Source of the DNA: an uncultured bacterium
Lineage (GTDB): Bacteria; Bipolaricaulota; Bipolaricaulia; UBA7950; UBA9294
Reading direction: 5' to 3'
NCBI GenBank assembly: GCA_903857865.1
Contig: CAIOGO010000006.1
Coordinates: forward strand, 1-64,000
Length of the DNA stretch: 64,000 bases
Under the pieces are notes generated by a model, which was not told where the DNA came from, did no database searches, and saw only the letters and a list, made by a program, of their open reading frames with translations. A program made the translations under genes and the position numbers. Positions 1-64,000 of the stretch are shown in pieces (the stretch's first letter is position 1; each line of letters opens with the position of its first letter).

Positions 1-2
1 AC

Positions 3-2537
3 CTGGCTACGGCGACGGGAACCAAGCCGGGCGGCGGCACGGTCACCAACACCGCCAACACCACGGTCTCGCTGCCCCAGGAGCCCGCGATCGCTGTCTT
101 GAAGACGGGCGACGTCGGCCCGGTCATGATCGGCGGCTCCGTCCACTACACGATCGTCGTGTCGAACGTCGGCAACGTGACTCTGCACGATGTCGTCGTG
201 AACGACGCACGGCTCAACTGGGGCGATACCGTCGGCACGCTCGCTGTCGGCGCGAGCAAGACGTACAACCTGACCTACGGCGCGGTGACCGAGCTCGATC
301 TCCCCGGCCCCATCGTCAACACGGCCGTCGCGGACTCCGCCGAGACGACTCCGGTCAGCGACAGCCACTCGGTGCCCGTTGTGCCGCTGATCGACCTGTC
401 CGTCACAGAGCAGGCCAGCACGTTGACGCCCGCGATCGGCGACACCGTCACGCTGACCTTGACACTCACTGATGCAGCCGGATGGGCCGACGCAACCGGC
501 GTCACGGTGGCCTACCGCATGGGTGCAGGCCTGCAGTTCCTTTCCAGCAACCTCACCCGTGGCTCGTACGACAGCTTGACCGGCCTGTGGACGGTGGGGG
601 CCTTGGCGGCAGGCGAGAGCGTGACGCTCGAAATTCGCGCGCTTGTACTCGAGTCGGGATCCTACACGAGTTCCGCTGAAGTAGCGGCCGCGGATCAACC
701 AGACGTGGATTCCATCCCTGCGAACGCATCCGCCCGCCACGAGGATGACGACGACGGCGTGACCCTTGCGACGCCACCAGCCGACCTCGCCGTAGAGAAG
801 ACCGTAAGCAACGCCACGCCCAGCGCTGGCGACTTCATCGACTTCTCGATCGCCGTGCAGAACCTCGGCCCCAACAGCGATGCCGGCATCGTCGTCACGG
901 ACGCTCTCCCCGCCGGGCTTCTGTACATCGTGGATGATGGCGCCGGCGCATACAGCGCCGCCACGAACCTGTGGACGATCGGCTCGCTGGCCGTCGGGGC
1001 TACAGCCACTCTACGCATCACCGCGCTGGTGGAAGAGGGCGCGCTTGGAAGCACGATCACGAACGAAGCCGAGATCACGGCACACAGCCTTCCTGACCCG
1101 AACGCAACGAACGACAAGGCCTCGGCAAGCATCACGGTCGAAGCGGCCGATCTCGCCGTGAGCAAGACCGTCGACAACGCGACACCTGCGGAGGGAGACA
1201 CCGTGACCTTCACCGTCACGCTCTCCAACCTCGGACCCAACGGCGCCATGGGGATCGTCATATCTGACCTTCTGCCCACGGGGCTCGCGTACGTGAGCCA
1301 TAGCGGGAACGGCGCCTACGACCCGGCTCTCGGCACGTGGACGCTCGGATCGATGATCGCCGGACGATCCGCATCGCTCACCGTCACTGCGACGGTGTCC
1401 GCAGGCACTGCTGGCTCGACGCTCTCGAACGTCGCCATGATCACGCAGTCGAATCTTCCGGATCCCGACCCGTCGAACAACCGAGACCAGGCCGACGTCC
1501 AAGTTGCACAGGGCGGAGGTGGAGGGGCATTGGATGGCTGCACCGGCCGAGTGATCATCAACGAGGTGGCCTGGGCAGGCACGGCGGCAGATCCCGAGAG
1601 CCAGTGGATCGAGCTCCGCAACGTTGGAACGGCGCCCGTCGACCTCACTGGGTGGACGCTCCGCTGGCGGAAGAAGGTACCGGTCACGGTCGAGGACTAC
1701 CAGTGGAAGGAGATCGATCTCTCGGGTGTGTTGCAGGGAGCCGGAACCTCCGCGTGCGAGCTCGCTCTCGAGGACCAGGTCGCGGACATTCTGTTCACGA
1801 AGCGGGATACTGACAACGTGTCGTGGCTCGTGGTGGCCAGACCCGTGGACGACGACGGAAGCTACCTCTTGCTGGAGCGAAAGACCGACGGCACGATCCG
1901 CAACCTCAAGGCCGACATCGTGTACGACGTGGAGCAGCCGTACAGCCTCGATCTATCGCTTGATGGCGACGTGATGGAGCTGAGCGATCGCGCGGGCAAC
2001 ACCGTCGATACGGCCAACGCGTTCGAGCCGGTACAGAACGGCTGGCCCGCAGGCGACGCGTCGACATACGCCACCATGGAGAGAACCGATCCTCTCGCCC
2101 CGGACTCGGCCGAGAATTGGCACACCAACATCGGCATCGTGACCAAGGGCGAGGACGCCACGGGGAGGCCATTGATCGCAACGGCTCGCACGTTGAACTC
2201 CGAGCCTCTCGACGAGTGGATAGTCTACGCACTAGCGCTTACGCCGACGCCGACCGTGGCGGGAGCACGGCTTGATGTGGACCTGGAACTCACGCAGGCG
2301 GCGCGACGCGCGATGGGCTGGCCGTGGATCCGCGTGTCGCAACTTGCGGCCGCCGAGATCGCCGGCGCCGGCGCGGCCGCGACGGCGGCTCCCACCTATG
2401 TCTTCTCCGGGCGGCAAACACAGGACGGATACTGGGTGAACATCGACACCGCATCCATGGTTCCGGGCGAGTACCTAGTCTGGATCGTATTCGGAGAGGG
2501 CGAAGCCATCCTCGTCCCCATTACCATCCTTCCCTAA
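3..2537 (+). CDS. DUF11-repeat surface protein with C-terminal lamin-tail domain (5' partial)
   Basis: The reading frame is open from the window edge, so the N-terminus lies outside. About 844 residues are visible. They contain three full and one partial DUF11 (conserved repeat, Ig-like) modules of about 120 residues. The repeats carry the recurring motif ADLAVxKTVxNATPxxGD near residues 260 and 380. A Gly-rich linker near 505 leads into a lamin-tail (LTD) domain starting at VIINEVAWAG, with the typical WIELRN and LTGWTL strands. Both families occur in large secreted or cell-surface proteins; LTD is often next to nucleases or adhesins. No sorting signal or transmembrane segment is seen at the C-terminus. 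A strong terminator follows, so this is the last gene of its transcript. Its molecular role is unknown; adhesion or an S-layer role is inference. Confidence 0.85.
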   Translation: MATATGTKPGGGTVTNTANTTVSLPQEPAIAVLKTGDVGPVMIGGSVHYTIVVSNVGNVTLHDVVVNDARLNWGDTVGTLAVGASKTYNLTYGAVTELDLPGPIVNTAVADSAETTPVSDSHSVPVVPLIDLSVTEQASTLTPAIGDTVTLTLTLTDAAGWADATGVTVAYRMGAGLQFLSSNLTRGSYDSLTGLWTVGALAAGESVTLEIRALVLESGSYTSSAEVAAADQPDVDSIPANASARHEDDDDGVTLATPPADLAVEKTVSNATPSAGDFIDFSIAVQNLGPNSDAGIVVTDALPAGLLYIVDDGAGAYSAATNLWTIGSLAVGATATLRITALVEEGALGSTITNEAEITAHSLPDPNATNDKASASITVEAADLAVSKTVDNATPAEGDTVTFTVTLSNLGPNGAMGIVISDLLPTGLAYVSHSGNGAYDPALGTWTLGSMIAGRSASLTVTATVSAGTAGSTLSNVAMITQSNLPDPDPSNNRDQADVQVAQGGGGGALDGCTGRVIINEVAWAGTAADPESQWIELRNVGTAPVDLTGWTLRWRKKVPVTVEDYQWKEIDLSGVLQGAGTSACELALEDQVADILFTKRDTDNVSWLVVARPVDDDGSYLLLERKTDGTIRNLKADIVYDVEQPYSLDLSLDGDVMELSDRAGNTVDTANAFEPVQNGWPAGDASTYATMERTDPLAPDSAENWHTNIGIVTKGEDATGRPLIATARTLNSEPLDEWIVYALALTPTPTVAGARLDVDLELTQAARRAMGWPWIRVSQLAAAEIAGAGAAATAAPTYVFSGRQTQDGYWVNIDTASMVPGEYLVWIVFGEGEAILVPITILP

Positions 2538-2558
2538 CTCACGAGCTTGATTGAGAAG

Positions 2559-2586
2559 GGCACCCGTCGGGGCGGGTGCCTTTCGT
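2559..2586 (+). terminator. Rho-independent terminator
   Basis: A perfect 8-bp stem (GGCACCCG at 2559-2566 with CGGGTGCC at 2573-2580) has a 6-base loop and is followed by TTTCGTTGTT. It lies 21 bases after the surface-protein stop codon and before the FakA-FakB start. Confidence 0.8.
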
Positions 2587-2620
2587 TGTTCCTTCTCAGG
2601 TCGTGCCGTACCATGGCCTC

Positions 2621-4483
2621 ATGGGAAGACAAGCCGCAGCTTCCGTCCCCGTCCTCTCGCGTGAGCAGTTGCGGCTATGCGTTATCGCTGGCGCGGAACG
2701 TGTTATCGCGCATCGTGAACACTTGAATCGGATCAATGTCTTCCCCGTCCCCGACAGGGATACGGGGACGAACCTCGCCGCGACGATGCGCGCCGTGATC
2801 GCGGGCTTGCGTCGACCACTTCCTTCTCTGGATGCGGTCAGCACAACGCTCGCCACGAGCGCTCTCGCCGGCGCCCAGGGGAACTCCGGCGTCATCCTCG
2901 CGCAGTTCTTCCAGGGACTCCGCGAAGGGATCGGCGACGGCGTTCACGTCACGGTTGACCGTTTTGTCGTCGCGATGAGACACGCGGCCCTAAGAGCCCG
3001 CCAAGCTCTCGCTCAGCCGCGCGAAGGGACGATTCTCACGGTGATGAGCGACGTTGCCGAGCATCTCGGCGCGCACCGAGAGAAGGCGCACGATTTCCGC
3101 GCCCTACTCGACGAGGGCTTGCGCGCCGCGCGCCAATCGCTTGCCGAGACTCCGCAGCGTCTGGCTGTCCTGAGGCATGCCGGCGTCGTGGATGCAGGCG
3201 CCCTCGGGTTCGTCCACTTCCTGGAAGGAATCCGCGATCAGTTGTTCCACGGGGCCGACTCCCACGAGGACGACGCCCCGGCGGACGCGGATCTGCCGGA
3301 AGAGCCTGCGGTGCTCGCCTCTGACGAGCCGCTCGATTTCCGCTACTGCACCGAAGCCGTCGTTCGCGGCGCGGATCTCGATCGCGCGGCGCTCCTGGAA
3401 ACGCTGTCATCGCTCGGGGATTCCGTGGTCGCCGCGGGAACGGAAGAGGTGCTCCATGCCCACGTCCACACGAACGTGCCCGCGCTGGTTCTCGAGGCGT
3501 TGGCCGACCTCGGCGAGGTCTCGACGACGAAGGTGGACGACATGTGGAAGACGCTGTCGGCGCCGACCCTTGACGGGCACCGCGCTGGTACCGCGCTGGT
3601 CACGGACTCGGTGTGCGACCTTCCCGTCGCCTATGTGACGTCGAGGCGCATCCAGGTCGTTCCTCTCCGCGTCGCGTTTGGCGACGAGATCTCGCTCGAC
3701 GGCGTGGACATCACGCCGCGGCGTTTCTACGCGCGGCTCGAATCGAGCACCTCTCTACCCACAACGTCTCAGCCAAGCCCAGCCGACTTCGAGACGCTGT
3801 ATCGACTGCTGACCCGCCGCTTCGCCGGAGTGGTATCTGTGCACCTCTCAGCGGGAGTCTCGGGAACCGCGGACTCCGCCCGACGAGCCGCGCAACTCGT
3901 GAGCGAGGAGACCGGAGTCCCGATTGAGGTCGTGGACAGTCGGACCGCTTCGGCAGGCGAGGCCTGCGTGGTCTGGGCCGCCAGCCGCGCCGTCGAGAAG
4001 GGGCTCGATCACGCAGGATGCAGCCGAGTTGCCTGCGTTGCGGCCGACGCGTCGTCCGTCTACGTCTACGTGCCAACCGTGCGCTACTTCGTGCTCGGCG
4101 GCCGCCTTTCGCCGCTCCAGGGGCGAATCGCGCGCCTGCTTCGGGTCTTGCCCATCCTGACCCTTCGCGACGGCCGCGTCGCTCCGGCCGGCAAGATCTT
4201 CGGACAGCGCGCCGCCGCGCGGCGAGTCCTCCATCTCGCGCTTCGCGCCGCGCGAACCCTCGCCGACCCGCTGTTCGTCATCAGCCACTCCGAGGCTCCG
4301 GCGCTCGCCCAGCGTTACCACGACGCCCTTCGCAAACGCTACCCACACGCCGAGATTCTGATCGGCAGCGCCGGACCGGCCCTCGGCAGCCACTCCGGGC
4401 CGGGTGGAGCGACGATCGCGACGCTCGACATCGCCCTGGTCGATCGCGCGATTGCCGACGAACAACAGGAGACATCGTTGTGA
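2621..4483 (+). CDS. FakA-FakB fusion: DAK2-type fatty acid kinase joined to DegV fatty-acid-binding domain
   Basis: This protein of about 620 residues joins two proteins that are usually separate. Residues 10-190 are a DAK2 kinase domain with the nucleotide/Mg motif FPVPDRDTGTN and the GAQGNSGVIL segment. Residues 260-315 match the FakA middle domain (RYCTEAVV, HVHTN). From about residue 323 a DegV/FakB domain begins at ALVTDSVCDLP, followed by LSAGVSGTADSA. In Firmicutes FakA phosphorylates fatty acids held by FakB, giving acyl-phosphate for PlsY. Here plsY overlaps the stop codon (GTGA), which supports the same route for recycling fatty acids into phospholipid. ATG 2621 was chosen because an upstream in-frame GTG lies inside the terminator hairpin. 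No clear Shine-Dalgarno is visible. Confidence 0.88.
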   Translation: MGRQAAASVPVLSREQLRLCVIAGAERVIAHREHLNRINVFPVPDRDTGTNLAATMRAVIAGLRRPLPSLDAVSTTLATSALAGAQGNSGVILAQFFQGLREGIGDGVHVTVDRFVVAMRHAALRARQALAQPREGTILTVMSDVAEHLGAHREKAHDFRALLDEGLRAARQSLAETPQRLAVLRHAGVVDAGALGFVHFLEGIRDQLFHGADSHEDDAPADADLPEEPAVLASDEPLDFRYCTEAVVRGADLDRAALLETLSSLGDSVVAAGTEEVLHAHVHTNVPALVLEALADLGEVSTTKVDDMWKTLSAPTLDGHRAGTALVTDSVCDLPVAYVTSRRIQVVPLRVAFGDEISLDGVDITPRRFYARLESSTSLPTTSQPSPADFETLYRLLTRRFAGVVSVHLSAGVSGTADSARRAAQLVSEETGVPIEVVDSRTASAGEACVVWAASRAVEKGLDHAGCSRVACVAADASSVYVYVPTVRYFVLGGRLSPLQGRIARLLRVLPILTLRDGRVAPAGKIFGQRAAARRVLHLALRAARTLADPLFVISHSEAPALAQRYHDALRKRYPHAEILIGSAGPALGSHSGPGGATIATLDIALVDRAIADEQQETSL

Positions 4484-5130
4484 TCCTCGCCCTCGACCTC
4501 GTCTTCGCCTATCTGATCGGCGGCTTCCCCTCCTCTGTCGTTCTCGGCAAGACGCTGCGCGGCGTCGATGTTCGTCTCGAGGGAAGCGGCAACGCGGGCG
4601 CAACCAACGCCTGGCGCGTCCTCGGATGGCGCATCGGGGTCGTCGTCCTCGTCCTGGATACGGCCAAGGGGGCGCTCGCCGCGACCCTCGTGCCTCGCAT
4701 CGCAAGTAGCGATCTACCGATCAGTTTCGCGGCCGCGTCCATTCTCTGTGGCCTGGCCGCCGTACTCGGGCACGTCTTCCCGATCTACATCGGGTTCCGC
4801 GGCGGGAAGGGCGTGGCCACCGCCGCAGGCATGCTCGTTGCCGTGGCTCCGATTCCCGTCGCCATCGCGCTTGGCGTCTTCGTTCTGTCCATCATCGCGT
4901 CGGGCTGGGTGTCCCTCGGATCGCTGCTCGCGGCGTGGGCTGTGCCTCTCGTCGCCGCCTTTCTTCCCCCGTCGCGTGACGGCCTGAGCTATCCGCTTCT
5001 GCTTGCGCTCACGATCGGGCTCGCCGTGCTGATCACCGTGACGCATCGTGCCAACCTTCGCCGCCTCCTCCGTGGGGAGGAGGCGAGAATCCGAAGCCTA
5101 CAGGTGTGGCGCACCCTTCGCCGGCGCTAG
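4480..5130 (+). CDS. plsY: Glycerol-3-phosphate acyltransferase PlsY
   Basis: PlsY transfers the acyl group of acyl-phosphate to glycerol-3-phosphate, the first acylation of phospholipid synthesis, at the inner membrane. The 216-residue product has the family's diagnostic loops GSGNAGATNAWR (about residues 33-44) and GFRGGKGVAT (about residues 105-114) between hydrophobic helices. The basic C-terminal tail is typical. Start is GTG 4480, overlapping the upstream stop as GTGA, with AGGAG at 4467-4471. Coupling to a FakA-FakB fusion that should make acyl-phosphate is functionally coherent. Confidence 0.93.
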   Translation: MILALDLVFAYLIGGFPSSVVLGKTLRGVDVRLEGSGNAGATNAWRVLGWRIGVVVLVLDTAKGALAATLVPRIASSDLPISFAAASILCGLAAVLGHVFPIYIGFRGGKGVATAAGMLVAVAPIPVAIALGVFVLSIIASGWVSLGSLLAAWAVPLVAAFLPPSRDGLSYPLLLALTIGLAVLITVTHRANLRRLLRGEEARIRSLQVWRTLRRR

Positions 5131-5213
5131 CCGATAGATCCACGGGGACAAGCTGTTGCCAACCTCCTTGCTCCGCAAGGAGAACGCAAGGATAACCTCC
5201 ACCAGGACTATCT

Positions 5214-5242
5214 TTGACGCCTCCAGAGTCCCGGGGTACAAT
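5214..5242 (+). promoter_or_regulatory. Sigma70-type promoter of ftsH
   Basis: TTGACG (5214-5219), a 17-base spacer and TACAAT (5237-5242) lie just upstream of the ftsH ribosome-binding site. The same hexamers with the same spacing precede rplI. Confidence 0.8.
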
Positions 5243-5263
5243 CGAATCCTAGAGGAGTCGATT

Positions 5264-7143
<1,880 letters not shown>

Positions 7144-7147
<4 letters not shown>

Positions 7148-8328
7148 GCCGCTCGACGAACCTCGTTCTTCTCGGTTCCACCGGCTCGATCGGAGTCCAG
7201 GCGCTCGACGTCGTCGCGCGCCTTCGTCGTGCCGGGAAAGCGTTCCGCGTTGTCGGGCTCTCCGCTCACACAAACCACGAACTCTTGGCGGAACAGATCG
7301 AGGCCGTGCGTCCTAGGGTCGTGTCGTTGGCCACCGGAGAAGGAGCTCGATGGCTTCGAGACCGGTTCCCGGACGTTCAAGTCCTCGAAGGCGATGGCGG
7401 ACCCGCGGAACTGGCCGCGCTCGAGGAGGTTGACGTCGTCGTCAATGCCATCGTCGGAGCCGTCGGCCTCGCGGCCACATTGGCCGCCCTGTCCCGCGGA
7501 CGCACCGTCGCACTTGCGAACAAGGAGAGCCTCGTCATCGGCGGCCCTCTCGTCCGCGCCGCTCTCGAACGGCACGGCGGCCGACTGATCCCGGTGGACA
7601 GCGAGCACAGCGCGCTCTTCCAGTGCCTCGACGCGGGACGAAAGGGCGACGTCCGGCGCCTGATCCTCACGGCCTCCGGCGGTCCGTTCCTGAATCTGGA
7701 TCCTGCGGCCCGCGCCTCGGCCACCGCCGAGGACGCCTTCCGTCATCCGACTTGGTCCATGGGAAGGCGAATCACGGTCGACTCAGCCACGTTGGTCAAC
7801 AAGGCGTTCGAAGTCATCGAGGCCCACATCCTGTTCGATGTGTCCTACGACAGGGTCTCTGTTGTGATCCACCCCGAGTCGATCGTTCACTCGCTTGTCG
7901 AGTTCTGCGACGGATCGATCTTGGCCCAGGCGGCGACTCCTGACATGCGGATTCCCATCCAGTATGCGCTGACGTATCCCGAGCGCGTCGACACGGGTCT
8001 TCCTCGTCTCGATGTCGCGGCGCTCGGGTGCCTCGAGTTTCGCCGCCTCGACGAGGAGCAATTCCCCGCCTTCGCGACCGTGCTCGCAGCGGCCCTCGCG
8101 GGCGGCAGCGCCCTGGTCGCCGTCAACGCAGCCGATGAGGTTCTCGTCGGACGGTTCCTCCACGGCGACATCGTATACGGGGACCTCGCCATCGGACTTG
8201 CGATCACGCTCGATCGCTGGCGAACGGAGGTCGCGGATGACGGCCGCCCACTCGATCTCCTGACGGTAGAGTCCGCCGACCGCTGGGCTCGATCGATCGC
8301 CGCCGGCTTGCGCTTCGATCACCGCTGA
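7144..8328 (+). CDS. dxr: 1-deoxy-D-xylulose 5-phosphate reductoisomerase
   Basis: Dxr converts DXP to MEP, the committed step of the MEP isoprenoid pathway, in the cytoplasm. The 394-residue product has the NADPH-binding motif GSTGSIG at its N-terminus, ALANKESLVIGG, the metal/substrate region PVDSEHSALFQ, the flexible loop HPTWSMGRRI and IHPESIVHSLVEF. The ATG overlaps the ftsH stop as ATGA, so translation is probably coupled. The last 10 bp overlap the convergent murJ gene. IspD, two steps further on in the pathway, is encoded at 37.6 kb. Confidence 0.96.
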
Positions 8329-9857
8329 GAGGCCGTCTCCGCCTCGTCGGCAGCCGGCTCCGATCGCCGCAGAAGCCGCCACAACGGTGTCGCTCGCACG
8401 AACAGGCCGTAGGCGAGGAGACCGACAAGCATCGGCACGAAGACGACGACGAGTGGCGACGAGTCTGGAAGTGCCAACCCCACACACCACACCGCACCAC
8501 CCATGAGTAACGTCCCGCCTCCAATGAACGCCAACCGGGGCGCGAGAAGCCCCCAGGACACGTACCGGCGCAAGAAGACAAACAGGACTACCGCGTCCAC
8601 CGCGCCGGCGATGGCGGAGGCCAGGGCCAGCCCAGGCGCGCCCAGAGGTCCGACGAGCACGGCATCGAGCACAGCGTTCACCGCCATGGAGGCAACGGCC
8701 CCGGCGATGGGAATGGCCGTCCTGCCAAGAGCGTAGCAGGCGCGGACCCCGAGATAGTCCCACCCGTAGGCGAGCAGACCGAAGGAGTACGAGATGAGGA
8801 CGGCGTAGGTTCGGGCCGTGTCGGCTGCCGTGAAGCTGCCGCGCTCGAAGAGGAGCCGGATCGCATGGTCGCCAAGGAGAAGCAGACCGATCGTTGCGGG
8901 AACGAGAATGAGAGCCGTCGCCGCAAGGCCGTCGCTGAAGTAGCGCCGGAATCGGGTCGGATCGCCCTTCACGTCGGCCACCGCGAGCCGCGGCAGGAGC
9001 GCCGTCCCGATGCTGACGGCGAACACACCGAGCGGCAGCTGAAAGAGGCGCATGGCGTACTGTAGGGAAGCGATGTTCCCGTCTGCGAGGTACGAAGCGA
9101 ACTTGTTGTCGACGAGCAGATTGATGTCGGCCATCGCCAGGACGATGACCGCGGGCATCATCCGCCTTGCCAGGATGAGCACGTCCGGGTGAAGCGGCAA
9201 GAGGGTGAACGAGAATCGGAAGCGAGCGCGCCGGAGCGAGGGGAGTTGCGACACGGTCTGTCCGGCCGCCCCGACGAGCACGCCGGCGGCAAGACCGAAA
9301 ATCGGGAGGCCCGGCCAATGCGGGGCAGCCACGAGCGCCCCAAGAATCACGCCGACGTTGAACCAGACGGGGGAGAAGGACGCGGCGAAAAAGCGATGAC
9401 GCGCGTTGAGAATACCCATGAACACGGCACCGAAACCGACGAGAGCGATCGACGGGAAAAGCCATCTGGAGAGGGACACGGTGAGATCCAGCTTCTCCGG
9501 CGAAAAACCGCTAGCGAGGAACGGCACGTACGACGGCGCGAGCAGGATGCCGGCGGCACACACGACCGGGAAGAGGACGAGTAGGATTGACAGGACGTTA
9601 CTCGCGAACCGGTCCGCATCCTCTCCCACCTCGCGCAGCCCGGCGTAGATCGGCACGAACGCGGTGGATAGCGACCCCTCGGCGAGCAGCTGCCTCAGAA
9701 GCTGCGGCACGTAGAACGCGATGAGGAAGGCATCGTACGTCGCCGTAGCGCCAAAGCTGTTCGCGATGGACGCGTCGCGGACGAGTCCGAGGACACGCGA
9801 AACGCCGGTGGCCAACGCCATCATGAGGACGTCGCGGGCCAGGCTCTTCTTCATCAT
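8319..9857 (-). CDS. murJ: Lipid II flippase MurJ
   Basis: MurJ flips lipid-linked peptidoglycan precursor across the inner membrane. The 512-residue protein matches the family length and has about 14 hydrophobic segments. It has the N-terminal signature MALATGVSRVLGLVRDA and the segment FGATATYDAFLIAFYVPQ of the MATE/MOP superfamily. ATG 9857 overlaps the stop of the upstream gene (TGATG). The 3' end overlaps the convergent dxr gene by 10 bp. It is the last gene of a minus-strand unit rplI, stalk-domain protein, murJ. Confidence 0.95.
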   Translation of the reverse strand: MMKKSLARDVLMMALATGVSRVLGLVRDASIANSFGATATYDAFLIAFYVPQLLRQLLAEGSLSTAFVPIYAGLREVGEDADRFASNVLSILLVLFPVVCAAGILLAPSYVPFLASGFSPEKLDLTVSLSRWLFPSIALVGFGAVFMGILNARHRFFAASFSPVWFNVGVILGALVAAPHWPGLPIFGLAAGVLVGAAGQTVSQLPSLRRARFRFSFTLLPLHPDVLILARRMMPAVIVLAMADINLLVDNKFASYLADGNIASLQYAMRLFQLPLGVFAVSIGTALLPRLAVADVKGDPTRFRRYFSDGLAATALILVPATIGLLLLGDHAIRLLFERGSFTAADTARTYAVLISYSFGLLAYGWDYLGVRACYALGRTAIPIAGAVASMAVNAVLDAVLVGPLGAPGLALASAIAGAVDAVVLFVFLRRYVSWGLLAPRLAFIGGGTLLMGGAVWCVGLALPDSSPLVVVFVPMLVGLLAYGLFVRATPLWRLLRRSEPAADEAETASQR

Positions 9858-11497
9858 CACTTCAGTACGGCACCCAGACTGACGGAAACGGCAACGCGAC
9901 TCCCCCATCGCACGTGGAACGCCCCCACATCGAGCGCGAGCGCTCCCACCCCGTCCATTTCGAGTACCACGGCCGTGCGTGCCGTCGTCGGCATCGTCGC
10001 CAGAAGAGAAAGGATCCCGAGATCCGTCAGCTCACTGTCGCTCGAAACCGTCAGGAAGAAGAACCCACCCTGCCAGTCTGTCCCCACGACGCTCCACGAC
10101 GTCGCCTCTGCCCGCTCGCCGTCGGACACCGGAGACTGAGGCTGCCCATCCCATACGAGCACGCGTTCCACCGAGAGTGCGTCGTTGACAAGGCGGCGCT
10201 CAGGATCGACCTCGCACACGAGATCCACGCGGTCGCCAAGCGCTAGATCGACCAACCGAGCGCGCGCCGCGCCCGATGCCACAAGGAGAGTGGCCGACGG
10301 GTCGGCAACGACGAACGACTCGTCCAGGATGGAGACCACGACACCGTCGCGTATCCGCACGATGTAGAACCCGTCTGGGAAACCCCGTGCAATGCTCCCC
10401 GTGTACCCCCGGGGGTACCCGATGATCTCGTCGTACCCCACGGGCCGGTCGACGCCATCGAGCGAGATTCGAGTCGTCGAGGACACGGCGAACGCTCTGC
10501 TCTGCGGAATGAACGTGACCAGCGAGCCGAAGGCATCGAACCCTAGGGCGAGGGAGGGCTCCGCATCAATGGAAAACGGAACCCCGTCGATCACGACAAG
10601 ACCGTGATCCGCACCGCTGCGTGACGACAGCGCAATGGCCGCCCCGGCCGAGGCCATCGCCTCGTCGATCAGGCCCTGGGTTCCTGCCCCCGTAGGCGGC
10701 AGCAGCGGCTGTACGTCGAGGCGATCCCGCCAGTTGTCGACCCGGACGTAGGCCAGTGCCACGGCGGACTCGCCGACAGCCACCTCCCCGTCGGAGAACG
10801 AGAGGCCGTCGCCGAGGAGCGTGGTGGAGACGTTGGAGGGAGTCAGAGCAGGAGTCAGAGAGACAGAGTAGACGCCGTCGGACTCGAATCGCCGCACGGC
10901 AAGCGCGGCCTCTTCGAGAAACGACACTCGAAGCTCGCACGCCGATCCGCTCGTCGCAACCAGCGTGGCGCGGCCGACGTCCTCCGGGCCAAAGACGACG
11001 CTTGCCGCCACCGCCTCGACTCGACAGTCAAGGAAGCGCACGACGTCGACGCCTCCCGATTTCGTGACGAGCGTCGGGGCAAAGCGATCGAAGCGCAGCA
11101 CCACGTCCTCGCCGCTGGCCAAGAGCTCGACGAGTCGCGCTTCCGGCACGTCGATGCTCGTCACGTCGCCCGCTCGGCGAAACGTTCCTCCAACGCGCCG
11201 CACGAGTTCATCCAGCAAAGTGTACGCTACGCCGGAGATCCACCGGATCCGCTCGGGAGCGAGATCATCCCGCCCTCCGCCCCAGCGCAACGCCACGCGC
11301 CCGTCGCGCTCGACGGCCTCGATCCCGACGAGTGGAGCAAACGATGTCACGGGGACAAGCAGGGAGTCTCCGTCCGAGCGCGGAGAGGGGTCGACCAAGA
11401 CAAGCTGGCCGTTGACGACGACGGACCCCTCAACGCAAGTCGCCAGGACGACAGCGATCAGGCCGGCCGCAATCCCCCCCAGCCACCCGCTTCTCAT
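9857..11497 (-). CDS. Exported protein with copper-amine-oxidase-N-like (stalk) domain; possible degenerate phosphodiester-glycosidase domain
   Basis: The 546-residue product begins with a signal peptide (MRSGWLGGIAAGLIAVVLATCVEG). A stalk-type domain follows: the pattern VNGQLVLVDPS, SLLVPVTSFAPLVGIEAVERDGRVALRWGG resembles copper amine oxidase N-terminal domains, which help attach secreted proteins to cell walls. The C-terminal 200 residues (SLALGFDAFGSLVTF, then FFFLTVSSDSELTDLG and AVVLEMDG) loosely resemble the NAGPA/phosphodiester glycosidase fold but lack its DGGGS motif. Start ATG 11497 has GGAGGAG upstream inside the rplI end. Position between rplI and murJ suggests an envelope role; the enzymatic assignment is speculative. 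Confidence 0.7.
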   Translation of the reverse strand: MRSGWLGGIAAGLIAVVLATCVEGSVVVNGQLVLVDPSPRSDGDSLLVPVTSFAPLVGIEAVERDGRVALRWGGGRDDLAPERIRWISGVAYTLLDELVRRVGGTFRRAGDVTSIDVPEARLVELLASGEDVVLRFDRFAPTLVTKSGGVDVVRFLDCRVEAVAASVVFGPEDVGRATLVATSGSACELRVSFLEEAALAVRRFESDGVYSVSLTPALTPSNVSTTLLGDGLSFSDGEVAVGESAVALAYVRVDNWRDRLDVQPLLPPTGAGTQGLIDEAMASAGAAIALSSRSGADHGLVVIDGVPFSIDAEPSLALGFDAFGSLVTFIPQSRAFAVSSTTRISLDGVDRPVGYDEIIGYPRGYTGSIARGFPDGFYIVRIRDGVVVSILDESFVVADPSATLLVASGAARARLVDLALGDRVDLVCEVDPERRLVNDALSVERVLVWDGQPQSPVSDGERAEATSWSVVGTDWQGGFFFLTVSSDSELTDLGILSLLATMPTTARTAVVLEMDGVGALALDVGAFHVRWGSRVAVSVSLGAVLK

Positions 11498-11503
11498 CGC
11501 GGG

Positions 11504-11977
11504 CTACTCCTCCTTCCGCGGCGCCTCCTCGTCTACGCGAACCCGTACGTCGACGGAAATGTCCTTGTACAGGTTGATCGAAACGGCGTGCGGACCGAGG
11601 GTGTCAATGCCTCCCACGATGTGGATCCGCGACGTCTCGATGACCTCGCCGCACGCGGAGGCGATCTGCGCGGCGATTTCCTCCGGGCGCACGGACCCGT
11701 AGAGGCGGCTATCTCCGTGGGCCTTTCGCACGAAGACGAGCGTCTGGTCGGCAAGCTTGTCACGCAGAGCGCGCGCCTTCTCTTCACGCTTCAAGAGCTC
11801 GGCGTCGTGCACCGCCTTCTCTCTGGCGAAACGCGCGATGTTGTGATCCGTCGGCTCGACGGCCAGACCGCGCGGGAACAAGTAGTTGCGGGAGTATCCC
11901 TCCGCGACGTTCACGACTTCACCGACGTGACCCAACTTCTCGATCGTCGTTGTCAACAGCACCTTAGCGATGGTCAT
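11504..11977 (-). CDS. rplI: 50S ribosomal protein L9
   Basis: L9 binds 23S rRNA at the base of the L1 stalk. The 157-residue protein has the N-terminal domain signature GHVGEVVNVAEGYSRNYLFPRGLA, the long connecting helix (about 40-80) and a C-terminal domain with LYGSVRPEEIA. ATG 11977 is preferred over an adjacent in-frame GTG at 11980. The gene heads a minus-strand operon driven by a promoter at 12004-12032. The usual rpsF/ssb/rpsR neighbours are not present. Confidence 0.96.
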   Translation of the reverse strand: MTIAKVLLTTTIEKLGHVGEVVNVAEGYSRNYLFPRGLAVEPTDHNIARFAREKAVHDAELLKREEKARALRDKLADQTLVFVRKAHGDSRLYGSVRPEEIAAQIASACGEVIETSRIHIVGGIDTLGPHAVSINLYKDISVDVRVRVDEEAPRKEE

Positions 11978-12003
11978 CACCCCAGTCTTTCTTCTCGCAC
12001 GCG

Positions 12004-12032
12004 ATTGTAGATGGGGGCTGCGACTGCGTCAA
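12004..12032 (-). promoter_or_regulatory. Promoter of the rplI operon
   Basis: On the minus strand TTGACG (12032-12027) and TACAAT (12009-12004) are separated by 17 bases. The predicted start near 11997 leaves a leader of about 20 bases before rplI. Confidence 0.8.
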
Positions 12033-12061
12033 ACTGCTCTTCTGATCGCGCGTAAGTCGCA

Positions 12062-12070
12062 TGGTATACT
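12062..12070 (+). promoter_or_regulatory. Extended -10 promoter of folP
   Basis: TGGTATACT is an extended -10 element (TGn plus TATACT at 12065-12070). A -35 is weak (TCTGAT at 12041-12046). Transcription should begin near 12077, at or just before the folP ATG at 12079, giving a leaderless mRNA. Confidence 0.6.
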
Positions 12071-12078
12071 TCGTGTTC

Positions 12079-12912
12079 ATGGTCAAGCTGGATCGGTGGG
12101 TTGGGGAACGGGATCGCGTTCTTGTGATGGGCGTCATCAACGTCACACCCGACTCCTTCTTCCCGGCCAGCCGTATGCTTTCGCCCCGTTTGGCGTTGGA
12201 GTGCGCGCAACGCATGGTGGCAGACGGCGCGGACATCGTCGACATCGGCGGCGAGTCGAGCCGCCCGGGCTCGAGCCCCATCTCGTCCGGCGAGGAGCTT
12301 GAGCGCGTCCTGCCGGTGCTCGAGAGGATCCACGCCGAGTGTGATGTGGTGCTCTCCGTGGATACGACGAAGGCGGACGTAGCGCGGGAGGCGCTCGACC
12401 GCGGCGCCTCCATCATCAACGACATCAGCGCGTTGCGAGCCGATCCGGACATGGCGACGGTCGCCGCCGAGCGCGGCGCGTACGTCGTCCTCATGCACAT
12501 GCAAGGGATCCCGCGAACGATGCAGGCAACGCCGGAGTACGACGACGCAACCGGCGAGGTTCTCGAGTTCCTCGAGGACAGGGTCCGCGAAGCCACGAGG
12601 CGGGGCATCGCGCGGGAACGTCTGTTCATCGATCCCGGCATCGGCTTCGGAAAGCGGCTTGAGCACAACCTCGCCCTGTTGCGGGACATCGACTGCTTCG
12701 CAGCAACCGGGCTCCCCGTGCTCGTCGGAATCTCACGCAAGTCGTTCCTTGGAGAGCTGCTCGACCTTCCCGCTTCGGAGCGCCTCGAAGCCACGCTGGC
12801 AGCTCAGGCCGTCGCGGTGGCGTCGGGAGCCGACATCCTCCGCGTCCACGACGTGAGGGAGGGGAGACGAGCGGCCGACACAGCGCGTCGCTTGAGGAAA
12901 CATGCCGCTTAG
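12079..12912 (+). CDS. folP: Dihydropteroate synthase
   Basis: FolP condenses p-aminobenzoate with dihydropterin pyrophosphate in folate synthesis. The 277-residue TIM barrel has VMGVINVTPDSF at the N-terminus, DIGGESSRPGS for pterin binding, VDTTKADV, GASIINDISA, MHMQG, DPGIGFGKRLEHN and VGISRKSF. An upstream in-frame ATG at 12061 overlaps the TATACT -10 box, so ATG 12079 is preferred even though it lacks a Shine-Dalgarno; the transcript is probably leaderless. It overlaps the yceD start by 11 bp and heads folP-yceD-ruvC-polA. Confidence 0.95.
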   Translation: MVKLDRWVGERDRVLVMGVINVTPDSFFPASRMLSPRLALECAQRMVADGADIVDIGGESSRPGSSPISSGEELERVLPVLERIHAECDVVLSVDTTKADVAREALDRGASIINDISALRADPDMATVAAERGAYVVLMHMQGIPRTMQATPEYDDATGEVLEFLEDRVREATRRGIARERLFIDPGIGFGKRLEHNLALLRDIDCFAATGLPVLVGISRKSFLGELLDLPASERLEATLAAQAVAVASGADILRVHDVREGRRAADTARRLRKHAA

Positions 12913-13360
12913 CGTGCTGGAGTTCCTTGCTCATCCCGGGCGCCGCTTCCCGGTAGAGATGGTGCTCGAGGCCGTGGATGACGAGACGCACGACCTGCGC
13001 ACTGTGCGCGAGGTCCGCTTGGAGGGCGAGGCGTTCGCTCAGTTGGCGACGCTGTACGTGGACGTCGAGATGACGGCCGTCATCGCACAGCCTTGCGGGC
13101 GGTGTCTCAAGTCGCTCGAGACTCCGTTCGTGCTCCGCGAAGCGTTCACGGTACGCATCCCACCGACGGCGGACGAGGTGGACGTGCGCCCGACGATCGT
13201 CTCGTTGATTCTCTCGGCCCACAATCCGAACGCCCTCTGCCGTCCGGCCTGCCGCGGCCTGTGCGGGACGTGCGGCGCGGACCTGAACGAAGATCCGCGC
13301 CACGTCTGCACGGAACGCGATCGGGAGAACCGCAGGCTGGGGGACTTCCTGCAGCCATGA
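12902..13360 (+). CDS. DUF177/YceD-family protein with zinc-ribbon-like cysteines
   Basis: The 152-residue product matches the YceD/DUF177 family, linked to 23S rRNA accumulation in bacteria and plastids. Two cysteine clusters are visible: CGRCLK at about 61-66, and a C-terminal cluster CRPACRGLCGTCGADL that probably binds a metal. In most bacteria the next gene is rpmF (ribosomal protein L32). Here rpmF is absent and ruvC follows directly with an ATGA overlap. The start overlaps the folP end. Confidence 0.85.
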   Translation: MPLSVLEFLAHPGRRFPVEMVLEAVDDETHDLRTVREVRLEGEAFAQLATLYVDVEMTAVIAQPCGRCLKSLETPFVLREAFTVRIPPTADEVDVRPTIVSLILSAHNPNALCRPACRGLCGTCGADLNEDPRHVCTERDRENRRLGDFLQP

Positions 13361-13860
13361 CGGCCACGGTGGCCATCGGCTTCGACCCCGGTCTCGCCAT
13401 CACCGGCTACGGCGTGGTGCAGGACGCGGAGGACGGTTGGCGCGTCCTCGCCGGAGGAGTCATCCGGACGCGCAGCGACCAGCCTCGTGCTGAGCGCCTT
13501 CGCGATCTCTGCCAGGAAGCACGGGAACTGATCGAGATGTACCGTCCATGCGGAGTCGCCATCGAGGAGGTTTTCTTCGCCACCAACGCTCAGACCGCCA
13601 TGCGCACCGCTGAGGCTCGCGGTGCGCTCTTGGTCGCCGCGGCGGCCGTCCCCGTCCGTGGCTACACACCGCTGCAGGTGAAGAAGCGCATTACGGGCTA
13701 CGGGAAAGCCGAGAAGGCGCAGGTGCAGGCGATGGTCAAACGACTCCTACGCCTGCCGGAGATCCCGAAGCCCGACGACATGGCCGATGGATTGGCGCTT
13801 GCGCTCTGCTATCTCCTCGACGCGCGGGGACCCGAAGGAGTCGACGACGTCTACCTATGA
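13357..13860 (+). CDS. ruvC: Crossover junction endodeoxyribonuclease RuvC
   Basis: RuvC cuts Holliday junctions. The 167-residue protein has all acidic catalytic positions: Asp in GFDPGLAITGYG (residue 9), Glu in AIEEVFFA and the terminal DDMADGLALALCY. ATG 13357 overlaps the yceD stop as ATGA. ruvA and ruvB are not nearby. The 3' end overlaps the first codons assigned to polA. Confidence 0.95.
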   Translation: MTATVAIGFDPGLAITGYGVVQDAEDGWRVLAGGVIRTRSDQPRAERLRDLCQEARELIEMYRPCGVAIEEVFFATNAQTAMRTAEARGALLVAAAAVPVRGYTPLQVKKRITGYGKAEKAQVQAMVKRLLRLPEIPKPDDMADGLALALCYLLDARGPEGVDDVYL

Positions 13861-16639
13861 CGAAACCCTGAGGCTTCCCGGGCCGCTGGACGAAGAGCGC
13901 CTCCTGCTGTTCGATGGCCACTCGCACGCCTATCGCTCGTACTACGCCATCCGCGACCTGACCGCCCCCGACGGGCAGCCAGTCAATGCTCTGTTCGGCT
14001 TCTGGCGGGCCGTCTTGCGCACGCTGCGCGCCTATCCCTCCGCGTACGTCGCCGTCGTGTTCGACGCCCCCGGCAAGACGTTCCGGCACGAGCTCTTCGG
14101 CGACTACAAGGCGACGCGAAAGCCGATGCCCGACGATCTCGCACGACAGTTTCCACTGGTTGTGGAGCTTCTCGAGGCGCTCGGGATTCCCGTCCTTTCG
14201 GAGAGGGGAGTCGAAGGAGATGACGTGCTTGCATCTCTGGCCCTTCGCGCCGCCGCCGACGGCCTCACCTGCCTCGTCTCAACGTCCGACAAGGACATGG
14301 CGCAGATCGTCGGCGATCGGATCTCGCTCCTCCGCCCAAGCGGGAGGGGGGGGGGAGGCGACGAAGGCCAACGACTGGATCGCGACGGCGTCCTGGCTCG
14401 CTATGGCGTCCTGCCTGAGCAAATGGTCGACTTCCTCGCCCTCGTGGGCGACGCCTCGGACAACGTCCCCGGCGTGCCGAACGTGGGCGAGAAGACGGCG
14501 GCGCAGCTTCTCGCCGAGTTCGGCTCCCTCGACAACCTGATGCGGGACGTCGAACGCGTCCGCAACGAACGCATCCGCAACGCGCTGGTTGAGCACGGGG
14601 ACGTCGCGCGCCTCGCCCAGCGTCTCGTGCAGCTTCGCACGGATGTCGCGGCGGGCGACGTCCGCTCTCTATGCAGGCTCCGCGGCGTCAAGGAGGATGC
14701 CGTCCGAGGCTTCTTCGCGCGTGTCGGCTTCCGCTCCGCACTGCAGGAGCTCGGCGTGGAATCCTCGACTCCTGCGGTCGCGCCAGCCGCTGTCCCTTCA
14801 CCTCCGCCGACCCCGCCGTCCGTCCCATCGCCGACTACGCCGGCGATGGGCAGCGACTATCGCACCGTCCTCGATGACGCGGCCTTGGAGTCCGTCGTCG
14901 AGTCGCTGCGCGAGGCGAAGCGATTTGCGCTCGATCTCGAGACGACGAGCCGCAACCCGATGGAGGCGGCCATCGTCGGCATTGCCATCTCACCGCGCCC
15001 ACTTCTTGGCTTCTACATTCCCATCGGCCACGACGCGCTCGGGGCTCCAGCACAGCTGCCGCTAGAACGGGTGCTCGCGGCACTGCGCCCCCTCATCGAG
15101 TCGGAGGCAGTAGAGATCATCGGCCAGAACCTCAAGTACGACCTCACGATTCTCGAGCGCTACGGGGTCGCCCCGCGCGGGATCCGTTTCGACTCGATGA
15201 TCGCCTCGCACCTCCTTCGCCCGGACGAACGGCATCACGATCTGGCCACCATCGTCCGGACCTACTTGGGCCAAGAGACGGTCTCGTACGACGAGGTGGC
15301 AGGAAAGAACGGGTCATTCGCCGCCGTGGCTGTCGACGCGGCCACGCGCTATGCGGCCGAGGACGCCGAGGTCGTGCAGAGACTGTACCCGCCGCTGATG
15401 TCCGGCCTGCGCGAAACCGGCCTCGTGAGGTTGTTCGAGGACGTCGAGATCCCCCTCGTCCCGGTGCTTGCCCGCATGGAGCGCAACGGCATTCTCGTCG
15501 ACTGCAACGTGCTTGCGGAGCAAGGCGCCGCGCTGCGCAGAGAGTTGGCGATCATCGAGTCCGACCTGTTCGACATCGCCGGCGGACCGTTCAACCCGAA
15601 CTCGCCGAAACAGGTCGCGGAGATCCTGTTTGGCCGCCTGAAGCTTCCGGTGATCTCGCGGACAAAGACCGGCCCGTCGACAAGCGCCGACGTGCTCGCC
15701 GAGCTTGCGGTCGCACACCCCTTGCCGGGGAAGCTGCTCGCCTACCGAGAGGTGGCGAAGCTCCTGACCACGTACATCGACCTGTTGCCCAAGGCAGTGA
15801 ACTTGAGTACGGGGCGCATTCACACGAGCTTCCACCAGACGTCGACCGCGACCGGACGGCTCTCGTCTTCGGACCCGAATCTGCAGAACGTTCCCACTCG
15901 AAAGGAGGTCGGCGGCCGCATCCGGCAGGCATTCGTTGCGCCAGCGGGCTCAGTTCTCCTCGGCGCCGACTACTCGCAGATCGAGCTCCGCGTCCTGGCT
16001 CACCTATCCGGAGATGAGAATCTGATCGCCGCGCTCACGCGCGGAATGGACCTCCACCGCCTGACGGCAAGCCACGTCTTCTCGGTGCCGGAGGCTGCGG
16101 TGACGCCGGCCCAACGCGACGCAGCGAAGCGCATCAACTTCGGCATCCTCTACGGCATCAGCCCCTTCGGGCTGGCAAGGGAGATCGGGACGTCACACAG
16201 CGAGGCCAAGGCCTACATCGACCGATTCTTCTCGGCGTATCCCGGCGTGCGCGCGTTCGTCGAGGAGTGCATCCGCCGCGCGACGGAGTACGGATACGCG
16301 GAAACCCTGCTTGGAAGACGCCGGCCGCTGCGCGACATCGGGTCACGCAACGTGACTCGCCGCAACTTCGACCGACGCAACGCGGTCAACACGCCCATCC
16401 AGGGCAGCGCGGCGGATGTGATCAAGCTCGCGATGATCGACATCGACCGACGCATCTCGTCCGAGATGTGGCCGGCGCGCATGCTGCTGCAGATCCACGA
16501 CGAACTTGTGTTCGAGGTCGAGGAAGAGACGGCCGACGTCGTCGCCGCGGCGATCCGAAAGTCCATGGAGAACGTGCTTTCGCTGCGCGTCCCTCTCGAG
16601 GTGAAAGTGTCGACCGGTCGACACTGGGGCGAGATCTAA
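13787..16639 (+). CDS. polA: DNA polymerase I (5'-3' exonuclease, 3'-5' exonuclease, polymerase)
   Basis: The product of about 920-950 residues has three domains. A FEN-type 5' nuclease (about 35-320) starts at LLLFDGHSHAYRSYYA. The proofreading domain (about 360-540) keeps ALDLETTSR, GQNLKYDL and YAAEDAEVV, so it is probably active. The family A polymerase has TSTATGRLSSSDPNLQNVP, GADYSQIELRVLAHLSG, the O-helix KRINFGILYG and LQIHDELVFEV. The start is uncertain. ATG 13787 lies 74 bp inside ruvC without a Shine-Dalgarno; TTG 13799 or CTG 13868/13886 are the only other in-frame candidates before the first domain. A run of ten G at 14346-14355 encodes a Gly linker in the nuclease domain. Confidence 0.95.
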   Translation: MDWRLRSAISSTRGDPKESTTSTYDETLRLPGPLDEERLLLFDGHSHAYRSYYAIRDLTAPDGQPVNALFGFWRAVLRTLRAYPSAYVAVVFDAPGKTFRHELFGDYKATRKPMPDDLARQFPLVVELLEALGIPVLSERGVEGDDVLASLALRAAADGLTCLVSTSDKDMAQIVGDRISLLRPSGRGGGGDEGQRLDRDGVLARYGVLPEQMVDFLALVGDASDNVPGVPNVGEKTAAQLLAEFGSLDNLMRDVERVRNERIRNALVEHGDVARLAQRLVQLRTDVAAGDVRSLCRLRGVKEDAVRGFFARVGFRSALQELGVESSTPAVAPAAVPSPPPTPPSVPSPTTPAMGSDYRTVLDDAALESVVESLREAKRFALDLETTSRNPMEAAIVGIAISPRPLLGFYIPIGHDALGAPAQLPLERVLAALRPLIESEAVEIIGQNLKYDLTILERYGVAPRGIRFDSMIASHLLRPDERHHDLATIVRTYLGQETVSYDEVAGKNGSFAAVAVDAATRYAAEDAEVVQRLYPPLMSGLRETGLVRLFEDVEIPLVPVLARMERNGILVDCNVLAEQGAALRRELAIIESDLFDIAGGPFNPNSPKQVAEILFGRLKLPVISRTKTGPSTSADVLAELAVAHPLPGKLLAYREVAKLLTTYIDLLPKAVNLSTGRIHTSFHQTSTATGRLSSSDPNLQNVPTRKEVGGRIRQAFVAPAGSVLLGADYSQIELRVLAHLSGDENLIAALTRGMDLHRLTASHVFSVPEAAVTPAQRDAAKRINFGILYGISPFGLAREIGTSHSEAKAYIDRFFSAYPGVRAFVEECIRRATEYGYAETLLGRRRPLRDIGSRNVTRRNFDRRNAVNTPIQGSAADVIKLAMIDIDRRISSEMWPARMLLQIHDELVFEVEEETADVVAAAIRKSMENVLSLRVPLEVKVSTGRHWGEI

Positions 16640-16750
16640 GGCTGGCGCAACGCGGCAGTCTGGATCGCCCGCAATCGGTGAACTCTGGGTGAGTCCCGCG
16701 TGAAACTTCCGCCGTCTGGCTCGTGTAGGTTGTGCAAAGGCGGAGGGAAC

Positions 16751-18316
16751 ATGAAAAAGCGTAATGGACTCCTCGGGCCATTCGTCGCCACGGCCGTCTT
16801 GGCCATGTCCGCCTTCGCGCAGCCCGATCTGGTCGTATCGCAAGTGCGCATTCTGCCGGAAGTGCCGCTTTCCCAGTCCGTTGTCACGGTGGCCGCCGTT
16901 GGCGAGAATGCTGGGGACGAGGCTACGGGGACGCCGTTCGACGTGCGCTTCGGCGACGAGAGGGAGATTCCCGCCCCGTGGATTGCCGAGCCGGGGACGC
17001 ACATCCTTTCGGTCGGGGTGGGCCAGTCTTCGGATGCCGTCACAGAGGTGGACGAGACCAACGACACGGAGTCGCTCGCCGTGCTCTTGCCCGCGCTGGT
17101 TGGAGCGAGCCCGCGCGTCGCGGTGACCGAATTCGACGATCAGAGCCACATGCGGCTCGCCAATCTGGGCGCTGGAGTTGCCGACAAGCTGGCCGATCAA
17201 CTGGCCGCTGGGGGCGTGCGGGTCGTCGGCCGCGGCGAGATCGAGACCCTGATGCAGGAGGAGGGCCTGGATCCTACCTCGCTCGACGGCCTCTCTCGCG
17301 CTGCGCGGGAACTCGGCGTCGACCTCCTCGTCACCGGTACCGTCGAAGACGTCGTCGTCGACGCGATGACGCTCGACCTTGGACTCGTCCGTCTGACGAG
17401 CGCCGAGGCGCGCGTGAAGGCAACGGCTCGCATGATCGATCCCTCGACCGATGCCGTGGCGGTCGTCGCGTCCGCATCCGGAAGCGGAAAGGGGACCACC
17501 GGACTCTCAGTCTACCTTGGCGGCTTCTTCTCTCCGTCCCCGTCGTGCGATGCGTGCGGAGGCGGCCTCGTCTCCGAGCGCGCGGCGTTCGCTGAGGGCG
17601 AACTGGTCTCCTTCGGATACGTCAACCCCTCCACATCAGGTTGGTTTGGCCTTGAGGTGTACGGCAGCGATGGGACTTTCTTGCGCTGGCTCGGTTGGCG
17701 TTTCGTGGCCCGCGGCGCGTGCAGGACGTGGTTCTGGGATCAACGCGATGCCCTGGGGTCCTCCGTAGGCGCCGGGATCTACGTCGCCAGACTCCGGGAT
17801 GGAGACACACACACCGAGACGGTGACGTTTCAGATTCGTCCCGGGCTGACCATCAGCCTCCCTTCGCTCGATCAGGTCACCGTGGGGACGTCAGCATTTG
17901 ACGGCGACATCGTGGGGGTCGCCATCGATGACGTGGTCGATCAACTTGCCAAGTCACTTCTGCCAGCCATCATGGCCCATCGATCGCCATCCGCCGCCGC
18001 CCCTCTCGCCGCCGAAGTCCCCACTACGTCGGAAAAGACATCCACGCTCTTGGGCCAGGTCGCGTCCGTGCTCCCCGACGGCCGCATTGCCATCAACGTG
18101 GGCTCCTCGAACGGTGTGGCCATCGGCGATCGCTTCGAAGTCCTGGCCGTCGACCACCTCGTCTTCCATCCGGAGACTCTGGCCATCGTCGCCTACAACG
18201 TGCTGGCTGCGAAGGGAGAGATCCGGATTGTCGAGGTGCGCGAGCGGGTGTCGTACGGGGTCTGCCAGAGCACCTTCGAGCCGCTCGTTGGAGATCTCGT
18301 CCGCCTCGTCCCCTAA
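16751..18316 (+). CDS. Exported CARDB/CsgG-like protein
   Basis: The 521-residue protein has a signal peptide (MKKRNGLLGPFVATAVLAMSAFA). A CARDB-like Ig domain (about 22-110, ending in VTEVDETNDTESL) follows. Next is a CsgG/FlgO-like domain (about 118-245: RVAVTEFDD, VADKLADQL, VVGRGEIETLMQEEGL, LGVDLLVTGTVEDV). A FlgD-type Ig module (about 305-370) is seen next, and the C-terminal 100 residues resemble the FlgT C-terminal domain (GQVASVLPDGRIAINVGSSNGVAIGDRFEV). CsgG relatives form outer-membrane secretion channels, but the channel-forming residues cannot be judged here. ATG 16751 has GGAGGG upstream. Role unknown; envelope assembly is inference. Confidence 0.75.
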   Translation: MKKRNGLLGPFVATAVLAMSAFAQPDLVVSQVRILPEVPLSQSVVTVAAVGENAGDEATGTPFDVRFGDEREIPAPWIAEPGTHILSVGVGQSSDAVTEVDETNDTESLAVLLPALVGASPRVAVTEFDDQSHMRLANLGAGVADKLADQLAAGGVRVVGRGEIETLMQEEGLDPTSLDGLSRAARELGVDLLVTGTVEDVVVDAMTLDLGLVRLTSAEARVKATARMIDPSTDAVAVVASASGSGKGTTGLSVYLGGFFSPSPSCDACGGGLVSERAAFAEGELVSFGYVNPSTSGWFGLEVYGSDGTFLRWLGWRFVARGACRTWFWDQRDALGSSVGAGIYVARLRDGDTHTETVTFQIRPGLTISLPSLDQVTVGTSAFDGDIVGVAIDDVVDQLAKSLLPAIMAHRSPSAAAPLAAEVPTTSEKTSTLLGQVASVLPDGRIAINVGSSNGVAIGDRFEVLAVDHLVFHPETLAIVAYNVLAAKGEIRIVEVRERVSYGVCQSTFEPLVGDLVRLVP

Positions 18317-18341
18317 GGTCGCCCACTACCAGGGATTCGGG

Positions 18342-18347
18342 TAGACT
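18342..18347 (+). promoter_or_regulatory. -10 element abutting a start codon
   Basis: TAGACT lies 7 bases before the ATG at 18355, which would give a leaderless transcript. No convincing -35 is visible. Confidence 0.4.
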
Positions 18348-18354
18348 CGCCGCG

Positions 18355-18816
18355 ATGAATCGACGCTGGATGGGCCTGCTTGTCGTGGTGGTCGCCGTCT
18401 GTCTTGTTGGCCAAGCGGCGTTCGGCGCCGGAATTCGCTCCATCGGGCTGCGCGTCGTCCTCCCCATCGGCAACGCACCTTTCCTTCTCGGGATCGAGGC
18501 GCGAGGCGACCTCGCCTTCGGCGTCGCGACCGGTTCCTTCTTCCTGTCCGCGGAGGGGAAGGCGCTGATCACGATCTCGTGCGACCTTCGCTTGGGGAGC
18601 GACGACGCCGCGGCAAGGACCTTCGTGCGACTGACCACCGGGCTCGTCTACTTCGACCGCACGCGCTACTTGCCGTCGCTCCTCGTCGGAGGCGGACTGA
18701 CGCTCGAAGTCCCCGTCTTCCCGGTCCTCGCCGTCGCCGTAGCGGGGGAGTTCATCTACCCCTTCGCGTTTCCTGTCCCCATGGTCTCCGCGTCGGGACG
18801 CTGGGTATTCCCATGA
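18355..18816 (+). CDS. Small exported hypothetical protein
   Basis: The 153-residue product has a signal peptide (hydrophobic residues 6-24, then GAG). The rest alternates polar and hydrophobic residues with many Gly, as in small beta-barrel or outer-membrane proteins. No family was recognised. A TAGACT -10-like box sits 7 bases upstream of the ATG. The stop overlaps the glmM start as ATGA, so it is probably translated with glmM. An envelope location is inference. Confidence 0.6.
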   Translation: MNRRWMGLLVVVVAVCLVGQAAFGAGIRSIGLRVVLPIGNAPFLLGIEARGDLAFGVATGSFFLSAEGKALITISCDLRLGSDDAAARTFVRLTTGLVYFDRTRYLPSLLVGGGLTLEVPVFPVLAVAVAGEFIYPFAFPVPMVSASGRWVFP

Positions 18817-20141
18817 CAAGCCACTTCGGAACGGATGGAGTGCGCGGCGTCGCCAACACGGAGCTTACGCCCGAACTGGCGATGTCCTTGGCGCGTGCCG
18901 CGTCCGCGGCACTTCTGCGGTCCGGCGGCCGCGTCATCATTGGCCGCGACTCCCGGACGAGCGGACCGATGCTGGAAGCCGCGCTGGCCGCCGGTTTTGC
19001 GTCGGCCGGCATCGACGTCGGCCTCGCAGGCGTCATTCCCACCCCAGCCATCTCCTTTCTGATCAAGGACGAGGGCGCGGACTTCGGCGCCGTCCTCAGC
19101 GCCTCGCACAATCCTCCGGAGGACAACGGCATCAAGTTCTTCGGAAGGAGCGGCCAAAAGCTCTCGGTGGAAGAGGAGGAGCGCGTCGAATCCGCCCTCT
19201 CGTCTCCCCCGCCGCCCGCGAGGCGGATTGGGCGCATCGAACCGCTTGACGCCGCCGCGACGCGCTACGCCGCGTTCCTCACCGGGACGATCGAGAGCGA
19301 GGATGTCGACCTGTCCGGGCTGACGCTGGTCGTGGACTGCGCCTTCGGCGCGACCGGTCCGATCGCTCCCCGCGTCTTCCGACATCTGGGGGCCCGCGTC
19401 ATTGAACTCAACACCGAGACCGACGGCACCCGCATCAACGTTGATTGTGGATCGACCCACCTGGAGGCGATCCGCGGCGCCGTGCTCCGTCAGGCAGCCG
19501 ATCTGGGCATCGCATTCGACGGAGACGGAGACCGTGTGCTGTTCGTGTCGTCCCAGGGACAGACGATCGACGGCGACCATGTCATCGGCATCGCCGCGCT
19601 GCACCGCGGCAGAAAGGGACGGCTTCACCCGCCACTCGTGGTGGCCACGGTGATGTCGAACTTCGGGCTCGAGCAACTCCTTCGGGCGCACGGCATCGAC
19701 ATGATCCGCACTCCTGTCGGGGACCGTCACGTCGCTCAGGCCATGATCGCGCACGGCGCGCGCATCGGCGGCGAGCCGTCCGGCCACGTCATTTTCTCCG
19801 ATCACGCCCCGACCGGAGACGGGATTCTGACGGCCGTGCAGCTTCTCGAGATCGCCCACGACGCCGGCGAGAGCGTGGAAATCCTGGCTCGCGGGATTCC
19901 GCTGTATCCGCAATGCCAGTGCAACGTGCGGTGCCCGTCCGCCGCTTCCGCCAGGGGGGTGCCCCTCGAAGAGGTCGCTCTGCTCGCCGACGCGCGGCTC
20001 GCCGGCCGCGGCCGAGTGATCATCCGGCCGTCGGGCACGCAGCCGATGGTGCGCGTCTTCGTCGAGGCCGACGAGCAGGCGCTGGCTGACGCCGTGTGCG
20101 CGGAGGCCGCAGCCAGCATCGCTGCACGGTTCGCCCGCTAG
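18813..20141 (+). CDS. glmM: Phosphoglucosamine mutase
   Basis: GlmM converts glucosamine-6-phosphate to glucosamine-1-phosphate for UDP-GlcNAc and peptidoglycan. The 442-residue protein has the N-terminal FGTDGVRGVAN, the phosphoserine loop SASHNPPEDNGIKFF, the metal loop DGDGDR, the sugar loop GGEPSGHV and the phosphate loop RPSGTQPMVRVFVE. This is the expected length and motif set for GlmM rather than other phosphohexomutases. The start overlaps the preceding stop (ATGA). Its TAG and the gcvPB TAG on the other strand share the palindrome CTAG at 20138-20141. Confidence 0.96.
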   Translation: MTSHFGTDGVRGVANTELTPELAMSLARAASAALLRSGGRVIIGRDSRTSGPMLEAALAAGFASAGIDVGLAGVIPTPAISFLIKDEGADFGAVLSASHNPPEDNGIKFFGRSGQKLSVEEEERVESALSSPPPPARRIGRIEPLDAAATRYAAFLTGTIESEDVDLSGLTLVVDCAFGATGPIAPRVFRHLGARVIELNTETDGTRINVDCGSTHLEAIRGAVLRQAADLGIAFDGDGDRVLFVSSQGQTIDGDHVIGIAALHRGRKGRLHPPLVVATVMSNFGLEQLLRAHGIDMIRTPVGDRHVAQAMIAHGARIGGEPSGHVIFSDHAPTGDGILTAVQLLEIAHDAGESVEILARGIPLYPQCQCNVRCPSAASARGVPLEEVALLADARLAGRGRVIIRPSGTQPMVRVFVEADEQALADAVCAEAAASIAARFAR

Positions 20142-21601
20142 GCGGCCGCCGATTCCCCCTTGTCGAACGGGTACGAGAGAACCGGATGGCGCGCCGCATG
20201 CGTCTGATCCAAGCGCCGCACGGGGGCGTTCACCGGGGCATCGTGCAAGAGCTCGGGATGCTCGCGCGCTTCCTTCGCAATCGCTTCCATGATCTCCGCG
20301 AAGCGATCGAGGCTCTCACGTCCCTCGGTTTCCGTCGGTTCGATCATCAATGCCTCGTGAACGATCAGCGGGAAGTAGACCGTGGGCGGATGCACACCGT
20401 AGTCGATCAGGCGCTTCGCGACATCGAGCGTCGACACGCCATTTGGCAGCCCCTCTCCCGAGAGGACGAATTCGTGCTTGCAGAGCCGATCGTAGGGAAG
20501 CGGGTACGTTGTCTTGAGGCGCTCTTGGAGATAGTTGGCGTTCAGTACGGCGTTCTCACTTACGGCCCTCAAGCCTGAATCTCCAAGCTGCAAGAGGTAG
20601 GCGTACGCCCTCACCGCCACGAGGAAGTTCCCGTAGAACGCGTGGACGCTGCCGATCGACTTAGGATGGTCCCAATCCAGTCGGTACCCTGATCCCGTCT
20701 TCTCGATCCAAGGGACGGGCAAGTACTCGACGAGAGGCCGGGATACCGCAACCGCGCCGGCCCCGGGTCCCCCGCCGCCGTGCGGCGTCGATAGGGTCTT
20801 GTGCAGATTGAAGTGGAAGATGTCCGCGCCCATGTCCCCCGGACGCGCCCGCCCGACGAACGAGTTCAGGTTTGCACCGTCGAAGTAGCACAACCCGCCG
20901 GCATCGTGCACCGCGCGAGTCACCTCGAGGATGCTCTCCTCAAAGATGCCGAGCGTGTTCGGGACGGTGAGCATGATGCCGGCCACGGTGGAGTCGAGCT
21001 CGGTGCGCAGGGCGTCGAGATCGACCGTACCGCGATCGTTGGACCGAATCTCGGTGACTGAGAATCCGGCAACCGCCGCCGAAGCAGGGTTCGTGCCGTG
21101 TGCCGAGTCGGGAAGGAGCACACGCGTCCGTCCGGTCTCGCCTCGCTCCTCGAAGTACCGCTTGAAGAGGAACATGCCAGCCAGCTCGCCGTGCGCCCCC
21201 GCCACCGGCTGGAGCGTCACGGCCGCAAGCCCGGAGATTCCTCGCAGGAGCTGCGAGAGGTCGTACAGGAGGCCAAGCGAGCCTTGAACCAGCGCCTCGT
21301 CCGCCCGCGGGTGAACGTTGGCGAAGCCCGGTAGGCGCGCGACGTCCTCGTTCAACTTCGGGTTGTACTTCATCGTGCAGCTGCCGAGCGGGTAGATGCC
21401 GTCGTCGACGCCGTAGTTCAGCTTTGAGAGCTGCGTGTAGTGGCGCGCAACGTCTCCCTCGCTCAGGTTGGGGATCCGCGGCGCCTGCGCCCGTACGAGG
21501 CCGGCGCCGAGAACGTCGTCCGCTTTTCGAGACGGCACGTCGCAGACAGGGAATACCCCATCCGCCGCGTCTCGCGAAACGTGATCGAAGAGAGTTCTCA
21601 T
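20138..21601 (-). CDS. gcvPB: Glycine dehydrogenase (decarboxylating) subunit 2
   Basis: This PLP-binding half of the two-subunit P-protein has 487 residues. The Schiff-base lysine is in HFNLHKTLSTPHGGGGPG (about residue 270), with NYGVDDGIYPLGSCTMKYNP near the N-terminus. ATG 21601 overlaps the gcvPA stop as ATGA. With GcvPA it decarboxylates glycine and loads the lipoyl arm of GcvH, encoded just upstream. gcvT and lpd are not in the window. Confidence 0.96.
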   Translation of the reverse strand: MRTLFDHVSRDAADGVFPVCDVPSRKADDVLGAGLVRAQAPRIPNLSEGDVARHYTQLSKLNYGVDDGIYPLGSCTMKYNPKLNEDVARLPGFANVHPRADEALVQGSLGLLYDLSQLLRGISGLAAVTLQPVAGAHGELAGMFLFKRYFEERGETGRTRVLLPDSAHGTNPASAAVAGFSVTEIRSNDRGTVDLDALRTELDSTVAGIMLTVPNTLGIFEESILEVTRAVHDAGGLCYFDGANLNSFVGRARPGDMGADIFHFNLHKTLSTPHGGGGPGAGAVAVSRPLVEYLPVPWIEKTGSGYRLDWDHPKSIGSVHAFYGNFLVAVRAYAYLLQLGDSGLRAVSENAVLNANYLQERLKTTYPLPYDRLCKHEFVLSGEGLPNGVSTLDVAKRLIDYGVHPPTVYFPLIVHEALMIEPTETEGRESLDRFAEIMEAIAKEAREHPELLHDAPVNAPVRRLDQTHAARHPVLSYPFDKGESAAA

Positions 21602-22920
21602 CGCTTGCCTCCCAGAGCGGCCACGGCGCAATCGAGCTCCGCCTTCGACCGCCGCTCCGTCACGGCGATTCGCAGCCCGTTCTTGACGCCGAGTTCCTCC
21701 AATTCCGCCGAATCCTCAACGAGGAATCCGGCATCCGCGAGTCTGCGGCGCACGACGCCCGCCGCCTCGGTCGGGCGGAGAACGAACTCGTTGAAGAACG
21801 GCCCGTCAAAGGCAAGCGCGAACCCCCTGAGGCGGGTGACCTGGTCCGCAAGGTAGTGTGCCTTGGCGAGGTTGAGTTCGGCCACGTGGCGAAGCCCGTC
21901 CGCGCCGATGCTGGCAAGGTAGACGGTCGCCGCGAGCGCGCAGAGTGCGGAGTTCGTGCAAATGTTCGATGTCGCCCGTTCTCTGCGGATGTGCTGCTCG
22001 CGCGTCTGTGCGGCCATCGTGTAGCCGACCTTGCCGTCGGCGTCCACCGTTCGTCCGGCCACGCGGCCCGGAAGCTGGCGCAGGAACTCCATTCTCGTCG
22101 CGAAGATGCCCAACAGCGGCCCTCCGAAGCCCATGGGTAGACCCAGACACTGCCCTTCCCCGACCACGACGTCGGCGCCGAACGCGCCGGGCGGAGCGAG
22201 AAGTCCCAAGGCGAGGGGGTAGGTCGCGACGATGAGCAACGCATCACCCAGCTGCTTCTTCAAGCCGTCCAGCGACTCGATCACTCCGAACGCATTCGGG
22301 GACTGAATGACCAGCGCAGAGATATCGTTCGGCGCCCGATCCCACGCGCAGCGCCCGGACGACGCAAACGGAACGTCGAGGAGTTCGATCCCGGCCGCCC
22401 ATGCGTAGGTGTCGAGGACGCGGCGGAACTGAGGAAGGACGTTGCCCGCAACGGCCACGCGTCGCCGTTTGCGGATGCGGTCCGCCATGAGCACGGCCTC
22501 CGCGAGCGCCGTCGCGCCGTCGTACATCGAGGCATTCGCGATCTCCATCCCCGTGAGTTCGCAAATGAGGGTCTGGAACTCGAACATCGCCGTAAGCGTG
22601 CCTTGACTGATCTCGGGCTGGTACGGCGTGTAGGCGGTGTAGAACTCGGAACGCCCGAGGATGTGGCCGACGAGGCGCGGCACGTAGTGGTCATAGATGC
22701 CGCCGCCGAGCAGCGACACGCGCTTCGCGGCCTCGTTCGTCTCGGCGTAACGCGTCAGTTCGTCCAGAACTTCAAGCTCGCTGCGCGATGCGAGGTCAAG
22801 GGGGCGATAGGCCGCAAGGACGTCGCGCGGGATGTCGGAGAACAGTTCGTCCACGCTCGCGCGCCCGATGGCCCTCAGCATATGCCGACGGTCGGCGTCG
22901 GCGTTCGGAAGGTATCGCAT
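21598..22920 (-). CDS. gcvPA: Glycine dehydrogenase (decarboxylating) subunit 1
   Basis: Subunit 1 of the glycine cleavage P-protein, 440 residues. It has YTPYQPEISQGTLTAMFEFQ, GMEIANASMYDGATA and the C-terminal ERATSNICTNSALCALAA, all typical of GcvPA. ATG 22920 was chosen because MRYLPNADADRRHML matches the usual N-terminus; an upstream ATG at 22953 would overlap gcvH by 20 bp. It lies 13 bp after gcvH and overlaps gcvPB, forming gcvH-gcvPA-gcvPB. Confidence 0.96.
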   Translation of the reverse strand: MRYLPNADADRRHMLRAIGRASVDELFSDIPRDVLAAYRPLDLASRSELEVLDELTRYAETNEAAKRVSLLGGGIYDHYVPRLVGHILGRSEFYTAYTPYQPEISQGTLTAMFEFQTLICELTGMEIANASMYDGATALAEAVLMADRIRKRRRVAVAGNVLPQFRRVLDTYAWAAGIELLDVPFASSGRCAWDRAPNDISALVIQSPNAFGVIESLDGLKKQLGDALLIVATYPLALGLLAPPGAFGADVVVGEGQCLGLPMGFGGPLLGIFATRMEFLRQLPGRVAGRTVDADGKVGYTMAAQTREQHIRRERATSNICTNSALCALAATVYLASIGADGLRHVAELNLAKAHYLADQVTRLRGFALAFDGPFFNEFVLRPTEAAGVVRRRLADAGFLVEDSAELEELGVKNGLRIAVTERRSKAELDCAVAALGGKR

Positions 22921-22933
22921 GAGCGGAAGAGCG

Positions 22934-23311
22934 TCAGGCGAGGAAAGCTTCATACGCCGCAGCGTCTAGAAGGTCGTTCGCCTCGGATGGGTCGGAGATC
23001 TCGAGGACGACAATCCACCCATCCGCATGGGGGGACTGATTCACCGTTTCGGGCGAGGTCTCCAGGTCGCCGTTGATGGCCACGACCTTGCCGCTCACGG
23101 GAGCGAAGAGGTCGCTCACGGCTTTCACCGACTCGACCGTGCCGAGATGCCCGCCTTTCTTCACGACGGTCCCCATCGACGGAAGCTCGACGAACACGAC
23201 GTCTCCCAGCTCCGCCTGGGCGTGATCGGTGATGCCGACGCGAGCCCGCTTCCCCTCGATTTGGACCCACTCATGTTCCTTGGTATAGCGAAACGCCGTC
23301 GGATACGCCAT
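22934..23311 (-). CDS. gcvH: Glycine cleavage system H protein
   Basis: The 125-residue lipoyl carrier has the lipoylation lysine in TVESVKAVSDLFAP (about residue 64), preceded by YTKEHEWV and followed by the beta-barrel motif PVSGKVVAING. It shuttles the aminomethyl group from the P-protein to GcvT. GGGAGG lies just upstream of the ATG. A TATAAT promoter lies in the 62-bp gap after dnaB, and no glycine riboswitch fits in the short leader. Confidence 0.96.
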   Translation of the reverse strand: MAYPTAFRYTKEHEWVQIEGKRARVGITDHAQAELGDVVFVELPSMGTVVKKGGHLGTVESVKAVSDLFAPVSGKVVAINGDLETSPETVNQSPHADGWIVVLEISDPSEANDLLDAAAYEAFLA

Positions 23312-23351
23312 CGTGCCTCCCTAGAAACCACAGGAATCGTTGATCGGTCGG

Positions 23352-23380
23352 ATTATACGAACGCCCGCAGGCTTCAGCCA
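23352..23380 (-). promoter_or_regulatory. Promoter of gcvH-gcvPA-gcvPB
   Basis: The minus strand reads TATAAT at 23357-23352, with a weak -35 TGGCTG at 23380-23375 and a 17-base spacer. The -35 overlaps the end of dnaB. The expected leader is about 34 bases. Confidence 0.6.
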
Positions 23381-24795
23381 CCGCGTGCAGTGTCCGAGCC
23401 ACCCGCCGCGTCCTCCGGCGTGAGCGGGTAGAAGCTTGCGTAGGCCTTGTTGAAGTAGGAGCGAACGGTGCCCGGCGGACCGTGTCGTTGCTTGGACACG
23501 ATGATCTCCGCTTCGGCACCCGCACCCTGGCCGGACGAGTCCGCGGCCTCCGAGGGCTGTGCGTAGTAGTCCTCGCGGTAGATGAACATGACGACATCGG
23601 CATCCTGTTCGAGTGCGCCGCTCTCGCGAAGGTCCGACAGCATCGGACGCTTCGACTCCCGGCGCTCGACGGCGCGACTCAGCTGGGACACCGCGACCAC
23701 GGGCACGTTGAGCTCGCGAGCGAGCTTCTTGAGCGAGCGAGAGATGTAGGCGATTTCCTGCTCTCGGAGATCGGTGCGGATGCCCGCCTCGACGAGTTGG
23801 ATGTAGTCGACGATGATCATATCCAAGCCGTACTGCGCGGCCATTCGCCGCGCCTTGGCGCGGATCTCGAGCACCGACACGCCGGGCGTGTCGTCGATGA
23901 CGATCGTCGACTTCTGGAACTTGCTCGCCGCGCTGGCGATGTCGCGCCACTTCGGCGCCGGCACGTACCCGCCACGCAGACGGTGGAGACTCACCTTGGC
24001 CTCGCCGCACAGAAGACGCTCGAGCAGCTGTTCTTTCGTCATTTCGAGGGAGAAGATGCCGAGCGCCGCCTTGTCGCGAATCGCCGCCTGCCGCGCAAAG
24101 CTCAGGGCGAGACTCGTCTTCCCGGTGCCTGGGCGGCCGGCGACGATGATCAAATCCGAGCGCTGGAGACCCGACGTCAAGTCGTCGAGCTCACGAAAGC
24201 CGGTAGAGAAACCGCGCAGCTTGTGCTTGCTGGGGTCGCGATGCAATTCCTCGAGAGACCCGATGTGCTCGTAGAGGAAGTCATTCACGAGGAAGTACGA
24301 CCGGTCCAGGCTGCTCTCAGTGATCTGGAAGATGAGCGACTCGGCGCGGTCGAGGACTTGGTCGGTCTCGCTCACCTCGTCGTAGCCGTACTCCGCAATC
24401 TGCCCCCCCGCCTCGATCAGCGAGCGAAGGATTGCCTTCCGGCGCACGATGCCGGAGTAGTACTCGAGCGAAGTCGCCGTCGCCGCCCGGGTAAGAAGCT
24501 CGTTCAGGTACAGGCGGCCGCCCGCGCGTTCCGTGTCTCCGAGCTCATCGAGCCGGTTGGCGACGGCGATGATGTCCGCCGGCTCGCCGCGAGTGAAGAG
24601 CTCCCGGATCACGCGAAAGATCACGCGGTGCCTCTGCAGGTAGAACACCTCGGGTGTCAGGCGTTCGATCAGGATCGGAACGCTCTCCACCGGATTGAGC
24701 AACGCGGCGCCAAGCACGAGCTGCTCCGCCTCGACGTTCTTGGGCAGCTCGCGAACGCCATCGCTCGGGACTGAGGACCCATCAGGTTGTTTCAT
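23374..24795 (-). CDS. dnaB: Replicative DNA helicase DnaB
   Basis: DnaB is the hexameric fork helicase. The 473-residue product has an N-terminal domain ([18 protein letters not shown]), then the RecA-like domain with [17 protein letters not shown], Walker [23 protein letters not shown], Walker [32 protein letters not shown] and [16 protein letters not shown]. No intein is present. ATG 24795 lies 15 bases after a TATAAT on the minus strand and has no Shine-Dalgarno, so the leader is very short. Upstream in-frame codons would precede the promoter. Confidence 0.95.
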
Positions 24796-24810
24796 CGCAC
24801 GCCGGAGGGC

Positions 24811-24841
24811 ATTATACGATCGTCTTCGGGGACTCGCCCAA
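24811..24841 (-). promoter_or_regulatory. Promoter of dnaB
   Basis: The minus strand has TATAAT at 24816-24811; the best -35 is TTGGGC at 24841-24836 with a 19-base spacer. Transcription is expected about 8 bases before the dnaB ATG. Confidence 0.55.
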
Positions 24842-24893
24842 CGGTCCCCGCGAAGGAACTCAGCCAACTGCTGGAGAAAGCCCAATGCATGCA

Positions 24894-24922
24894 TTGAAGG
24901 TGCGTTCGGGGCTTGCTATACT
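24894..24922 (+). promoter_or_regulatory. Promoter of rpsB-tsf-pyrH
   Basis: TTGAAG (24894-24899), a 17-base spacer and TATACT (24917-24922), with TG one base before the -10 (extended). It is divergent from the dnaB promoter. Confidence 0.75.
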
Positions 24923-24956
24923 CCCGCCACATGAACGCAAGACCTCGGAGGGTGAT

Positions 24957-25775
24957 GTGGAAGTACTAACCATGAAGGAGTTGCTCGAGACCGGAGTCCA
25001 TTTCGGGCATCGCACTCGGAAGTGGAATCCCAAGATGGCGCCTTACATCTTCACGGAGCGCAAAGGGATCCATATTATCGATCTCGAGCAGACCGTGGAC
25101 ATGTTTAAGAAGGCGTACTATTCCGTTCGAGACCGCGTTGCGGCCGGCGGGGAAGTCCTCTTCGTCGGTACGAAGAAGCAGGTCCAGGGAACGATCGCCG
25201 AAGAGGCCCTGCGCTGCGGCGCTCATTTCGTCAACCGCCGCTGGTTGGGGGGCACGCTGACGAACTTCGCCACGATCCGGTTGAGCATCGAGCGCATGAA
25301 GAAGATGGAAGCGATGGTCGAGGACGGGACCGTCGAGCACATGCCCAACAAGGAAGCCAGCAAGCTGCGCCGCGAGTTGTCGAAACTGCAGCGCAACTTG
25401 GACGGGCTTCGCCACATGCAGCGGCGGCCGGACATCCTCTACATCATCGACCCGGATGTCGAGTTGAACGCCGTGCACGAAGGGAACCTCCTTGGAATCC
25501 CGGTCATTGCCATCGTGGACACGAACTGCAACCCCGACCCGATCGACTACCTCATCCCAGGCAACGATGACGCCATCAAGGCGACGAAGTTGATCACGGC
25601 TCGCATTGCCGACGCGGTGCTCGAAGGCCGCGAGGGTCGCCAAGATGCGCCCGACGCGCCGCGTCCCGCGGCGACAGCCGAGGCGGAGCCGGCGGCCACG
25701 CCGATCGATGAGTCGGCCCTCCTGGAGACCTTGCCCGTCGAAGTAGTGAACGCCGTAGCGGAAGAGGAAGCGTAG
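24957..25775 (+). CDS. rpsB: 30S ribosomal protein S2
   Basis: The 272-residue S2 has the N-terminal [45 protein letters not shown] and [30 protein letters not shown]. The C-terminal 40 residues are an Ala/Glu-rich extension. GTG 24957 follows GGAGGG; an internal ATG at 24972 is the alternative. It is the first gene of rpsB-tsf-pyrH. Confidence 0.96.
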
Positions 25776-25779
25776 GACC

Positions 25780-26373
25780 ATGGCCACGATACAAGCGCAG
25801 GACGTTCAGAAGCTACGCGCCGAAACCGGCATCGGGATGATGGACTGCAAGAAGGCGTTGACGGAAGCCGGCGGCGACTTCGCGCGCGCAAAGCAGATCC
25901 TGCGCGAGCTGGGCCTCGATCTCATGGCGCAGCAGGGCCGCGAGGCGAACGAGGGGCGCATCGAGTGCTATCTCCACCACAGCGGGAAGATCGCCGCGAT
26001 GGTCGAGATCACCGCGAACACCGACTTCGCTGCGAAGAGCGAGGAGTTCATCCGCTTCGCCAAGGATCTGGCCCTGCACGTCGCCGCGTCCAACCCACGC
26101 TACGTCGCTCCGGAGGATGTCCCGGCGCAGGATCTCGAGGACGAGAGGCAGGTCTACCGTAAGCAGTTCGAACAGGACGGTAAGCCGGCGAACATCATCG
26201 AGAAGGCCATCGAGGGCCGCATCAACCGGTTCTACGAGGAGCAGTGCCTGGTCAAGCAGCCGTTTGCCCAGGACCTCACAGTGAAAGTCGAGGCCCTGCT
26301 CGTCGACCTGCGAACGAAGACGGGCGAGAACATCCGCGTGAAGCGGTTCGCCCGTTTCGAGGTCGGGAAGTAG
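25780..26373 (+). CDS. tsf: Elongation factor Ts (short form)
   Basis: EF-Ts is the nucleotide exchange factor of EF-Tu. The protein is 197 residues, the compact form found in several phyla rather than the E. coli form of about 283. It has the N-terminal UBA-like domain with LRAETGIGMMDCKKALTEAGGD and one core domain with VEITANTDFAAKSEEF. It starts 4 bp after rpsB and ends 4 bp before pyrH. Confidence 0.95.
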   Translation: MATIQAQDVQKLRAETGIGMMDCKKALTEAGGDFARAKQILRELGLDLMAQQGREANEGRIECYLHHSGKIAAMVEITANTDFAAKSEEFIRFAKDLALHVAASNPRYVAPEDVPAQDLEDERQVYRKQFEQDGKPANIIEKAIEGRINRFYEEQCLVKQPFAQDLTVKVEALLVDLRTKTGENIRVKRFARFEVGK

Positions 26374-26377
26374 ACGA

Positions 26378-27079
26378 ATGCCCACAGCGCCGACCCGCAT
26401 TCTGCTCAAACTGAGCGGCGAGGCGTTCAAAGGACCCGAGGGCGCGTTCTCCCCTGCAGCGCTCGAATGCATCGCAGGAGAGATCGCGCCTGTCTCTTTC
26501 GGCATCGCTGTCGTCGTCGGCGCCGGCAACATCTTGCGAGGAGCACGCAGCGCGCTCCTCGATCGCATTGAGGCCGACACGCTCGGCATGCTCGCCACCG
26601 TGCTGAACGCCCTCGCGCTCCGCACGTACCTCGAGGCCCGCGGCCGCGACGTCTTCGTTCAATCCGCTGTGGACACAGAATTGACGGATCCCGTCTCCCC
26701 GCGCGATGCGCGGCGCGCGCTCGCCGGTGGAGCCATCGTCATCTTCGCCGGAGGCACGGGGAGTCCGCTCGTCACGACCGACACCGCGGCCGCTCTGCGC
26801 GCAGTCTCCGTCGGCGCCGACCTGCTGGCCAAAGCCTCCAACGTCGCCGGGCTCTACGACCGCGACCCGAGCGCCGATCCTGGCGCGCGTCTTCTCCACG
26901 ATGTGACGTTCGACGAGTTTCTGGCCGCGCGCTACGGCGTGATGGATCAGGTTGCGGTCGAGATCTGTCGAGAGCACCGTCTTCCCATCGAGATCTTCGA
27001 CTTCGGCCAGTCCGGTGCCCTGCGCGCGCTCGCCGAGGGACGCCGCGTCGGCACCCGCATCGGCGCGCCTAGGCCGTAG
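26378..27079 (+). CDS. pyrH: UMP kinase
   Basis: PyrH phosphorylates UMP to UDP for nucleotide synthesis. The 233-residue protein has the amino-acid-kinase fold: LLKLSGEAF, VVVGAGNILRG, IVIFAGGTGSPLVTTDTAAALRA, KASNVAGLYDRDP and YGVMDQVA. It is the usual partner of rpsB-tsf, but the frr gene that normally follows is missing; the convergent recG gene ends 11 bp away with no visible terminator. Confidence 0.96.
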   Translation: MPTAPTRILLKLSGEAFKGPEGAFSPAALECIAGEIAPVSFGIAVVVGAGNILRGARSALLDRIEADTLGMLATVLNALALRTYLEARGRDVFVQSAVDTELTDPVSPRDARRALAGGAIVIFAGGTGSPLVTTDTAAALRAVSVGADLLAKASNVAGLYDRDPSADPGARLLHDVTFDEFLAARYGVMDQVAVEICREHRLPIEIFDFGQSGALRALAEGRRVGTRIGAPRP

Positions 27080-27090
27080 CGCCGCGCCGC

Positions 27091-29364
27091 CTACACGCGC
27101 AGCCAGCGGATCACTTCGCCGAACCGCCGATCGATCGCCTCGACAAGTTCTCGCCCTGCCCCGCGTTCACGAATCTGACGCGCCGCGGCTTGGGCGCGTC
27201 GCATAAGGTCGACGTCCTCCAGGAAGTTCGCGGCTCGCAGCTGCGACAGGAAGCCATGCTGGTGGGTCCCAAGGAGGTCGCCGGGTCCGCGGATGCGGAG
27301 ATCCTCCTCCGCGATCGCGAAGCCGTCCGACGTATCCCGAAACGCAGTCAGTCTGCGACGCGACTCCTCCGTCTTCGCGTCGGCAAGCGCGAAGCACACT
27401 GCGTCTTGGCCGGCGCGGCCGATGCGTCCGCGAAGCTGGTGAAGCTGCGATAGGCCGAAGCGATCGGCGTGCTCAATGACCATGAAGTCGGCGTCGAGGA
27501 CATCGACGCCGACCTCGATGACGGTCGTCGACACGAGGAGTCGCGTCGGCCCCGAGCGGAACCGTTCCATGACCGACGACTTCACGTTCGGCGACAACCT
27601 CCCATGAAGAAGCCCTACGCGGTCAGCGCCAAACCGCGCCGCCAATTCCTCGGACACTTGAACTGCCGCCTTCACATCGATCTTTTCCGACTCCTCCACG
27701 AGGGGCAGGACGACGTAGCCGCGCCGCTCGGCCGTCAGGAAGCTTGCCACATTGTCGTAGACCTCGTCGCGTTGGGATTCGGCAACCCAGTCCGTACGGA
27801 TTCGCTTCTCGCCGAGAGGGAACTCGTCAAGGACGGAGACGTCGAACTCGCCGTACAGGGTGAGCGCGATGGTGCGCGGGATCGGAGTGGCGCTCATGAC
27901 GAGGAGATCGACGTCGTGGCCCTTCTCCTCGATCTGTGACCGCTGAACGACGCCGAACCTGTGCTGCTCGTCGATGACGACCAGCCCGAGAGCGCGGAAC
28001 GTCACCGCTTCCTGAATCAGCGCGTGGGTTCCGACGAGAAGGTCGACGTCCCCTCCCTCGACGGCCTGCCGCAGTTGGCCTTTCGCCGCCGTGGCGCCGG
28101 TGAGCAACGCGATCCGCACGGGAAGGTCGGCAAGAAGGCGCGCCAGATTGGCCGCGTGCTGCTCGGCGAGAATCTCGGTCGGCGCCATGAGCGCCACTTG
28201 GAATCCAGCCTCGATCGCATGCAGCGCCGCCACGATCGCGACCAGCGTCTTTCCCGATCCCACATCACCCTGAAGGAGCCGCATCATGCGCACGGGGCGA
28301 GAGAGATCGCTCTTGATCTCGCGCAGCACCTGTTGCTGCGCCCGCGTCAGCGTGAAGGGCGATGCCGCGAGGAACGAGTTCGCGAGACGCCCCGAGGCAA
28401 AGTGCGCCACCCCCGCCCTATTCCTCGTCTCGAGCAGGAGTCCAAGTTGGAGAAGAAACAGCTCCTCGAAGGCCAGCGTCCGCCGAGCCCGTTCAAACTC
28501 GTCGGCACTCGGCGGACGGTGGATCGTGCGGATCGCGTCGGCCTTCGAGAGAAGCCGCTGCTCCCCCGCAACGTCGGCGGGAACGACATCGCGCAGGGCG
28601 TCCTGGTGCCGGTCGAGACTCTGCCCGACGAGGGATCGGAGCAGACGATCGGACAGTCCCTCGGTGACCGGGTAGATCGGCACGAGCCGCCCAATCTCGA
28701 CTCCCGTCCCAGCCGGCTCCCAGACCGGAGACCGCATCTGTACCTCGCGGAAGCGGAACTCGACGCGGCCGAACAGGTCAATCTCCTCGCCGCGGCGCAA
28801 CTGCTTCGCAAGCCAGGGCTGGTTGAACCACGCCGCGTAGAGAAACCCAGTCCCGTCGCCGATCGCCGCCTTGACGACCGTCATCCCGCGGCCGACACGG
28901 TGCTGACCGACCGTCAGGACTCTGCCGCGGACGGCTGCCTCCTCCTCGTTTCGCAAGCTGCCGATCGGGCGGAAGAGCGATCGGTCCTCCAGCCGCCGCG
29001 GCAGGTAATGGAGGAGGTCCTCCGTGGTCACGATCCCCAAGCGTTCGAGCATTTCAGCTCGCTTCGGCCCCACGCCCTTCATGGTAGCGATGGGCTCACG
29101 CAGCTCGCTCGCGGCGCGACCGTCCCGCAACGGGGATTCACCCTCTTCCAGCCCGAGTCGCCCGCGCACCCGCGCGACGATCCGTTCTCTCTCGGCGGGC
29201 GTCGAGCTCGCGTAGCCGATGGCCAGCATTGCCACTTCGGGGCAATGGCGCGCGAGAAAGGCTTCCAGGCCGCAGGTCACCGCGGCATCGCGGAAGCCGG
29301 TCGAAGCTTCGAGGCGGAGGATCTTCTCCACCGTGGCACGCGGATCGCTGTTCTCTTGTGGCAT
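27091..29364 (-). CDS. recG: ATP-dependent DNA helicase RecG
   Basis: RecG remodels stalled forks and Holliday junctions. The 757-residue product has an N-terminal extension of about 90 residues, the wedge/OB domain (GVGPKRAEMLERLGI, YLPRRLEDRS) and SF2 helicase motifs: I GDVGSGKT, Ia APTEILAEQH, II DEQHRFG, III MSATPIPRT, V STTVIEVGVD and VI QLRGRIGRAG. ATG 29364 was chosen because it starts the recognisable protein and lies next to the divergent def promoter. The gene has its own short intergenic region shared with def. Confidence 0.95.
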   Translation of the reverse strand: MPQENSDPRATVEKILRLEASTGFRDAAVTCGLEAFLARHCPEVAMLAIGYASSTPAERERIVARVRGRLGLEEGESPLRDGRAASELREPIATMKGVGPKRAEMLERLGIVTTEDLLHYLPRRLEDRSLFRPIGSLRNEEEAAVRGRVLTVGQHRVGRGMTVVKAAIGDGTGFLYAAWFNQPWLAKQLRRGEEIDLFGRVEFRFREVQMRSPVWEPAGTGVEIGRLVPIYPVTEGLSDRLLRSLVGQSLDRHQDALRDVVPADVAGEQRLLSKADAIRTIHRPPSADEFERARRTLAFEELFLLQLGLLLETRNRAGVAHFASGRLANSFLAASPFTLTRAQQQVLREIKSDLSRPVRMMRLLQGDVGSGKTLVAIVAALHAIEAGFQVALMAPTEILAEQHAANLARLLADLPVRIALLTGATAAKGQLRQAVEGGDVDLLVGTHALIQEAVTFRALGLVVIDEQHRFGVVQRSQIEEKGHDVDLLVMSATPIPRTIALTLYGEFDVSVLDEFPLGEKRIRTDWVAESQRDEVYDNVASFLTAERRGYVVLPLVEESEKIDVKAAVQVSEELAARFGADRVGLLHGRLSPNVKSSVMERFRSGPTRLLVSTTVIEVGVDVLDADFMVIEHADRFGLSQLHQLRGRIGRAGQDAVCFALADAKTEESRRRLTAFRDTSDGFAIAEEDLRIRGPGDLLGTHQHGFLSQLRAANFLEDVDLMRRAQAAARQIRERGAGRELVEAIDRRFGEVIRWLRV

Positions 29365-29384
29365 ACAGGGGACTACTCTATAAT
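29356..29384 (+). promoter_or_regulatory. Promoter of def-fmt
   Basis: TTGTGG (29356-29361), a 17-base spacer and a consensus TATAAT (29379-29384). The -35 overlaps the recG start codon on the other strand. Confidence 0.75.
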
Positions 29385-29412
29385 GCGGCGAGCGGCCATG
29401 CAAGGGAAAGCC

Positions 29413-29904
29413 ATGCACATTCGACAGTTCGGTGACCCGGTCCTCCGCCGTCCGGCGGAGCCGGTTGCCGAGATCAACGACGAGGTGCGCGCCGTCTGCG
29501 CGGCGATGGTCGAGGCCATGCTGCGAGCCAACGGCGCCGGCCTCGCAGCGTCCCAGATCGGTGTGCCCCAACGGATCATCGTCCTTGATGTCGAGGGTCA
29601 GTTTCACATTCTCATCAACCCGGAACTCCTCCTCGTCGACGGCGAGAGCGAGGACCTGTCCGAGGGCTGCCTGAGCCTGCCCGGCGTGAGCGCGCCGGTG
29701 ACGCGGGGGAGCCGCGCCACGATTGCCGGAACGACGCTCGAGGGAGAGCGCATCGAGATCACGGGCGAGGGACTCCTGGCACGCGCCATCCAGCACGAGA
29801 TGGACCATCTCAACGGCCACCTGTTCATCGATCACCTCAGCCCGGCGAGGCGGCGAAGCGCCATCCAGGAGCACAAGCGAAAGCAGCGGCGCGAGGAGGC
29901 GTGA
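29413..29904 (+). CDS. def: Peptide deformylase
   Basis: Def removes the formyl group from nascent proteins. The 163-residue protein has all three motifs: GAGLAASQIGV, EGCLSLPGV and the metal-binding QHEMDHLNGHLF (HExxH). ATG 29413 is preferred over ATG 29398 because AAGGGA at 29402-29407 is well spaced. Its stop overlaps the fmt start (TGATG), the classical def-fmt pair. Confidence 0.96.
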   Translation: MHIRQFGDPVLRRPAEPVAEINDEVRAVCAAMVEAMLRANGAGLAASQIGVPQRIIVLDVEGQFHILINPELLLVDGESEDLSEGCLSLPGVSAPVTRGSRATIAGTTLEGERIEITGEGLLARAIQHEMDHLNGHLFIDHLSPARRRSAIQEHKRKQRREEA

Positions 29905-30824
29905 TGCGGATCGCGTTCCTCGGCACGTCATCGTTCGCCGTGCCCGCCCTACGGGCGCTCACCCAGCGCCACACAATAGCCCTCGTCGTGACGCAGCCGG
30001 ATCGGCCATCCGGGCGTCACGCGGTCGTCTTGCCTCCCCCGCTGAAACGCGCTGCGCTCGAGGCCGGACTGCCGATCTCCCAGCCCGAGCGCATCAACGG
30101 GGAGGACGTCGTCGGCCAGCTTCGCGATTCGAGGCCCGATGTCCTGGTCGTCGCCGCATACGGCCAGCTCCTTCGGACGGCGGTACTCGGCCTCGCGCCC
30201 CTCGGAGCCATCAACATCCACGCCTCGCTGCTTCCGCGCTACCGCGGCGCCGCGCCCGTCCATTGGGCCATCGTGAACGGCGAAGAAACCACCGGAGTCA
30301 CGACGTTCGTCATCGATCGCGGCATGGATACCGGCCCGATCCTGCTCAGCCGCTGCCTCTCCATCGGAGCGGACGAGACGGCCGGGGAATTGGAGGCGCG
30401 CCTCGCCCTCCTCGGCGCCGATGTGATGGTGGAGACTCTAGACCGTCTCGCAGCGGGCACCCTCTTGCCAGTGCCTCAACCGGACGGGGCCACGATGGCA
30501 CCGAAGCTCGCTCGCGACGACGGGCACGTGGATTGGGCAGTACCTGCACGCGTCGTCCACAACCTCGTGCGCGGCATGACCCCGTGGCCCGGGGCGTGGA
30601 CAACGCTCGACGGAGAACGAGTCAAGATCCATCGCGCCGCGCTCACCCAGATCGCGGCCGGTCGACTCCCCCCGGGAGCCCTCGGTCCCAGGGAGTCGGC
30701 CCGTCTCCTCGTCGCCTGCGGCGACTTTCTCCTGGAAGTTCTCGAGATCCAGCGCGAGGGGCGCGCTCTCTCCGTCGGATCGGAGTTCTTGAACGGACTA
30801 CGGCGCGGCGCTCTGTTCGGTTGA
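29904..30824 (+). CDS. fmt: Methionyl-tRNA formyltransferase
   Basis: Fmt formylates initiator Met-tRNA. The 306-residue protein has FLGTSSFAVPALRAL, the 10-formyl-THF-binding core NIHASLLPRYRGAAPVHWAI, the invariant ITTFxID-type strand VTTFVIDRGMDTGPIL and the C-terminal tRNA-binding domain (RGMTPWPGAWT). GAGGAGG precedes the ATG. The last 27 bp overlap the convergent PPC-domain gene. Confidence 0.95.
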   Translation: MRIAFLGTSSFAVPALRALTQRHTIALVVTQPDRPSGRHAVVLPPPLKRAALEAGLPISQPERINGEDVVGQLRDSRPDVLVVAAYGQLLRTAVLGLAPLGAINIHASLLPRYRGAAPVHWAIVNGEETTGVTTFVIDRGMDTGPILLSRCLSIGADETAGELEARLALLGADVMVETLDRLAAGTLLPVPQPDGATMAPKLARDDGHVDWAVPARVVHNLVRGMTPWPGAWTTLDGERVKIHRAALTQIAAGRLPPGALGPRESARLLVACGDFLLEVLEIQREGRALSVGSEFLNGLRRGALFG

Positions 30825-31229
30825 AGGGAAAAGGGCGAGCAGCCCACTCTTTTCAGGGAGACGTTGGAGCCAGATTCCCGGGACAAGGAGCAGGACAATC
30901 TCCGCCGTATTCGTGACCGTGGCTCCGAGCAGATGTCCGCCACGGACCCCGCCGTCCCGCGTGGCCACTGCGACGTGACAGTGAACGACGCGCCCATCCG
31001 CCGAGGCGGCGATCGTCCCCTGCATTGAGAGGAGTTCGGCCGGCTCCGCGATCCGCGTCTCCTCGTAGGAGAGGCCGTTCCAGTATCCCAACCGAAGGTC
31101 GCGAACCATGCCGATGCCGCACGCGATGACGGCCGAGTCGAGGGGGACCGCGCGCAGAGACAAGATCAAGTCCTCGCCGTCGACGAGACGCAGCACGCTC
31201 TCTCTCCCATTCGTCGCCTGGAACACCAT
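30798..31229 (-). CDS. PPC/DUF296-domain protein
   Basis: The 143-residue product matches the plants-and-prokaryotes-conserved (PPC, DUF296) domain: [14 protein letters not shown] at the start, then [51 protein letters not shown] and [10 protein letters not shown]. In plants this domain follows AT-hooks; stand-alone bacterial members form trimers of unknown function, with conserved His residues that may bind a metal. GGAGG precedes the ATG. It is divergent from nth and overlaps the fmt end. Confidence 0.85.
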
Positions 31230-31257
31230 GCCACCTCCGCGACGGAATCATAGCCGC

Positions 31258-31287
31258 TTGCGTTCGCCGTGCCCGCTCTTCTATCCT
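31258..31287 (+). promoter_or_regulatory. Promoter of nth-pncC (leaderless)
   Basis: TTGCGT (31258-31263), an 18-base spacer and TATCCT (31282-31287). The ATG of nth is only 7 bases after the -10, so transcription should start on or next to it. Confidence 0.65.
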
Positions 31288-31294
31288 CGGGCCT

Positions 31295-31957
31295 ATGCAG
31301 CGCCGCACCGCAGAATGGATTCGAGATCGATTGGCGGAAGCCATGGGGCCGCCGCGCCGACCCCAACAGGATCCGCTGGAGACGCTCGTGACGACGATCC
31401 TATCGCAGAACACGACCGATGTGAACCGGGATCGCGCGGTCACCTCCCTATTCGAACGATTCGGCTCGCTCGAAGGCGTAGCCCGTGCGGACGAGTCAGA
31501 GATCGCCGCTGCGATTCGCGTCGCCGGACTTCAGTCCCAGAAGGCGAGGACAATCCGCGACGTCCTCCAGCGAATTCGCGAGACGGCCGGCAGCCTCGAC
31601 CTTGGCTTCCTCGAACGGATGTCACCCGAGGAAGCCTTTGCCTGGCTTCGGGCATCGCGCGGCATTGGAACGAAGACGGCGGCCATCGTCCTCCTGTTCT
31701 CGTTTGGACACGCCTTCTTCCCCGTGGATACCCACATCGGCCGCGTGCTCCGTCGCCTGGGCCTGATCCCCGCCGCCGGAGACGCCTTCCGCCACGCAAA
31801 CGAGGCTCTTCCTCACGACGCCGACCTGCTGCTCGATCTTCACCTACTTCTCATCGATCTGGGGCGTTCGCTGTGCCACCCGCGCCGGCCCGCCTGCTCT
31901 TCTTGTCCGATTCTCACGCGGTGCGAGCACGGGCGCGCCGTGGCGGAGGAAGCATGA
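31295..31957 (+). CDS. nth: Endonuclease III-family DNA glycosylase
   Basis: This HhH-GPD base-excision enzyme removes oxidised pyrimidines. The 220-residue product has [12 protein letters not shown], the helix-hairpin-helix [17 protein letters not shown] with the catalytic Lys, the catalytic Asp in PVDTHIGRV, and a C-terminal [4Fe-4S] motif C-x6-C-x2-C-x5-C ([17 protein letters not shown]). Lys plus Asp predicts both glycosylase and lyase activity. ATG 31295 has no Shine-Dalgarno and sits 7 bases after a -10 box. It overlaps pncC by ATGA. Confidence 0.92.
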
Positions 31958-32481
31958 GCCAGACAGCGCGCGACGAACGAACCGTGCCTGATCTCGTGAA
32001 GGAACTTGGAGAGGCGTTGCGGGCGCTGGACTGGAAGATGGCTGTCGCCGAGTCGTGCACGGGCGGAGGCCTCGGGGCAGCGGTCACGGATCAACCCGGC
32101 AGTTCCGCGTTCTTCCTCGGCGGCGTGGTAGCCTACGACAACCGCCTCAAACGCACCCTCCTGGGAGTGACCGACGAGACTCTGGCCGAATGCGGCGCCG
32201 TCAGCCTGCACGTTGCCGAACGGATGGCGGCGGGATGCCGCCTGCGCCTCGATGCCGACGTGGCGGTCTCGATCACTGGCATTGCAGGACCTGGTGGAGG
32301 AACCGCGGACAAGCCCGTTGGGCTCGTGTTCATCGGCGTGGCCACCGCCGCGGCGTCCGACGCGCGGCGATTCGTATTCTCGGGAGACCGGGCCGATGTG
32401 CGCCGGCAAGCCGTCCGAGCGGCTCTTCACCTTGCTCTCGACGCCGTTCGGTGCCTTGATGGCGTCGAGCGCACCCGCTAG
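31954..32481 (+). CDS. pncC: Nicotinamide-nucleotide amidohydrolase (stand-alone CinA C-terminal domain)
   Basis: PncC deamidates NMN for NAD recycling. The 175-residue product contains only the CinA C-terminal domain: [72 protein letters not shown]. The N-terminal MoCF-like domain of full CinA is absent. GGAGGA precedes the ATG, which overlaps the nth stop. Its TAG stop is part of the -10 box of the next gene. Confidence 0.9.
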
Positions 32482-32484
32482 ACT
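32456..32484 (+). promoter_or_regulatory. Promoter inside the pncC end (leaderless downstream gene)
   Basis: TTGATG (32456-32461), a 17-base spacer and TAGACT (32479-32484). The next ATG is 6 bases after the -10. The pncC stop codon TAG is the first half of the -10. Confidence 0.65.
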
Positions 32485-32490
32485 GCGCCC

Positions 32491-33573
32491 ATGGAGCGCT
32501 CAGTGCGGAGCACGCTGAATTTAGTCGGTTCCGTCCTCGCGGGAGCCGCCAGCCTCAGTCTCGTCCTGTACTTCGTCGGCTGGCGCGAGACGTTCGCGGC
32601 GATGCGGGCTCTTGACGCGGTCGGAATCCTCGGGGTCCTCGGAACCGTCGTCCTGACCGTTGCGGCATGGGTCCTCGGCTGGGGCGTCATCCTGCGCGCG
32701 TACGGCGTGAGGGTTCCGCTCGGCCGGATGATCGGCGCCCGGCTGAGCTGTTTCGCCGTTTCCTATCTGACGCCGACCCTGTACTTCGGCGGCGAGCCGT
32801 TCCGCGGCCTCCTGGTCGCCGACAAGGCTGGAGCGCCGGCAACGCGGGTGTTCGCCACGATCATCGTGGAGAGGTTCCTTCTCGGGATGAGCATGGCGCT
32901 GTTCATCCTCGTCGGGGGGTTCTACGCCATCGTGTCCCCGGACATCCCGGTCGGCGAGAAGCGCCTCCTCATCGGCGGCCTCGGCTTCATCACGTTCTGG
33001 GTTCTCGTCGGCCTCGTGAACTTCGCCTGGAACCTGAAGTGGGTGAGCCGTAGCATTCGCTGGCTTGGCCGCGTCGTGCCTCGCTGGCGCGACCGCCTCA
33101 CGCACGCCGCGGCGAAGGTGTCGGAGACCGAGGACGAGGTCAGCTACGCCTTTACGCGCCACTGGAGAGCGACACTCGTCGTCTTCCTCATCCAGGTAGC
33201 CGCCACGTTGCTCACGTACCTTCGGCCGCAGATCTTCTTCGGCGCCGCGCTCGGCCTGCGGCTCTCGTTCTCGCAGCTCTCTGTCGTCTTTTGCCTCTAC
33301 ATCCTGCTGGGGTTCTTCCTGTGGATCACGCCCGGAGGGCTGGGAACGAGCGAGGCCGGAGCGATCGGCATCTTCCGACTCGTCGCCCCCTCGATCACCA
33401 CGGGGCAGGCGGTGGCGTACTCGCTCATCTTCAAGTTTGCGGAGGCCATCTTCGTGGTCATCGGCGTCTGGTACTTGATGCAGCGCGGCCTCTCCTTCTT
33501 CGGCAGGAAGGTCGGCGCGCCGCACGGGTCCGGTGGTGCGTCCCGGGATGCAAAGAGCGATCGCAGAAGCTAA
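32491..33573 (+). CDS. Lysylphosphatidylglycerol-synthase-TM/UPF0104-family flippase-like membrane protein
   Basis: The 360-residue protein has about eight transmembrane segments and the family marks FGGEPFRGLLVADKAG near residue 105 and ITPGGLGTSEAGAIGIF near residue 280. The LPG_synthase_TM family includes the flippase domain of MprF and many stand-alone members of unknown substrate. The soluble aminoacyl-transferase domain of MprF is absent. It has its own promoter inside pncC and is probably translated from a leaderless mRNA. It overlaps the convergent ftsX-like gene by 4 bp. Confidence 0.85.
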   Translation: MERSVRSTLNLVGSVLAGAASLSLVLYFVGWRETFAAMRALDAVGILGVLGTVVLTVAAWVLGWGVILRAYGVRVPLGRMIGARLSCFAVSYLTPTLYFGGEPFRGLLVADKAGAPATRVFATIIVERFLLGMSMALFILVGGFYAIVSPDIPVGEKRLLIGGLGFITFWVLVGLVNFAWNLKWVSRSIRWLGRVVPRWRDRLTHAAAKVSETEDEVSYAFTRHWRATLVVFLIQVAATLLTYLRPQIFFGAALGLRLSFSQLSVVFCLYILLGFFLWITPGGLGTSEAGAIGIFRLVAPSITTGQAVAYSLIFKFAEAIFVVIGVWYLMQRGLSFFGRKVGAPHGSGGASRDAKSDRRS

Positions 33574-34388
33574 GGGATCGGCGAGAACCGATTCGACGCG
33601 AGGTGCGCAGCGCCGAGCAGCCCGAGAAGGCCGCCCATCAGCACGCCGAGGAGAAGAGACACGACGGCCACGCCGGTGAGTCGCGTGACGTCGAGCACGG
33701 GTTCGGCGCCCGACGCGGTCATGCTGTAGAGCACAAGGCCGACGACAACCAGCGCCCCGGCGAGAAGTCCCATCAAGAGCCCGGCCACCTCGACGGCCGC
33801 AGCGATTCGCCACTCCGAGACTCCAGACCGCCGCATCAATCGAATCTCGTGGCGAAACGCGTAGAGGAGTGCACGGAAGCCCTCGCGCGCCAGCACGAGG
33901 GCCAAGAGGGCGCACACTCCCAAACCGCAAAGCAGGCCGATCCGCCCGCCTTCGGAAAGCACGATCCTGCCGACTCCACCAGCGGGTCCTGTCTCCACGC
34001 TCGCGATCCCTTCCATGGACTTGATTGCGGCCGCCAGACCGCCAACGGCCGTCGCGGAACGCGCCAGGAGCGTAAAGTGCCCTCCAGTTCGGTCCGCCGT
34101 AACCTGCTCGGGAAGGCTGAACCGCACGCTCAGAACGTCGGCGCGCTCCTGGAGACGTGCGAACACGCTGTTGACGGCCGCGGGAGAGAGTCGCGGGGAG
34201 ACGTAGGCACGAATCTCGTTCGACGCGATTCCGCCGGGTTGCAGAGCCGCCGCAGGTGGGAGAAGGAAGAGGGACACGAACGACGCGAGGAACAGGAAGA
34301 GCGACAGGAAGGCGAAGGAAAGCAGGACCGCGCTTCGCACTCGGATCGCCCCGAGGAGTTCGCGCTCAAGGTAGAGGAATGCGTTCAC
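33570..34388 (-). CDS. ftsX: FtsX-like permease subunit
   Basis: The 272-residue protein has an N-terminal transmembrane segment (about 20-45), an extracellular domain of about 100 residues, and three C-terminal transmembrane segments (about 150-172, 203-228, 240-262). This is the FtsX layout and size. FtsEX couples division to peptidoglycan hydrolase activation at the septum. It overlaps ftsE as ATGA and follows prmC-ftsE. Sequence conservation is low, so the assignment leans on topology and context. Confidence 0.8.
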   Translation of the reverse strand: MNAFLYLERELLGAIRVRSAVLLSFAFLSLFLFLASFVSLFLLPPAAALQPGGIASNEIRAYVSPRLSPAAVNSVFARLQERADVLSVRFSLPEQVTADRTGGHFTLLARSATAVGGLAAAIKSMEGIASVETGPAGGVGRIVLSEGGRIGLLCGLGVCALLALVLAREGFRALLYAFRHEIRLMRRSGVSEWRIAAAVEVAGLLMGLLAGALVVVGLVLYSMTASGAEPVLDVTRLTGVAVVSLLLGVLMGGLLGLLGAAHLASNRFSPIP

Positions 34389-35038
34389 GATGGAGTCACC
34401 CTCCCGTCGATCAGTGAGAAGACCCTGTCCGCTTGTGCGGAACGAGGAATCGGTCCCCGAGTCGCCACGACGAGGGTCGAGCGACGGTCGTGGATCTTCG
34501 CGAGAAGTGATCCCACGCTCTCCTGCTCATCGGGGTCGAGCCCGTCGAACGGCTCATCGAGGAGAAGCAAGAGCGGCGAGCCGCAGAGGGCAAGCGCCAG
34601 CCCCAGCCGCACGCGCTCTACGGGAGGCAGGTCTTCGGCGTAGGTCGCCCGTTCTCGGATCAGGCCCACGGTCTCCAAGGCGAGGAGAGCCTTTTCCTCC
34701 GCGTCGTCCCGATCGTTGCCAAACACGCGGAGCTTGAACAGGAGGTTATCGAAGACCGTCCTCGGAAGAGGGACAAACCCTTGCGGCAGAAACCCAATTC
34801 GGCGCCGGAGTTCGAGCGCCCTGTCCCGACCCAGCCGGGCCACGTTCCGCCCGTGAACGAGGATCTGGCCACGCTGTGGTGGGACGAGCGCGCCGAGCAG
34901 CCCAAGAAGAAGCGTTTTCCCCGCGGACGCGGGTCCGAGAAGAACCACGTACTCCCCGCGATCGACGTGAAGGTGGATGTCCTCGAGAACCTTGATCCCA
35001 TCTTCCGTGGAGAAGTGGAGCTCGGAGACCTGAATCAT
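34385..35038 (-). CDS. ftsE: FtsE-like ABC ATPase with degenerate signature and H-loop
   Basis: The 217-residue ATPase pairs with FtsX. Walker A GPASAGKT, the Q-loop FLPQGFVPLPRTVFDNL and Walker B LLLLLDEPFDGLD are present. The signature motif LSGGQ is replaced by LPPVERVRLGL, and the switch His of the usual ATHD is missing (VVATRGP). ATP binding may persist while hydrolysis is weak or depends on a partner. AAGGAGG precedes ATG 35038, which overlaps the prmC stop as ATGA. Confidence 0.85.
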   Translation of the reverse strand: MIQVSELHFSTEDGIKVLEDIHLHVDRGEYVVLLGPASAGKTLLLGLLGALVPPQRGQILVHGRNVARLGRDRALELRRRIGFLPQGFVPLPRTVFDNLLFKLRVFGNDRDDAEEKALLALETVGLIRERATYAEDLPPVERVRLGLALALCGSPLLLLLDEPFDGLDPDEQESVGSLLAKIHDRRSTLVVATRGPIPRSAQADRVFSLIDGRVTPS

Positions 35039-35892
35039 TGCAGCCTCCTTGCCACCGCGAATCGCTCGAGTCCGGACAGATCTGTCTCGATCGTCACGTC
35101 CTCCAGGCCGGCGTCGACGAACAGACGCCGCACGCGATCGCCCTGCCCGTGACCGATCTCAAGGAGAATGCGCCCGCCCGCCTCGAGATGCTCGCCGGCC
35201 CCTGCGACGAGAAGGCGGATCTGCTCGATCCCGTCTGTCCCTCCGTCGAGCGCGACGCGGGGCTCGTGATCGCGAACTTCGACCGCGAGACCCTCGATCG
35301 TCTCCGTTTCAACGTACGGCGGGTTGGACACGATGAAATCGAAGGTCCCGCTGACGTTCTGGAACCAATCGCTCTCGAGGAATGCGACTCGGTCGGCCAC
35401 GCCGTTCAGTAGAGCGTTCTCGCGCGCAAGAGCGAGGGCGTCCGCCGAGATGTCGGCCGCGGTGACAGACGCGCGAGGAAGGTATCGCGCCAAGCATATG
35501 GCAATCACACCGCTGCCGGTGCCGAGGTCGAGGCAGCGAGCTGCTTGGTCGCGCGTGACGAGGCGCAGCGTACGATCTAGCAGCTCCTCGGTTTCTCCGC
35601 GGGGAATCAGGGCATCGCGGCGCACTTTGAAGCGGAGGCCGAAGAACGTCACCTCGCCAATCAAGTGCTGTAGCGGGATCCCGGCGCGTCGCTCCTGGAC
35701 GAACGTCCGGAACTTCGAGCGCTCGTCGACCGTCAGCGGTTTGTCGGGAGACAAGTACAGGTGGAGCCGTTCCACGTCAAGGGCATGCGCAAGGAGAATC
35801 TCCGCCTCAAGCCGCGGTTGGACAATCCCGGCATCCTCAAAGTATCCGCGGGTCCAGTTCAACACCTCACGGATGGTCCATTCGGCAGACAA
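35035..35892 (-). CDS. prmC: Peptide chain release factor N5-glutamine methyltransferase
   Basis: PrmC methylates the GGQ glutamine of release factors. The 285-residue product has the N-terminal helical domain (REVLNWTRGYFEDAGI, EAEILLAHAL, PLQHLIGEVTFFGL), the SAM motif CLDLGTGSGVIAI and the catalytic NPPY in FIVSNPPYVE. Start TTG 35892 was chosen: a G-rich Shine-Dalgarno lies upstream and the promoter's -10 is at 35946-35941; a longer frame would begin before the promoter. It leads prmC-ftsE-ftsX. Confidence 0.92.
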   Translation of the reverse strand: MSAEWTIREVLNWTRGYFEDAGIVQPRLEAEILLAHALDVERLHLYLSPDKPLTVDERSKFRTFVQERRAGIPLQHLIGEVTFFGLRFKVRRDALIPRGETEELLDRTLRLVTRDQAARCLDLGTGSGVIAICLARYLPRASVTAADISADALALARENALLNGVADRVAFLESDWFQNVSGTFDFIVSNPPYVETETIEGLAVEVRDHEPRVALDGGTDGIEQIRLLVAGAGEHLEAGGRILLEIGHGQGDRVRRLFVDAGLEDVTIETDLSGLERFAVARRLQ

Positions 35893-35940
35893 CGTACTCT
35901 CCCCCCCACGTAGCGTCCCCACCGGCCGCTCTGGCCCAAT

Positions 35941-35969
35941 ACAATAGCGAAAGCTTGTAGGCAATTCAA
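35941..35969 (-). promoter_or_regulatory. Promoter of prmC-ftsEX
   Basis: The minus strand has TTGAAT (35969-35964), a 17-base spacer and TATTGT (35946-35941). It overlaps the divergent promoter at 35955-35983. Confidence 0.65.
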
Positions 35970-35983
35970 GCAATGCATATACT
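35955..35983 (+). promoter_or_regulatory. Promoter of the PIN/TRAM-lipoprotein-ispD operon
   Basis: TTGTAG (35955-35960), a 17-base spacer and TATACT (35978-35983). It is divergent from and interleaved with the prmC promoter. Confidence 0.7.
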
Positions 35984-36041
35984 CTACGCACTTGCGGAGA
36001 TCGGGGGCGGCGAAGTTCGCCTCCATCTTCAGGGTGACGTC

Positions 36042-37118
36042 ATGACCGTTCGCGTCTTCTTCGTGCTTGGGTTCTTGGTCCTCGGCGGCGCAGTCGCTGC
36101 GGCGCATCGATTCGTTGCCGCGATCGCCGGACTCCCCTCATGGGGCGCCAGCGCGGTCGTCGGGGCGCTGCTCGGTGCCGCGGTCGCCGGGACTCTCCTC
36201 TTGGCTTGGCATCGGCTCGCACGCGCGGTCAGGGATCCGGCGTTTGCAACGCGATTCCTCAACAGCCTGCTTTGCGGCGCCGCCGGGACAGCGCTTGGAC
36301 TCACGCTCAGCTTCGCGATCGGGAGACTTTTCCCTCCCTCGGACGGAGTCCACGTCGCTCAAGGCCTCCTTGTCGGAGGACTTGCCCTACTCACCCTTGG
36401 GGTGGGATTCACCGCCGCGTCCCCCCTATGGTTGCGGTCGACGCCTGATGAGGATCGACGCAGATCGAAGAGCCGTCGTCAAGCCCAGGGAACGAGCAAG
36501 GTGCTGGACACGAGCGTCATCATCGATGGCCGCGTCGGAGACCTGATGACCACGGGCTTCATCGAGGGAGAGATCCTCATTCCGGAGTTCGTCCTCGATG
36601 AGTTGCAGGGCATCGCGGACTCGGCGGACGCTCTCCGCCGCAGGAAGGGACGGCGGGGCCTCGAGATCCTGCGGCAGCTGATGGAGAATGACCACGTCGC
36701 GATCCGCGTCGTCGCTCGAGACTACCCGTCCATCGCGGAGGTCGATCGCAAGCTGATCCGCCTGGCAAAAGAAGAGAACGCCATCCTCATCACAACGGAC
36801 TACAACCTGAACCGAGTCGCGCAGGTCGAAGGAATCGGCATCCTCAACGTCAACGAACTGGCCAACGCCGTCAAGCCGCGATTCGTGCCCGGCGAGCCGA
36901 TCGACGTCGAGATCATCGATCGGGGGGCGGAGATCAACCAGGGGGTCGGCTATCTCGACGACGGGACGATGATCGTCGTGGAGAACGGGCGGCGGCACAT
37001 CGGCAGGACGATCCGCGCCACGGTGAAGAGCACGCTGCAGACCGATGCGGGAAGGATGCTCTTCGCGGAGCCCGCGAACGAGGCCCCGCGATGGGAAAAG
37101 GAGCGAGAGGCACGATGA
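36042..37118 (+). CDS. Membrane-anchored PIN/TRAM-domain ribonuclease-like protein (YacL type)
   Basis: The 358-residue protein has four N-terminal transmembrane segments (about 4-130), a PIN domain (about 145-265) starting at KVLDTSVIIDGR and ending in TDYNLNRVAQ, and a C-terminal TRAM domain (about 275-340: INQGVGYLDDGTMIVVENG). The acidic PIN residues (DTS, DE, TTDYN) are kept, suggesting RNase activity. In Firmicutes YacL is the neighbour of ispD, as it nearly is here. ATG 36042 is preceded by AGGGTG. The stop overlaps the next gene by ATGA. Confidence 0.88.
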   Translation: MTVRVFFVLGFLVLGGAVAAAHRFVAAIAGLPSWGASAVVGALLGAAVAGTLLLAWHRLARAVRDPAFATRFLNSLLCGAAGTALGLTLSFAIGRLFPPSDGVHVAQGLLVGGLALLTLGVGFTAASPLWLRSTPDEDRRRSKSRRQAQGTSKVLDTSVIIDGRVGDLMTTGFIEGEILIPEFVLDELQGIADSADALRRRKGRRGLEILRQLMENDHVAIRVVARDYPSIAEVDRKLIRLAKEENAILITTDYNLNRVAQVEGIGILNVNELANAVKPRFVPGEPIDVEIIDRGAEINQGVGYLDDGTMIVVENGRRHIGRTIRATVKSTLQTDAGRMLFAEPANEAPRWEKEREAR

Positions 37119-37606
37119 CCCTTCGCGCAAGTGCAGTTCTTCTGGCAACCGCGATCTTGTTGACGATCGCCGGCTGCTCCTTCTTCGGCGAGCAAGGGCC
37201 GGATCTGACCTATCTGGAGCCCGCGCTCTCGCCCGACGGACGCTGGCTCGCCTACGAGTCCGCCATCGACGGGAAGCTCGAGCTGTTCGCGCGCGACATC
37301 GAAACGGGCGTAGCGGAGAGGCTCACGGAGAACCAGGCGGACGACTTCTCCCCCTCGTGGTCGCCGGACGGAACGAGCATCGCTTTCGCATCGAACCGCG
37401 ACAACAATGTCGACATCTACATTCTCACCATTGCGACGCGCCAGACGCGGCGTCTGACGACGGACGCGGGGACCGATATGAACCCGACGTGGGCGTCGGA
37501 CGGCCGCATCTACTTCAACTCCGACCGGACCAAGGCGTGGCAGATCTACGCTGTCCTTCCGGACGGGACGAGCCTGGCGGCCATCACGGCCACCGCGACG
37601 CCATGA
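37115..37606 (+). CDS. TolB/PD40-type beta-propeller lipoprotein
   Basis: The 163-residue product has a lipoprotein signal (MTLRASAVLLATAILLTIAGC, lipobox IAGC). It then has about three PD40 (TolB-like) repeats: LSPDGRWLAYESA, WSPDGTSIAFASNRD and WASDGRIYFNSDR. A complete propeller needs more blades, so this is a partial propeller or one that oligomerises. Both ends overlap neighbours by ATGA (PIN/TRAM gene and ispD). Function unknown. Confidence 0.8.
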   Translation: MTLRASAVLLATAILLTIAGCSFFGEQGPDLTYLEPALSPDGRWLAYESAIDGKLELFARDIETGVAERLTENQADDFSPSWSPDGTSIAFASNRDNNVDIYILTIATRQTRRLTTDAGTDMNPTWASDGRIYFNSDRTKAWQIYAVLPDGTSLAAITATATP

Positions 37607-38283
37607 CCGTCAGCGCCATCCTCCTCGCCGCCGGCCGCGGGCGGCGCATGGGGCGGCAGGAGAACAAGGTGTTCCTGTCGATCGGCGGAACGTCGGTTCT
37701 CGCGTGGGCGGCCATGGCGCTGGCGTGCTCACCGCGCGTCGTCGAACTCATCGTGGTCGCGAGCGCGGAGGAACTCGGGATCGCCGCGGCGCTCTTACCC
37801 CCCCTCGGCATTCCGGTGCGCATCGTCGAAGGCGGGGAGGAGCGGCAGGATTCCGCTTTCGCCGGCGTCACAGCCGCAACCGGAGACCTCGTCCTCCTTC
37901 ACGACGCGGCACGGCCGTTTCCTCCCCAAGCTCTGATCGAGCGCGTCATCGACGGGACCCTGCGTCACGGCGCGTGCATTCCCGTCATCCCGATCGTCGA
38001 CACGCTCCGCCGCGTGGAAGGCAACGGCTTTGCGACGCCGGACCCTGTGGACCGCACAGGCCTCGTGCGCGTCCAGACCCCGCAGGGATTCCGAACGGAA
38101 CTCGTCAGAAGAGCTTTGTCGGAGTGGCGGTCGCATGTTCCGATGACCGACGACGCAGCTGCTATTCTCGCCTTCGGCGTCCCTGTCGCCACCGTGCCCG
38201 GAGACATCTGGAATCTCAAGCTGACGACACCCGAGGACCTCGGGTTCGCCGAAGCCGCAGCCGAACGCGTCGAACGCAGGTAG
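37603..38283 (+). CDS. ispD: 2-C-methyl-D-erythritol 4-phosphate cytidylyltransferase
   Basis: IspD makes CDP-ME in the MEP isoprenoid pathway. The 226-residue protein has the nucleotide-binding N-terminus AILLAAGRGRRMG with a following Lys (NKVFL), LLHDAARPF, VQTPQGF and the C-terminal MTDDAA and NLKLTTPEDL. ATG 37603 overlaps the lipoprotein stop. ispF, often fused or adjacent, is not here. Confidence 0.95.
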   Translation: MTVSAILLAAGRGRRMGRQENKVFLSIGGTSVLAWAAMALACSPRVVELIVVASAEELGIAAALLPPLGIPVRIVEGGEERQDSAFAGVTAATGDLVLLHDAARPFPPQALIERVIDGTLRHGACIPVIPIVDTLRRVEGNGFATPDPVDRTGLVRVQTPQGFRTELVRRALSEWRSHVPMTDDAAAILAFGVPVATVPGDIWNLKLTTPEDLGFAEAAAERVERR

Positions 38284-38307
38284 TTCACAACGTTGCAGCA
38301 CCTCGCG

Positions 38308-38336
38308 TTGCCGATCCTGCCCCACGTCGCTAGAAT
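38308..38336 (+). promoter_or_regulatory. Promoter of the exported protein at 38369
   Basis: TTGCCG (38308-38313), a 17-base spacer and TAGAAT (38331-38336). Confidence 0.65.
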
Positions 38337-38368
38337 GCTCGGGAGTGTGTTTCAGTCAAGGAGGGATT

Positions 38369-39052
38369 ATGGTGTACGGAAGAAAGCTGGTGACGCTTCT
38401 GGCGTTGGTGACGGTGATGTCCATCTCGGCGATGGCCGCCGTGGACTACATCGTCCCACTGACGAATCCCGATGGCGACGTGGCACTCTGGCTCTTGAAC
38501 AACACGACCGGCGCGACCGTGACGGGCCTGCAGATCGAGTTCGACCAAGCGGTGACCATCGTCACGAGCAACGCGATCGGTGGAAACCTTGTCCCGGCTC
38601 AGGGGACGACCGGCTCGGCGTTCACGTTTGTCGGCGAACTCGTGAGCCAGGGTACGCTGCCCCTTGAATGGCAGCCGGCCACCGCGAAGCCGACGTTCAT
38701 CATGTGGCTGTCGGGCGCGCGCGCCGTCGGCACGCCGTACTTCACGACGATTGAGAAACTCGGCTACCTCTTCGGTCAGGGCATCGTTTACGTGCGCCAG
38801 GCGAATCCCGCCGCGCTGAACGCAGCGTTCGCGCAGTTCTTCGCCGACAACGCCGCCTACTTCGTCCAGTTGTCGCAGTCTCTCGGCATGTCGCTCCAGG
38901 ACTCGCTCCTGCCGATCATCATGTCGGCCCCGGCCGAGGGCATCCAGAACTTCTTCAACACCGTCGTCGGCATGCTCGGTGTCACGGACCTGCAGAGCCT
39001 CGTCGGCGGCTCCGTGAACTTCGGTGCGCTCTTCGCGCTCCTCGGTCTATAG
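38369..39052 (+). CDS. Exported hypothetical protein
   Basis: The 227-residue product has a clear signal peptide (MVYGRKLVTLLALVTVMSISAMA). The mature N-terminal half (about 24-110) looks beta-rich, with LLNNTTGATVTGLQIEFD, similar to small Ig-like modules. The C-terminal half is predicted helical and Phe/Leu-rich. AAGGAGGG precedes the ATG, a good promoter lies upstream and a strong terminator follows, so it is a single-gene unit and possibly well expressed. No family was recognised. Confidence 0.65.
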   Translation: MVYGRKLVTLLALVTVMSISAMAAVDYIVPLTNPDGDVALWLLNNTTGATVTGLQIEFDQAVTIVTSNAIGGNLVPAQGTTGSAFTFVGELVSQGTLPLEWQPATAKPTFIMWLSGARAVGTPYFTTIEKLGYLFGQGIVYVRQANPAALNAAFAQFFADNAAYFVQLSQSLGMSLQDSLLPIIMSAPAEGIQNFFNTVVGMLGVTDLQSLVGGSVNFGALFALLGL

Positions 39053-39084
39053 ACGCTTCTTCTCTACCAACGAAACTCCGTTGC

Positions 39085-39114
39085 GGGAGGCCTCTCGGCC
39101 TCCCGATCTTTTTT
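39085..39114 (+). terminator. Rho-independent terminator
   Basis: Stem GGGAGGCC (39085-39092) pairs with GGCCTCCC (39097-39104) around a TCTC loop, followed by GATCTTTTTT. It lies 32 bases after the stop codon. Confidence 0.85.
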
Positions 39115-39117
39115 CTA

Positions 39118-39400
39118 GGGAGGACGCAGATTCCCGCTCGTTTCTTCCCACCGCGGGAAGACGCAGCCTCCCCGCGTTTCTTCACGGGAGGACGCAGATT
39201 CCCGCTCGGTTTTTTTCCCCACCGCGGGAAGACGCTCGGCTTTCCGCGTGTCACTCCCAAGCGGGAAGACGCAGCCTCCCGCACCTCTCTCTACGGAGGA
39301 CGCAGATTCCCGCTCATTTTTTCCACCGCGGGAAGACGCTCGGCTTTCCGCGTGTTATTCCCAAGCGGAAAGACGCAGACTCCCCCCGCTTTCTCTTTCC
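39118..39400 (+). repeat. Array of eight short GACGC-centred hairpin repeats
   Basis: Eight imperfect copies of 31-40 bp begin at about 39118, 39155, 39186, 39226, 39263, 39294, 39330 and 39366. Each has the core GGGARGACGC (the sixth and eighth copies begin CGGA) and a TTCCCGC or CTCCCGC arm that can pair with the 5' GCGGGA; several are followed by T-rich tracts (TTTTTTT after copy 3, TTTTTT after copy 6). Copies 3-5 and 6-8 form a higher-order duplication of about 107 bp. No gene lies here; the whole gap 39053-39438 holds only the terminator, this array and the hairpin at 39421. Confidence 0.75.
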
Positions 39401-39420
39401 CCGCAAGGGATCCCTCCGTC

Positions 39421-39449
39421 GCGCAGCCTGAGCCATGCTCAGGCTGCGC
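39421..39449. other. Perfect 13-bp inverted repeat
   Basis: GCGCAGCCTGAGC (39421-39433) and GCTCAGGCTGCGC (39437-39449) pair perfectly around CAT. It overlaps the last codons of the minus-strand DMT gene and could limit its 3' end; no T-tract follows on the minus strand. Confidence 0.6.
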
Positions 39450-40485
39450 CAGCGTGCGGGTGGCGATGGTGAGGGTCCGGCCGGTGCGAATGGGTATGGC
39501 GGAGCTCGGCGTGCCGGTGTTCATGCGCATGGGTCCCCTCGACGGCCACGTCGCCCGCGGGGTCGTGATCGTGATGAGCATCGTGAGTGTGGCGGTGCGC
39601 GTGGACGATGACCTCGTGAGCGTGCGAATGCTCGTGACGCTCGCGAGCGAGGAGCCAGGCGGCGGCGGCGACGAGGGGCACGGCGGCGTAGGCCGTCACC
39701 GCCGGGGGCTCGCGAAAGATCGCCAGAGACAGCCCGGCCGCGAGGAACGGCGCCGTGCCGAACAGAGCCCCCGTGCGGGCCGCGCCAAGCTTTCGCAGCG
39801 AGCGGACAAAGAGCGCGATGCTCGCCCCATAGCTTGCTGCGCCGAGGGCGAGCGCCGCCAGCGCGAGACCCAGCGACGGCAGACGACGTCCGAGTGCGAC
39901 GGCGAGGAGAAGCGAGAACGTGCCCGCCCCCAGCCCCTTGAGGATTACGATGGTCTTCGGATCCCGAAGAGAAACGTGACGAGTGAGGTTGTTGTCGAGG
40001 CCCCACATGGCACAAGCGCCGACGATCAAGAGACACCCCGGCGAGAACCCCCACCCACCTCGCGGGTCGAGCACCAGCAGGAGGCCACCGGCCGTGACGA
40101 GTCCAATCGCAAGCCACGTCGTGCGGCCCATCGCCTCGCGGAAGAGGGCAACCGCGATGCCGGCCGTAGCTGCGGTCTCGAGCATGAGCAGAAGCGAAGC
40201 GGTCGCCGCCGGCGTCGTTTCGAGTCCGAAGAGGAGCAGAAGGGGCGCCACGACTCCGCCAACGACGACGGCTCCGGCCAGCCACGGGGCGTCTCGCCGC
40301 TCAAGAGCCGCCTCTTGGCTCCGCCGCCCGAGTGCTGCCAGGACGCCGACGAGAACGCCCAGGCAGGAGCCCGCGCCGAGATAGAGCAGGCCGGCGAGCA
40401 CGACCGGGTCCACGTCAGCGAGGAAGAGCTTCGACAGAGGGACCGACAGGCCGAAGAGCACCGCGGCGATGAGCCCGTCGGTCAC
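39439..40485 (-). CDS. EamA/DMT-family transporter with long His-rich C-terminal tail
   Basis: The 348-residue protein has ten transmembrane segments in two EamA repeats (to about residue 280). The last 65 residues contain about 27 His in HxH and DHHDHD arrangements (HEHSHAHEVIVHAHRHTHD at the start). Such tails bind Ni, Zn or Co in other transporters, so a metal-linked export or import role is inferred. GTG 40485 has ACGGAGA upstream. It lies 40 bp after the molybdenum hydroxylase gene on the same strand and may be co-transcribed. Confidence 0.85.
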   Translation of the reverse strand: MTDGLIAAVLFGLSVPLSKLFLADVDPVVLAGLLYLGAGSCLGVLVGVLAALGRRSQEAALERRDAPWLAGAVVVGGVVAPLLLLFGLETTPAATASLLLMLETAATAGIAVALFREAMGRTTWLAIGLVTAGGLLLVLDPRGGWGFSPGCLLIVGACAMWGLDNNLTRHVSLRDPKTIVILKGLGAGTFSLLLAVALGRRLPSLGLALAALALGAASYGASIALFVRSLRKLGAARTGALFGTAPFLAAGLSLAIFREPPAVTAYAAVPLVAAAAWLLARERHEHSHAHEVIVHAHRHTHDAHHDHDPAGDVAVEGTHAHEHRHAELRHTHSHRPDPHHRHPHAGAA

Positions 40486-40525
40486 GCGAATCTCCGTGCG
40501 TGCCCAGAGCCGAAGCGCGTCGGCA

Positions 40526-42793
40526 TCACGGCTTCTCGCCTAGTAGGCTCTTGATTCGCGGTGGGTCGAGCGGGTACCGCGTCGGGTTCCGGCCGGTGGC
40601 GTGGGCCACGGCGCGGGCGACGGCGGCGTGGGCCGCCATGACGGGAACCTCGCCGATCCCCTTCATCCCAAATGGGCCAGCCGGGAAAAGCGCTTCGACG
40701 AAGTCGACGGCGGCAGCGAGAGGCACGTCGCGAATCGTCGGCAGCCGGTACGTGGTGAGACCGTTCACGATCAGTCGTCCGTCCTTCTCCTCGATCGTCT
40801 CCATGAGCGCGAAGCCGATGCCTTGGGCGACGCCACCTTCGACCTGACCGGAGGCCAGTACCCTGTTGAGGATGCGCCCGGAGTCGTGCACGGCGACGTA
40901 GTCGACGACGTGCGCCTCGCCGGTATCCACGTTGACCTCGACCTCCGCGATGTGCGTCGCATACGCGTAGACAGGGTACACGTCGCCAAGGCCCGTGGCC
41001 GGGTCCCAACTCACAGGCTCGGTCGACGCCCAGCCCTCGACCGCGGGATCAAAGTTCTCGAGCCAGAAGAAGCGTGCGATCTCGGGAAGGCGCTGCGCGA
41101 TCTCCCGCTTCGCGATGCGGTGCGCCTTCGCGACGCGCTCGATCCGCTCGCGCAGTCTGCCCGCGGCATCAAGCACGGCGAGCGCGCTCATCATCGTGCC
41201 GCGCGACGCCACCGTGGGTCCGCTGTCCGGCACGCGCGACGTGTCGACGGGCGACAAGTGGATGCGGTCGATCGGCACGCCCAATCCTTCGGCGGCGACT
41301 TGGAGGACGGCCGTCGTCAACCCCTGTCCGATCTCGACTGTGCCGATCGCGACGGCGATCGAGCCATCCGGCTCGAGCTTGATCGTCGCGCCCGCCTTGT
41401 CGAGGAAGGGCGCCTTGCCGCCGAGACCGACTCCGTAAAGGACGCAAGCGACTCCCACGCCGCGCTTCGTTTCGCGGGACGCGCGGTTGTACGTCGCCGC
41501 GCGTTCGAGACGCGCCGTCCAGTCGGCGAGTTCGGCGGCGCGGTCGAGCGTCTCGGCGATGCCGACGCTGTCCCGCACCAGGTGGTCGGTCGACGTACGG
41601 TCGCCGGAGTGGAGCACGTTCCGTCGCCGGATCTCCACGCGATCGATGCCCAGGCGCTCCGCGACGAGGTCAATCTGCGACTCGTGCGGAAAGATGACCT
41701 GGGGGCTGCCGAATCCGCGAAACGCTCCGTTCGGGACGGTGTTCGTCGCCACCGAGCGAGCCACCACACGCACGTTGGGCACGCGGTACGGGCCAGCGGC
41801 GGTGACGAGGCTGCGCCAGAGGACGGCCGATGACAGCGTCTGGTACGCGCCTGCGTTCAGGACAATGTCCACGTCAATCGCCAGAAGAGTGCCGTCGGCG
41901 CGCGCCGCCGTGCGATAGAAGACGCGCGACGGATGTCGCTTGCTCGTGGTGAGGACGTCCTCCTCCCGATCGAGCACGAGCTTGACCGGCCGCCGTGTCG
42001 CCGAGGAGAGAAGCGCGGCCAGGGAACCGAGGAGCGACGGCACGTCCTCCTTGCCGCCGAACGCGCCGCCGGTTGCGGCCGCCACGACGCGCACCTTGGC
42101 GAGGGGCAGCCCGAGCACCTTGGCCACCGCGTTTTGCACGTAGAACGGGCACTGCATCGAGCCGTAGATCGCGATGGCTCCGAGCCCGTCGGGGACAGCG
42201 ATCATCCCCTGCGTTTCGAGGTAGGCGTGCTCCTGATATCCCGTCTCGTAGGTCCCTTCGACGACGACGTCCGCCACGGCGAACGTGCCGTCGACATCGC
42301 CCTTCACCAACACCATGCGGTTGAACAGGTTGCCGCCCTCGGCGGCCGAGGGAACCGCGACCTGCGGCGCGTCGGGTTCCAGAGCCGCGAGGGGACTCGC
42401 CACAAACGGAAGAGGCTCGTAGTCCACCCGCACGGCATCCACTGCGGCGCGGGCCGCGCGCCGCGTCTCCGCGGCCACGAGAGCCACCGGCTCCCCAATG
42501 TAGCGGACCACGTCGGCGGCAAGCGCCGGCTGATCGTCAACGATGACGTGGACGATGTTCTCGCCCGGCACATCGGCCGCCGTGAGGACGACGACCACGC
42601 CGGGCATGCTGCGGGCGGCTTCGGCGTGAATGCCGAGGATGCGCGCATGCGGATGGGGGCTGCGAACGACGGCCGCGTGGAGCATGCCGGGGAAGGCGAG
42701 GTCGTCGACGAACCTCGCCTCGCCCCGGACCTTGTCCACCGCATCGGGCCGAGCGATCGCGGTGCCGATGAGCGTCGCCGGCGCTTCGTTCAC
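40526..42793 (-). CDS. Xanthine dehydrogenase-family molybdopterin-binding subunit
   Basis: The 755-residue large subunit of a molybdenum hydroxylase has the a/b hammerhead domain (about 15-125: GEARFVDDLAFPGMLHAAVVRSPHPHA). The MoCo-binding domain has GGAFGGKE, PNGAFRGFGSPQ, GTVEIGQGLTT and the catalytic Glu loop GMKGIGEVPV. FAD and iron-sulfur subunits are not adjacent, as for E. coli XdhD-type proteins. GTG 42793 overlaps the preceding stop as TAGTG and follows GGGAGG. Context with YgeW-like transcarbamylases, carbamate kinase and HyuA points to purine or heterocycle hydroxylation. Confidence 0.88.
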   Translation of the reverse strand: MNEAPATLIGTAIARPDAVDKVRGEARFVDDLAFPGMLHAAVVRSPHPHARILGIHAEAARSMPGVVVVLTAADVPGENIVHVIVDDQPALAADVVRYIGEPVALVAAETRRAARAAVDAVRVDYEPLPFVASPLAALEPDAPQVAVPSAAEGGNLFNRMVLVKGDVDGTFAVADVVVEGTYETGYQEHAYLETQGMIAVPDGLGAIAIYGSMQCPFYVQNAVAKVLGLPLAKVRVVAAATGGAFGGKEDVPSLLGSLAALLSSATRRPVKLVLDREEDVLTTSKRHPSRVFYRTAARADGTLLAIDVDIVLNAGAYQTLSSAVLWRSLVTAAGPYRVPNVRVVARSVATNTVPNGAFRGFGSPQVIFPHESQIDLVAERLGIDRVEIRRRNVLHSGDRTSTDHLVRDSVGIAETLDRAAELADWTARLERAATYNRASRETKRGVGVACVLYGVGLGGKAPFLDKAGATIKLEPDGSIAVAIGTVEIGQGLTTAVLQVAAEGLGVPIDRIHLSPVDTSRVPDSGPTVASRGTMMSALAVLDAAGRLRERIERVAKAHRIAKREIAQRLPEIARFFWLENFDPAVEGWASTEPVSWDPATGLGDVYPVYAYATHIAEVEVNVDTGEAHVVDYVAVHDSGRILNRVLASGQVEGGVAQGIGFALMETIEEKDGRLIVNGLTTYRLPTIRDVPLAAAVDFVEALFPAGPFGMKGIGEVPVMAAHAAVARAVAHATGRNPTRYPLDPPRIKSLLGEKP

Positions 42794-43818
42794 TACAGAC
42801 GGCCTCCCATCGTCAAAGTAAGGACTGCTTTCTGTGTGTGCAGCCGGTTCTCGGCCTGATCGAGAATCCACGACAGCTTGTTGTCGCACACCTCGGGATC
42901 CGCCTCGTTGCCGCGGTCGACGGGCATGCACTGGAGCAGATGCCCCGGCGCGCCGAGCTTCTTCTGGCGCTCCGTCGAGTACTTCCACCCCGCGTACTTC
43001 TTCGCGATCTCCGCCTCTTTCTCTTTCCCGTTCTGATAGCGGCCCATGGTGAACCAGTTGCGCGGGAAGACGACAGTCGCTCCGTCGAGAGAGCGATCGA
43101 GATCGTGCGAGATCTCGAACGACCCGCCGGACGCCGCAGCGAGGTCGCGGCACTGCTTTGTCACGTTCGGGTCGAAGTCGTACTCGGGTGGATTCGCTAC
43201 GACCACATCCATCCCGTACATCGCCGAGATGAGCGCCGTGCCCTGCACCGAGCACAGGCCGCGGATCCACGGGGACCAGGCCCACATGATGACGATCTTC
43301 TTCCCCTTGACGCTCCCATCGAGCTTCTCGTGCATCGTGTAGATGTCGGTCAACGACTGACAGGGGTGGTTGATGTCCGACGCCATGTTGATGATCGGCA
43401 CGCGGCAGTGCTCGGCGAACTTCTGCATCACCTGATCGCCTTGGCCGTAGTACTGGACCGCGTCGTCGAGCAGGCGGATGCCAATCCCGTCGCAGTAGCG
43501 ATCCATCGCCTCGGCCGTGTCCTTGACGGTCTCCCCCGCGCCGGGCTTGTCTTCGAGCGACAGGCGCATCGTCTGCGGATTGATGAATTGCGAGTGCCCG
43601 CCGAGTTGCGTCATCGCCGTCTCGAACGACATCCGTGTGCGCGTCGAGCCGGCGAAGAACATCATCGCGAACGTCTTGTACTCGAGGTACGGATGCGGAT
43701 TGCGACTGTAGTACGCACCCTTCAACTGGTCGGTGACCTTCATCGCGATGTCGTACTCTTCCTTCGTCCAGTCGACTTCGCTGATGAGGTCGCGGCCGGC
43801 AAGATCGAACCAGCTCAT
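42793..43818 (-). CDS. YgeW-like knotted carbamoyltransferase, divergent paralogue
   Basis: The 341-residue protein belongs to the aspartate/ornithine carbamoyltransferase superfamily. The carbamoyl-phosphate loop is FAGSTRTRMSF and the second motif is HPCQSLTD. The segment GMDVVVANPPEYDFDPNV and the FPRNW motif align with YgeW. The normal HCLP motif that binds the second substrate reads QCMPVDRGNEAD, so the substrate probably differs from its neighbour. AAAGGAGG precedes ATG 43818. It follows the second paralogue by 61 bp; the pair may act on different substrates or form a hetero-oligomer (inference). Confidence 0.85.
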   Translation of the reverse strand: MSWFDLAGRDLISEVDWTKEEYDIAMKVTDQLKGAYYSRNPHPYLEYKTFAMMFFAGSTRTRMSFETAMTQLGGHSQFINPQTMRLSLEDKPGAGETVKDTAEAMDRYCDGIGIRLLDDAVQYYGQGDQVMQKFAEHCRVPIINMASDINHPCQSLTDIYTMHEKLDGSVKGKKIVIMWAWSPWIRGLCSVQGTALISAMYGMDVVVANPPEYDFDPNVTKQCRDLAAASGGSFEISHDLDRSLDGATVVFPRNWFTMGRYQNGKEKEAEIAKKYAGWKYSTERQKKLGAPGHLLQCMPVDRGNEADPEVCDNKLSWILDQAENRLHTQKAVLTLTMGGRL

Positions 43819-43879
43819 GAAACCTCCTTTGCCGGGGACGCAACCGCAGGGGCAGCCTCTGCGGTTGCGCCGGTCCTCC

Positions 43880-44917
43880 CTAGCCCATGAGGAGGGCCAT
43901 CATGCCCTTCTGGCCGTGCAGACGATTGGCCGCCTGCTCGACGATGACCGAGTTCGGGCCATCGATGACCTCGTCGGTGACCTCCATGTCGCGGTCGGCG
44001 GGCAAGCAGTGCATGTAGATCGCGTTGTTGGTCAGCGCCATCTTGTCGCTCGTCGTGATCCAGTGCTTGTTCGCCTCGAACGCTGCCTTCGCCTTGTCCG
44101 GATCCATCGCCGTCTTGCCGTCCGTCGGCTGCACGGTCCACGCCTTCGGGTAGACGACGTCGGCGCCCTTGAACGCCTGGTCCATGTCATTCACGATGCG
44201 GAACCCGCCGCCATGCCTCTTGGCGAGGTCCTTCGACGCCTGGAGGACCTTCGGGTCAAGATCGAAGCCCTTCGGGTGGGCGAGCGTCACATCCATCCCC
44301 ATCATCGACGCAGCGATGATGCAGCTCTGCGGCACCGCCAGCGGCTTCTCCACCGAGCCCGAGTACGCCCAGCTCATGACAAACTTCTTCCCCTGCAGGT
44401 CGTGACCCAGCTTCTCCTGCATGGTCATCACGTCGGCGAGGTCCTGGCACGGGTGGTACATGTCATCTTCCATGTTGATGACCGGCACCTTCGACCAGTG
44501 CGCAAACTCGCGGACGATCTGGTTCCCCTTGCCATACTTCCAGTCGGTGTACTTGCCGTAGATGCGGATGGCGATCGCGTCGCCCATCTCCGCGAGGACG
44601 CGGGCCACGTCGCTGATGCGTTCCGTCGAGTACGCCTTCTCGTCGCCCTTCAGAGCCGGAGTGTAGACGGCGCCGGGCTGCAGGAAGTGGGCGTGTCCGC
44701 CGAGCTGCGTCATCGCCGTCTCGAACGAATTTCGGGTGCGGAGCGACGTGTTGTAGAACATCATGTGCAGCGTCTGCCCGTCGAGGATCTTGTGCGGCTC
44801 GCGGCGAATAAACTTCCGCTTCAAGTCGTGGGCCGTGTCGAGCATGGCCTCCATTTCGTCGCGGCTGAACTCGAGCCAGGTGATGAAGTCCCGTCCTCTC
44901 AGTGTTGTGTTGGACAT
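43880..44917 (-). CDS. ygeW: YgeW-like knotted carbamoyltransferase
   Basis: The 345-residue protein has the carbamoyl-phosphate loop YNTSLRTRNSF (Leu replacing Thr of STRTR), HPCQDLAD and HCLPADRDMEV. The segment MSWAYSGSVEKPLAVPQ followed by GMDVTLAHPKGFDLDP is close to E. coli YgeW, an unassigned transcarbamylase whose gene lies in the anaerobic purine-degradation region. The expected reverse reaction would give carbamoyl phosphate, which the adjacent carbamate kinase turns into ATP. GAGGAGG precedes ATG 44917. Confidence 0.88.
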   Translation of the reverse strand: MSNTTLRGRDFITWLEFSRDEMEAMLDTAHDLKRKFIRREPHKILDGQTLHMMFYNTSLRTRNSFETAMTQLGGHAHFLQPGAVYTPALKGDEKAYSTERISDVARVLAEMGDAIAIRIYGKYTDWKYGKGNQIVREFAHWSKVPVINMEDDMYHPCQDLADVMTMQEKLGHDLQGKKFVMSWAYSGSVEKPLAVPQSCIIAASMMGMDVTLAHPKGFDLDPKVLQASKDLAKRHGGGFRIVNDMDQAFKGADVVYPKAWTVQPTDGKTAMDPDKAKAAFEANKHWITTSDKMALTNNAIYMHCLPADRDMEVTDEVIDGPNSVIVEQAANRLHGQKGMMALLMG

Positions 44918-44934
44918 CTTCCTCCTCGGTCTTT

Positions 44935-45891
44935 CTACTCCCGTGTGATCGTGGTGCCCGCTCTTCCGTCGAGCGCATCCGTCGCCTTGTCGAGCGACGT
45001 GATGATCGCCCTCTCTCCACCCGACTCGATGAAGCGAATGGCGGCACGAACCTTCGGCTCCATCGACCCCTTCGCAAAGTGCCCCTCGGCGTGGTACTTC
45101 TTCGCCTCGGCCACGGTGATGTGGGTCAGGCCTTTCTCCTGCGGCGTCTTGTAGTGGAGCTTCACCTGGCTGATATCGGTGAGGATCACGAAGATCGACG
45201 CGCCGACGTCGACGGCCAGCCGCTCCCCGGCCAGATCCTTGTCGATGACGGCATCGACGCCCCGCAATTCTCCGTTCTCGCGAAGGACGGGAATGCCGCC
45301 TCCGCCGGAGGCAATGACGATCGAACGCGCCGCGACCAACTGGCGGATCGCCTCCTTCTCGAAGATCTCGACCGGGTCGGGTGACGCGACCACGCGGCGC
45401 CAGCCGCGGCCCGCGTCTTCCTTCACGTCGTAGCCCTTCTCCGTCTTCAGCCGCTGGGCCTCTTCCGCGCTGTAGAACGGGCCGACCGGCTTCGTCGGAT
45501 GAGTGAAGGCTTCGTCCTTCGCATCGACGACGACCTGCGTCACGATCGTGGCCACCGGAATGTCGCCCCTCCCCTTCTTTGCAAGGAGGTTCGTCAAGGT
45601 CTGCTGGATCATGTAGCCGATGAGCCCCTGACTCTCGGCACCACAGACGTAGAGCGGCATCGGCGCCGCCACGTCCTTGCCGACCTCGTTCTGCAAGAGG
45701 ATGTTCCCCACCTGCGGCCCGTTGCCGTGAGTCACCACGACCTTGTACTTGCCCGACTCCACCATGTGCACCAGCTGCTCGCAGGTCACATGGACGTTCT
45801 TCATCTGCTCCTCGAACGTCCCGCGTTGGCCTGGCTGCAGAATCGCATTCCCGCCCAGCGCTACGACGACGAGCTTCTTCTCGACGGCCAT
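44935..45891 (-). CDS. arcC: Carbamate kinase
   Basis: The enzyme converts carbamoyl phosphate and ADP to ATP, ammonia and CO2 in catabolism. The 318-residue amino-acid-kinase-fold protein has VVALGGNAI, VVTHGNGPQVGN, VVASPDPVEI, IASGGGGIPV, VIDKDLAGERLA and GSMEPKVRAAIRF. ATG 45891 follows GGAAAGGTG. It lies 18 bp upstream of the ygeW-like gene, so substrate-level phosphorylation is coupled to the transcarbamylases, as for yqeA near ygeW in E. coli. Confidence 0.95.
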   Translation of the reverse strand: MAVEKKLVVVALGGNAILQPGQRGTFEEQMKNVHVTCEQLVHMVESGKYKVVVTHGNGPQVGNILLQNEVGKDVAAPMPLYVCGAESQGLIGYMIQQTLTNLLAKKGRGDIPVATIVTQVVVDAKDEAFTHPTKPVGPFYSAEEAQRLKTEKGYDVKEDAGRGWRRVVASPDPVEIFEKEAIRQLVAARSIVIASGGGGIPVLRENGELRGVDAVIDKDLAGERLAVDVGASIFVILTDISQVKLHYKTPQEKGLTHITVAEAKKYHAEGHFAKGSMEPKVRAAIRFIESGGERAIITSLDKATDALDGRAGTTITRE

Positions 45892-45940
45892 CCCATCACC
45901 TTTCCTGGATTCAACGTCGGACCGCCTCGACGGCGGCCCG

Positions 45941-46654
45941 CTAGGCTTCCCAGATCTCGCGCATGCGAGTCCAATGCTCGACCATCTTCGAGCGCGCCGT
46001 GGCCCCATCTTCCTCCTCCACCGCGTCGAGGATCTGACGATGGAGATCGACAACGTGCTGGAGATCGTTCACGTTCTTCAGGTAGTAGTGCCGCGTGAAT
46101 TCTCGGTACACCTTCTGATCCATCGTGTCGATGAGAGGCGCGAGCGCCGACGACACGAGCGGATTGCCGGCTGCGTCCGCCAGCGCGCGATGGAACGCTT
46201 TGTCGGCCTGGAAGTACTCCTCGAAGTCGTTCTTCGCGGCGAACTTCCCCATCCGCTTGAGCGCCTCCTTCAGCTTCGTCACGGATGTTTTGGCCTTGGC
46301 TGCCTTCACCGCCGCCAGCTCGGCGACCGCCGGCTCGAGCGCCTCGCGCGCCTCCATGACCTCGAGGCACCCGGCCTCGCTCTCGATCAGCCCAACGGCA
46401 TTTCGTTCGTCCAGCGGAGACGGCGCTCGCAGGACGTAGTTGCCGCTTCCCGGCCTCGACTCGATGATGGCCATCGCTTGGAGTGCCGACAGCGCCTCGC
46501 GAATCGACGGCCGACTCACGCCCATCTGCTCGGCGAGCTCGAATTCGGACGGAAGTCGTCCACCCACAGGGAAGTCGCCGCGCTGAATGGCCTCGACGAC
46601 TTGCTCCGCGGCAATCGCCGAAACCTTGCGCGGCCTCACCCTTTCAAACGGCAT
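45941..46654 (-). CDS. FadR-subfamily GntR transcription regulator
   Basis: The 237-residue regulator has an N-terminal winged helix (about 8-75: RLPSEFELAEQMGVSRPSIREAL) and a helical FCD ligand domain (about 95-225) whose metal-binding pattern Asp/His (DKAFHRALADAAGN, DLHRQILDA) is kept. It is the second gene of the minus-strand catabolic unit, after hyuA, with its own promoter. An 18-bp sequence over this promoter recurs at the hyuA/PLP-enzyme promoter and is the likely operator, so it probably controls itself and the pathway genes. The ligand is unknown. AGGAG precedes ATG 46654. Confidence 0.92.
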   Translation of the reverse strand: MPFERVRPRKVSAIAAEQVVEAIQRGDFPVGGRLPSEFELAEQMGVSRPSIREALSALQAMAIIESRPGSGNYVLRAPSPLDERNAVGLIESEAGCLEVMEAREALEPAVAELAAVKAAKAKTSVTKLKEALKRMGKFAAKNDFEEYFQADKAFHRALADAAGNPLVSSALAPLIDTMDQKVYREFTRHYYLKNVNDLQHVVDLHRQILDAVEEEDGATARSKMVEHWTRMREIWEA

Positions 46655-46677
46655 GGATCTCTCCTCTCGCTCAAGCA

Positions 46678-46716
46678 GTCTGACAGCATGATAGCTTGAC
46701 GGTTTCTAGCGAGCAA
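46678..46716 (-). promoter_or_regulatory. fadR-arcC-ygeW promoter with predicted operator
   Basis: The minus strand has TTGCTC (46716-46711), a 17-base spacer and TATCAT (46693-46688). GTCTGACAGCATGATAGC (plus strand, 46678-46695) overlaps the -10 and start and matches 16 of 18 bases at 48147-48164. It contains the short palindrome TGTCAGACA-like core typical of FCD-type operators. Confidence 0.65.
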
Positions 46717-48085
46717 CCGCCGACCCTGCGGTGCTTCCTCGCGCGAGGAACCGCCCGCGGCCGCCACGCGCACACGGCTCCCCGCCATCGACGATCGTCT
46801 CGCCTCGCGAGATCGTAGTCGTGACGCAGCCCGTCATCGCCCACGCCTCGTAGGGCGAGAAATCCGTCGCCATATGGAGTCGCGCCGCCTCCACGCGCCA
46901 CGCCACGCTGGGATCGAAGAGGACCAGATCGGCGTCCGCGCCCACGTCGATCGCGCCCTTCTTTGGATAGAGACCGTAGATCTTCGCCGGCCCTTCCGCC
47001 GCCAGCCGCACAATGTCGTGCACCGCCAGCCGCCCCGTCGCTACCCCCTCGGAGTAGAGGAGCGGAAGCAGCGTCTCCACTCCCGGCAGGCCGTAGGGCA
47101 GGTCGTCGAACGTCCCGCGCCACGCTTTCTGATCCCGCGTGAACGGGCAATGGTCGGTGGCCATGAGGTCGATGTCGTGGCTACGTAGACCGCCCCACAG
47201 CGCCGCGCGATCGGCGTCCTCGCGGAGCGGCGGCGACGCCGCGAACAGATGTCCGTCCTCGCGGTCGTAGACCTCGCGAGTCAAGAGCAGGTACTGCGGG
47301 CAGGTTTCCACGGTCACCGCGCAACGTTCGGCGCGCGCCGCCCGCACGGCGTCGAGTCCGATGCGCGAGCTGACGTGAACAATGTGAACTCGGCACACCG
47401 CGTCGTGCGCAAGGCGGGTGACAGTGGAAATCGCTGCCTGCTCGGCAAGATCGGGTCGCGCTGTCGCGAGCGTCCTCATTCTCGCCCGCTCGTCCGCGGT
47501 GAGCCGCGAGGCGATCGAGCGAATCAAGCCCTCATCCTCGGCGTGGACGACGGCCACGGCGTCGAGGAGAGAGATCTCGCGGAACGCAGCGCGGAGACCG
47601 TCCGATCCCGTGCGCCGCCCCGACGCTTCGTACGCCGTGTAGAACTTGAAGCTGGTCACGCCGCGAGCCGCCGCCTCGTGCAGCTCGCGTTCGCGTCCAG
47701 GACGCCATCCGACGACCTCGCCGTGCAGCGCGTAGTCGACGACCGCATCCTTGGCCTCGACCAGCCGTTCGTCCAGCGCCTGCACGATCGTTCGATCGGG
47801 CGAGCCCGCGGTAAAGTCGATGATCGTCGTCACGCCGCCGCAGGCCGCGGCGCGAGTCCCGGAAAGGAAGTCGTCGCTCGACCGCGTTCCCCCCACCGGA
47901 AGCGCCATGTGCGTGTGCGCGTCGATGAGTCCTGGGAACACAAGCAAGCCCTCAGCATCGATCTCTCGCCGTCCGGAGAGGCCGGGAGCGACCGCGGCGA
48001 TCGTCTCGCCCACGATGCCGACGTCGGCCGAGACCGTTGAGCTCGACGTGACGATGGTGCCACCGCGAATCACGAGATCCAGCAT
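46706..48085 (-). CDS. hyuA: Dihydropyrimidinase/hydantoinase-family cyclic amidohydrolase
   Basis: The 459-residue metal-dependent hydrolase opens cyclic amides such as hydantoins or dihydropyrimidines. Metal ligands are seen in DAHTHMALP, the carbamylated Lys region TSFKFYTAYEASG, HAEDEG, HIVHVSS and MATDHCPF. The C-terminus has PAKIYGLYPKKGAIDVGADADLVLFDP. GGAGGAAG precedes ATG 48085. It is the first gene of the minus-strand unit running through fadR, arcC, the two transcarbamylases and the molybdenum hydroxylase, and divergent from the PLP enzyme. The true substrate is not known. Confidence 0.9.
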   Translation of the reverse strand: MLDLVIRGGTIVTSSSTVSADVGIVGETIAAVAPGLSGRREIDAEGLLVFPGLIDAHTHMALPVGGTRSSDDFLSGTRAAACGGVTTIIDFTAGSPDRTIVQALDERLVEAKDAVVDYALHGEVVGWRPGRERELHEAAARGVTSFKFYTAYEASGRRTGSDGLRAAFREISLLDAVAVVHAEDEGLIRSIASRLTADERARMRTLATARPDLAEQAAISTVTRLAHDAVCRVHIVHVSSRIGLDAVRAARAERCAVTVETCPQYLLLTREVYDREDGHLFAASPPLREDADRAALWGGLRSHDIDLMATDHCPFTRDQKAWRGTFDDLPYGLPGVETLLPLLYSEGVATGRLAVHDIVRLAAEGPAKIYGLYPKKGAIDVGADADLVLFDPSVAWRVEAARLHMATDFSPYEAWAMTGCVTTTISRGETIVDGGEPCARGGRGRFLARGSTAGSAVAR

Positions 48086-48136
48086 GTCTCGCTTCCTCCG
48101 TCGCCGCGGCCTGCGCAGCACAGGCCACGCACCGTC

Positions 48137-48185
48137 TTGCGAACCGGTCTGGCTGCATGATAGCATTGCCTTTGCGAAGCCTCAA
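48137..48185. promoter_or_regulatory. Divergent hyuA / PLP-enzyme promoters with shared operator
   Basis: Minus strand: TTGAGG (48185-48180), 17 bases, TATCAT (48162-48157). Plus strand: TTGCGA (48137-48142), 18 bases, TAGCAT (48161-48166). The two -10 boxes overlap. GTCTGGCTGCATGATAGC at 48147-48164 is the second copy of the predicted FadR operator and covers both. Confidence 0.65.
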
Positions 48186-48222
48186 CGCGGTTTCCGCGCC
48201 GGGGCCTCCAGGAGGAAAAGCG

Positions 48223-49698
48223 ATGATTGACCTCGAACTGCATCCAGATCGTCTCCAACGAGCCGTGCGGCGGGCCCGCGAGCGGGGCATCATCGTCCCC
48301 ACCTTCGCCCAGATGAAGGATCCTCAGACGATCCCGACGCCCATCGTCGACCGGCTTGGCGATGTCGGTCTGTGGGACCTCCACCCGCTCAACCTCTTCC
48401 GCATCACATGGAAGAACGAGCCCGTGAAGACGGGCGGCCGGTTTGGCGACGTAAACATCTTCGAGTTCCCCTCCGAGCTGACCGGAGTGCCGGCCCGCAT
48501 CCTGGCTCTGGTCGGGAAGTGGTTCCCCACGGGCGCGCACAAGGTCGGCGCAACCTTCGGATGCCTCGTCCCGCGCCTCGTGACCGGCCAGTTCGACCCG
48601 ACGTACCACAAGGCCGTGTGGCCCTCCACCGGCAACTACTGCCGCGGCGGCGCGTTCAACTCCAACCTCCTCGGCTGCGAGTCCATCGCCATCCTTCCCG
48701 AAGGCATGTCCCGCGAGCGCTTCGAGTGGCTGGCGAAGATCGCCGGCGAGGTCATCGCCACGCCGGGCTCCGAGTCGAACGTCTGGGAGATCTTCCAGAA
48801 GTGCAAGGAGCTCGAGGCCGCGCGGTCGAACATCATGATCTTCAACCAGTTCGACGAACCGGGGAACCACCTCTGGCACTACGACGTCACGGGCCACGCC
48901 ATGGCCGAAGTGCTGACCAACGAGCTGGGCGGCGGGACCTACGCCGGCGTCGTCTTGACCTCCGGATCCTCCGGCACCATGGGGTGCGGCGACTTCCTCA
49001 AGGAAGAGGCCCCGGACAGCAAGCTCGTCGTCTCCGAGGCGCTCCAGTGCCCGACGCTCCTCGAGAACGGCTTCGGCGCTCACCGGATCGAGGGCATCGG
49101 CGACAAACACGTCCCCTGGATCCACAACGTCCGCAACACCGACATGGTCGTCGCCATCGACGACGCCGATCCGATGGCTCTCATCCGCCTGTTCAACGAC
49201 CCGGCGGGGCGCGCGTTCCTCACGAAGCAGGGAGTCCCCGCCGACGTCGTTGACCGCCTCGACCTGCTCGGCATTTCGGGCGTCGCCAACCTGCTCACGG
49301 CGATCAAGTTCGCCAAGTTCTACAACCTCGGAAGCGATGACATCGTCCTCACCGTTCTGACCGACTCGATGGAACTCTACCGGACGCGGCTCGCCGAGCT
49401 CGACGAGGCGCACGGCGCCTACACCGAACGACAGGCCGCCATCGACTTCGAGGCCCGTCTGCACGGGCAGAAGACGGACAACGTCCTCGAACTCGGGACC
49501 CGCGAACGCAAGCGCATTCACAACCTAAAGTACTTCACGTGGGTCGAGCAGATGGGCCACTCGGTCGACGAGCTGAACGCGCAGTGGGATGACTTCCCGG
49601 GGTACTGGGACCGCATCCACGACTCGGTCGGCGCAATCGACGAACGCATCGAAGCGTTCAACGACGAGGTCGGAATCCTGAAGGAGCTGGCGCGGTGA
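48223..49698 (+). CDS. PLP-dependent fold-type II enzyme of unknown substrate
   Basis: The 491-residue protein resembles the tryptophan-synthase-beta/cysteine-synthase fold. The likely PLP lysine is in PTGAHKVGATFGCL (about residue 108) and the cofactor-binding loop is STGNYCRGGAFNSN. The glycine loop TSGSSGTMGCGDF and the C-terminal part follow. It does not carry the KAFKxLG-type lysine motif of diaminopropionate ammonia-lyase (YgeX), the PLP enzyme of the comparable E. coli cluster. AGGAGG precedes ATG 48223. A promoter shared with hyuA ties it to the same pathway. A lyase or deaminase role is inference. Confidence 0.85.
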   Translation: MIDLELHPDRLQRAVRRARERGIIVPTFAQMKDPQTIPTPIVDRLGDVGLWDLHPLNLFRITWKNEPVKTGGRFGDVNIFEFPSELTGVPARILALVGKWFPTGAHKVGATFGCLVPRLVTGQFDPTYHKAVWPSTGNYCRGGAFNSNLLGCESIAILPEGMSRERFEWLAKIAGEVIATPGSESNVWEIFQKCKELEAARSNIMIFNQFDEPGNHLWHYDVTGHAMAEVLTNELGGGTYAGVVLTSGSSGTMGCGDFLKEEAPDSKLVVSEALQCPTLLENGFGAHRIEGIGDKHVPWIHNVRNTDMVVAIDDADPMALIRLFNDPAGRAFLTKQGVPADVVDRLDLLGISGVANLLTAIKFAKFYNLGSDDIVLTVLTDSMELYRTRLAELDEAHGAYTERQAAIDFEARLHGQKTDNVLELGTRERKRIHNLKYFTWVEQMGHSVDELNAQWDDFPGYWDRIHDSVGAIDERIEAFNDEVGILKELAR

Positions 49699-50801
49699 CG
49701 ACGCCCGCCGTCCCGGGCGGCGCGCGCCGCACCGACGCGCGCCGCGAGGTGTTCGCCGAGGAGTTGTACAGCGCGGTTACGCGACAATTGCCCCTGTCTC
49801 CCGACGGTCCCCGCACGCCGCTGAACGTGGCCGGAGGCAGCCCACCCCGCCCAGTGATTGTGTCGGGTGGGGGTGGGAGCCCACCCCGCACCATCATCGT
49901 GGCAGGCGGGGTGGGGGCGGGAAAGACGGAGGCCGGTCTGCACCTGGCGCAACGCCTTCGCGGCGCCGGCGTCGCGGTCGGCGGCATCCTCGCGCCGCGG
50001 CTCGTCGAACGCGGCGAGACCGTGGGCTACAACGTCCTCGACGTCTCGACCGGAGAGGACGTCGCCTTCGCCCGAGCCGATCCGCCCGGGCAAGCCGTCG
50101 GCCGATTCTTCGTGCGACCCGCCGGCCTCGCGTTTGCCGAGCGCGCGCTGCAGCACAGCATCGAGCGCGCCGACGTTGTCTTCATCGACGAAGTCGGCCG
50201 CTGGGAGCTGGCCGGCGGCGGCCACGCGCCGGCCTTGATGGACCTCCTGCAATCGCGCGTCCTTCCCGTCCTGTTCGTGCGCACGGAGCTCGTTCAGGCC
50301 GTGGCCGACCGCTTCGCGTTGCAGGCGGCGAAGGTCCTACGCTTGGCGGAATTGGTGCAGCGAGAGCCCGCGGGCGGACGGCGCGCATTCTGGTCGATCG
50401 TCGACTCCATGCCGTACCCGCTCTTCCTCACCGTCGCTGCAGACGGGTTCCCGCAGTCGCGTCCGATGAGCCTCGTCGAGCGCGACGATCACACTCTGTG
50501 GTTCCCCACCTCCCGCGCCTCGCGCAAGATCGGCCAGATTCGGGCCCACGCGCGGGTCACCGTCTTGTTCGTCGACACCGACCGCTACAACTACGCCTCG
50601 TTCCACGGGATCGCCTCTCTGGAGCCCGACAACGAGAGGACACGCCGACTGTGGCGTGACGACTGGCGCGACGACTGGCCCGCCGGACCCGACGACCCGG
50701 ACTACGCGCTCATCCGCGTCGACGGCGCCCGCGGCTTCTTCCTGCATGGAACCACCGGCGAAGCGGGCGAGATCGACTTGCGCGCCGACCACGATACGTA
50801 G
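49695..50801 (+). CDS. THEP1-type nucleoside-triphosphatase fused to a pyridoxamine-phosphate-oxidase-like flavin domain
   Basis: The 368-residue protein joins an NTPase_1/THEP1 domain (about 60-225) with Walker A GGVGAGKT and Walker B-like DVVFIDEVGRWEL to a PNPOx-like split-barrel domain (about 230-350: FLTVAADGFPQSRPMSLV, RVTVLFVDTD, NYASFHGIA). The strand before the P-loop is duplicated: GSPPRPVIVSGGG is followed by GSPPRTIIVAGGV. The start GTG overlaps the PLP-enzyme stop (GTGA), so the two are translationally coupled. The combination is not one I recognise; function unknown. Confidence 0.8.
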   Translation: MTTPAVPGGARRTDARREVFAEELYSAVTRQLPLSPDGPRTPLNVAGGSPPRPVIVSGGGGSPPRTIIVAGGVGAGKTEAGLHLAQRLRGAGVAVGGILAPRLVERGETVGYNVLDVSTGEDVAFARADPPGQAVGRFFVRPAGLAFAERALQHSIERADVVFIDEVGRWELAGGGHAPALMDLLQSRVLPVLFVRTELVQAVADRFALQAAKVLRLAELVQREPAGGRRAFWSIVDSMPYPLFLTVAADGFPQSRPMSLVERDDHTLWFPTSRASRKIGQIRAHARVTVLFVDTDRYNYASFHGIASLEPDNERTRRLWRDDWRDDWPAGPDDPDYALIRVDGARGFFLHGTTGEAGEIDLRADHDT

Positions 50802-51230
50802 TCCGTGGTCCATGGTCCGGAGTCCACGGTGCGCAACGCAGGACTGTGGTTCCGAAGAGGGTGGCGTCAACGAATCGCTTTCGCGAATCACTGTAGCGTC
50901 GCACCTTGCGTGCGACGTCGACGTTCGCGTGTCTCATCCGACGCCGAATGAGCCGTTGGAGACAAGCTTGCGGCATCAGCGAACCGCCGCAAGCCCTAGC
51001 TCCCGGCACCAACGAAACGCCGGGAGCCAAGCTCACGACGCTACAGTGGCTCTTCGGTACGACGCTACGTCCAAACCGTCACGACCGCTCTGGCTTCCCG
51101 GACCGCGGAGCAACGACCTGGAGTTGCCACCTCATGCGAAGCCTGTTGGCGCCGCCGGTTCTGGCAACTCCCTAGCTGCTCGGCAGCGAACATCGCCGAG
51201 CAGCCATGGACTCCGGACCGCGGACCGCGA
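50801..51230. repeat. 430-bp nested multi-hairpin element (no gene)
   Basis: This gap has no supported gene. Outer imperfect inverted arms (50805-50829 and 51204-51228, 21 of 25 matching) enclose a perfect 13-bp inverted repeat (50889-50901 with 51036-51048). Inside are three hairpins: CGTCGCAC with GTGCGACG (50897-50917), GCTTGCGGC with GCCGCAAGC (50966-50994) and GCTCCCGGC with GCCGGGAGC (50999-51027). A fourth, GCTGCTCGGC with GCCGAGCAGC, lies just inside the right arm (51176-51205). Loops are 10-11 bases with AGCGAAC or ACGAAAC. It could be a miniature inverted-repeat element or a structured RNA. Confidence 0.6.
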
Positions 51231-51231
51231 G

Positions 51232-51261
51232 TTGGGCTTCCGCAAGAGCCCGCGGTAGGAT
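51232..51261 (+). promoter_or_regulatory. Promoter of rmuC
   Basis: TTGGGC (51232-51237), an 18-base spacer and TAGGAT (51256-51261), 41 bases before the rmuC ATG. Confidence 0.5.
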
Positions 51262-51302
51262 CTGCCTACACCTCGGAAGCGTAGGATCATCAAGGAGCGC
51301 GC

Positions 51303-52604
51303 ATGGAGTGGATTTTTCTCGCCATTGGCCTTGTCGTCGGCGCCGCACTGGGCGCCGTGCTGGCACACGCCCGCGCTCAGGCGCGCACGGCGGAGCTTGC
51401 CGCCGAGCTGCGCGCCAAGACGGAGGAACTCGCGACCCTCGAATCCCTGCGCGCCGACAACGAGCGCCTGCGAATCGAGGCCGCCCGCGGTGATTCCGAG
51501 CGTGCCGCGGCCGCGGAACGCGTCCAGTGGGTAGAGAAGGCCCAAGAGTCGTTGCGCGAGGCATTCACCGCCCTTGCGTCGGACGCGCTGACATCGAACG
51601 CCGAGCAGTACCTGGCGCGTTCGCGCGATCAGCTCGCCGCGCTCCTGAACCAGGTGCGCGGTGACTGGGGTACCCACAAGGAGGAACTGAAGAGCCTGGT
51701 TGCCCCGCTCGAGAAGTCGCTCGTGACGCTCGACGGGCAGATCCGAACACTCGAGGAGAAGCGTGAGGGCGCCTACGCGAGCATCGGCGAGCAGATCCGC
51801 GCTCTCGGCCTGGCCGAGGCGCAACTGCAGAGCACGACGACGACGCTCGCCCAGGCGATGAAGTCGTCCACGGCCCGAGGGCGATGGGGCGAACTCCAGC
51901 TGCGGCGGGTCGCTGAGTTGGCCGGCATGGAGGACCACGTCGACTTCGACGAGCAGACGGTCACCGACGAAGGCCGCCCGGACATGGTCGTCTACCTCCC
52001 GGATGGGGGTGTCCTGCCCGTGGACGCCAAGGCGTCCGCCAGCGCCTATCTCGATGCCATGCAACTCGACGGCGACGCGCGATGCGCTCGGCTCGCCGAC
52101 CACGCGAAGGCAATGCGATTGCGCATCCAGGACCTGGCGAAGAAGCAGTACTGGGCGCAATTCGCGCGCGCCCCCGAACTCGTCGTCATGTTCGTCCCGA
52201 TCGAATCTGCACTCGCCGCAGCGTTCGAGGAGGATCCGGAACTGCTCGAGTACGGCTTGAAGCAGAAGATCCTCTTCGCGTCCCCGATCACGCTCTTGGC
52301 GCTCCTGCGCACCGTCGCGTTTGGGTGGAACCAACTCCACATCACCGAAAACGCCCGTGCCATCGCCGAGCAGGGCCGCGAACTCTACGACCGCGTGATC
52401 AACGTCCTCGACCCGATCGGCGACGTCGGCAAGCACCTGAAGAAGAGCGTTGACGCCTACAACCAGGCCGTCGCCTCCCTCGAGGGGCGGCTCCTGCCCG
52501 CCGCGCGCCGACTCAAAGAGCAGACAGCGTCCGCCAAAGAGCTGCCAGAGCTTGAGCCCATCGACCGCGCGCCGAGGTTGCCGCTGGACGCCGGACAGTC
52601 GTAG
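51303..52604 (+). CDS. rmuC: RmuC-family DNA recombination protein
   Basis: The 433-residue protein has an N-terminal membrane segment (about 2-22), a coiled coil (about 25-190) and the RmuC nuclease-like domain (about 195-370: GRWGELQLRRVAELAGM, RPDMVVYLPDG, VDAKASASAYLDA, VVMFVPIESALAAAFEEDPEL). RmuC limits inversions at short inverted repeats in E. coli. AAGGAG precedes the ATG. It follows directly on an inverted-repeat-rich element, which may be coincidence. Confidence 0.93.
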   Translation: MEWIFLAIGLVVGAALGAVLAHARAQARTAELAAELRAKTEELATLESLRADNERLRIEAARGDSERAAAAERVQWVEKAQESLREAFTALASDALTSNAEQYLARSRDQLAALLNQVRGDWGTHKEELKSLVAPLEKSLVTLDGQIRTLEEKREGAYASIGEQIRALGLAEAQLQSTTTTLAQAMKSSTARGRWGELQLRRVAELAGMEDHVDFDEQTVTDEGRPDMVVYLPDGGVLPVDAKASASAYLDAMQLDGDARCARLADHAKAMRLRIQDLAKKQYWAQFARAPELVVMFVPIESALAAAFEEDPELLEYGLKQKILFASPITLLALLRTVAFGWNQLHITENARAIAEQGRELYDRVINVLDPIGDVGKHLKKSVDAYNQAVASLEGRLLPAARRLKEQTASAKELPELEPIDRAPRLPLDAGQS

Positions 52605-52634
52605 ACGAGCGAGCCCGGAGTCCGTGGCCGCACC

Positions 52635-52715
52635 CTACTCCGGTTCTCTGAGGATGTGGTGCGCAAGAGGCTCGTTGATCTCACGATGCCTGGGGACGGC
52701 GGCCGATCCCGGAAC
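52635..52715 (-). pseudogene. Remnant of a HicA-type toxin C-terminus
   Basis: Reading on the minus strand after an in-frame stop, 26 residues end with VPRHREINEPLAHHILREPE and a TAG stop. This matches the usual HicA/YcfA C-terminus (a short VPxHxEI followed by L-x-x-IL). No upstream HicA core (the catalytic GSHH region) or HicB is present. It is a decayed fragment of a toxin-antitoxin locus. Confidence 0.5.
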
Positions 52716-52746
52716 TCAACCCGGATCGTTCTAGGGGTGTGGCAGA

Positions 52747-54744
52747 TCACTCGACCGGCCAAAGTTTCACCGTGTAGTCCTCCGACCCCGAGGCGAGAAG
52801 CTTCCCGTCGGGTGAGAACGTGACGGCATTGACCGCCCAGGTATGGCCTGCGAGGGTGCGCAGTTCCTGTCCCGTGGCGACGTCCCACAACTTGATCGTC
52901 TTGTCCCACGACCCCGAGGCGAGGACCGTCCCGTCGGGTGAGAAAGCGACGGTATGGACGAAATTGGCGTGACCGGCGAGGGTGCGCAACTCCTGGCCCG
53001 TGGCGACCTCCCATAGCTTGACCGTCTTGTCCCACGACCCCGAGGCGAGGATCGTCCCGTCGGGCGAGAAGGCAACAGAGAAGACCCGGTCGGTATGGCT
53101 CGAGAGGGTGCGCAGCTCCTGCCCCGTGGCGACGTCCCAGAGCTTGACCGTCTTGTCCTGCGACCCCGAAGCGAGAGTCTTCCCGTCGGGGGAGAAGGCG
53201 ACAGAGTTGACATCGCCGGTATGTCCTGCGAGGGTGCGCAACTCTTGTCCCGTGGCGGCGTCCCATAGCTTGATCGTCTTGTCATACGACCCCGAAACGA
53301 GCAGCTTCCCGTCGGGGGAGAAGGCAACGGAGTGGACCCAACTGGCGTGACCTGCGAGGGTGCGCAGCTTCTGTCCCGTGGCGACGTCCCACAACTCGAT
53401 CGTCATCCACGACCCCGAGGCGAGTGTCTTCCCGTCGGGGGAAAAGACAACGGAGGCGACAGCGTCGGCATGGCCTGCGAGGGTGCGCAGCTCCGCTCCT
53501 GTGGCGGCAACACGCAGGTTGACCGTCTTGTCCCACGCCCCCGAGGCGAGGAGCGTCCCGTCAGGCGAGAAGGCAACGGAGGTGACAGGACCAGTATGCC
53601 CTGCGAGCGTGCGCAAGATCTGCCCGGTGGCGACGTCCCACAGCTTCACCGTGTTGTCCACCGACCCCGATGCGAGGAGCGTCCCGTCGGGAGAGAAGGC
53701 AACGGAGAGGACCAAGTTGGTATGGCCGGCGAGGGTACGCAGCTCCCGTCCCGTGGCGACGTCCCACAGCTTGACCGTCTCGTCCTCCGACCCCGATGCG
53801 AGGAGCCTCCCATCGGGTGAGAAGGCGATCGAGTAGACGGTGCTGGCATGGCGTGCGAGCGTGCGCGCCAGTTGTCCTGTGGCGACGTCCCACAATCTGA
53901 TCGTCTTGTCCACCGACCCAGACGCGAGGAGCTTCCCATCGGCTGAGAAGGCGACGGAGACGACCAAGTCGGTATGGCCTGTGAGGCTGCGCTCCAGCCG
54001 TCCCGTGACGACGTCCCACTGCTTCACCGTCTTGTCATACGATCCCGAGGCGAGGAGCGTCCCGTCAGGCGAAAAGGCAATGGAGCTGACCTCGGCAGAA
54101 TGGTCCGCAAGAGTGCGCAAGACCTGCCCGGTGGCGACGTCCCACAGCCTCACCGTATTGTCCCAAGACCCCGAGGCGAGGAGCTTGCCATTGGGTGAGA
54201 AGGCGACGGACACGACCAAGTCAGTATGGCCTACGTGGGTTCGCACCAGCTGCCCTGTTGTGACATCCCAGAGTATCACGGTATTGTCAAACGACCCCGA
54301 TGCGAGAAGCGTCCCGTCAGGCGAGAAGGCGACGGAGGTAACCCAGCTGGTATGGCCTTCAAACGTGCGAACAACCGTCCAGTGCTCTGTCTCCACAAGA
54401 TGCACCGCGCTCGCTGCGCCGGCGACAGCTACGTAGCGGCCATCCGGGGAGAAAGCCACCGAGTAGACCATCCCGAACCCGAACGTGCGCACAGGTGGCA
54501 GCAACTCGGGCGAGCCGGACTGGGCTGCGCCGTCTCTTGCGATAGTCGAAGGGGTGAGCTGAATGGCCTGGCCGAGAGGCAGGGCTGCAGGAGCAGACTC
54601 ATGCCCCGTTTGACCACTCGCGGCCGTGGATGCCGGAGCTCCGGTCCGTCGCGAATCTCCGGAGCCAGTACATCCAGTCACCAGAAGCGCAACAATGACG
54701 CCTAGTACGGTGAACAGAGTCGCTTCTCGTCGTAGACTCATCAT
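52747..54744 (-). CDS. WD40-repeat lipoprotein with 14 repeats
   Basis: The 665-residue protein has a lipoprotein signal (hydrophobic 10-25, lipobox LVTGC) and a linker of about 60 residues. Fourteen WD40 repeats of 42 residues then follow, each like GHTxxVxSVAFSPDGTLLASGS followed by DKTVKLWDVATGQ. Fourteen repeats would form two seven-bladed propellers. Repeats 6-14 are nearly identical, giving a 126-bp DNA tandem repeat; repeat 9 lacks one residue and repeat 8 has lost its WD. AAGGAG precedes ATG 54744. It is probably an envelope scaffold protein; partners unknown. Confidence 0.88.
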   Translation of the reverse strand: MMSLRREATLFTVLGVIVALLVTGCTGSGDSRRTGAPASTAASGQTGHESAPAALPLGQAIQLTPSTIARDGAAQSGSPELLPPVRTFGFGMVYSVAFSPDGRYVAVAGAASAVHLVETEHWTVVRTFEGHTSWVTSVAFSPDGTLLASGSFDNTVILWDVTTGQLVRTHVGHTDLVVSVAFSPNGKLLASGSWDNTVRLWDVATGQVLRTLADHSAEVSSIAFSPDGTLLASGSYDKTVKQWDVVTGRLERSLTGHTDLVVSVAFSADGKLLASGSVDKTIRLWDVATGQLARTLARHASTVYSIAFSPDGRLLASGSEDETVKLWDVATGRELRTLAGHTNLVLSVAFSPDGTLLASGSVDNTVKLWDVATGQILRTLAGHTGPVTSVAFSPDGTLLASGAWDKTVNLRVAATGAELRTLAGHADAVASVVFSPDGKTLASGSWMTIELWDVATGQKLRTLAGHASWVHSVAFSPDGKLLVSGSYDKTIKLWDAATGQELRTLAGHTGDVNSVAFSPDGKTLASGSQDKTVKLWDVATGQELRTLSSHTDRVFSVAFSPDGTILASGSWDKTVKLWEVATGQELRTLAGHANFVHTVAFSPDGTVLASGSWDKTIKLWDVATGQELRTLAGHTWAVNAVTFSPDGKLLASGSEDYTVKLWPVE

Positions 54745-54765
54745 CGCTCCTTCGCTTGGATGCAA

Positions 54766-55242
54766 GGTCCCACGCAGGGCTTGCGTGCCCCGTACCCACC
54801 GTTCGGTCCACTTCTCAAGCTAGTCTAGCGCGCCGAGCGAAAGCTGAAATACCATGCGAAGCCCACACGTGTGGACTTGGCTTGTTACGCCCGGTGGACG
54901 AGTCTCGAACCGGACACCTCGCCCACTGACGCGACTCGATGATACTGCGCTCAGCTTTGGTGAGCCACAGAGAGGCCCGATCTGCCCCTACGAAGACTGG
55001 TCCAAGGTGAGTGCTAGGATCGGCATGACGGTAAGGCAAGGTGTTCGTCGAGAACTCGCGACACGAGTACAACACCGTCTGCCCACAGCAGTCTCGGGCG
55101 CTGGTCGGTTTGGGCGTTTGTCGCCGGTGGGGGACGCGCGCTAGGCTAGCGCAGGGAGTCGACCGAACGGTGGGGCAGATCAGGCGTGCCGTCTCCTGTT
55201 CGTGCGGCTCCGCTCTCAGGTGAGCACCAGGAGGTGGCCCCC
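54766..55242. other. 477-bp intergenic region without a supported gene
   Basis: It holds a possible minus-strand promoter for the WD40 gene (TAGACT at 54827-54822) and the sequence CCACACGTGTGGACT at 54863-54877. That 15-mer recurs at 56875-56889 beyond the metalloprotease. No terminator or RNA gene was recognised. Confidence 0.5.
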
Positions 55243-56550
55243 ATGAGAAGAAGGGTTGTGGCCCTCGTGATCGTCGCCAGCGCCGTCCTCGCGCTCGTTG
55301 GGCTTTCCCAGCCGATCTACTTGCCCCCGCTCGTTCTCAAACTGCCCGTCCTCAACGTGCATTATCTGACGGGGAACTTCGAGGCGAAGGGGATGGCAGA
55401 GACGGACGCGGGTACGCAGGACATCGCCGTTTCCGGTTCCATCGGTTTCCAGGTTTGGGGAGAGAAGAACGACCTGCATGTTGCACTCATTGTCTTCGAC
55501 GTCGTCAGCAAGGGTGTTTCCACGAAGCGCGAGGAGACCGGCGTCCTAGGGCTGTCACTTCTGGGGCAGCAGGCTGAGCTAGGATACTCCTCTCGTGCGG
55601 CTGAGGTGAGTGGTGGATTTGACACCGTCCTACACTACGAACTGATCGACCGGCTCCTCGGCTACCGGCAGACGGAGTCCAAGCGCGAAGCGGACCTACT
55701 CCCCTCCTTCACTGAGACGATGAGAGTTTCGATGACGGGGAAGTTCTCGGAGCCGCTCGTCATTTCCGAGAAGGGACAAGTGCGCTTCGAAGGAGATGTG
55801 GAGCTCGCCCTGTCGTCGAGCGTGCTAGGCGCTGTGACGCGCGCGCGCTGGACGATCATCGTGAACGTTGACTGGAGCCTGTACCGTCCGGCCCAGTTTC
55901 TGCTCATCCAACCGGTGTTCATTGGGACGGGTCCGGGCGACCCGACCGCGACCGGGACAGCGTTCTCCACGCTAATGGACTACGCCCACACGCTGTGGAA
56001 CCGCTGCGGGAGCGTCCGATGTGTCAAGTTCGCCATCTACGAGCCCATCTACGTCAACAACAACGCCTACCGCATCCTCGACAACTCAACCGAGGCTACC
56101 GCACTGATGGCGGAGGTGAACGTCACCGACGCGATCGAGGTGTTCGTCGTCGAGCGGATGTCGACAAGCTTCGCCTGCAGTACCGGAGGAGGCTTTTGCA
56201 GCTCCTCTGGGACAGCATCAGCGAAGATCGTGAGCTGCGACCAGCAGCTTGCCGTGCCGTGCCCGTGCCCGTCGGCGTGCGCGACCTGGTGCCCGTGTGG
56301 GCCGTGCCAGTGCGGAGCGCTCAACCTTTGGCACTTGGCTCACGAGTTGGGGCACGCTCTGAACCTCGCCCATCCCGGGGAGCCGTCGGGGAGTCTGGTG
56401 GAAGGCACGGTCAACTCGAACTTGGAGCCAAGCGGCTTCTGCTGTGACAACCCGTCGAGCCAGAGCGCCAAGAACTGCCGGAGCGCAGGAAACCCACTCC
56501 TGACCTGGGGACTCACCACCTGCTCAGGAACGCCGGACATCTCGGATTAG
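55243..56550 (+). CDS. Exported metzincin-like zinc metalloprotease with Cys-rich insert
   Basis: The 435-residue protein has a signal peptide (MRRRVVALVIVASAVLALVG). About 200 residues without a recognised domain follow, then a C-terminal protease region with HELGHALNLAH (about residue 385). This fits HExxHxxxxxH but has Asn where metzincins usually have Gly. Just before it is a cysteine-dense stretch (CPCPSACATWCPCGPCQC), and more Cys follow (GFCCDNPSS). Extensive disulfides imply an extracellular location. AGGAGGTGG precedes ATG 55243. Flanking copies of a 15-mer palindromic sequence suggest a cassette. The substrate is unknown. Confidence 0.72.
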   Translation: MRRRVVALVIVASAVLALVGLSQPIYLPPLVLKLPVLNVHYLTGNFEAKGMAETDAGTQDIAVSGSIGFQVWGEKNDLHVALIVFDVVSKGVSTKREETGVLGLSLLGQQAELGYSSRAAEVSGGFDTVLHYELIDRLLGYRQTESKREADLLPSFTETMRVSMTGKFSEPLVISEKGQVRFEGDVELALSSSVLGAVTRARWTIIVNVDWSLYRPAQFLLIQPVFIGTGPGDPTATGTAFSTLMDYAHTLWNRCGSVRCVKFAIYEPIYVNNNAYRILDNSTEATALMAEVNVTDAIEVFVVERMSTSFACSTGGGFCSSSGTASAKIVSCDQQLAVPCPCPSACATWCPCGPCQCGALNLWHLAHELGHALNLAHPGEPSGSLVEGTVNSNLEPSGFCCDNPSSQSAKNCRSAGNPLLTWGLTTCSGTPDISD

Positions 56551-56896
56551 CAGGACTGCGAGGACGACACACTGAGCGCTCTCTCCTCCTCTGGAGGCGG
56601 GGGCGCCCCTGGGGAATCCTCGGGCAGTAGCCAGCCCCTCATGCCCGTGGTCTTGTCCTGAGTCAGTCTGCCCGCCCTCCGCTACGCTATGTGCCTGTCA
56701 GTACCGCAGCGGGAACTCCGCGTGAAGGTTCCTCGGCACTCGCACCTCGGACGACCTCTGACCCAGCCCCCGCGTCGGCTCCACCTTATGGAGTCGAGCT
56801 CATGGGTGGCCTGCTACAACGTTGCGGGGAACTGCATTTCGTGAACTGCCAGCCGCGGGACCTTCACAGGAAGTCCACACGTGTGGACTCGTGATT
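56551..56896. other. Intergenic region without a supported gene
   Basis: No gene, RNA or terminator with a T-tract is seen. It ends with the palindrome at 56872-56889 and borders the 147-bp tandem repeat. Confidence 0.5.
56872..56889. repeat. 18-bp perfect palindrome, second copy of a 15-mer at 54863
   Basis: AGTCCACACGTGTGGACT is self-complementary. Its 15-base part CCACACGTGTGGACT also occurs at 54863-54877, so the two copies flank the metalloprotease gene about 2 kb apart in the same orientation. Confidence 0.6.
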
Positions 56897-57190
56897 AGGG
56901 CGGGAGGATGGCGATTGGAGCGCCCAAGGTTCTCTAATCGCTTGGGAGTCTGCTTCGCAGACTCCTTCCTCGGCGTCGGAGGTTCTCACCCTCCCCGGTA
57001 GGTGCAAACCCGCAGGACCGAAAGGCCCTGCGGGTTTGCACTTAGGGCGGGAGGATGGCAGCTGGAGCGCCCGCCGGCTCCAGCTGCTTGGGAGTCTGCT
57101 TCGCAGACTCCTTCCTCGGCGTCGGAGGTTCTCACCACTCCCCGGTAGGTGCAAACCCGCAGGACCGAAAGGCCCTGCGGGTTTGCACTT
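56897..57190 (-). repeat. Two tandem 147-bp structured repeats beside tRNA-Gln
   Basis: Units begin at 56897 and 57044 with AGGGCGGGAGGAT, the complement of the tRNA-Gln 3' end, which occurs again at 57191 in the tRNA itself. Each unit has three hairpins: a 10-bp stem (56911-56920 with 56932-56941; 57058-57067 with 57078-57087), GGAGTCTGC with GCAGACTCC (56945-56965; 57091-57111) and the 14-bp TGCAAACCCGCAGG with CCTGCGGGTTTGCA (57003-57040; 57150-57187). The last lies just downstream of the tRNA on the minus strand and may limit its transcript. Confidence 0.75.
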
Positions 57191-57260
57191 AGGGCGGGAG
57201 GATTCGAACCTCCGATTGGCGGCTCCAAAGGCCGCTGCCTTTCCGCTTGGCTACGCCCTA
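57189..57260 (-). tRNA. tRNA-Gln (anticodon UUG)
   Basis: On the minus strand a full cloverleaf forms. The acceptor stem TAGGGCG pairs with CGCCCTA (first pair U-A, usual for Gln). The D arm is GCC...GGC, and the anticodon stem GCGGC/GCCGC has loop CTTTGGA with anticodon TTG. The T arm is GGAGG-TTCGAAT-CCTCC. The discriminator is A and CCA is not encoded. Bases 1-3 of the tRNA are the TAG stop codon of spoVG, so the two are on one transcript unless a promoter lies inside spoVG. Confidence 0.93.
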
Positions 57261-57560
57261 GAACGTCACATCCTCCATCGGCAATCCCGAGACGCCGACA
57301 CCCTGGCCGACGACTTCGACGTACTTGGCCAGGATAGCGGTCTCCATGCGCAGGCGGAAGTCGTTGTCAATCGGGTGCGCGGTGTCGCGAAACTCGCCGT
57401 TCTTCACCTCGCGGCTGGGCATCGCGACGAACAGGCACTCTTTGCCTTCGATGATCTTCACACTGCGAACGATGAAGACCTCGTCAAAGACGACCGAGCA
57501 GAACACTTTCAGATTCCCCTCATCCCGCATCGGCCGAATCTCAACCTTCGTAATCTCCAC
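57258..57560 (-). CDS. spoVG: SpoVG-family RNA/DNA-binding regulator
   Basis: The 100-residue product matches SpoVG: EITKVEIRPMRDEGNLKVF, SVVFDEVFIVRSVKIIEG, LFVAMPSRE and FRDTAHPIDNDFR. SpoVG proteins bind nucleic acid and tune division, virulence or sporulation genes in Firmicutes and spirochaetes. GTG 57560 follows GAAAGG and gives the usual N-terminus; an alternative TTG at 57623 overlapping the mutS2 stop (TTGA) would add 21 residues. The TAG stop is also the 5' end of tRNA-Gln. Confidence 0.9.
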   Translation of the reverse strand: MEITKVEIRPMRDEGNLKVFCSVVFDEVFIVRSVKIIEGKECLFVAMPSREVKNGEFRDTAHPIDNDFRLRMETAILAKYVEVVGQGVGVSGLPMEDVTF

Positions 57561-57619
57561 CCTAGAGCCTTTCTCATCCGTCGCTGTTCGATCGATCTTA
57601 GCGGCCCGCTCGAGGTCTT

Positions 57620-59998
57620 TCAATTCCCCGCGCGGTCACCGCCCAGTTCGATCTCCGTGACCCCGTCCCCGCCCAACTGGGGCCGGGCGTACACAAACGA
57701 GGACACGAACGAGCAGGATGCCAAGTAGGTGCGCACGGCATCCCGCAGCGCGCCGGTTCCCTTTCCGTGGAGGATTCGCGCGTTGCGGATGTCGGCACGC
57801 AGGAGTTCGTCGAGGTACGCTTCGACCTGCCGCAGCGCCTCGCTTACGGTCATGCCTCGCAGATCGAGTTGGAGCGGCACCTGGCTCGGCCGCGGCCGCC
57901 TCATGGTCACAGGCTGCTCTCGGCGCTCAACCCGCCGTTTCGTCGGCCGCGGCATCTCGAGGTCATCCGCCTCGGTGGACACGCGAATGCCGCCGTCGAG
58001 ATCGACGATGACCTTGCCGCGCGCGTCGACGTGCACGATGCGCCCACCCGCGTCAACACTTCGAACGTGAACGAGGCGACCGACATCAACCATCTCCGCC
58101 GGAAGCGGCTCCGGCCGAATGGCCTCTTCGATCACGTCCCGTGCCTCGGCCACGTCGGCCCGAAGCTCCAGCAACTCGCGCAAGTCGACCTTCGCTTCCT
58201 CGGCGGACCGCCCCTCCGCGCTGCGCAGGCGAGCGAGCGCCTCCTCCGCCTTCTTCTGACCATCTCGCAGGAATCCCTCGAGGGCTCGCGCCTTTTCCGA
58301 TAGGACACTCTCCCGGTCTCGCTCGAACGCGCCGAGCTGCGCCTCGTACGTCTCACGGGTTTCGCGCGCCGCACGGCGGTCCCGTTCGGCTGCCTCCCGC
58401 TGCTCGACGAGCATCCGCCGCTCGCGGTGCAACTCGTCGATGATGTCCTCGGCGCGAATCTCCCCGGCCGAAAGGAACTCACGCGCACGTTCGATCATCG
58501 ACGAGGCGAGCCCCAACCGCTCGGCGATGATGAACGCGTTCGATCGTCCTGGGACTCCTTCGATCACGCGAAAGGTCGGGCTGAGCGACACGAGGTCGAA
58601 TTCCATCGACGCCGTCTTGATCTCGGGATGTCGAATGGCAAAGTACTTGAGCGGCGTCAGGTGGGTCGAGACGGCGACGTACGCCCCGCTGCCGAGCAGA
58701 GTCTCGATAATCGCGAGGCCCAGCGCGGCCCCCTCCTGCGGATCCGTCCCCGCCCCCAACTCATCCAGCAATACGAGCGTCTCCCCGTCCGCTTCGGCGA
58801 GGATGGCGACGATGTTCTTCATGTGGGCCGAGAACGTCGATAGGCTCTGCTCGATCGACTGCTCGTCGCCGATGTCGGTGCGCACCTTGGCCATGATGCG
58901 CACCTGAGAGTCCGCCGCAGCGGGGATGGGGATCCCGGATTGCGTCATCAGGGTCAACAACCCCACGGTCTTCAGGGTCACCGTCTTCCCGCCGGTGTTC
59001 GGGCCGGTGATCACGGTCATTCGGCGGTCACCGCCCAACGAAAGCGTAACCGGCACGGCGCGATCGCGATCGAGGAGCGGGTGCCGCGCGTCTCGAAGCG
59101 CGATCGAGCTCCCGATCTGCGGCGCAGCGCAGCAATAGGCCACGGCGAATTCCGCCCGCGCAAACAGGCCGTCGAGGTGCGCGAGGACGGCGCGGTCGCG
59201 CAGCAGGGCCGCCTCGCTCTCGAGGAACTCCCCGGCGAGTTCGCGAAGGATACGGTGAATCTCGTCGCGAATCGCATCCGCGAGCTCGGCAAGGACGTTG
59301 TTCTCCGGCACGACCCACGTCGGCTCGGCGTACAACGTCTGCCCCGTCGCCGACCGATCGTGGATGACGTAGTCGGCCATCCCGATGGTCCCGCTCTTGA
59401 CCGGCACGACGAGGCGGCCGCGCCGGCGCGTGATCATTGGCTCGCTCACAATGTCCGGGTTGCGCTCCAGGAGAGCGCGGAGCTTCGTTTCGATTCGTGC
59501 CTCGATCGTTCGGCGCTTACGGATGAAGTTCGCGAGTTCCGAGGATGCGTCGTCGCGGACCTCGCCCCGCTCGTCGATCGTCTTGCGGATGTGGCGGCCG
59601 AGGGCATCTCCTCCTGCCGTCAGACGTTCCGCGTGGGAACGCAAGAGCGGTAACCCCTCCTGCTCGCCGAGGAGGGCGCGGACGGCCAACGTCGCGTCGA
59701 GGGTTTGGAGAATCAGGAGGAACTCCTCGCCGCCCAGCCCGCCCTGGCGGGCACGATTGAGGAGCGGTGCAAGGTCGCGGACGCCGCCAAGCGAGAAGCG
59801 ACCGGAGCCCCCAAGGAACGTGACGGCCTCCCCCACTTCGGCGAACGCAGCGCCGATGGCCGCACGGTCGGTGACGGGAACCAGCGCATCGACCGCTTCT
59901 TCGCCAAGCGACGAGGACGCGTAGGCACGCACGATGCCCTTCAGGCGATCGAACTCAAGATCGCGCAGTGCCTTCTCATCCGCCACGTGAGTCGTCAC
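57620..59998 (-). CDS. mutS2: Endonuclease MutS2
   Basis: MutS2 suppresses recombination or acts on collided ribosomes, depending on species. The 792-residue protein lacks the MutS mismatch-reading domain. It has Walker A GPNTGGKT, STFSAHMKNI, Walker B LLDELGAGTDP, a coiled-coil KOW/linker region (about 510-650) and a C-terminal Smr nuclease domain (LDLRGMTVSEAL and HGKGTGALRDAV). GTG 59998 was chosen because AAGGAG lies 9 bases upstream; a longer GTG start at 60028 has none. spoVG and tRNA-Gln follow. Confidence 0.95.
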   Translation of the reverse strand: MTTHVADEKALRDLEFDRLKGIVRAYASSSLGEEAVDALVPVTDRAAIGAAFAEVGEAVTFLGGSGRFSLGGVRDLAPLLNRARQGGLGGEEFLLILQTLDATLAVRALLGEQEGLPLLRSHAERLTAGGDALGRHIRKTIDERGEVRDDASSELANFIRKRRTIEARIETKLRALLERNPDIVSEPMITRRRGRLVVPVKSGTIGMADYVIHDRSATGQTLYAEPTWVVPENNVLAELADAIRDEIHRILRELAGEFLESEAALLRDRAVLAHLDGLFARAEFAVAYCCAAPQIGSSIALRDARHPLLDRDRAVPVTLSLGGDRRMTVITGPNTGGKTVTLKTVGLLTLMTQSGIPIPAAADSQVRIMAKVRTDIGDEQSIEQSLSTFSAHMKNIVAILAEADGETLVLLDELGAGTDPQEGAALGLAIIETLLGSGAYVAVSTHLTPLKYFAIRHPEIKTASMEFDLVSLSPTFRVIEGVPGRSNAFIIAERLGLASSMIERAREFLSAGEIRAEDIIDELHRERRMLVEQREAAERDRRAARETRETYEAQLGAFERDRESVLSEKARALEGFLRDGQKKAEEALARLRSAEGRSAEEAKVDLRELLELRADVAEARDVIEEAIRPEPLPAEMVDVGRLVHVRSVDAGGRIVHVDARGKVIVDLDGGIRVSTEADDLEMPRPTKRRVERREQPVTMRRPRPSQVPLQLDLRGMTVSEALRQVEAYLDELLRADIRNARILHGKGTGALRDAVRTYLASCSFVSSFVYARPQLGGDGVTEIELGGDRAGN

Positions 59999-60194
59999 GG
60001 ATCTTCGCTCCTTTTCCGTTCTCCGCACTCTCAGTCAAGGCGCGCCCCGTCACACCGCGCCCTCGATGCGGGTTGTAGCCCATCCTCGAACTCGCATCCA
60101 TGCGAGCTATTGCTCCTTGTGGGACCCGTGAGGTTTCACCATCATAGGCCCACATGCGGCAGTGGCACATCCGCCACGAAGGGGAGGTGAATCC

Positions 60195-61145
60195 GTGGAC
60201 TCGCGATCGTCCGTCCGCGCCTACGGCGGCCGCGCCTCTGGCGCTCGCGCCTATGGCGCTCTGGTGGGCGCTATGGCCATTTGGGGGCTTTCGTTCCTCG
60301 CGACCAAGGAGCTGCTCCCGACCGTGCCCGTCTTGTCCCTCCTCTTCGCGCGATTCGCCATCGCCGCCGCGCTGCTCGCCGCGATCGGCCTCGTCCGCGG
60401 TGGCCGAGGCAGAGCGCTCCGCGTCTCGCGCCGAGATCTCGCGATGCTCGCGGGTCTATCGATTCTGAGTCCCATCGGCTACTACCTCTTCGAGACCTAC
60501 GGCGTCGCCTGGACTCAGGCCGGACACGTCTCCGTCCTCATCGCGACCATTCCGATCGCCGTCTACCTGATTGCCTTCGCCCGCCGCATGGAACGCGTCA
60601 CGTGGCGCCGCACGCTCGGGATTCTGCTCGCATTCGGCGGCGTCATCCTGCTCATTGACTCCTCGAGCGGAGAGGCCGGAGCCAGCCTCACCGGCGACCT
60701 CTTCGTGCTCGGCGCCGTCCTTTGCGCCGCCGTCCAGACGATTCTGCTCAAGAACGCCGTCCGCCGCGTGACGCCCCTCCAGCTCACGTTCTACCAGGCG
60801 CTCCTGTCGCTCGTCGTCTTCGGGCCGCTCGCGTCGATCGACGGATTCTCGTGGGTCGGACGACTATCGCCGACAGGTTGGGGGCAGCTCCTATTCCTCG
60901 CCGTCTTCTGTTCTGGCGTAGCCTTCCTCGCCATGAACTACGCCCTCGTTCGCCTCTCCGTAACGAGCGTCGCCGTGTCGGTCAACCTTGTCCCGGTGAT
61001 CACCCTGCTCGCGGAGGCGCTGCTGCTCGGCGTCAGGCTGGCGCCCGCGAAGCTTGGCGGCGCCGCGCTCATCCTCCTCGGCGTGCTGGCGACGCAAGTC
61101 GACGGGCAGCCGCCCGTGGTCCCGCCATCCGGTGGGGCGGGATGA
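60195..61145 (+). CDS. EamA/DMT-family transporter
   Basis: The 316-residue protein has ten transmembrane segments in two EamA repeats (GALVGAMAIWGLSFLATKELL at the start, VCSGVAFLAMNYALV-like segment near 250). GTG 60195 follows GGGAGGTG. It overlaps the MATE gene by ATGA, so two exporters of different superfamilies are co-translated. The substrate is unknown; amino acid or metabolite export is typical. Confidence 0.88.
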   Translation: MDSRSSVRAYGGRASGARAYGALVGAMAIWGLSFLATKELLPTVPVLSLLFARFAIAAALLAAIGLVRGGRGRALRVSRRDLAMLAGLSILSPIGYYLFETYGVAWTQAGHVSVLIATIPIAVYLIAFARRMERVTWRRTLGILLAFGGVILLIDSSSGEAGASLTGDLFVLGAVLCAAVQTILLKNAVRRVTPLQLTFYQALLSLVVFGPLASIDGFSWVGRLSPTGWGQLLFLAVFCSGVAFLAMNYALVRLSVTSVAVSVNLVPVITLLAEALLLGVRLAPAKLGGAALILLGVLATQVDGQPPVVPPSGGAG

Positions 61146-62506
61146 CGGCCCCGCGGTTCTTACGGCCGTTCGTCGTCCGGCGCGGACCGGCGCGGCGCGT
61201 TCTTCAGCTCGCGTCACCCGTCATCCTCGGGTCCCTGTCCACGACGCTCCTGTCCACGGTGGACACGATCATGCTCGGTCGGCTCGGCAAAGAGCCGCTC
61301 GCGGCCTCCGGCATCGCCGGCGTCTTCTTCTTCGCCCTCGTGTTCTCGCTCGGGTCGATCTCCGTGGGCATTCAGACGTTGACCGCGCGACGCTTCGGGG
61401 AGGGGGAGTTCGCTCGCTGCGGCGAAGTCCTGCGCACCGGGCTCTTCCTCGCCGCGGCCATCGGCGTTCCGCTCTCCATCGCCGCACCGTGGATCGCCGC
61501 CGCGGCAGGCCCAGTTCTGTCGAGAGACACGGTCGTTGCACAGTTGGGCTCAACGTACTTGCAGTTTCGGCTCTACGGAGCCGCGCTCACACTCTTGGGA
61601 TCGGCGTACGGCGCGTTCTACGCCGGGATCGGAGCGACGCGCCACGTCCTCTACAACGCCCTCCTCGTGACGGCGGTCAACATCCTGTTGGGATACGCAC
61701 TCATCTTCGGCCGCCTGGGGCTCCCGACCCTTGGCGTCAAGGGCGCAGCGTTGGCAGCCTCGCTCGCCGTGGCCTGCGGCCTCGCCTACTACGTCGCGGT
61801 CTCCATCTCGCCCACCGTGAGACGTCGCTTCGCGCCATTTCGCACGCTGGGTTCGGTCGGGCCGTGGGTTCGAGCGATGGTGCGTCTCTCCGCACCCATC
61901 GTGCTTCAGCGCATCGTCTCCTACGGGAGCTGGTTCGGCTTCTTCTTCGTCGTGTCGCGCATCGGCACCGCGGAGCTTGCTGCCACGAACGTCATCCGCC
62001 AGATCTACTCGCTCCCGATCACGCTTGCCAGCGGCATCGGGGTTGCGACGGCCACGCTGATCGGACAGAACCTCGGCGCGCGGCGTCCGGACGACGCGGA
62101 ACGACTCGGCTGGGAGGGAGCGCGCCTCGCTGCGTATGCGATGGGCGCAATCGGCCTCCTGTTCCTCGCGTTCCCTGAGCCCCTCCTGCGGGTCTTCACG
62201 GGCGAACCGTCGGTCATCGCCGCCGGACGCGGCCCTCTCTTCTACTTGGGGCTCGTCCAGGCGTTTGCCGGCGTGGCCCTCGTCCTGTCGCAGGCGCTCC
62301 AGGGTGCCGGGAACACGCGCTTCGTCCTGTGGGCGGAGCTCCTCGTGTGCGGTTTCGTCTACCTTCCGGTCGTCTTCTTCCTCGGGCTTCGCACGCCCCT
62401 CGGCCTCTCCGGCGCATGGATGGGGGAATACATCTACTGGGTCGCGGTCACAGCGATCATGGCACTCAAGTTCCATCGGGGGGATTGGAAACGCATCCAG
62501 GTCTAA
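61142..62506 (+). CDS. MATE-family efflux transporter
   Basis: The 454-residue protein has twelve transmembrane segments in the MATE arrangement: LASPVILGSLSTTLLSTVDTIMLGRLG at the N-terminus, and the second half starting with RLSAPIVLQRIVSYGSW and QALQGAGNTRFV near 380. MATE proteins export drugs or metabolites using Na+ or H+ gradients. It is translationally coupled to the preceding DMT gene and ends 24 bp from the convergent amidase gene. Confidence 0.92.
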   Translation: MTAPRFLRPFVVRRGPARRVLQLASPVILGSLSTTLLSTVDTIMLGRLGKEPLAASGIAGVFFFALVFSLGSISVGIQTLTARRFGEGEFARCGEVLRTGLFLAAAIGVPLSIAAPWIAAAAGPVLSRDTVVAQLGSTYLQFRLYGAALTLLGSAYGAFYAGIGATRHVLYNALLVTAVNILLGYALIFGRLGLPTLGVKGAALAASLAVACGLAYYVAVSISPTVRRRFAPFRTLGSVGPWVRAMVRLSAPIVLQRIVSYGSWFGFFFVVSRIGTAELAATNVIRQIYSLPITLASGIGVATATLIGQNLGARRPDDAERLGWEGARLAAYAMGAIGLLFLAFPEPLLRVFTGEPSVIAAGRGPLFYLGLVQAFAGVALVLSQALQGAGNTRFVLWAELLVCGFVYLPVVFFLGLRTPLGLSGAWMGEYIYWVAVTAIMALKFHRGDWKRIQV

Positions 62507-62530
62507 AGAACGCTCGGGAGGCGCGGGCGC

Positions 62531-63175
62531 CTACTTGTCTGCAAGAAAGTCGCTGATGGCGTCAAGAACGGCGGCGGCGACTCTTTCCTGAACGGCGGGG
62601 TCCTGCAGAGAGAGCGCGTCGCTTTTCTCCGTGACGAAGCCCATCTCGACGAGGGCTGCCGGCATCGTGGCCTTCGCCGTGTAGAGGGACGCCGAGCGCA
62701 CGCCTCGATCCTTCGAGCGCGTCGCCGCGACAACGCCGTCCTGTAGCGCGGCCGCCAGGCGTTCGCTGCCCTCATCGTCCCGCGCCCCTTGGGCGACGTA
62801 CGTCTCGACGCCCCGCGCGGTCGAGTCCGCGGCCGCGTTCGCGTGCAGACTCACGTAAGCGGCGGCACGCACCTCGCGGGCTCGCGCGATGCGCTCGGTC
62901 AGTTCGAGGAATCGATCGTCCGTCCGAGTGAACACGACGTACAGGCCGGGATAGCGAACCGCCGCGAGCGCGATGCAACGCGCAACCGCGAGGGTGATGT
63001 CCTTCTCGAGAACCCCGGACTGGCCGATGGCTCCCGGATCCTCGCCGCCGTGTCCAGCGTCGATGACGACCACAACGGGCGACTCGCCGATCGTCCCACC
63101 GCCTCCGATCGCCATGGATCCAAAGACGATGCCGATCAGACTCATGGCAACGGCCACGCGGTACGGTCCTCTCAC
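62531..63175 (-). CDS. N-acetylmuramoyl-L-alanine amidase (Amidase_3)
   Basis: This zinc amidase cleaves peptidoglycan stem peptides from glycan strands. The 214-residue protein has an N-terminal signal or anchor segment (about 5-25) and the catalytic domain from about 33: VIDAGHGGEDPGA, the Glu in VLEKDITL, SLHANA and the catalytic Glu in ALVEMGF. No extra cell-wall-binding domain is present. GTG 63175 follows AAGGAGG. FtsEX usually activates such hydrolases; ftsEX is at 33.6-35.0 kb. Confidence 0.93.
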   Translation of the reverse strand: MRGPYRVAVAMSLIGIVFGSMAIGGGGTIGESPVVVVIDAGHGGEDPGAIGQSGVLEKDITLAVARCIALAAVRYPGLYVVFTRTDDRFLELTERIARAREVRAAAYVSLHANAAADSTARGVETYVAQGARDDEGSERLAAALQDGVVAATRSKDRGVRSASLYTAKATMPAALVEMGFVTEKSDALSLQDPAVQERVAAAVLDAISDFLADK

Positions 63176-63410
63176 GCTTCGGTTCCTCCTTGCCTGGCGA
63201 GGAGGGTAGCCGCACAGCCACAGCCCGCAGCCGCCTCTGATCGCCGGAGAAGCGACATTTGGGGCGCCGATGCCGCCTCGGTGTCCTTTCGCAACGTCGC
63301 CGTCCTAGAAGACGGCGAGGGCGTCAACGCTGCGGGCGAGTGGCTGCCTTGTCTTTGACGCGACTCTCAGCGTCCAGCCCGGGCCTCTCGGCGTGCCCGA
63401 AACCGGCGGC

Positions 63411-63863
63411 TCAGGCCCCCTCGCCGCGTCGTTCGCGCGACCGCTTGCGGAGGGTCTCCGCGCGCCGCTTCCGCTCCTCGTCCTGTCGATCGCGCAGATC
63501 GGCATCGCACGCCCCGAGCGCCGCAACTCGTGCGCCGGCGTCGTCGGCACCCTCCGAGTTCCCGAACCAGCGCAGGACAAAGTCGGCGAGCGACGTCTCG
63601 AGGGTCACGTCCCTGTGCAGACGCCCGAACGCACGAGCATGGACCCGCGCCCGAAGACCATCGGCGTAGTCGACGCGGAGGTAGATCGAGCCCGGGTCCT
63701 CCGGCCGATCCGATCTCCCCTCCCAGCGAATGTCGCTGACACGCCCGGCGCCCCACCGACAGTCCCTGGGGGACACGGTACAGTCGGCGAGCGCGCGCCA
63801 GCGCGTAAGATCGTCCGCCGCGAACCGACAGAAGAGATCGGCGGGGACTGTCTTCACTTCCAT
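63411..63863 (-). CDS. Hypothetical protein
   Basis: The predicted 150-residue product begins MEVKTVPADLFCRFAADDL and has no signal peptide or membrane segment. It ends in a long Arg/Glu-rich helix (about 125-150). The central part (SDIRWEG, YLRVDYADGLRARVHARAF) looks beta-rich. No family was recognised. A TAGGAT box (63893-63888, minus) lies 25 bases upstream of the ATG. The composition resembles neighbouring genes. Confidence 0.5.
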   Translation of the reverse strand: MEVKTVPADLFCRFAADDLTRWRALADCTVSPRDCRWGAGRVSDIRWEGRSDRPEDPGSIYLRVDYADGLRARVHARAFGRLHRDVTLETSLADFVLRWFGNSEGADDAGARVAALGACDADLRDRQDEERKRRAETLRKRSRERRGEGA

Positions 63864-64000
63864 CCTGACGCACCCCCAGTCAGGCGATCCTAGCCAAGCT
63901 CGGTCGAGTCTTCCACTCGCGCCCGGCGAATCGCACCATCGCCGCGCGGCCGCTCGTCGCTCCCCGACCGGCCACATGGTCGTGCGACACACGGTGCGAC
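63864..64000. other. Window-edge intergenic region
   Basis: Apart from the possible -10 box of the preceding gene, no feature is seen up to the window edge. Confidence 0.4.

Follow-up and report, generated by a model that had tools for sequence, protein, structure and literature searches.

Genes and elements at the locus

The window (the whole 64,000-nucleotide stretch of DNA that was analysed) carries a cluster of eight genes, all of which had been described in an earlier note on this DNA and were confirmed in position with intact frames (Table 1). For the large subunit of the molybdenum hydroxylase, the top NCBIfam model was pucD (567 bits, under the cut-off of 784), and candidate [2Fe-2S] and FAD subunits, together with MocA, were located on contig C5 of the window's own genome, G000 (G000:C5:119-1961). 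The open frame of the PLP gene runs from 48157, and the start found in relatives (MIDL) lies at 48223. The THEP1 and flavin parts, fused here, are encoded separately in other families within the class (split copies at loci L055, L061, L064 and L070). In 13 relatives, an element composed of a CTGTCAGACAG-type palindrome and TAGCATT is conserved 5' of the PLP gene; it may be promoter/operator-like. Its weaker copy upstream of fadR scored 22.2, compared with 5 to 17 for the top site in unrelated loci.

Table 1. Features of the cluster in the window
Feature	Position	Strand	Remarks
Mo-hydroxylase large subunit (XdhA/PucD-like)	40526..42799	-	start approximate; Pfam MoCoBD_1/2 and Ald_Xan_dh_C
CT1, transcarbamylase of a separate clade	42793..43818	-	phosphorolytic substitute for YgeY (proposed)
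CT2, transcarbamylase of a separate clade next to AOTCase	43880..44917	-	proposed YgeW-equivalent
Carbamate kinase (CK)	44935..45891	-	TIGR00746, 436 bits (cut-off 358)
FadR-type GntR/FCD regulator	45941..46654	-	PF00392 and PF07729; kept in the cluster across relatives
Second, weaker copy of the CTGTCAGACAG-type element	46675..46698		upstream of fadR
HyuA, D-hydantoinase/dihydropyrimidinase	46706..48085	-	TIGR02033, 402.5 bits (cut-off 393.25)
Promoter/operator-like element (CTGTCAGACAG-type palindrome and TAGCATT), putative	48144..48167		between hyuA and the PLP gene
PLP enzyme (PALP, fold-type II)	48223..49698	+	PF00291; CysK/CBS-like core, extended at both termini
THEP1-type NTPase fused to a PNPOx-like/F420-type flavin domain	49695..50801	+	PF03266 and PF16242/PF01243

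The transcarbamylases and the PLP enzyme

Both transcarbamylases had been called YgeW-like, a term that proved to be loose: the scores with the YgeW model were 112 bits for CT1 and 172 bits for CT2, far under the cut-off of 453. CT2 passed the N-acetylornithine carbamoyltransferase model NF003384 (327, cut-off 288), and CT1 passed no model. In the tree, the two proteins grouped with the knotted enzymes, namely, acetylornithine transcarbamylase (AOTCase) and YgeW (95/99), each in a clade of its own (100/99 for CT1; 99/91 for CT2, next to AOTCase). The alignment showed an insertion at the proline-rich loop of knotted enzymes in both, with the loss of most prolines from the CT1 loop. The AlphaFold model of CT1 (pLDDT 93.6) also grouped with the knotted enzymes and had AOTCase as its top structural match (Z 42.7). 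The Xanthomonas AOTCase (3KZC), which appears to share the proline-rich-type loop, is nearest to CT2 in the tree and to CT1 in fold. However, the AOTCase residues Glu92, Asn185 and Lys302 and the 80's-loop Trp are not kept: in the alignment, Thr, Gln and Glu take their places in CT2, which has no Trp, and in CT1 position 92 is Gly and position 302 is Glu. E. coli YgeW (YTCase, PDB 3Q98) appears to share the knotted-type loop and a catabolic role and likewise has carbamate kinase as its neighbour, but CT1 and CT2 are approximately 55 residues shorter, without the extended 240's loop and C-terminal helices of YgeW.

SxRT and HPxQ are kept in both proteins, in CT1 as STRTR and HPCQ. In addition, CT1 has xCMP in place of HxLP and an invariant Arg253 at the position of the Lys of knotted enzymes; the exchange of the HxLP Leu for Met and of the substrate-binding Lys for Arg leaves room for a different chemistry. 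The ornithine transcarbamylase (OTC) motif DxxxSMG was absent from all 16 CT1 and all 15 CT2 sequences, the aspartate-type (ATC) motif RxQxER was absent from both proteins, and the Gln of the putrescine enzyme (PTC) motif FxQxSxRT was found neither in CT1 (FFAGSTRT) nor in CT2 (FYNTSLRT), with TIGR04384 (putrescine transcarbamylase) scores of 190 and 212, respectively, against a cut-off of 500. Elsewhere, G000 encodes an OTC of its own, whose motif reads DVWVSMG, and an ATC, whose motif reads RIQRER. Together, the motifs, the tree and these two genes rule out an assignment as OTC, ATC or PTC, and the reservation in the earlier note that the proteins might be ordinary ornithine or putrescine enzymes fails on the same evidence. 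As judged from their sequences, each of the two represents a distinct new clade within the knotted-type branch.

The PLP enzyme had been reported as different from YgeX, and this was borne out: the PALP fold-type II protein gave no match to the YgeX model TIGR03528 (2,3-diaminopropionate ammonia-lyase) at E<=0.001. The best Foldseek/VIA match of its AlphaFold model was of CysK type (Z 32), and the modelled CysK/CBS-like core would fit a beta-elimination, the substrate not being given by the fold. YgeX was not among the top matches listed in this fold search, which carries no weight. The family, to which the cluster draws attention, counts at least 576 homologues among GTDB genomes, and the libraries searched assign it no function. 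In such clusters, the gene often lies beside a threonine-synthase-like gene (TS18), and in one genome without PLP enzyme and TS18 (G005), YgeX lies downstream of an XDH gene resembling that of the cluster. Homologues (42%) on Bosea and Rhizobium plasmids have RidA, TauE and M20 genes nearby, by which the substrate is not decided. Stand-alone genes in Thorarchaeota and Clostridia have no telling neighbours, with a full YgfK in only some of the genomes. Some genomes that lack YgfK, for example in Thorarchaeota, carry the PLP gene on its own, and the role of the enzyme is therefore a wider one. TS18 may be the sole threonine synthase of G000.

Conservation, the probable urate half and an in-place exchange

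The comparison covered 100 class genomes (Candidatus Bipolaricaulota). CT1 was found in 66 of the 100 and the PLP enzyme in 68, and the gene order PLP-FadR-CK-CT2-CT1 was repeated among them. Given this frequency of CT1 and the recurrence of this order, the genes have not come together by chance; the co-conservation in relatives that the earlier note had proposed as a test is thus confirmed. CT1, PLP enzyme, SsnA and TS18 are near all-or-none among 36 near-complete class genomes (all four in 19, none in 9). HyuA is missing from the transcarbamylase cluster in many relatives.

The earlier note had listed ygfK and ssnA as absent, which holds for the window, but is rejected for the genome: contig C20 of G000 carries YgfK (TIGR03315, 883 bits, cut-off 835) and SsnA (NF005540, 446.5 bits, cut-off 444; 420.8 bits with the sibling model TIGR03314, under its cut-off of 455.5), together with TS18. 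Approximately 10 kb from SsnA/YgfK lies a candidate XdhD-type enzyme with an XdhD-like large subunit (43%; top NCBIfam match TIGR03313, 719.5 bits, under the cut-off of 1101.9 of this fused model), a split Fe-S part (33%) and a YgfM-like FAD subunit (28%). The absence of ygeX and ygeY from the window extends to the whole of G000 as far as assembled (91% complete), with no YgeY match at E<=1e-40 and only 23 bits for the best YgeX match. Contig C14 has a further HyuA-like gene near a DHODH-family gene and two SsnA-like genes.

In G000, the urate half and the half in the window thus sit on separate contigs. G093 has HyuA-PLP together with TS18-YgfK-SsnA on a single contig; in G029, CK-CT2-CT1 has PLP-TS18-SsnA and an F420-type reductase as neighbours; and in G075 the cluster also has adenine deaminase and a xanthine-phosphoribosyltransferase-like gene. 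A FadR-operator-like motif was considered as a link between the window locus and the C20 locus and rejected by a scan of 12 loci, comprising SsnA/YgfK loci of relatives and the C5, C14 and C20 stretches of G000: no site stood out clearly from the top chance scores of 5 to 17, the highest being 16.8 in G004, and the only strong site, in G093, was the PLP promoter itself, the PLP gene being on the same stretch.

One natural exchange bears directly on the two transcarbamylases. In G030 (one contig, 96% complete), CK-YgeY-CT3 occupies the slot of CK-CT2-CT1 in its congeners and is followed by a frameshifted remnant in which CT2 residues 83-113 (68%) are joined to CT1 residues 217-341 (66-88%). G033 shows the same exchange without a remnant. 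CT3 groups with E. coli YgeW in the tree (99/97), and all seven true YgeY genes of the class adjoin CT3. Of five near-complete genomes with the pathway but without CT1, three (G030, G033 and G086) have YgeY and CT3. A CT3-like enzyme stands in the place of CT2 beside CT1 in G022, G078 and G098, and G078 has CT3 and CT1 with no true YgeY. CT1 occurs together with YgeY/CT3 in four genomes (G011, G013, G021 and G092), and therefore the replacement is not exclusive. The best evidence that CT1 and CT2 do the work of YgeW and YgeY, as we infer, is the occupation of their slot by YgeY and CT3 in G030 and G033. The duplication of the transcarbamylase seen in the earlier note stands, but is better read as a replacement of the YgeY hydrolase than as a redundant YgeW. 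An extra ArgE/DapE-type M20 hydrolase, which could hydrolyse a ureido group, adjoins CK in G005, G009, G016, G022 and G098.

Proposed pathway and alternatives

The reductive urate pathway was demonstrated biochemically in E. coli in 2025; one ureido group is phosphorolysed (YgeW) and the other hydrolysed (YgeY) (PMC12507026), and which of the two YgeW cleaves is still disputed (PMC12990295). The window probably holds the downstream half of such an anaerobic, reductive urate (purine) fermentation, in which CT2 and CT1 would each phosphorolyse one ureido group. Gene content, co-conservation and the in-place exchange, all read from sequence, form the basis of this proposal; the steps to diureidopropionate follow from homology to the E. 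coli pathway (PMC12507026). The XdhD-like enzyme, YgfK and SsnA encoded by G000 would take urate through yanthine to ureidomethyl-hydantoin, which HyuA would open to 2,3-diureidopropionate. CT2 and CT1 would then yield 2,3-diaminopropionate and two carbamoyl phosphates, from which carbamate kinase could form up to two ATP. In place of YgeX, the fold-type II PLP enzyme, with or without TS18, may strip off both amino groups and so release pyruvate, and the FadR-type protein is the putative regulator of the operon. What CT1, CT2 and the PLP enzyme act on, and how much ATP is gained, we infer: with two transcarbamylases for the transferase-plus-hydrolase pair, the cell may gain two ATP per uric acid, not one. 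Several observations weigh against the proposal, namely, the co-occurrence of CT1 with YgeY/CT3 in four genomes, the M20 hydrolase beside CK in others, the altered residues of CT1, the wider role of the PLP enzyme, the possible status of TS18 as sole threonine synthase and the separate contigs of the two halves in G000. The suggestion in the earlier note of a cluster of purine/urate type, in which HyuA opens a heterocycle and carbamoyl units are turned into ATP, is supported. Its 'variant route' is indeed a variant, but not a wholly different one, because G000 carries ygfK and ssnA on a further contig; it corresponds to the lower half of the known pathway. Should CT1 take one ureido group and CT2 the other, a new transcarbamylase activity would be defined and the route would conserve more energy than that of E. 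coli; purine fermentation would then also be assigned to an uncultured phylum.

An alternative that we regard as unlikely is that CT1 and CT2 form one enzyme, as a hetero-oligomer or as catalytic and helper subunits, which phosphorolyses a single ureido group like YgeW, with an unlinked hydrolase for the second group and one ATP gained. The tandem, co-conserved genes, the atypical motif residues of CT1 and the M20 hydrolase beside CK in five genomes are consistent with this arrangement. However, CT2 is not needed by CT1, which occurs with CT3 and without CT2 in three genomes, one of which (G078) has no true YgeY; SxRT and HPxQ are kept in both proteins; and YgeY came with CT3 exactly where both CT2 and CT1 decayed (G030).

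It appears more unlikely still that the cluster degrades another cyclic ureide, such as hydantoin or dihydropyrimidine derivatives or allantoin, the urate genes being a separate system. The match of HyuA to a general D-hydantoinase/dihydropyrimidinase model, its absence from the cluster in many relatives and the second HyuA-like locus on C14 could be read in this way, whereas the near all-or-none occurrence of CT1, PLP enzyme, SsnA and TS18, the physical joining of the halves in G093 and G029, the purine genes in G075 and the exchange with YgeY and the YgeW-branch CT3 argue against it. An arginine- or agmatine-type ATP pathway, with CT1 and CT2 as its ordinary ornithine, acetylornithine or putrescine transcarbamylases, is highly improbable: the NF003384 match of CT2 and the adjacent carbamate kinase would agree with it, but the diagnostic motifs and AOTCase residues are missing, the clades are separate, G000 has its own OTC and ATC, no deiminase gene was noted in the cluster, and no arginine-biosynthesis context was seen in the fetched loci.

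Under the preferred reading, urate fermentation with two phosphorolytic steps, G000 shares with the E. coli cluster (ygeWXY-hyuA-yqeA and ygfK-ssnA-ygfM-xdhD; PMC12507026) HyuA, CK, YgfK and SsnA and probably also an XdhD/YgfM-like pair and the diureidopropionate-to-pyruvate logic. It differs in the split over two loci, in CT2 and CT1 for YgeW and YgeY, in the CysK-like PLP enzyme (and/or the threonine-synthase-like protein) for YgeX, and in a FadR-type regulator in contrast to the sigma54 regulator YgeV. In the uricolytic cluster of C. difficile (UacX and UacY; PMC12507026), the YgeW and YgfK steps are likewise taken over by unrelated enzymes; UacY puts hydrolysis in place of phosphorolysis with a loss of ATP, whereas in G000 phosphorolysis seems to replace hydrolysis with a gain. 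Ureidoglycine transcarbamylase (UGTCase) is a known ATP-yielding transcarbamylase of purine breakdown, but belongs to the ATCase branch, unlike CT1 and CT2, and was not found among the four transcarbamylases of G000. We tentatively propose that CT1 is a new transcarbamylase which phosphorolyses the ureido group of YgeY, giving two substrate-level ATP, and that uricolysis with two transcarbamylases has at least two origins, one in the knotted branch (Bipolaricaulota) and one in the ATCase/UGTCase branch, the latter in Chloroflexota, where an HSLP enzyme related to UGTCase lies beside the YgeW-branch enzyme CT3 in the clusters.

Cluster organization and link to purines

The eight-gene cluster described in the earlier note was confirmed, with all of its genes found in the window. 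The genes on the minus strand, from HyuA to the Mo-hydroxylase subunit, are separated by small gaps, showing operon-like spacing. The conserved palindromic element is likely the FadR operator/promoter, and the WD40-like protein of the same window is probably a recently expanded beta-propeller.

Features of the window and of a further cluster in the source genome
Feature	Position	Strand or context
HyuA, FadR-type regulator, carbamate kinase (CK), transcarbamylase CT2, then transcarbamylase CT1, Mo-hydroxylase large subunit	within 40526-50801	minus strand
Fold-type II PLP enzyme; THEP1 NTPase fused to PNPOx-like flavin domain	within 40526-50801	divergent from the minus-strand genes
Palindromic element, CTGTCAGACAG type, then TAGCATT	48144-48167	upstream of PLP gene; conserved across the class
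Weaker copy of the CTGTCAGACAG-type palindromic element	46675-46698	before fadR
WD40-like protein, 672 aa, many near-identical repeats	52750-54765	
Second azaheterocycle-type cluster	contig C14 (locus L098:30-13727); loci L101 and L097	

Of the 100 class genomes searched, 66 have CT1, 68 the PLP enzyme, 65 SsnA and 64 the threonine-synthase-like protein TS18. Among 36 hand-picked near-complete genomes, all four were present in 19 and none in 9, a co-occurrence for which Fisher values are descriptive only, because related genomes are not independent. The gene order PLP / FadR-CK-CT2-CT1 was found repeatedly in different families, and the placement of HyuA, the Mo subunit, XdhC and the THEP1/flavin genes varied among relatives.

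In the source genome G000 (2.24 Mb assembly, 91% completeness), SsnA, YgfK and TS18 are consecutive on contig C20, with an XdhD-like enzyme approximately 10 kb away and the Fe-S and YgfM-like parts separate. C20 ends just past TS18, and the first genes of contig C5 encode a [2Fe-2S] subunit, then MocA and then an FAD subunit, an order that follows TS18 in relatives G004 and G020. Both pathway halves lie on a single contig in G093; in G029, CK-CT2-CT1 is adjoined by the PLP gene, TS18, SsnA and an F420-type reductase, resembling the Chloroflexota variant of PMC12507026. The G075 cluster also contains adenine deaminase and a xanthine-phosphoribosyltransferase-like gene. The C20 genes, the joined halves and the G075 purine genes together tie the cluster to purines. 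Of the earlier purine-type reading, the purine link stood and the co-conservation proposed as its test was confirmed; the lack of ygfK and ssnA holds for the window but not for the genome, as both are on C20. Neither true YgeX nor true YgeY was found in G000; 10 of the 100 class genomes have a YgeX (matches of 320-519 bits, each under the 532 cut-off) and 7 a YgeY.

The second azaheterocycle-type cluster encodes a HyuA-like protein, two SsnA-like amidohydrolases, a UacX/PydA-like DHODH-family protein and two aldehyde:ferredoxin oxidoreductases; several such genes sit within the CT cluster itself in G015 and G092. Mo-hydroxylase large subunits and FAD subunits number five each in the 2.2 Mb genome (contigs C6, C14 twice, C20 and C22).

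Two transcarbamylases and their natural replacement

In a maximum-likelihood tree, CT1 (16 rows, support 100/99) and CT2 (15 rows, 99/91) formed separate clades within one group (95/99) that includes acetylornithine transcarbamylase (AOTCase) and YgeW, the exact positions of AOTCase and E. coli ornithine transcarbamylase (OTC) being unsure owing to their long branches. CT3, a third type found in relatives, grouped with E. coli YgeW (99/97), apart from three rows (G022, G078 and G098) that branched separately. The OTC (DVWVSMG) and aspartate transcarbamylase (ATC; RIQRER) of G000 itself keep their textbook motifs and lie outside both clades. With motif meanings taken from PMC4581275, CT1 has the carbamoyl phosphate motifs STRTR and HPCQ, HxLP is replaced by xCMP or HVMP, and an invariant Arg253 takes the position of the substrate-binding Lys of knotted enzymes. 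The AlphaFold model of CT1 (pLDDT 93.6) matched AOTCase best (Z 42.7, 322 residues, 1.7 A), followed by the putative E. faecalis transcarbamoylase 2YFK (Z 40.4) and OTCs (Z ~38-40).

In G030, a genome in a single contig, CK-YgeY-CT3 stands in place of the CK-CT2-CT1 of its congeners, followed by a decayed stretch in which CT2 residues 83-113 (68% identity to a congener's CT2) are fused to CT1 from residue 217, with a frameshift and then CT1 259-341 (85-88%). G033 has the same replacement without a remnant. CT3 adjoins each true YgeY found in the class, and in G022, G078 and G098 a CT3-like enzyme lies next to CT1 in the place of CT2. The simplest reading is that CT2 would take the role of CT3/YgeW, and CT1 that of YgeY. 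G092 carries CT2, YgeY, CT3 and CT1 together, as would be expected of an intermediate; G013 has YgeY, CT3 and a CT2 in two distant pieces, which could be an assembly fault.

In seven Chloroflexota-type loci (L157, L170, L174, L180, L197, L215 and L221), an ATCase-branch enzyme with HSLP, the mark of ureidoglycine transcarbamylase (PMC4581275), directly precedes CT3, and most also have carbamate kinase, TS18 and the PLP gene. One tested member passed the ATCase model and lacked RxQxER. FadR precedes the pair in L157 and L197, with no YgeY nearby; L180 has YgeY besides the pair. From these pairs, recruitment of a second transcarbamylase may have happened twice.

Proposed route and the PLP step

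In E. coli, the 2,3-diureidopropionate made by HyuA loses one ureido group to phosphorolysis by YgeW and the other to hydrolysis by YgeY, in a disputed order, and YgeX forms pyruvate (PMC12507026, PMC12990295). From gene content and the natural swap, we infer that here both ureido groups would be phosphorolysed, giving two carbamoyl phosphates and, via CK, up to two ATP. The earlier interpretation is partly supported: the cluster is read as a new form of the reductive urate pathway, which would involve a new transcarbamylase activity and a higher ATP yield.

The PLP enzyme has a CysK/CBS-like core by structure comparison, and its nearest sequences are cysteine synthases, suggesting aminoacrylate chemistry such as a diaminopropionate lyase would need. 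It has at least 576 homologues; among the best 80 loci, TS18 lies within ~10 kb in 45 and a CT3-type enzyme in 22. In G005, which has neither PLP nor TS18, YgeX follows downstream of an XDH gene; the contig ends point to, without proving, a junction of this stretch with the CK-CT2-CT1 cluster of G005. Within the proposed route, the step of the PLP enzyme is the least secure, since PLP-bearing genomes such as G022 and G043 also have YgeX, and the PLP gene stands alone, with no obvious partner genes around it, in five loci (L178, L181, L172, L208 and L148) from Thorarchaeota, gut Clostridia and Chloroflexota. TS18 could be the sole threonine synthase of G000.

An M20 hydrolase of ArgE/DapE type lies beside CK in the G005, G009, G016, G022 and G098 clusters, with a peptide-type ABC transporter also in G005, G022 and G098, which suggests that an N-acyl or ureido compound is taken up.
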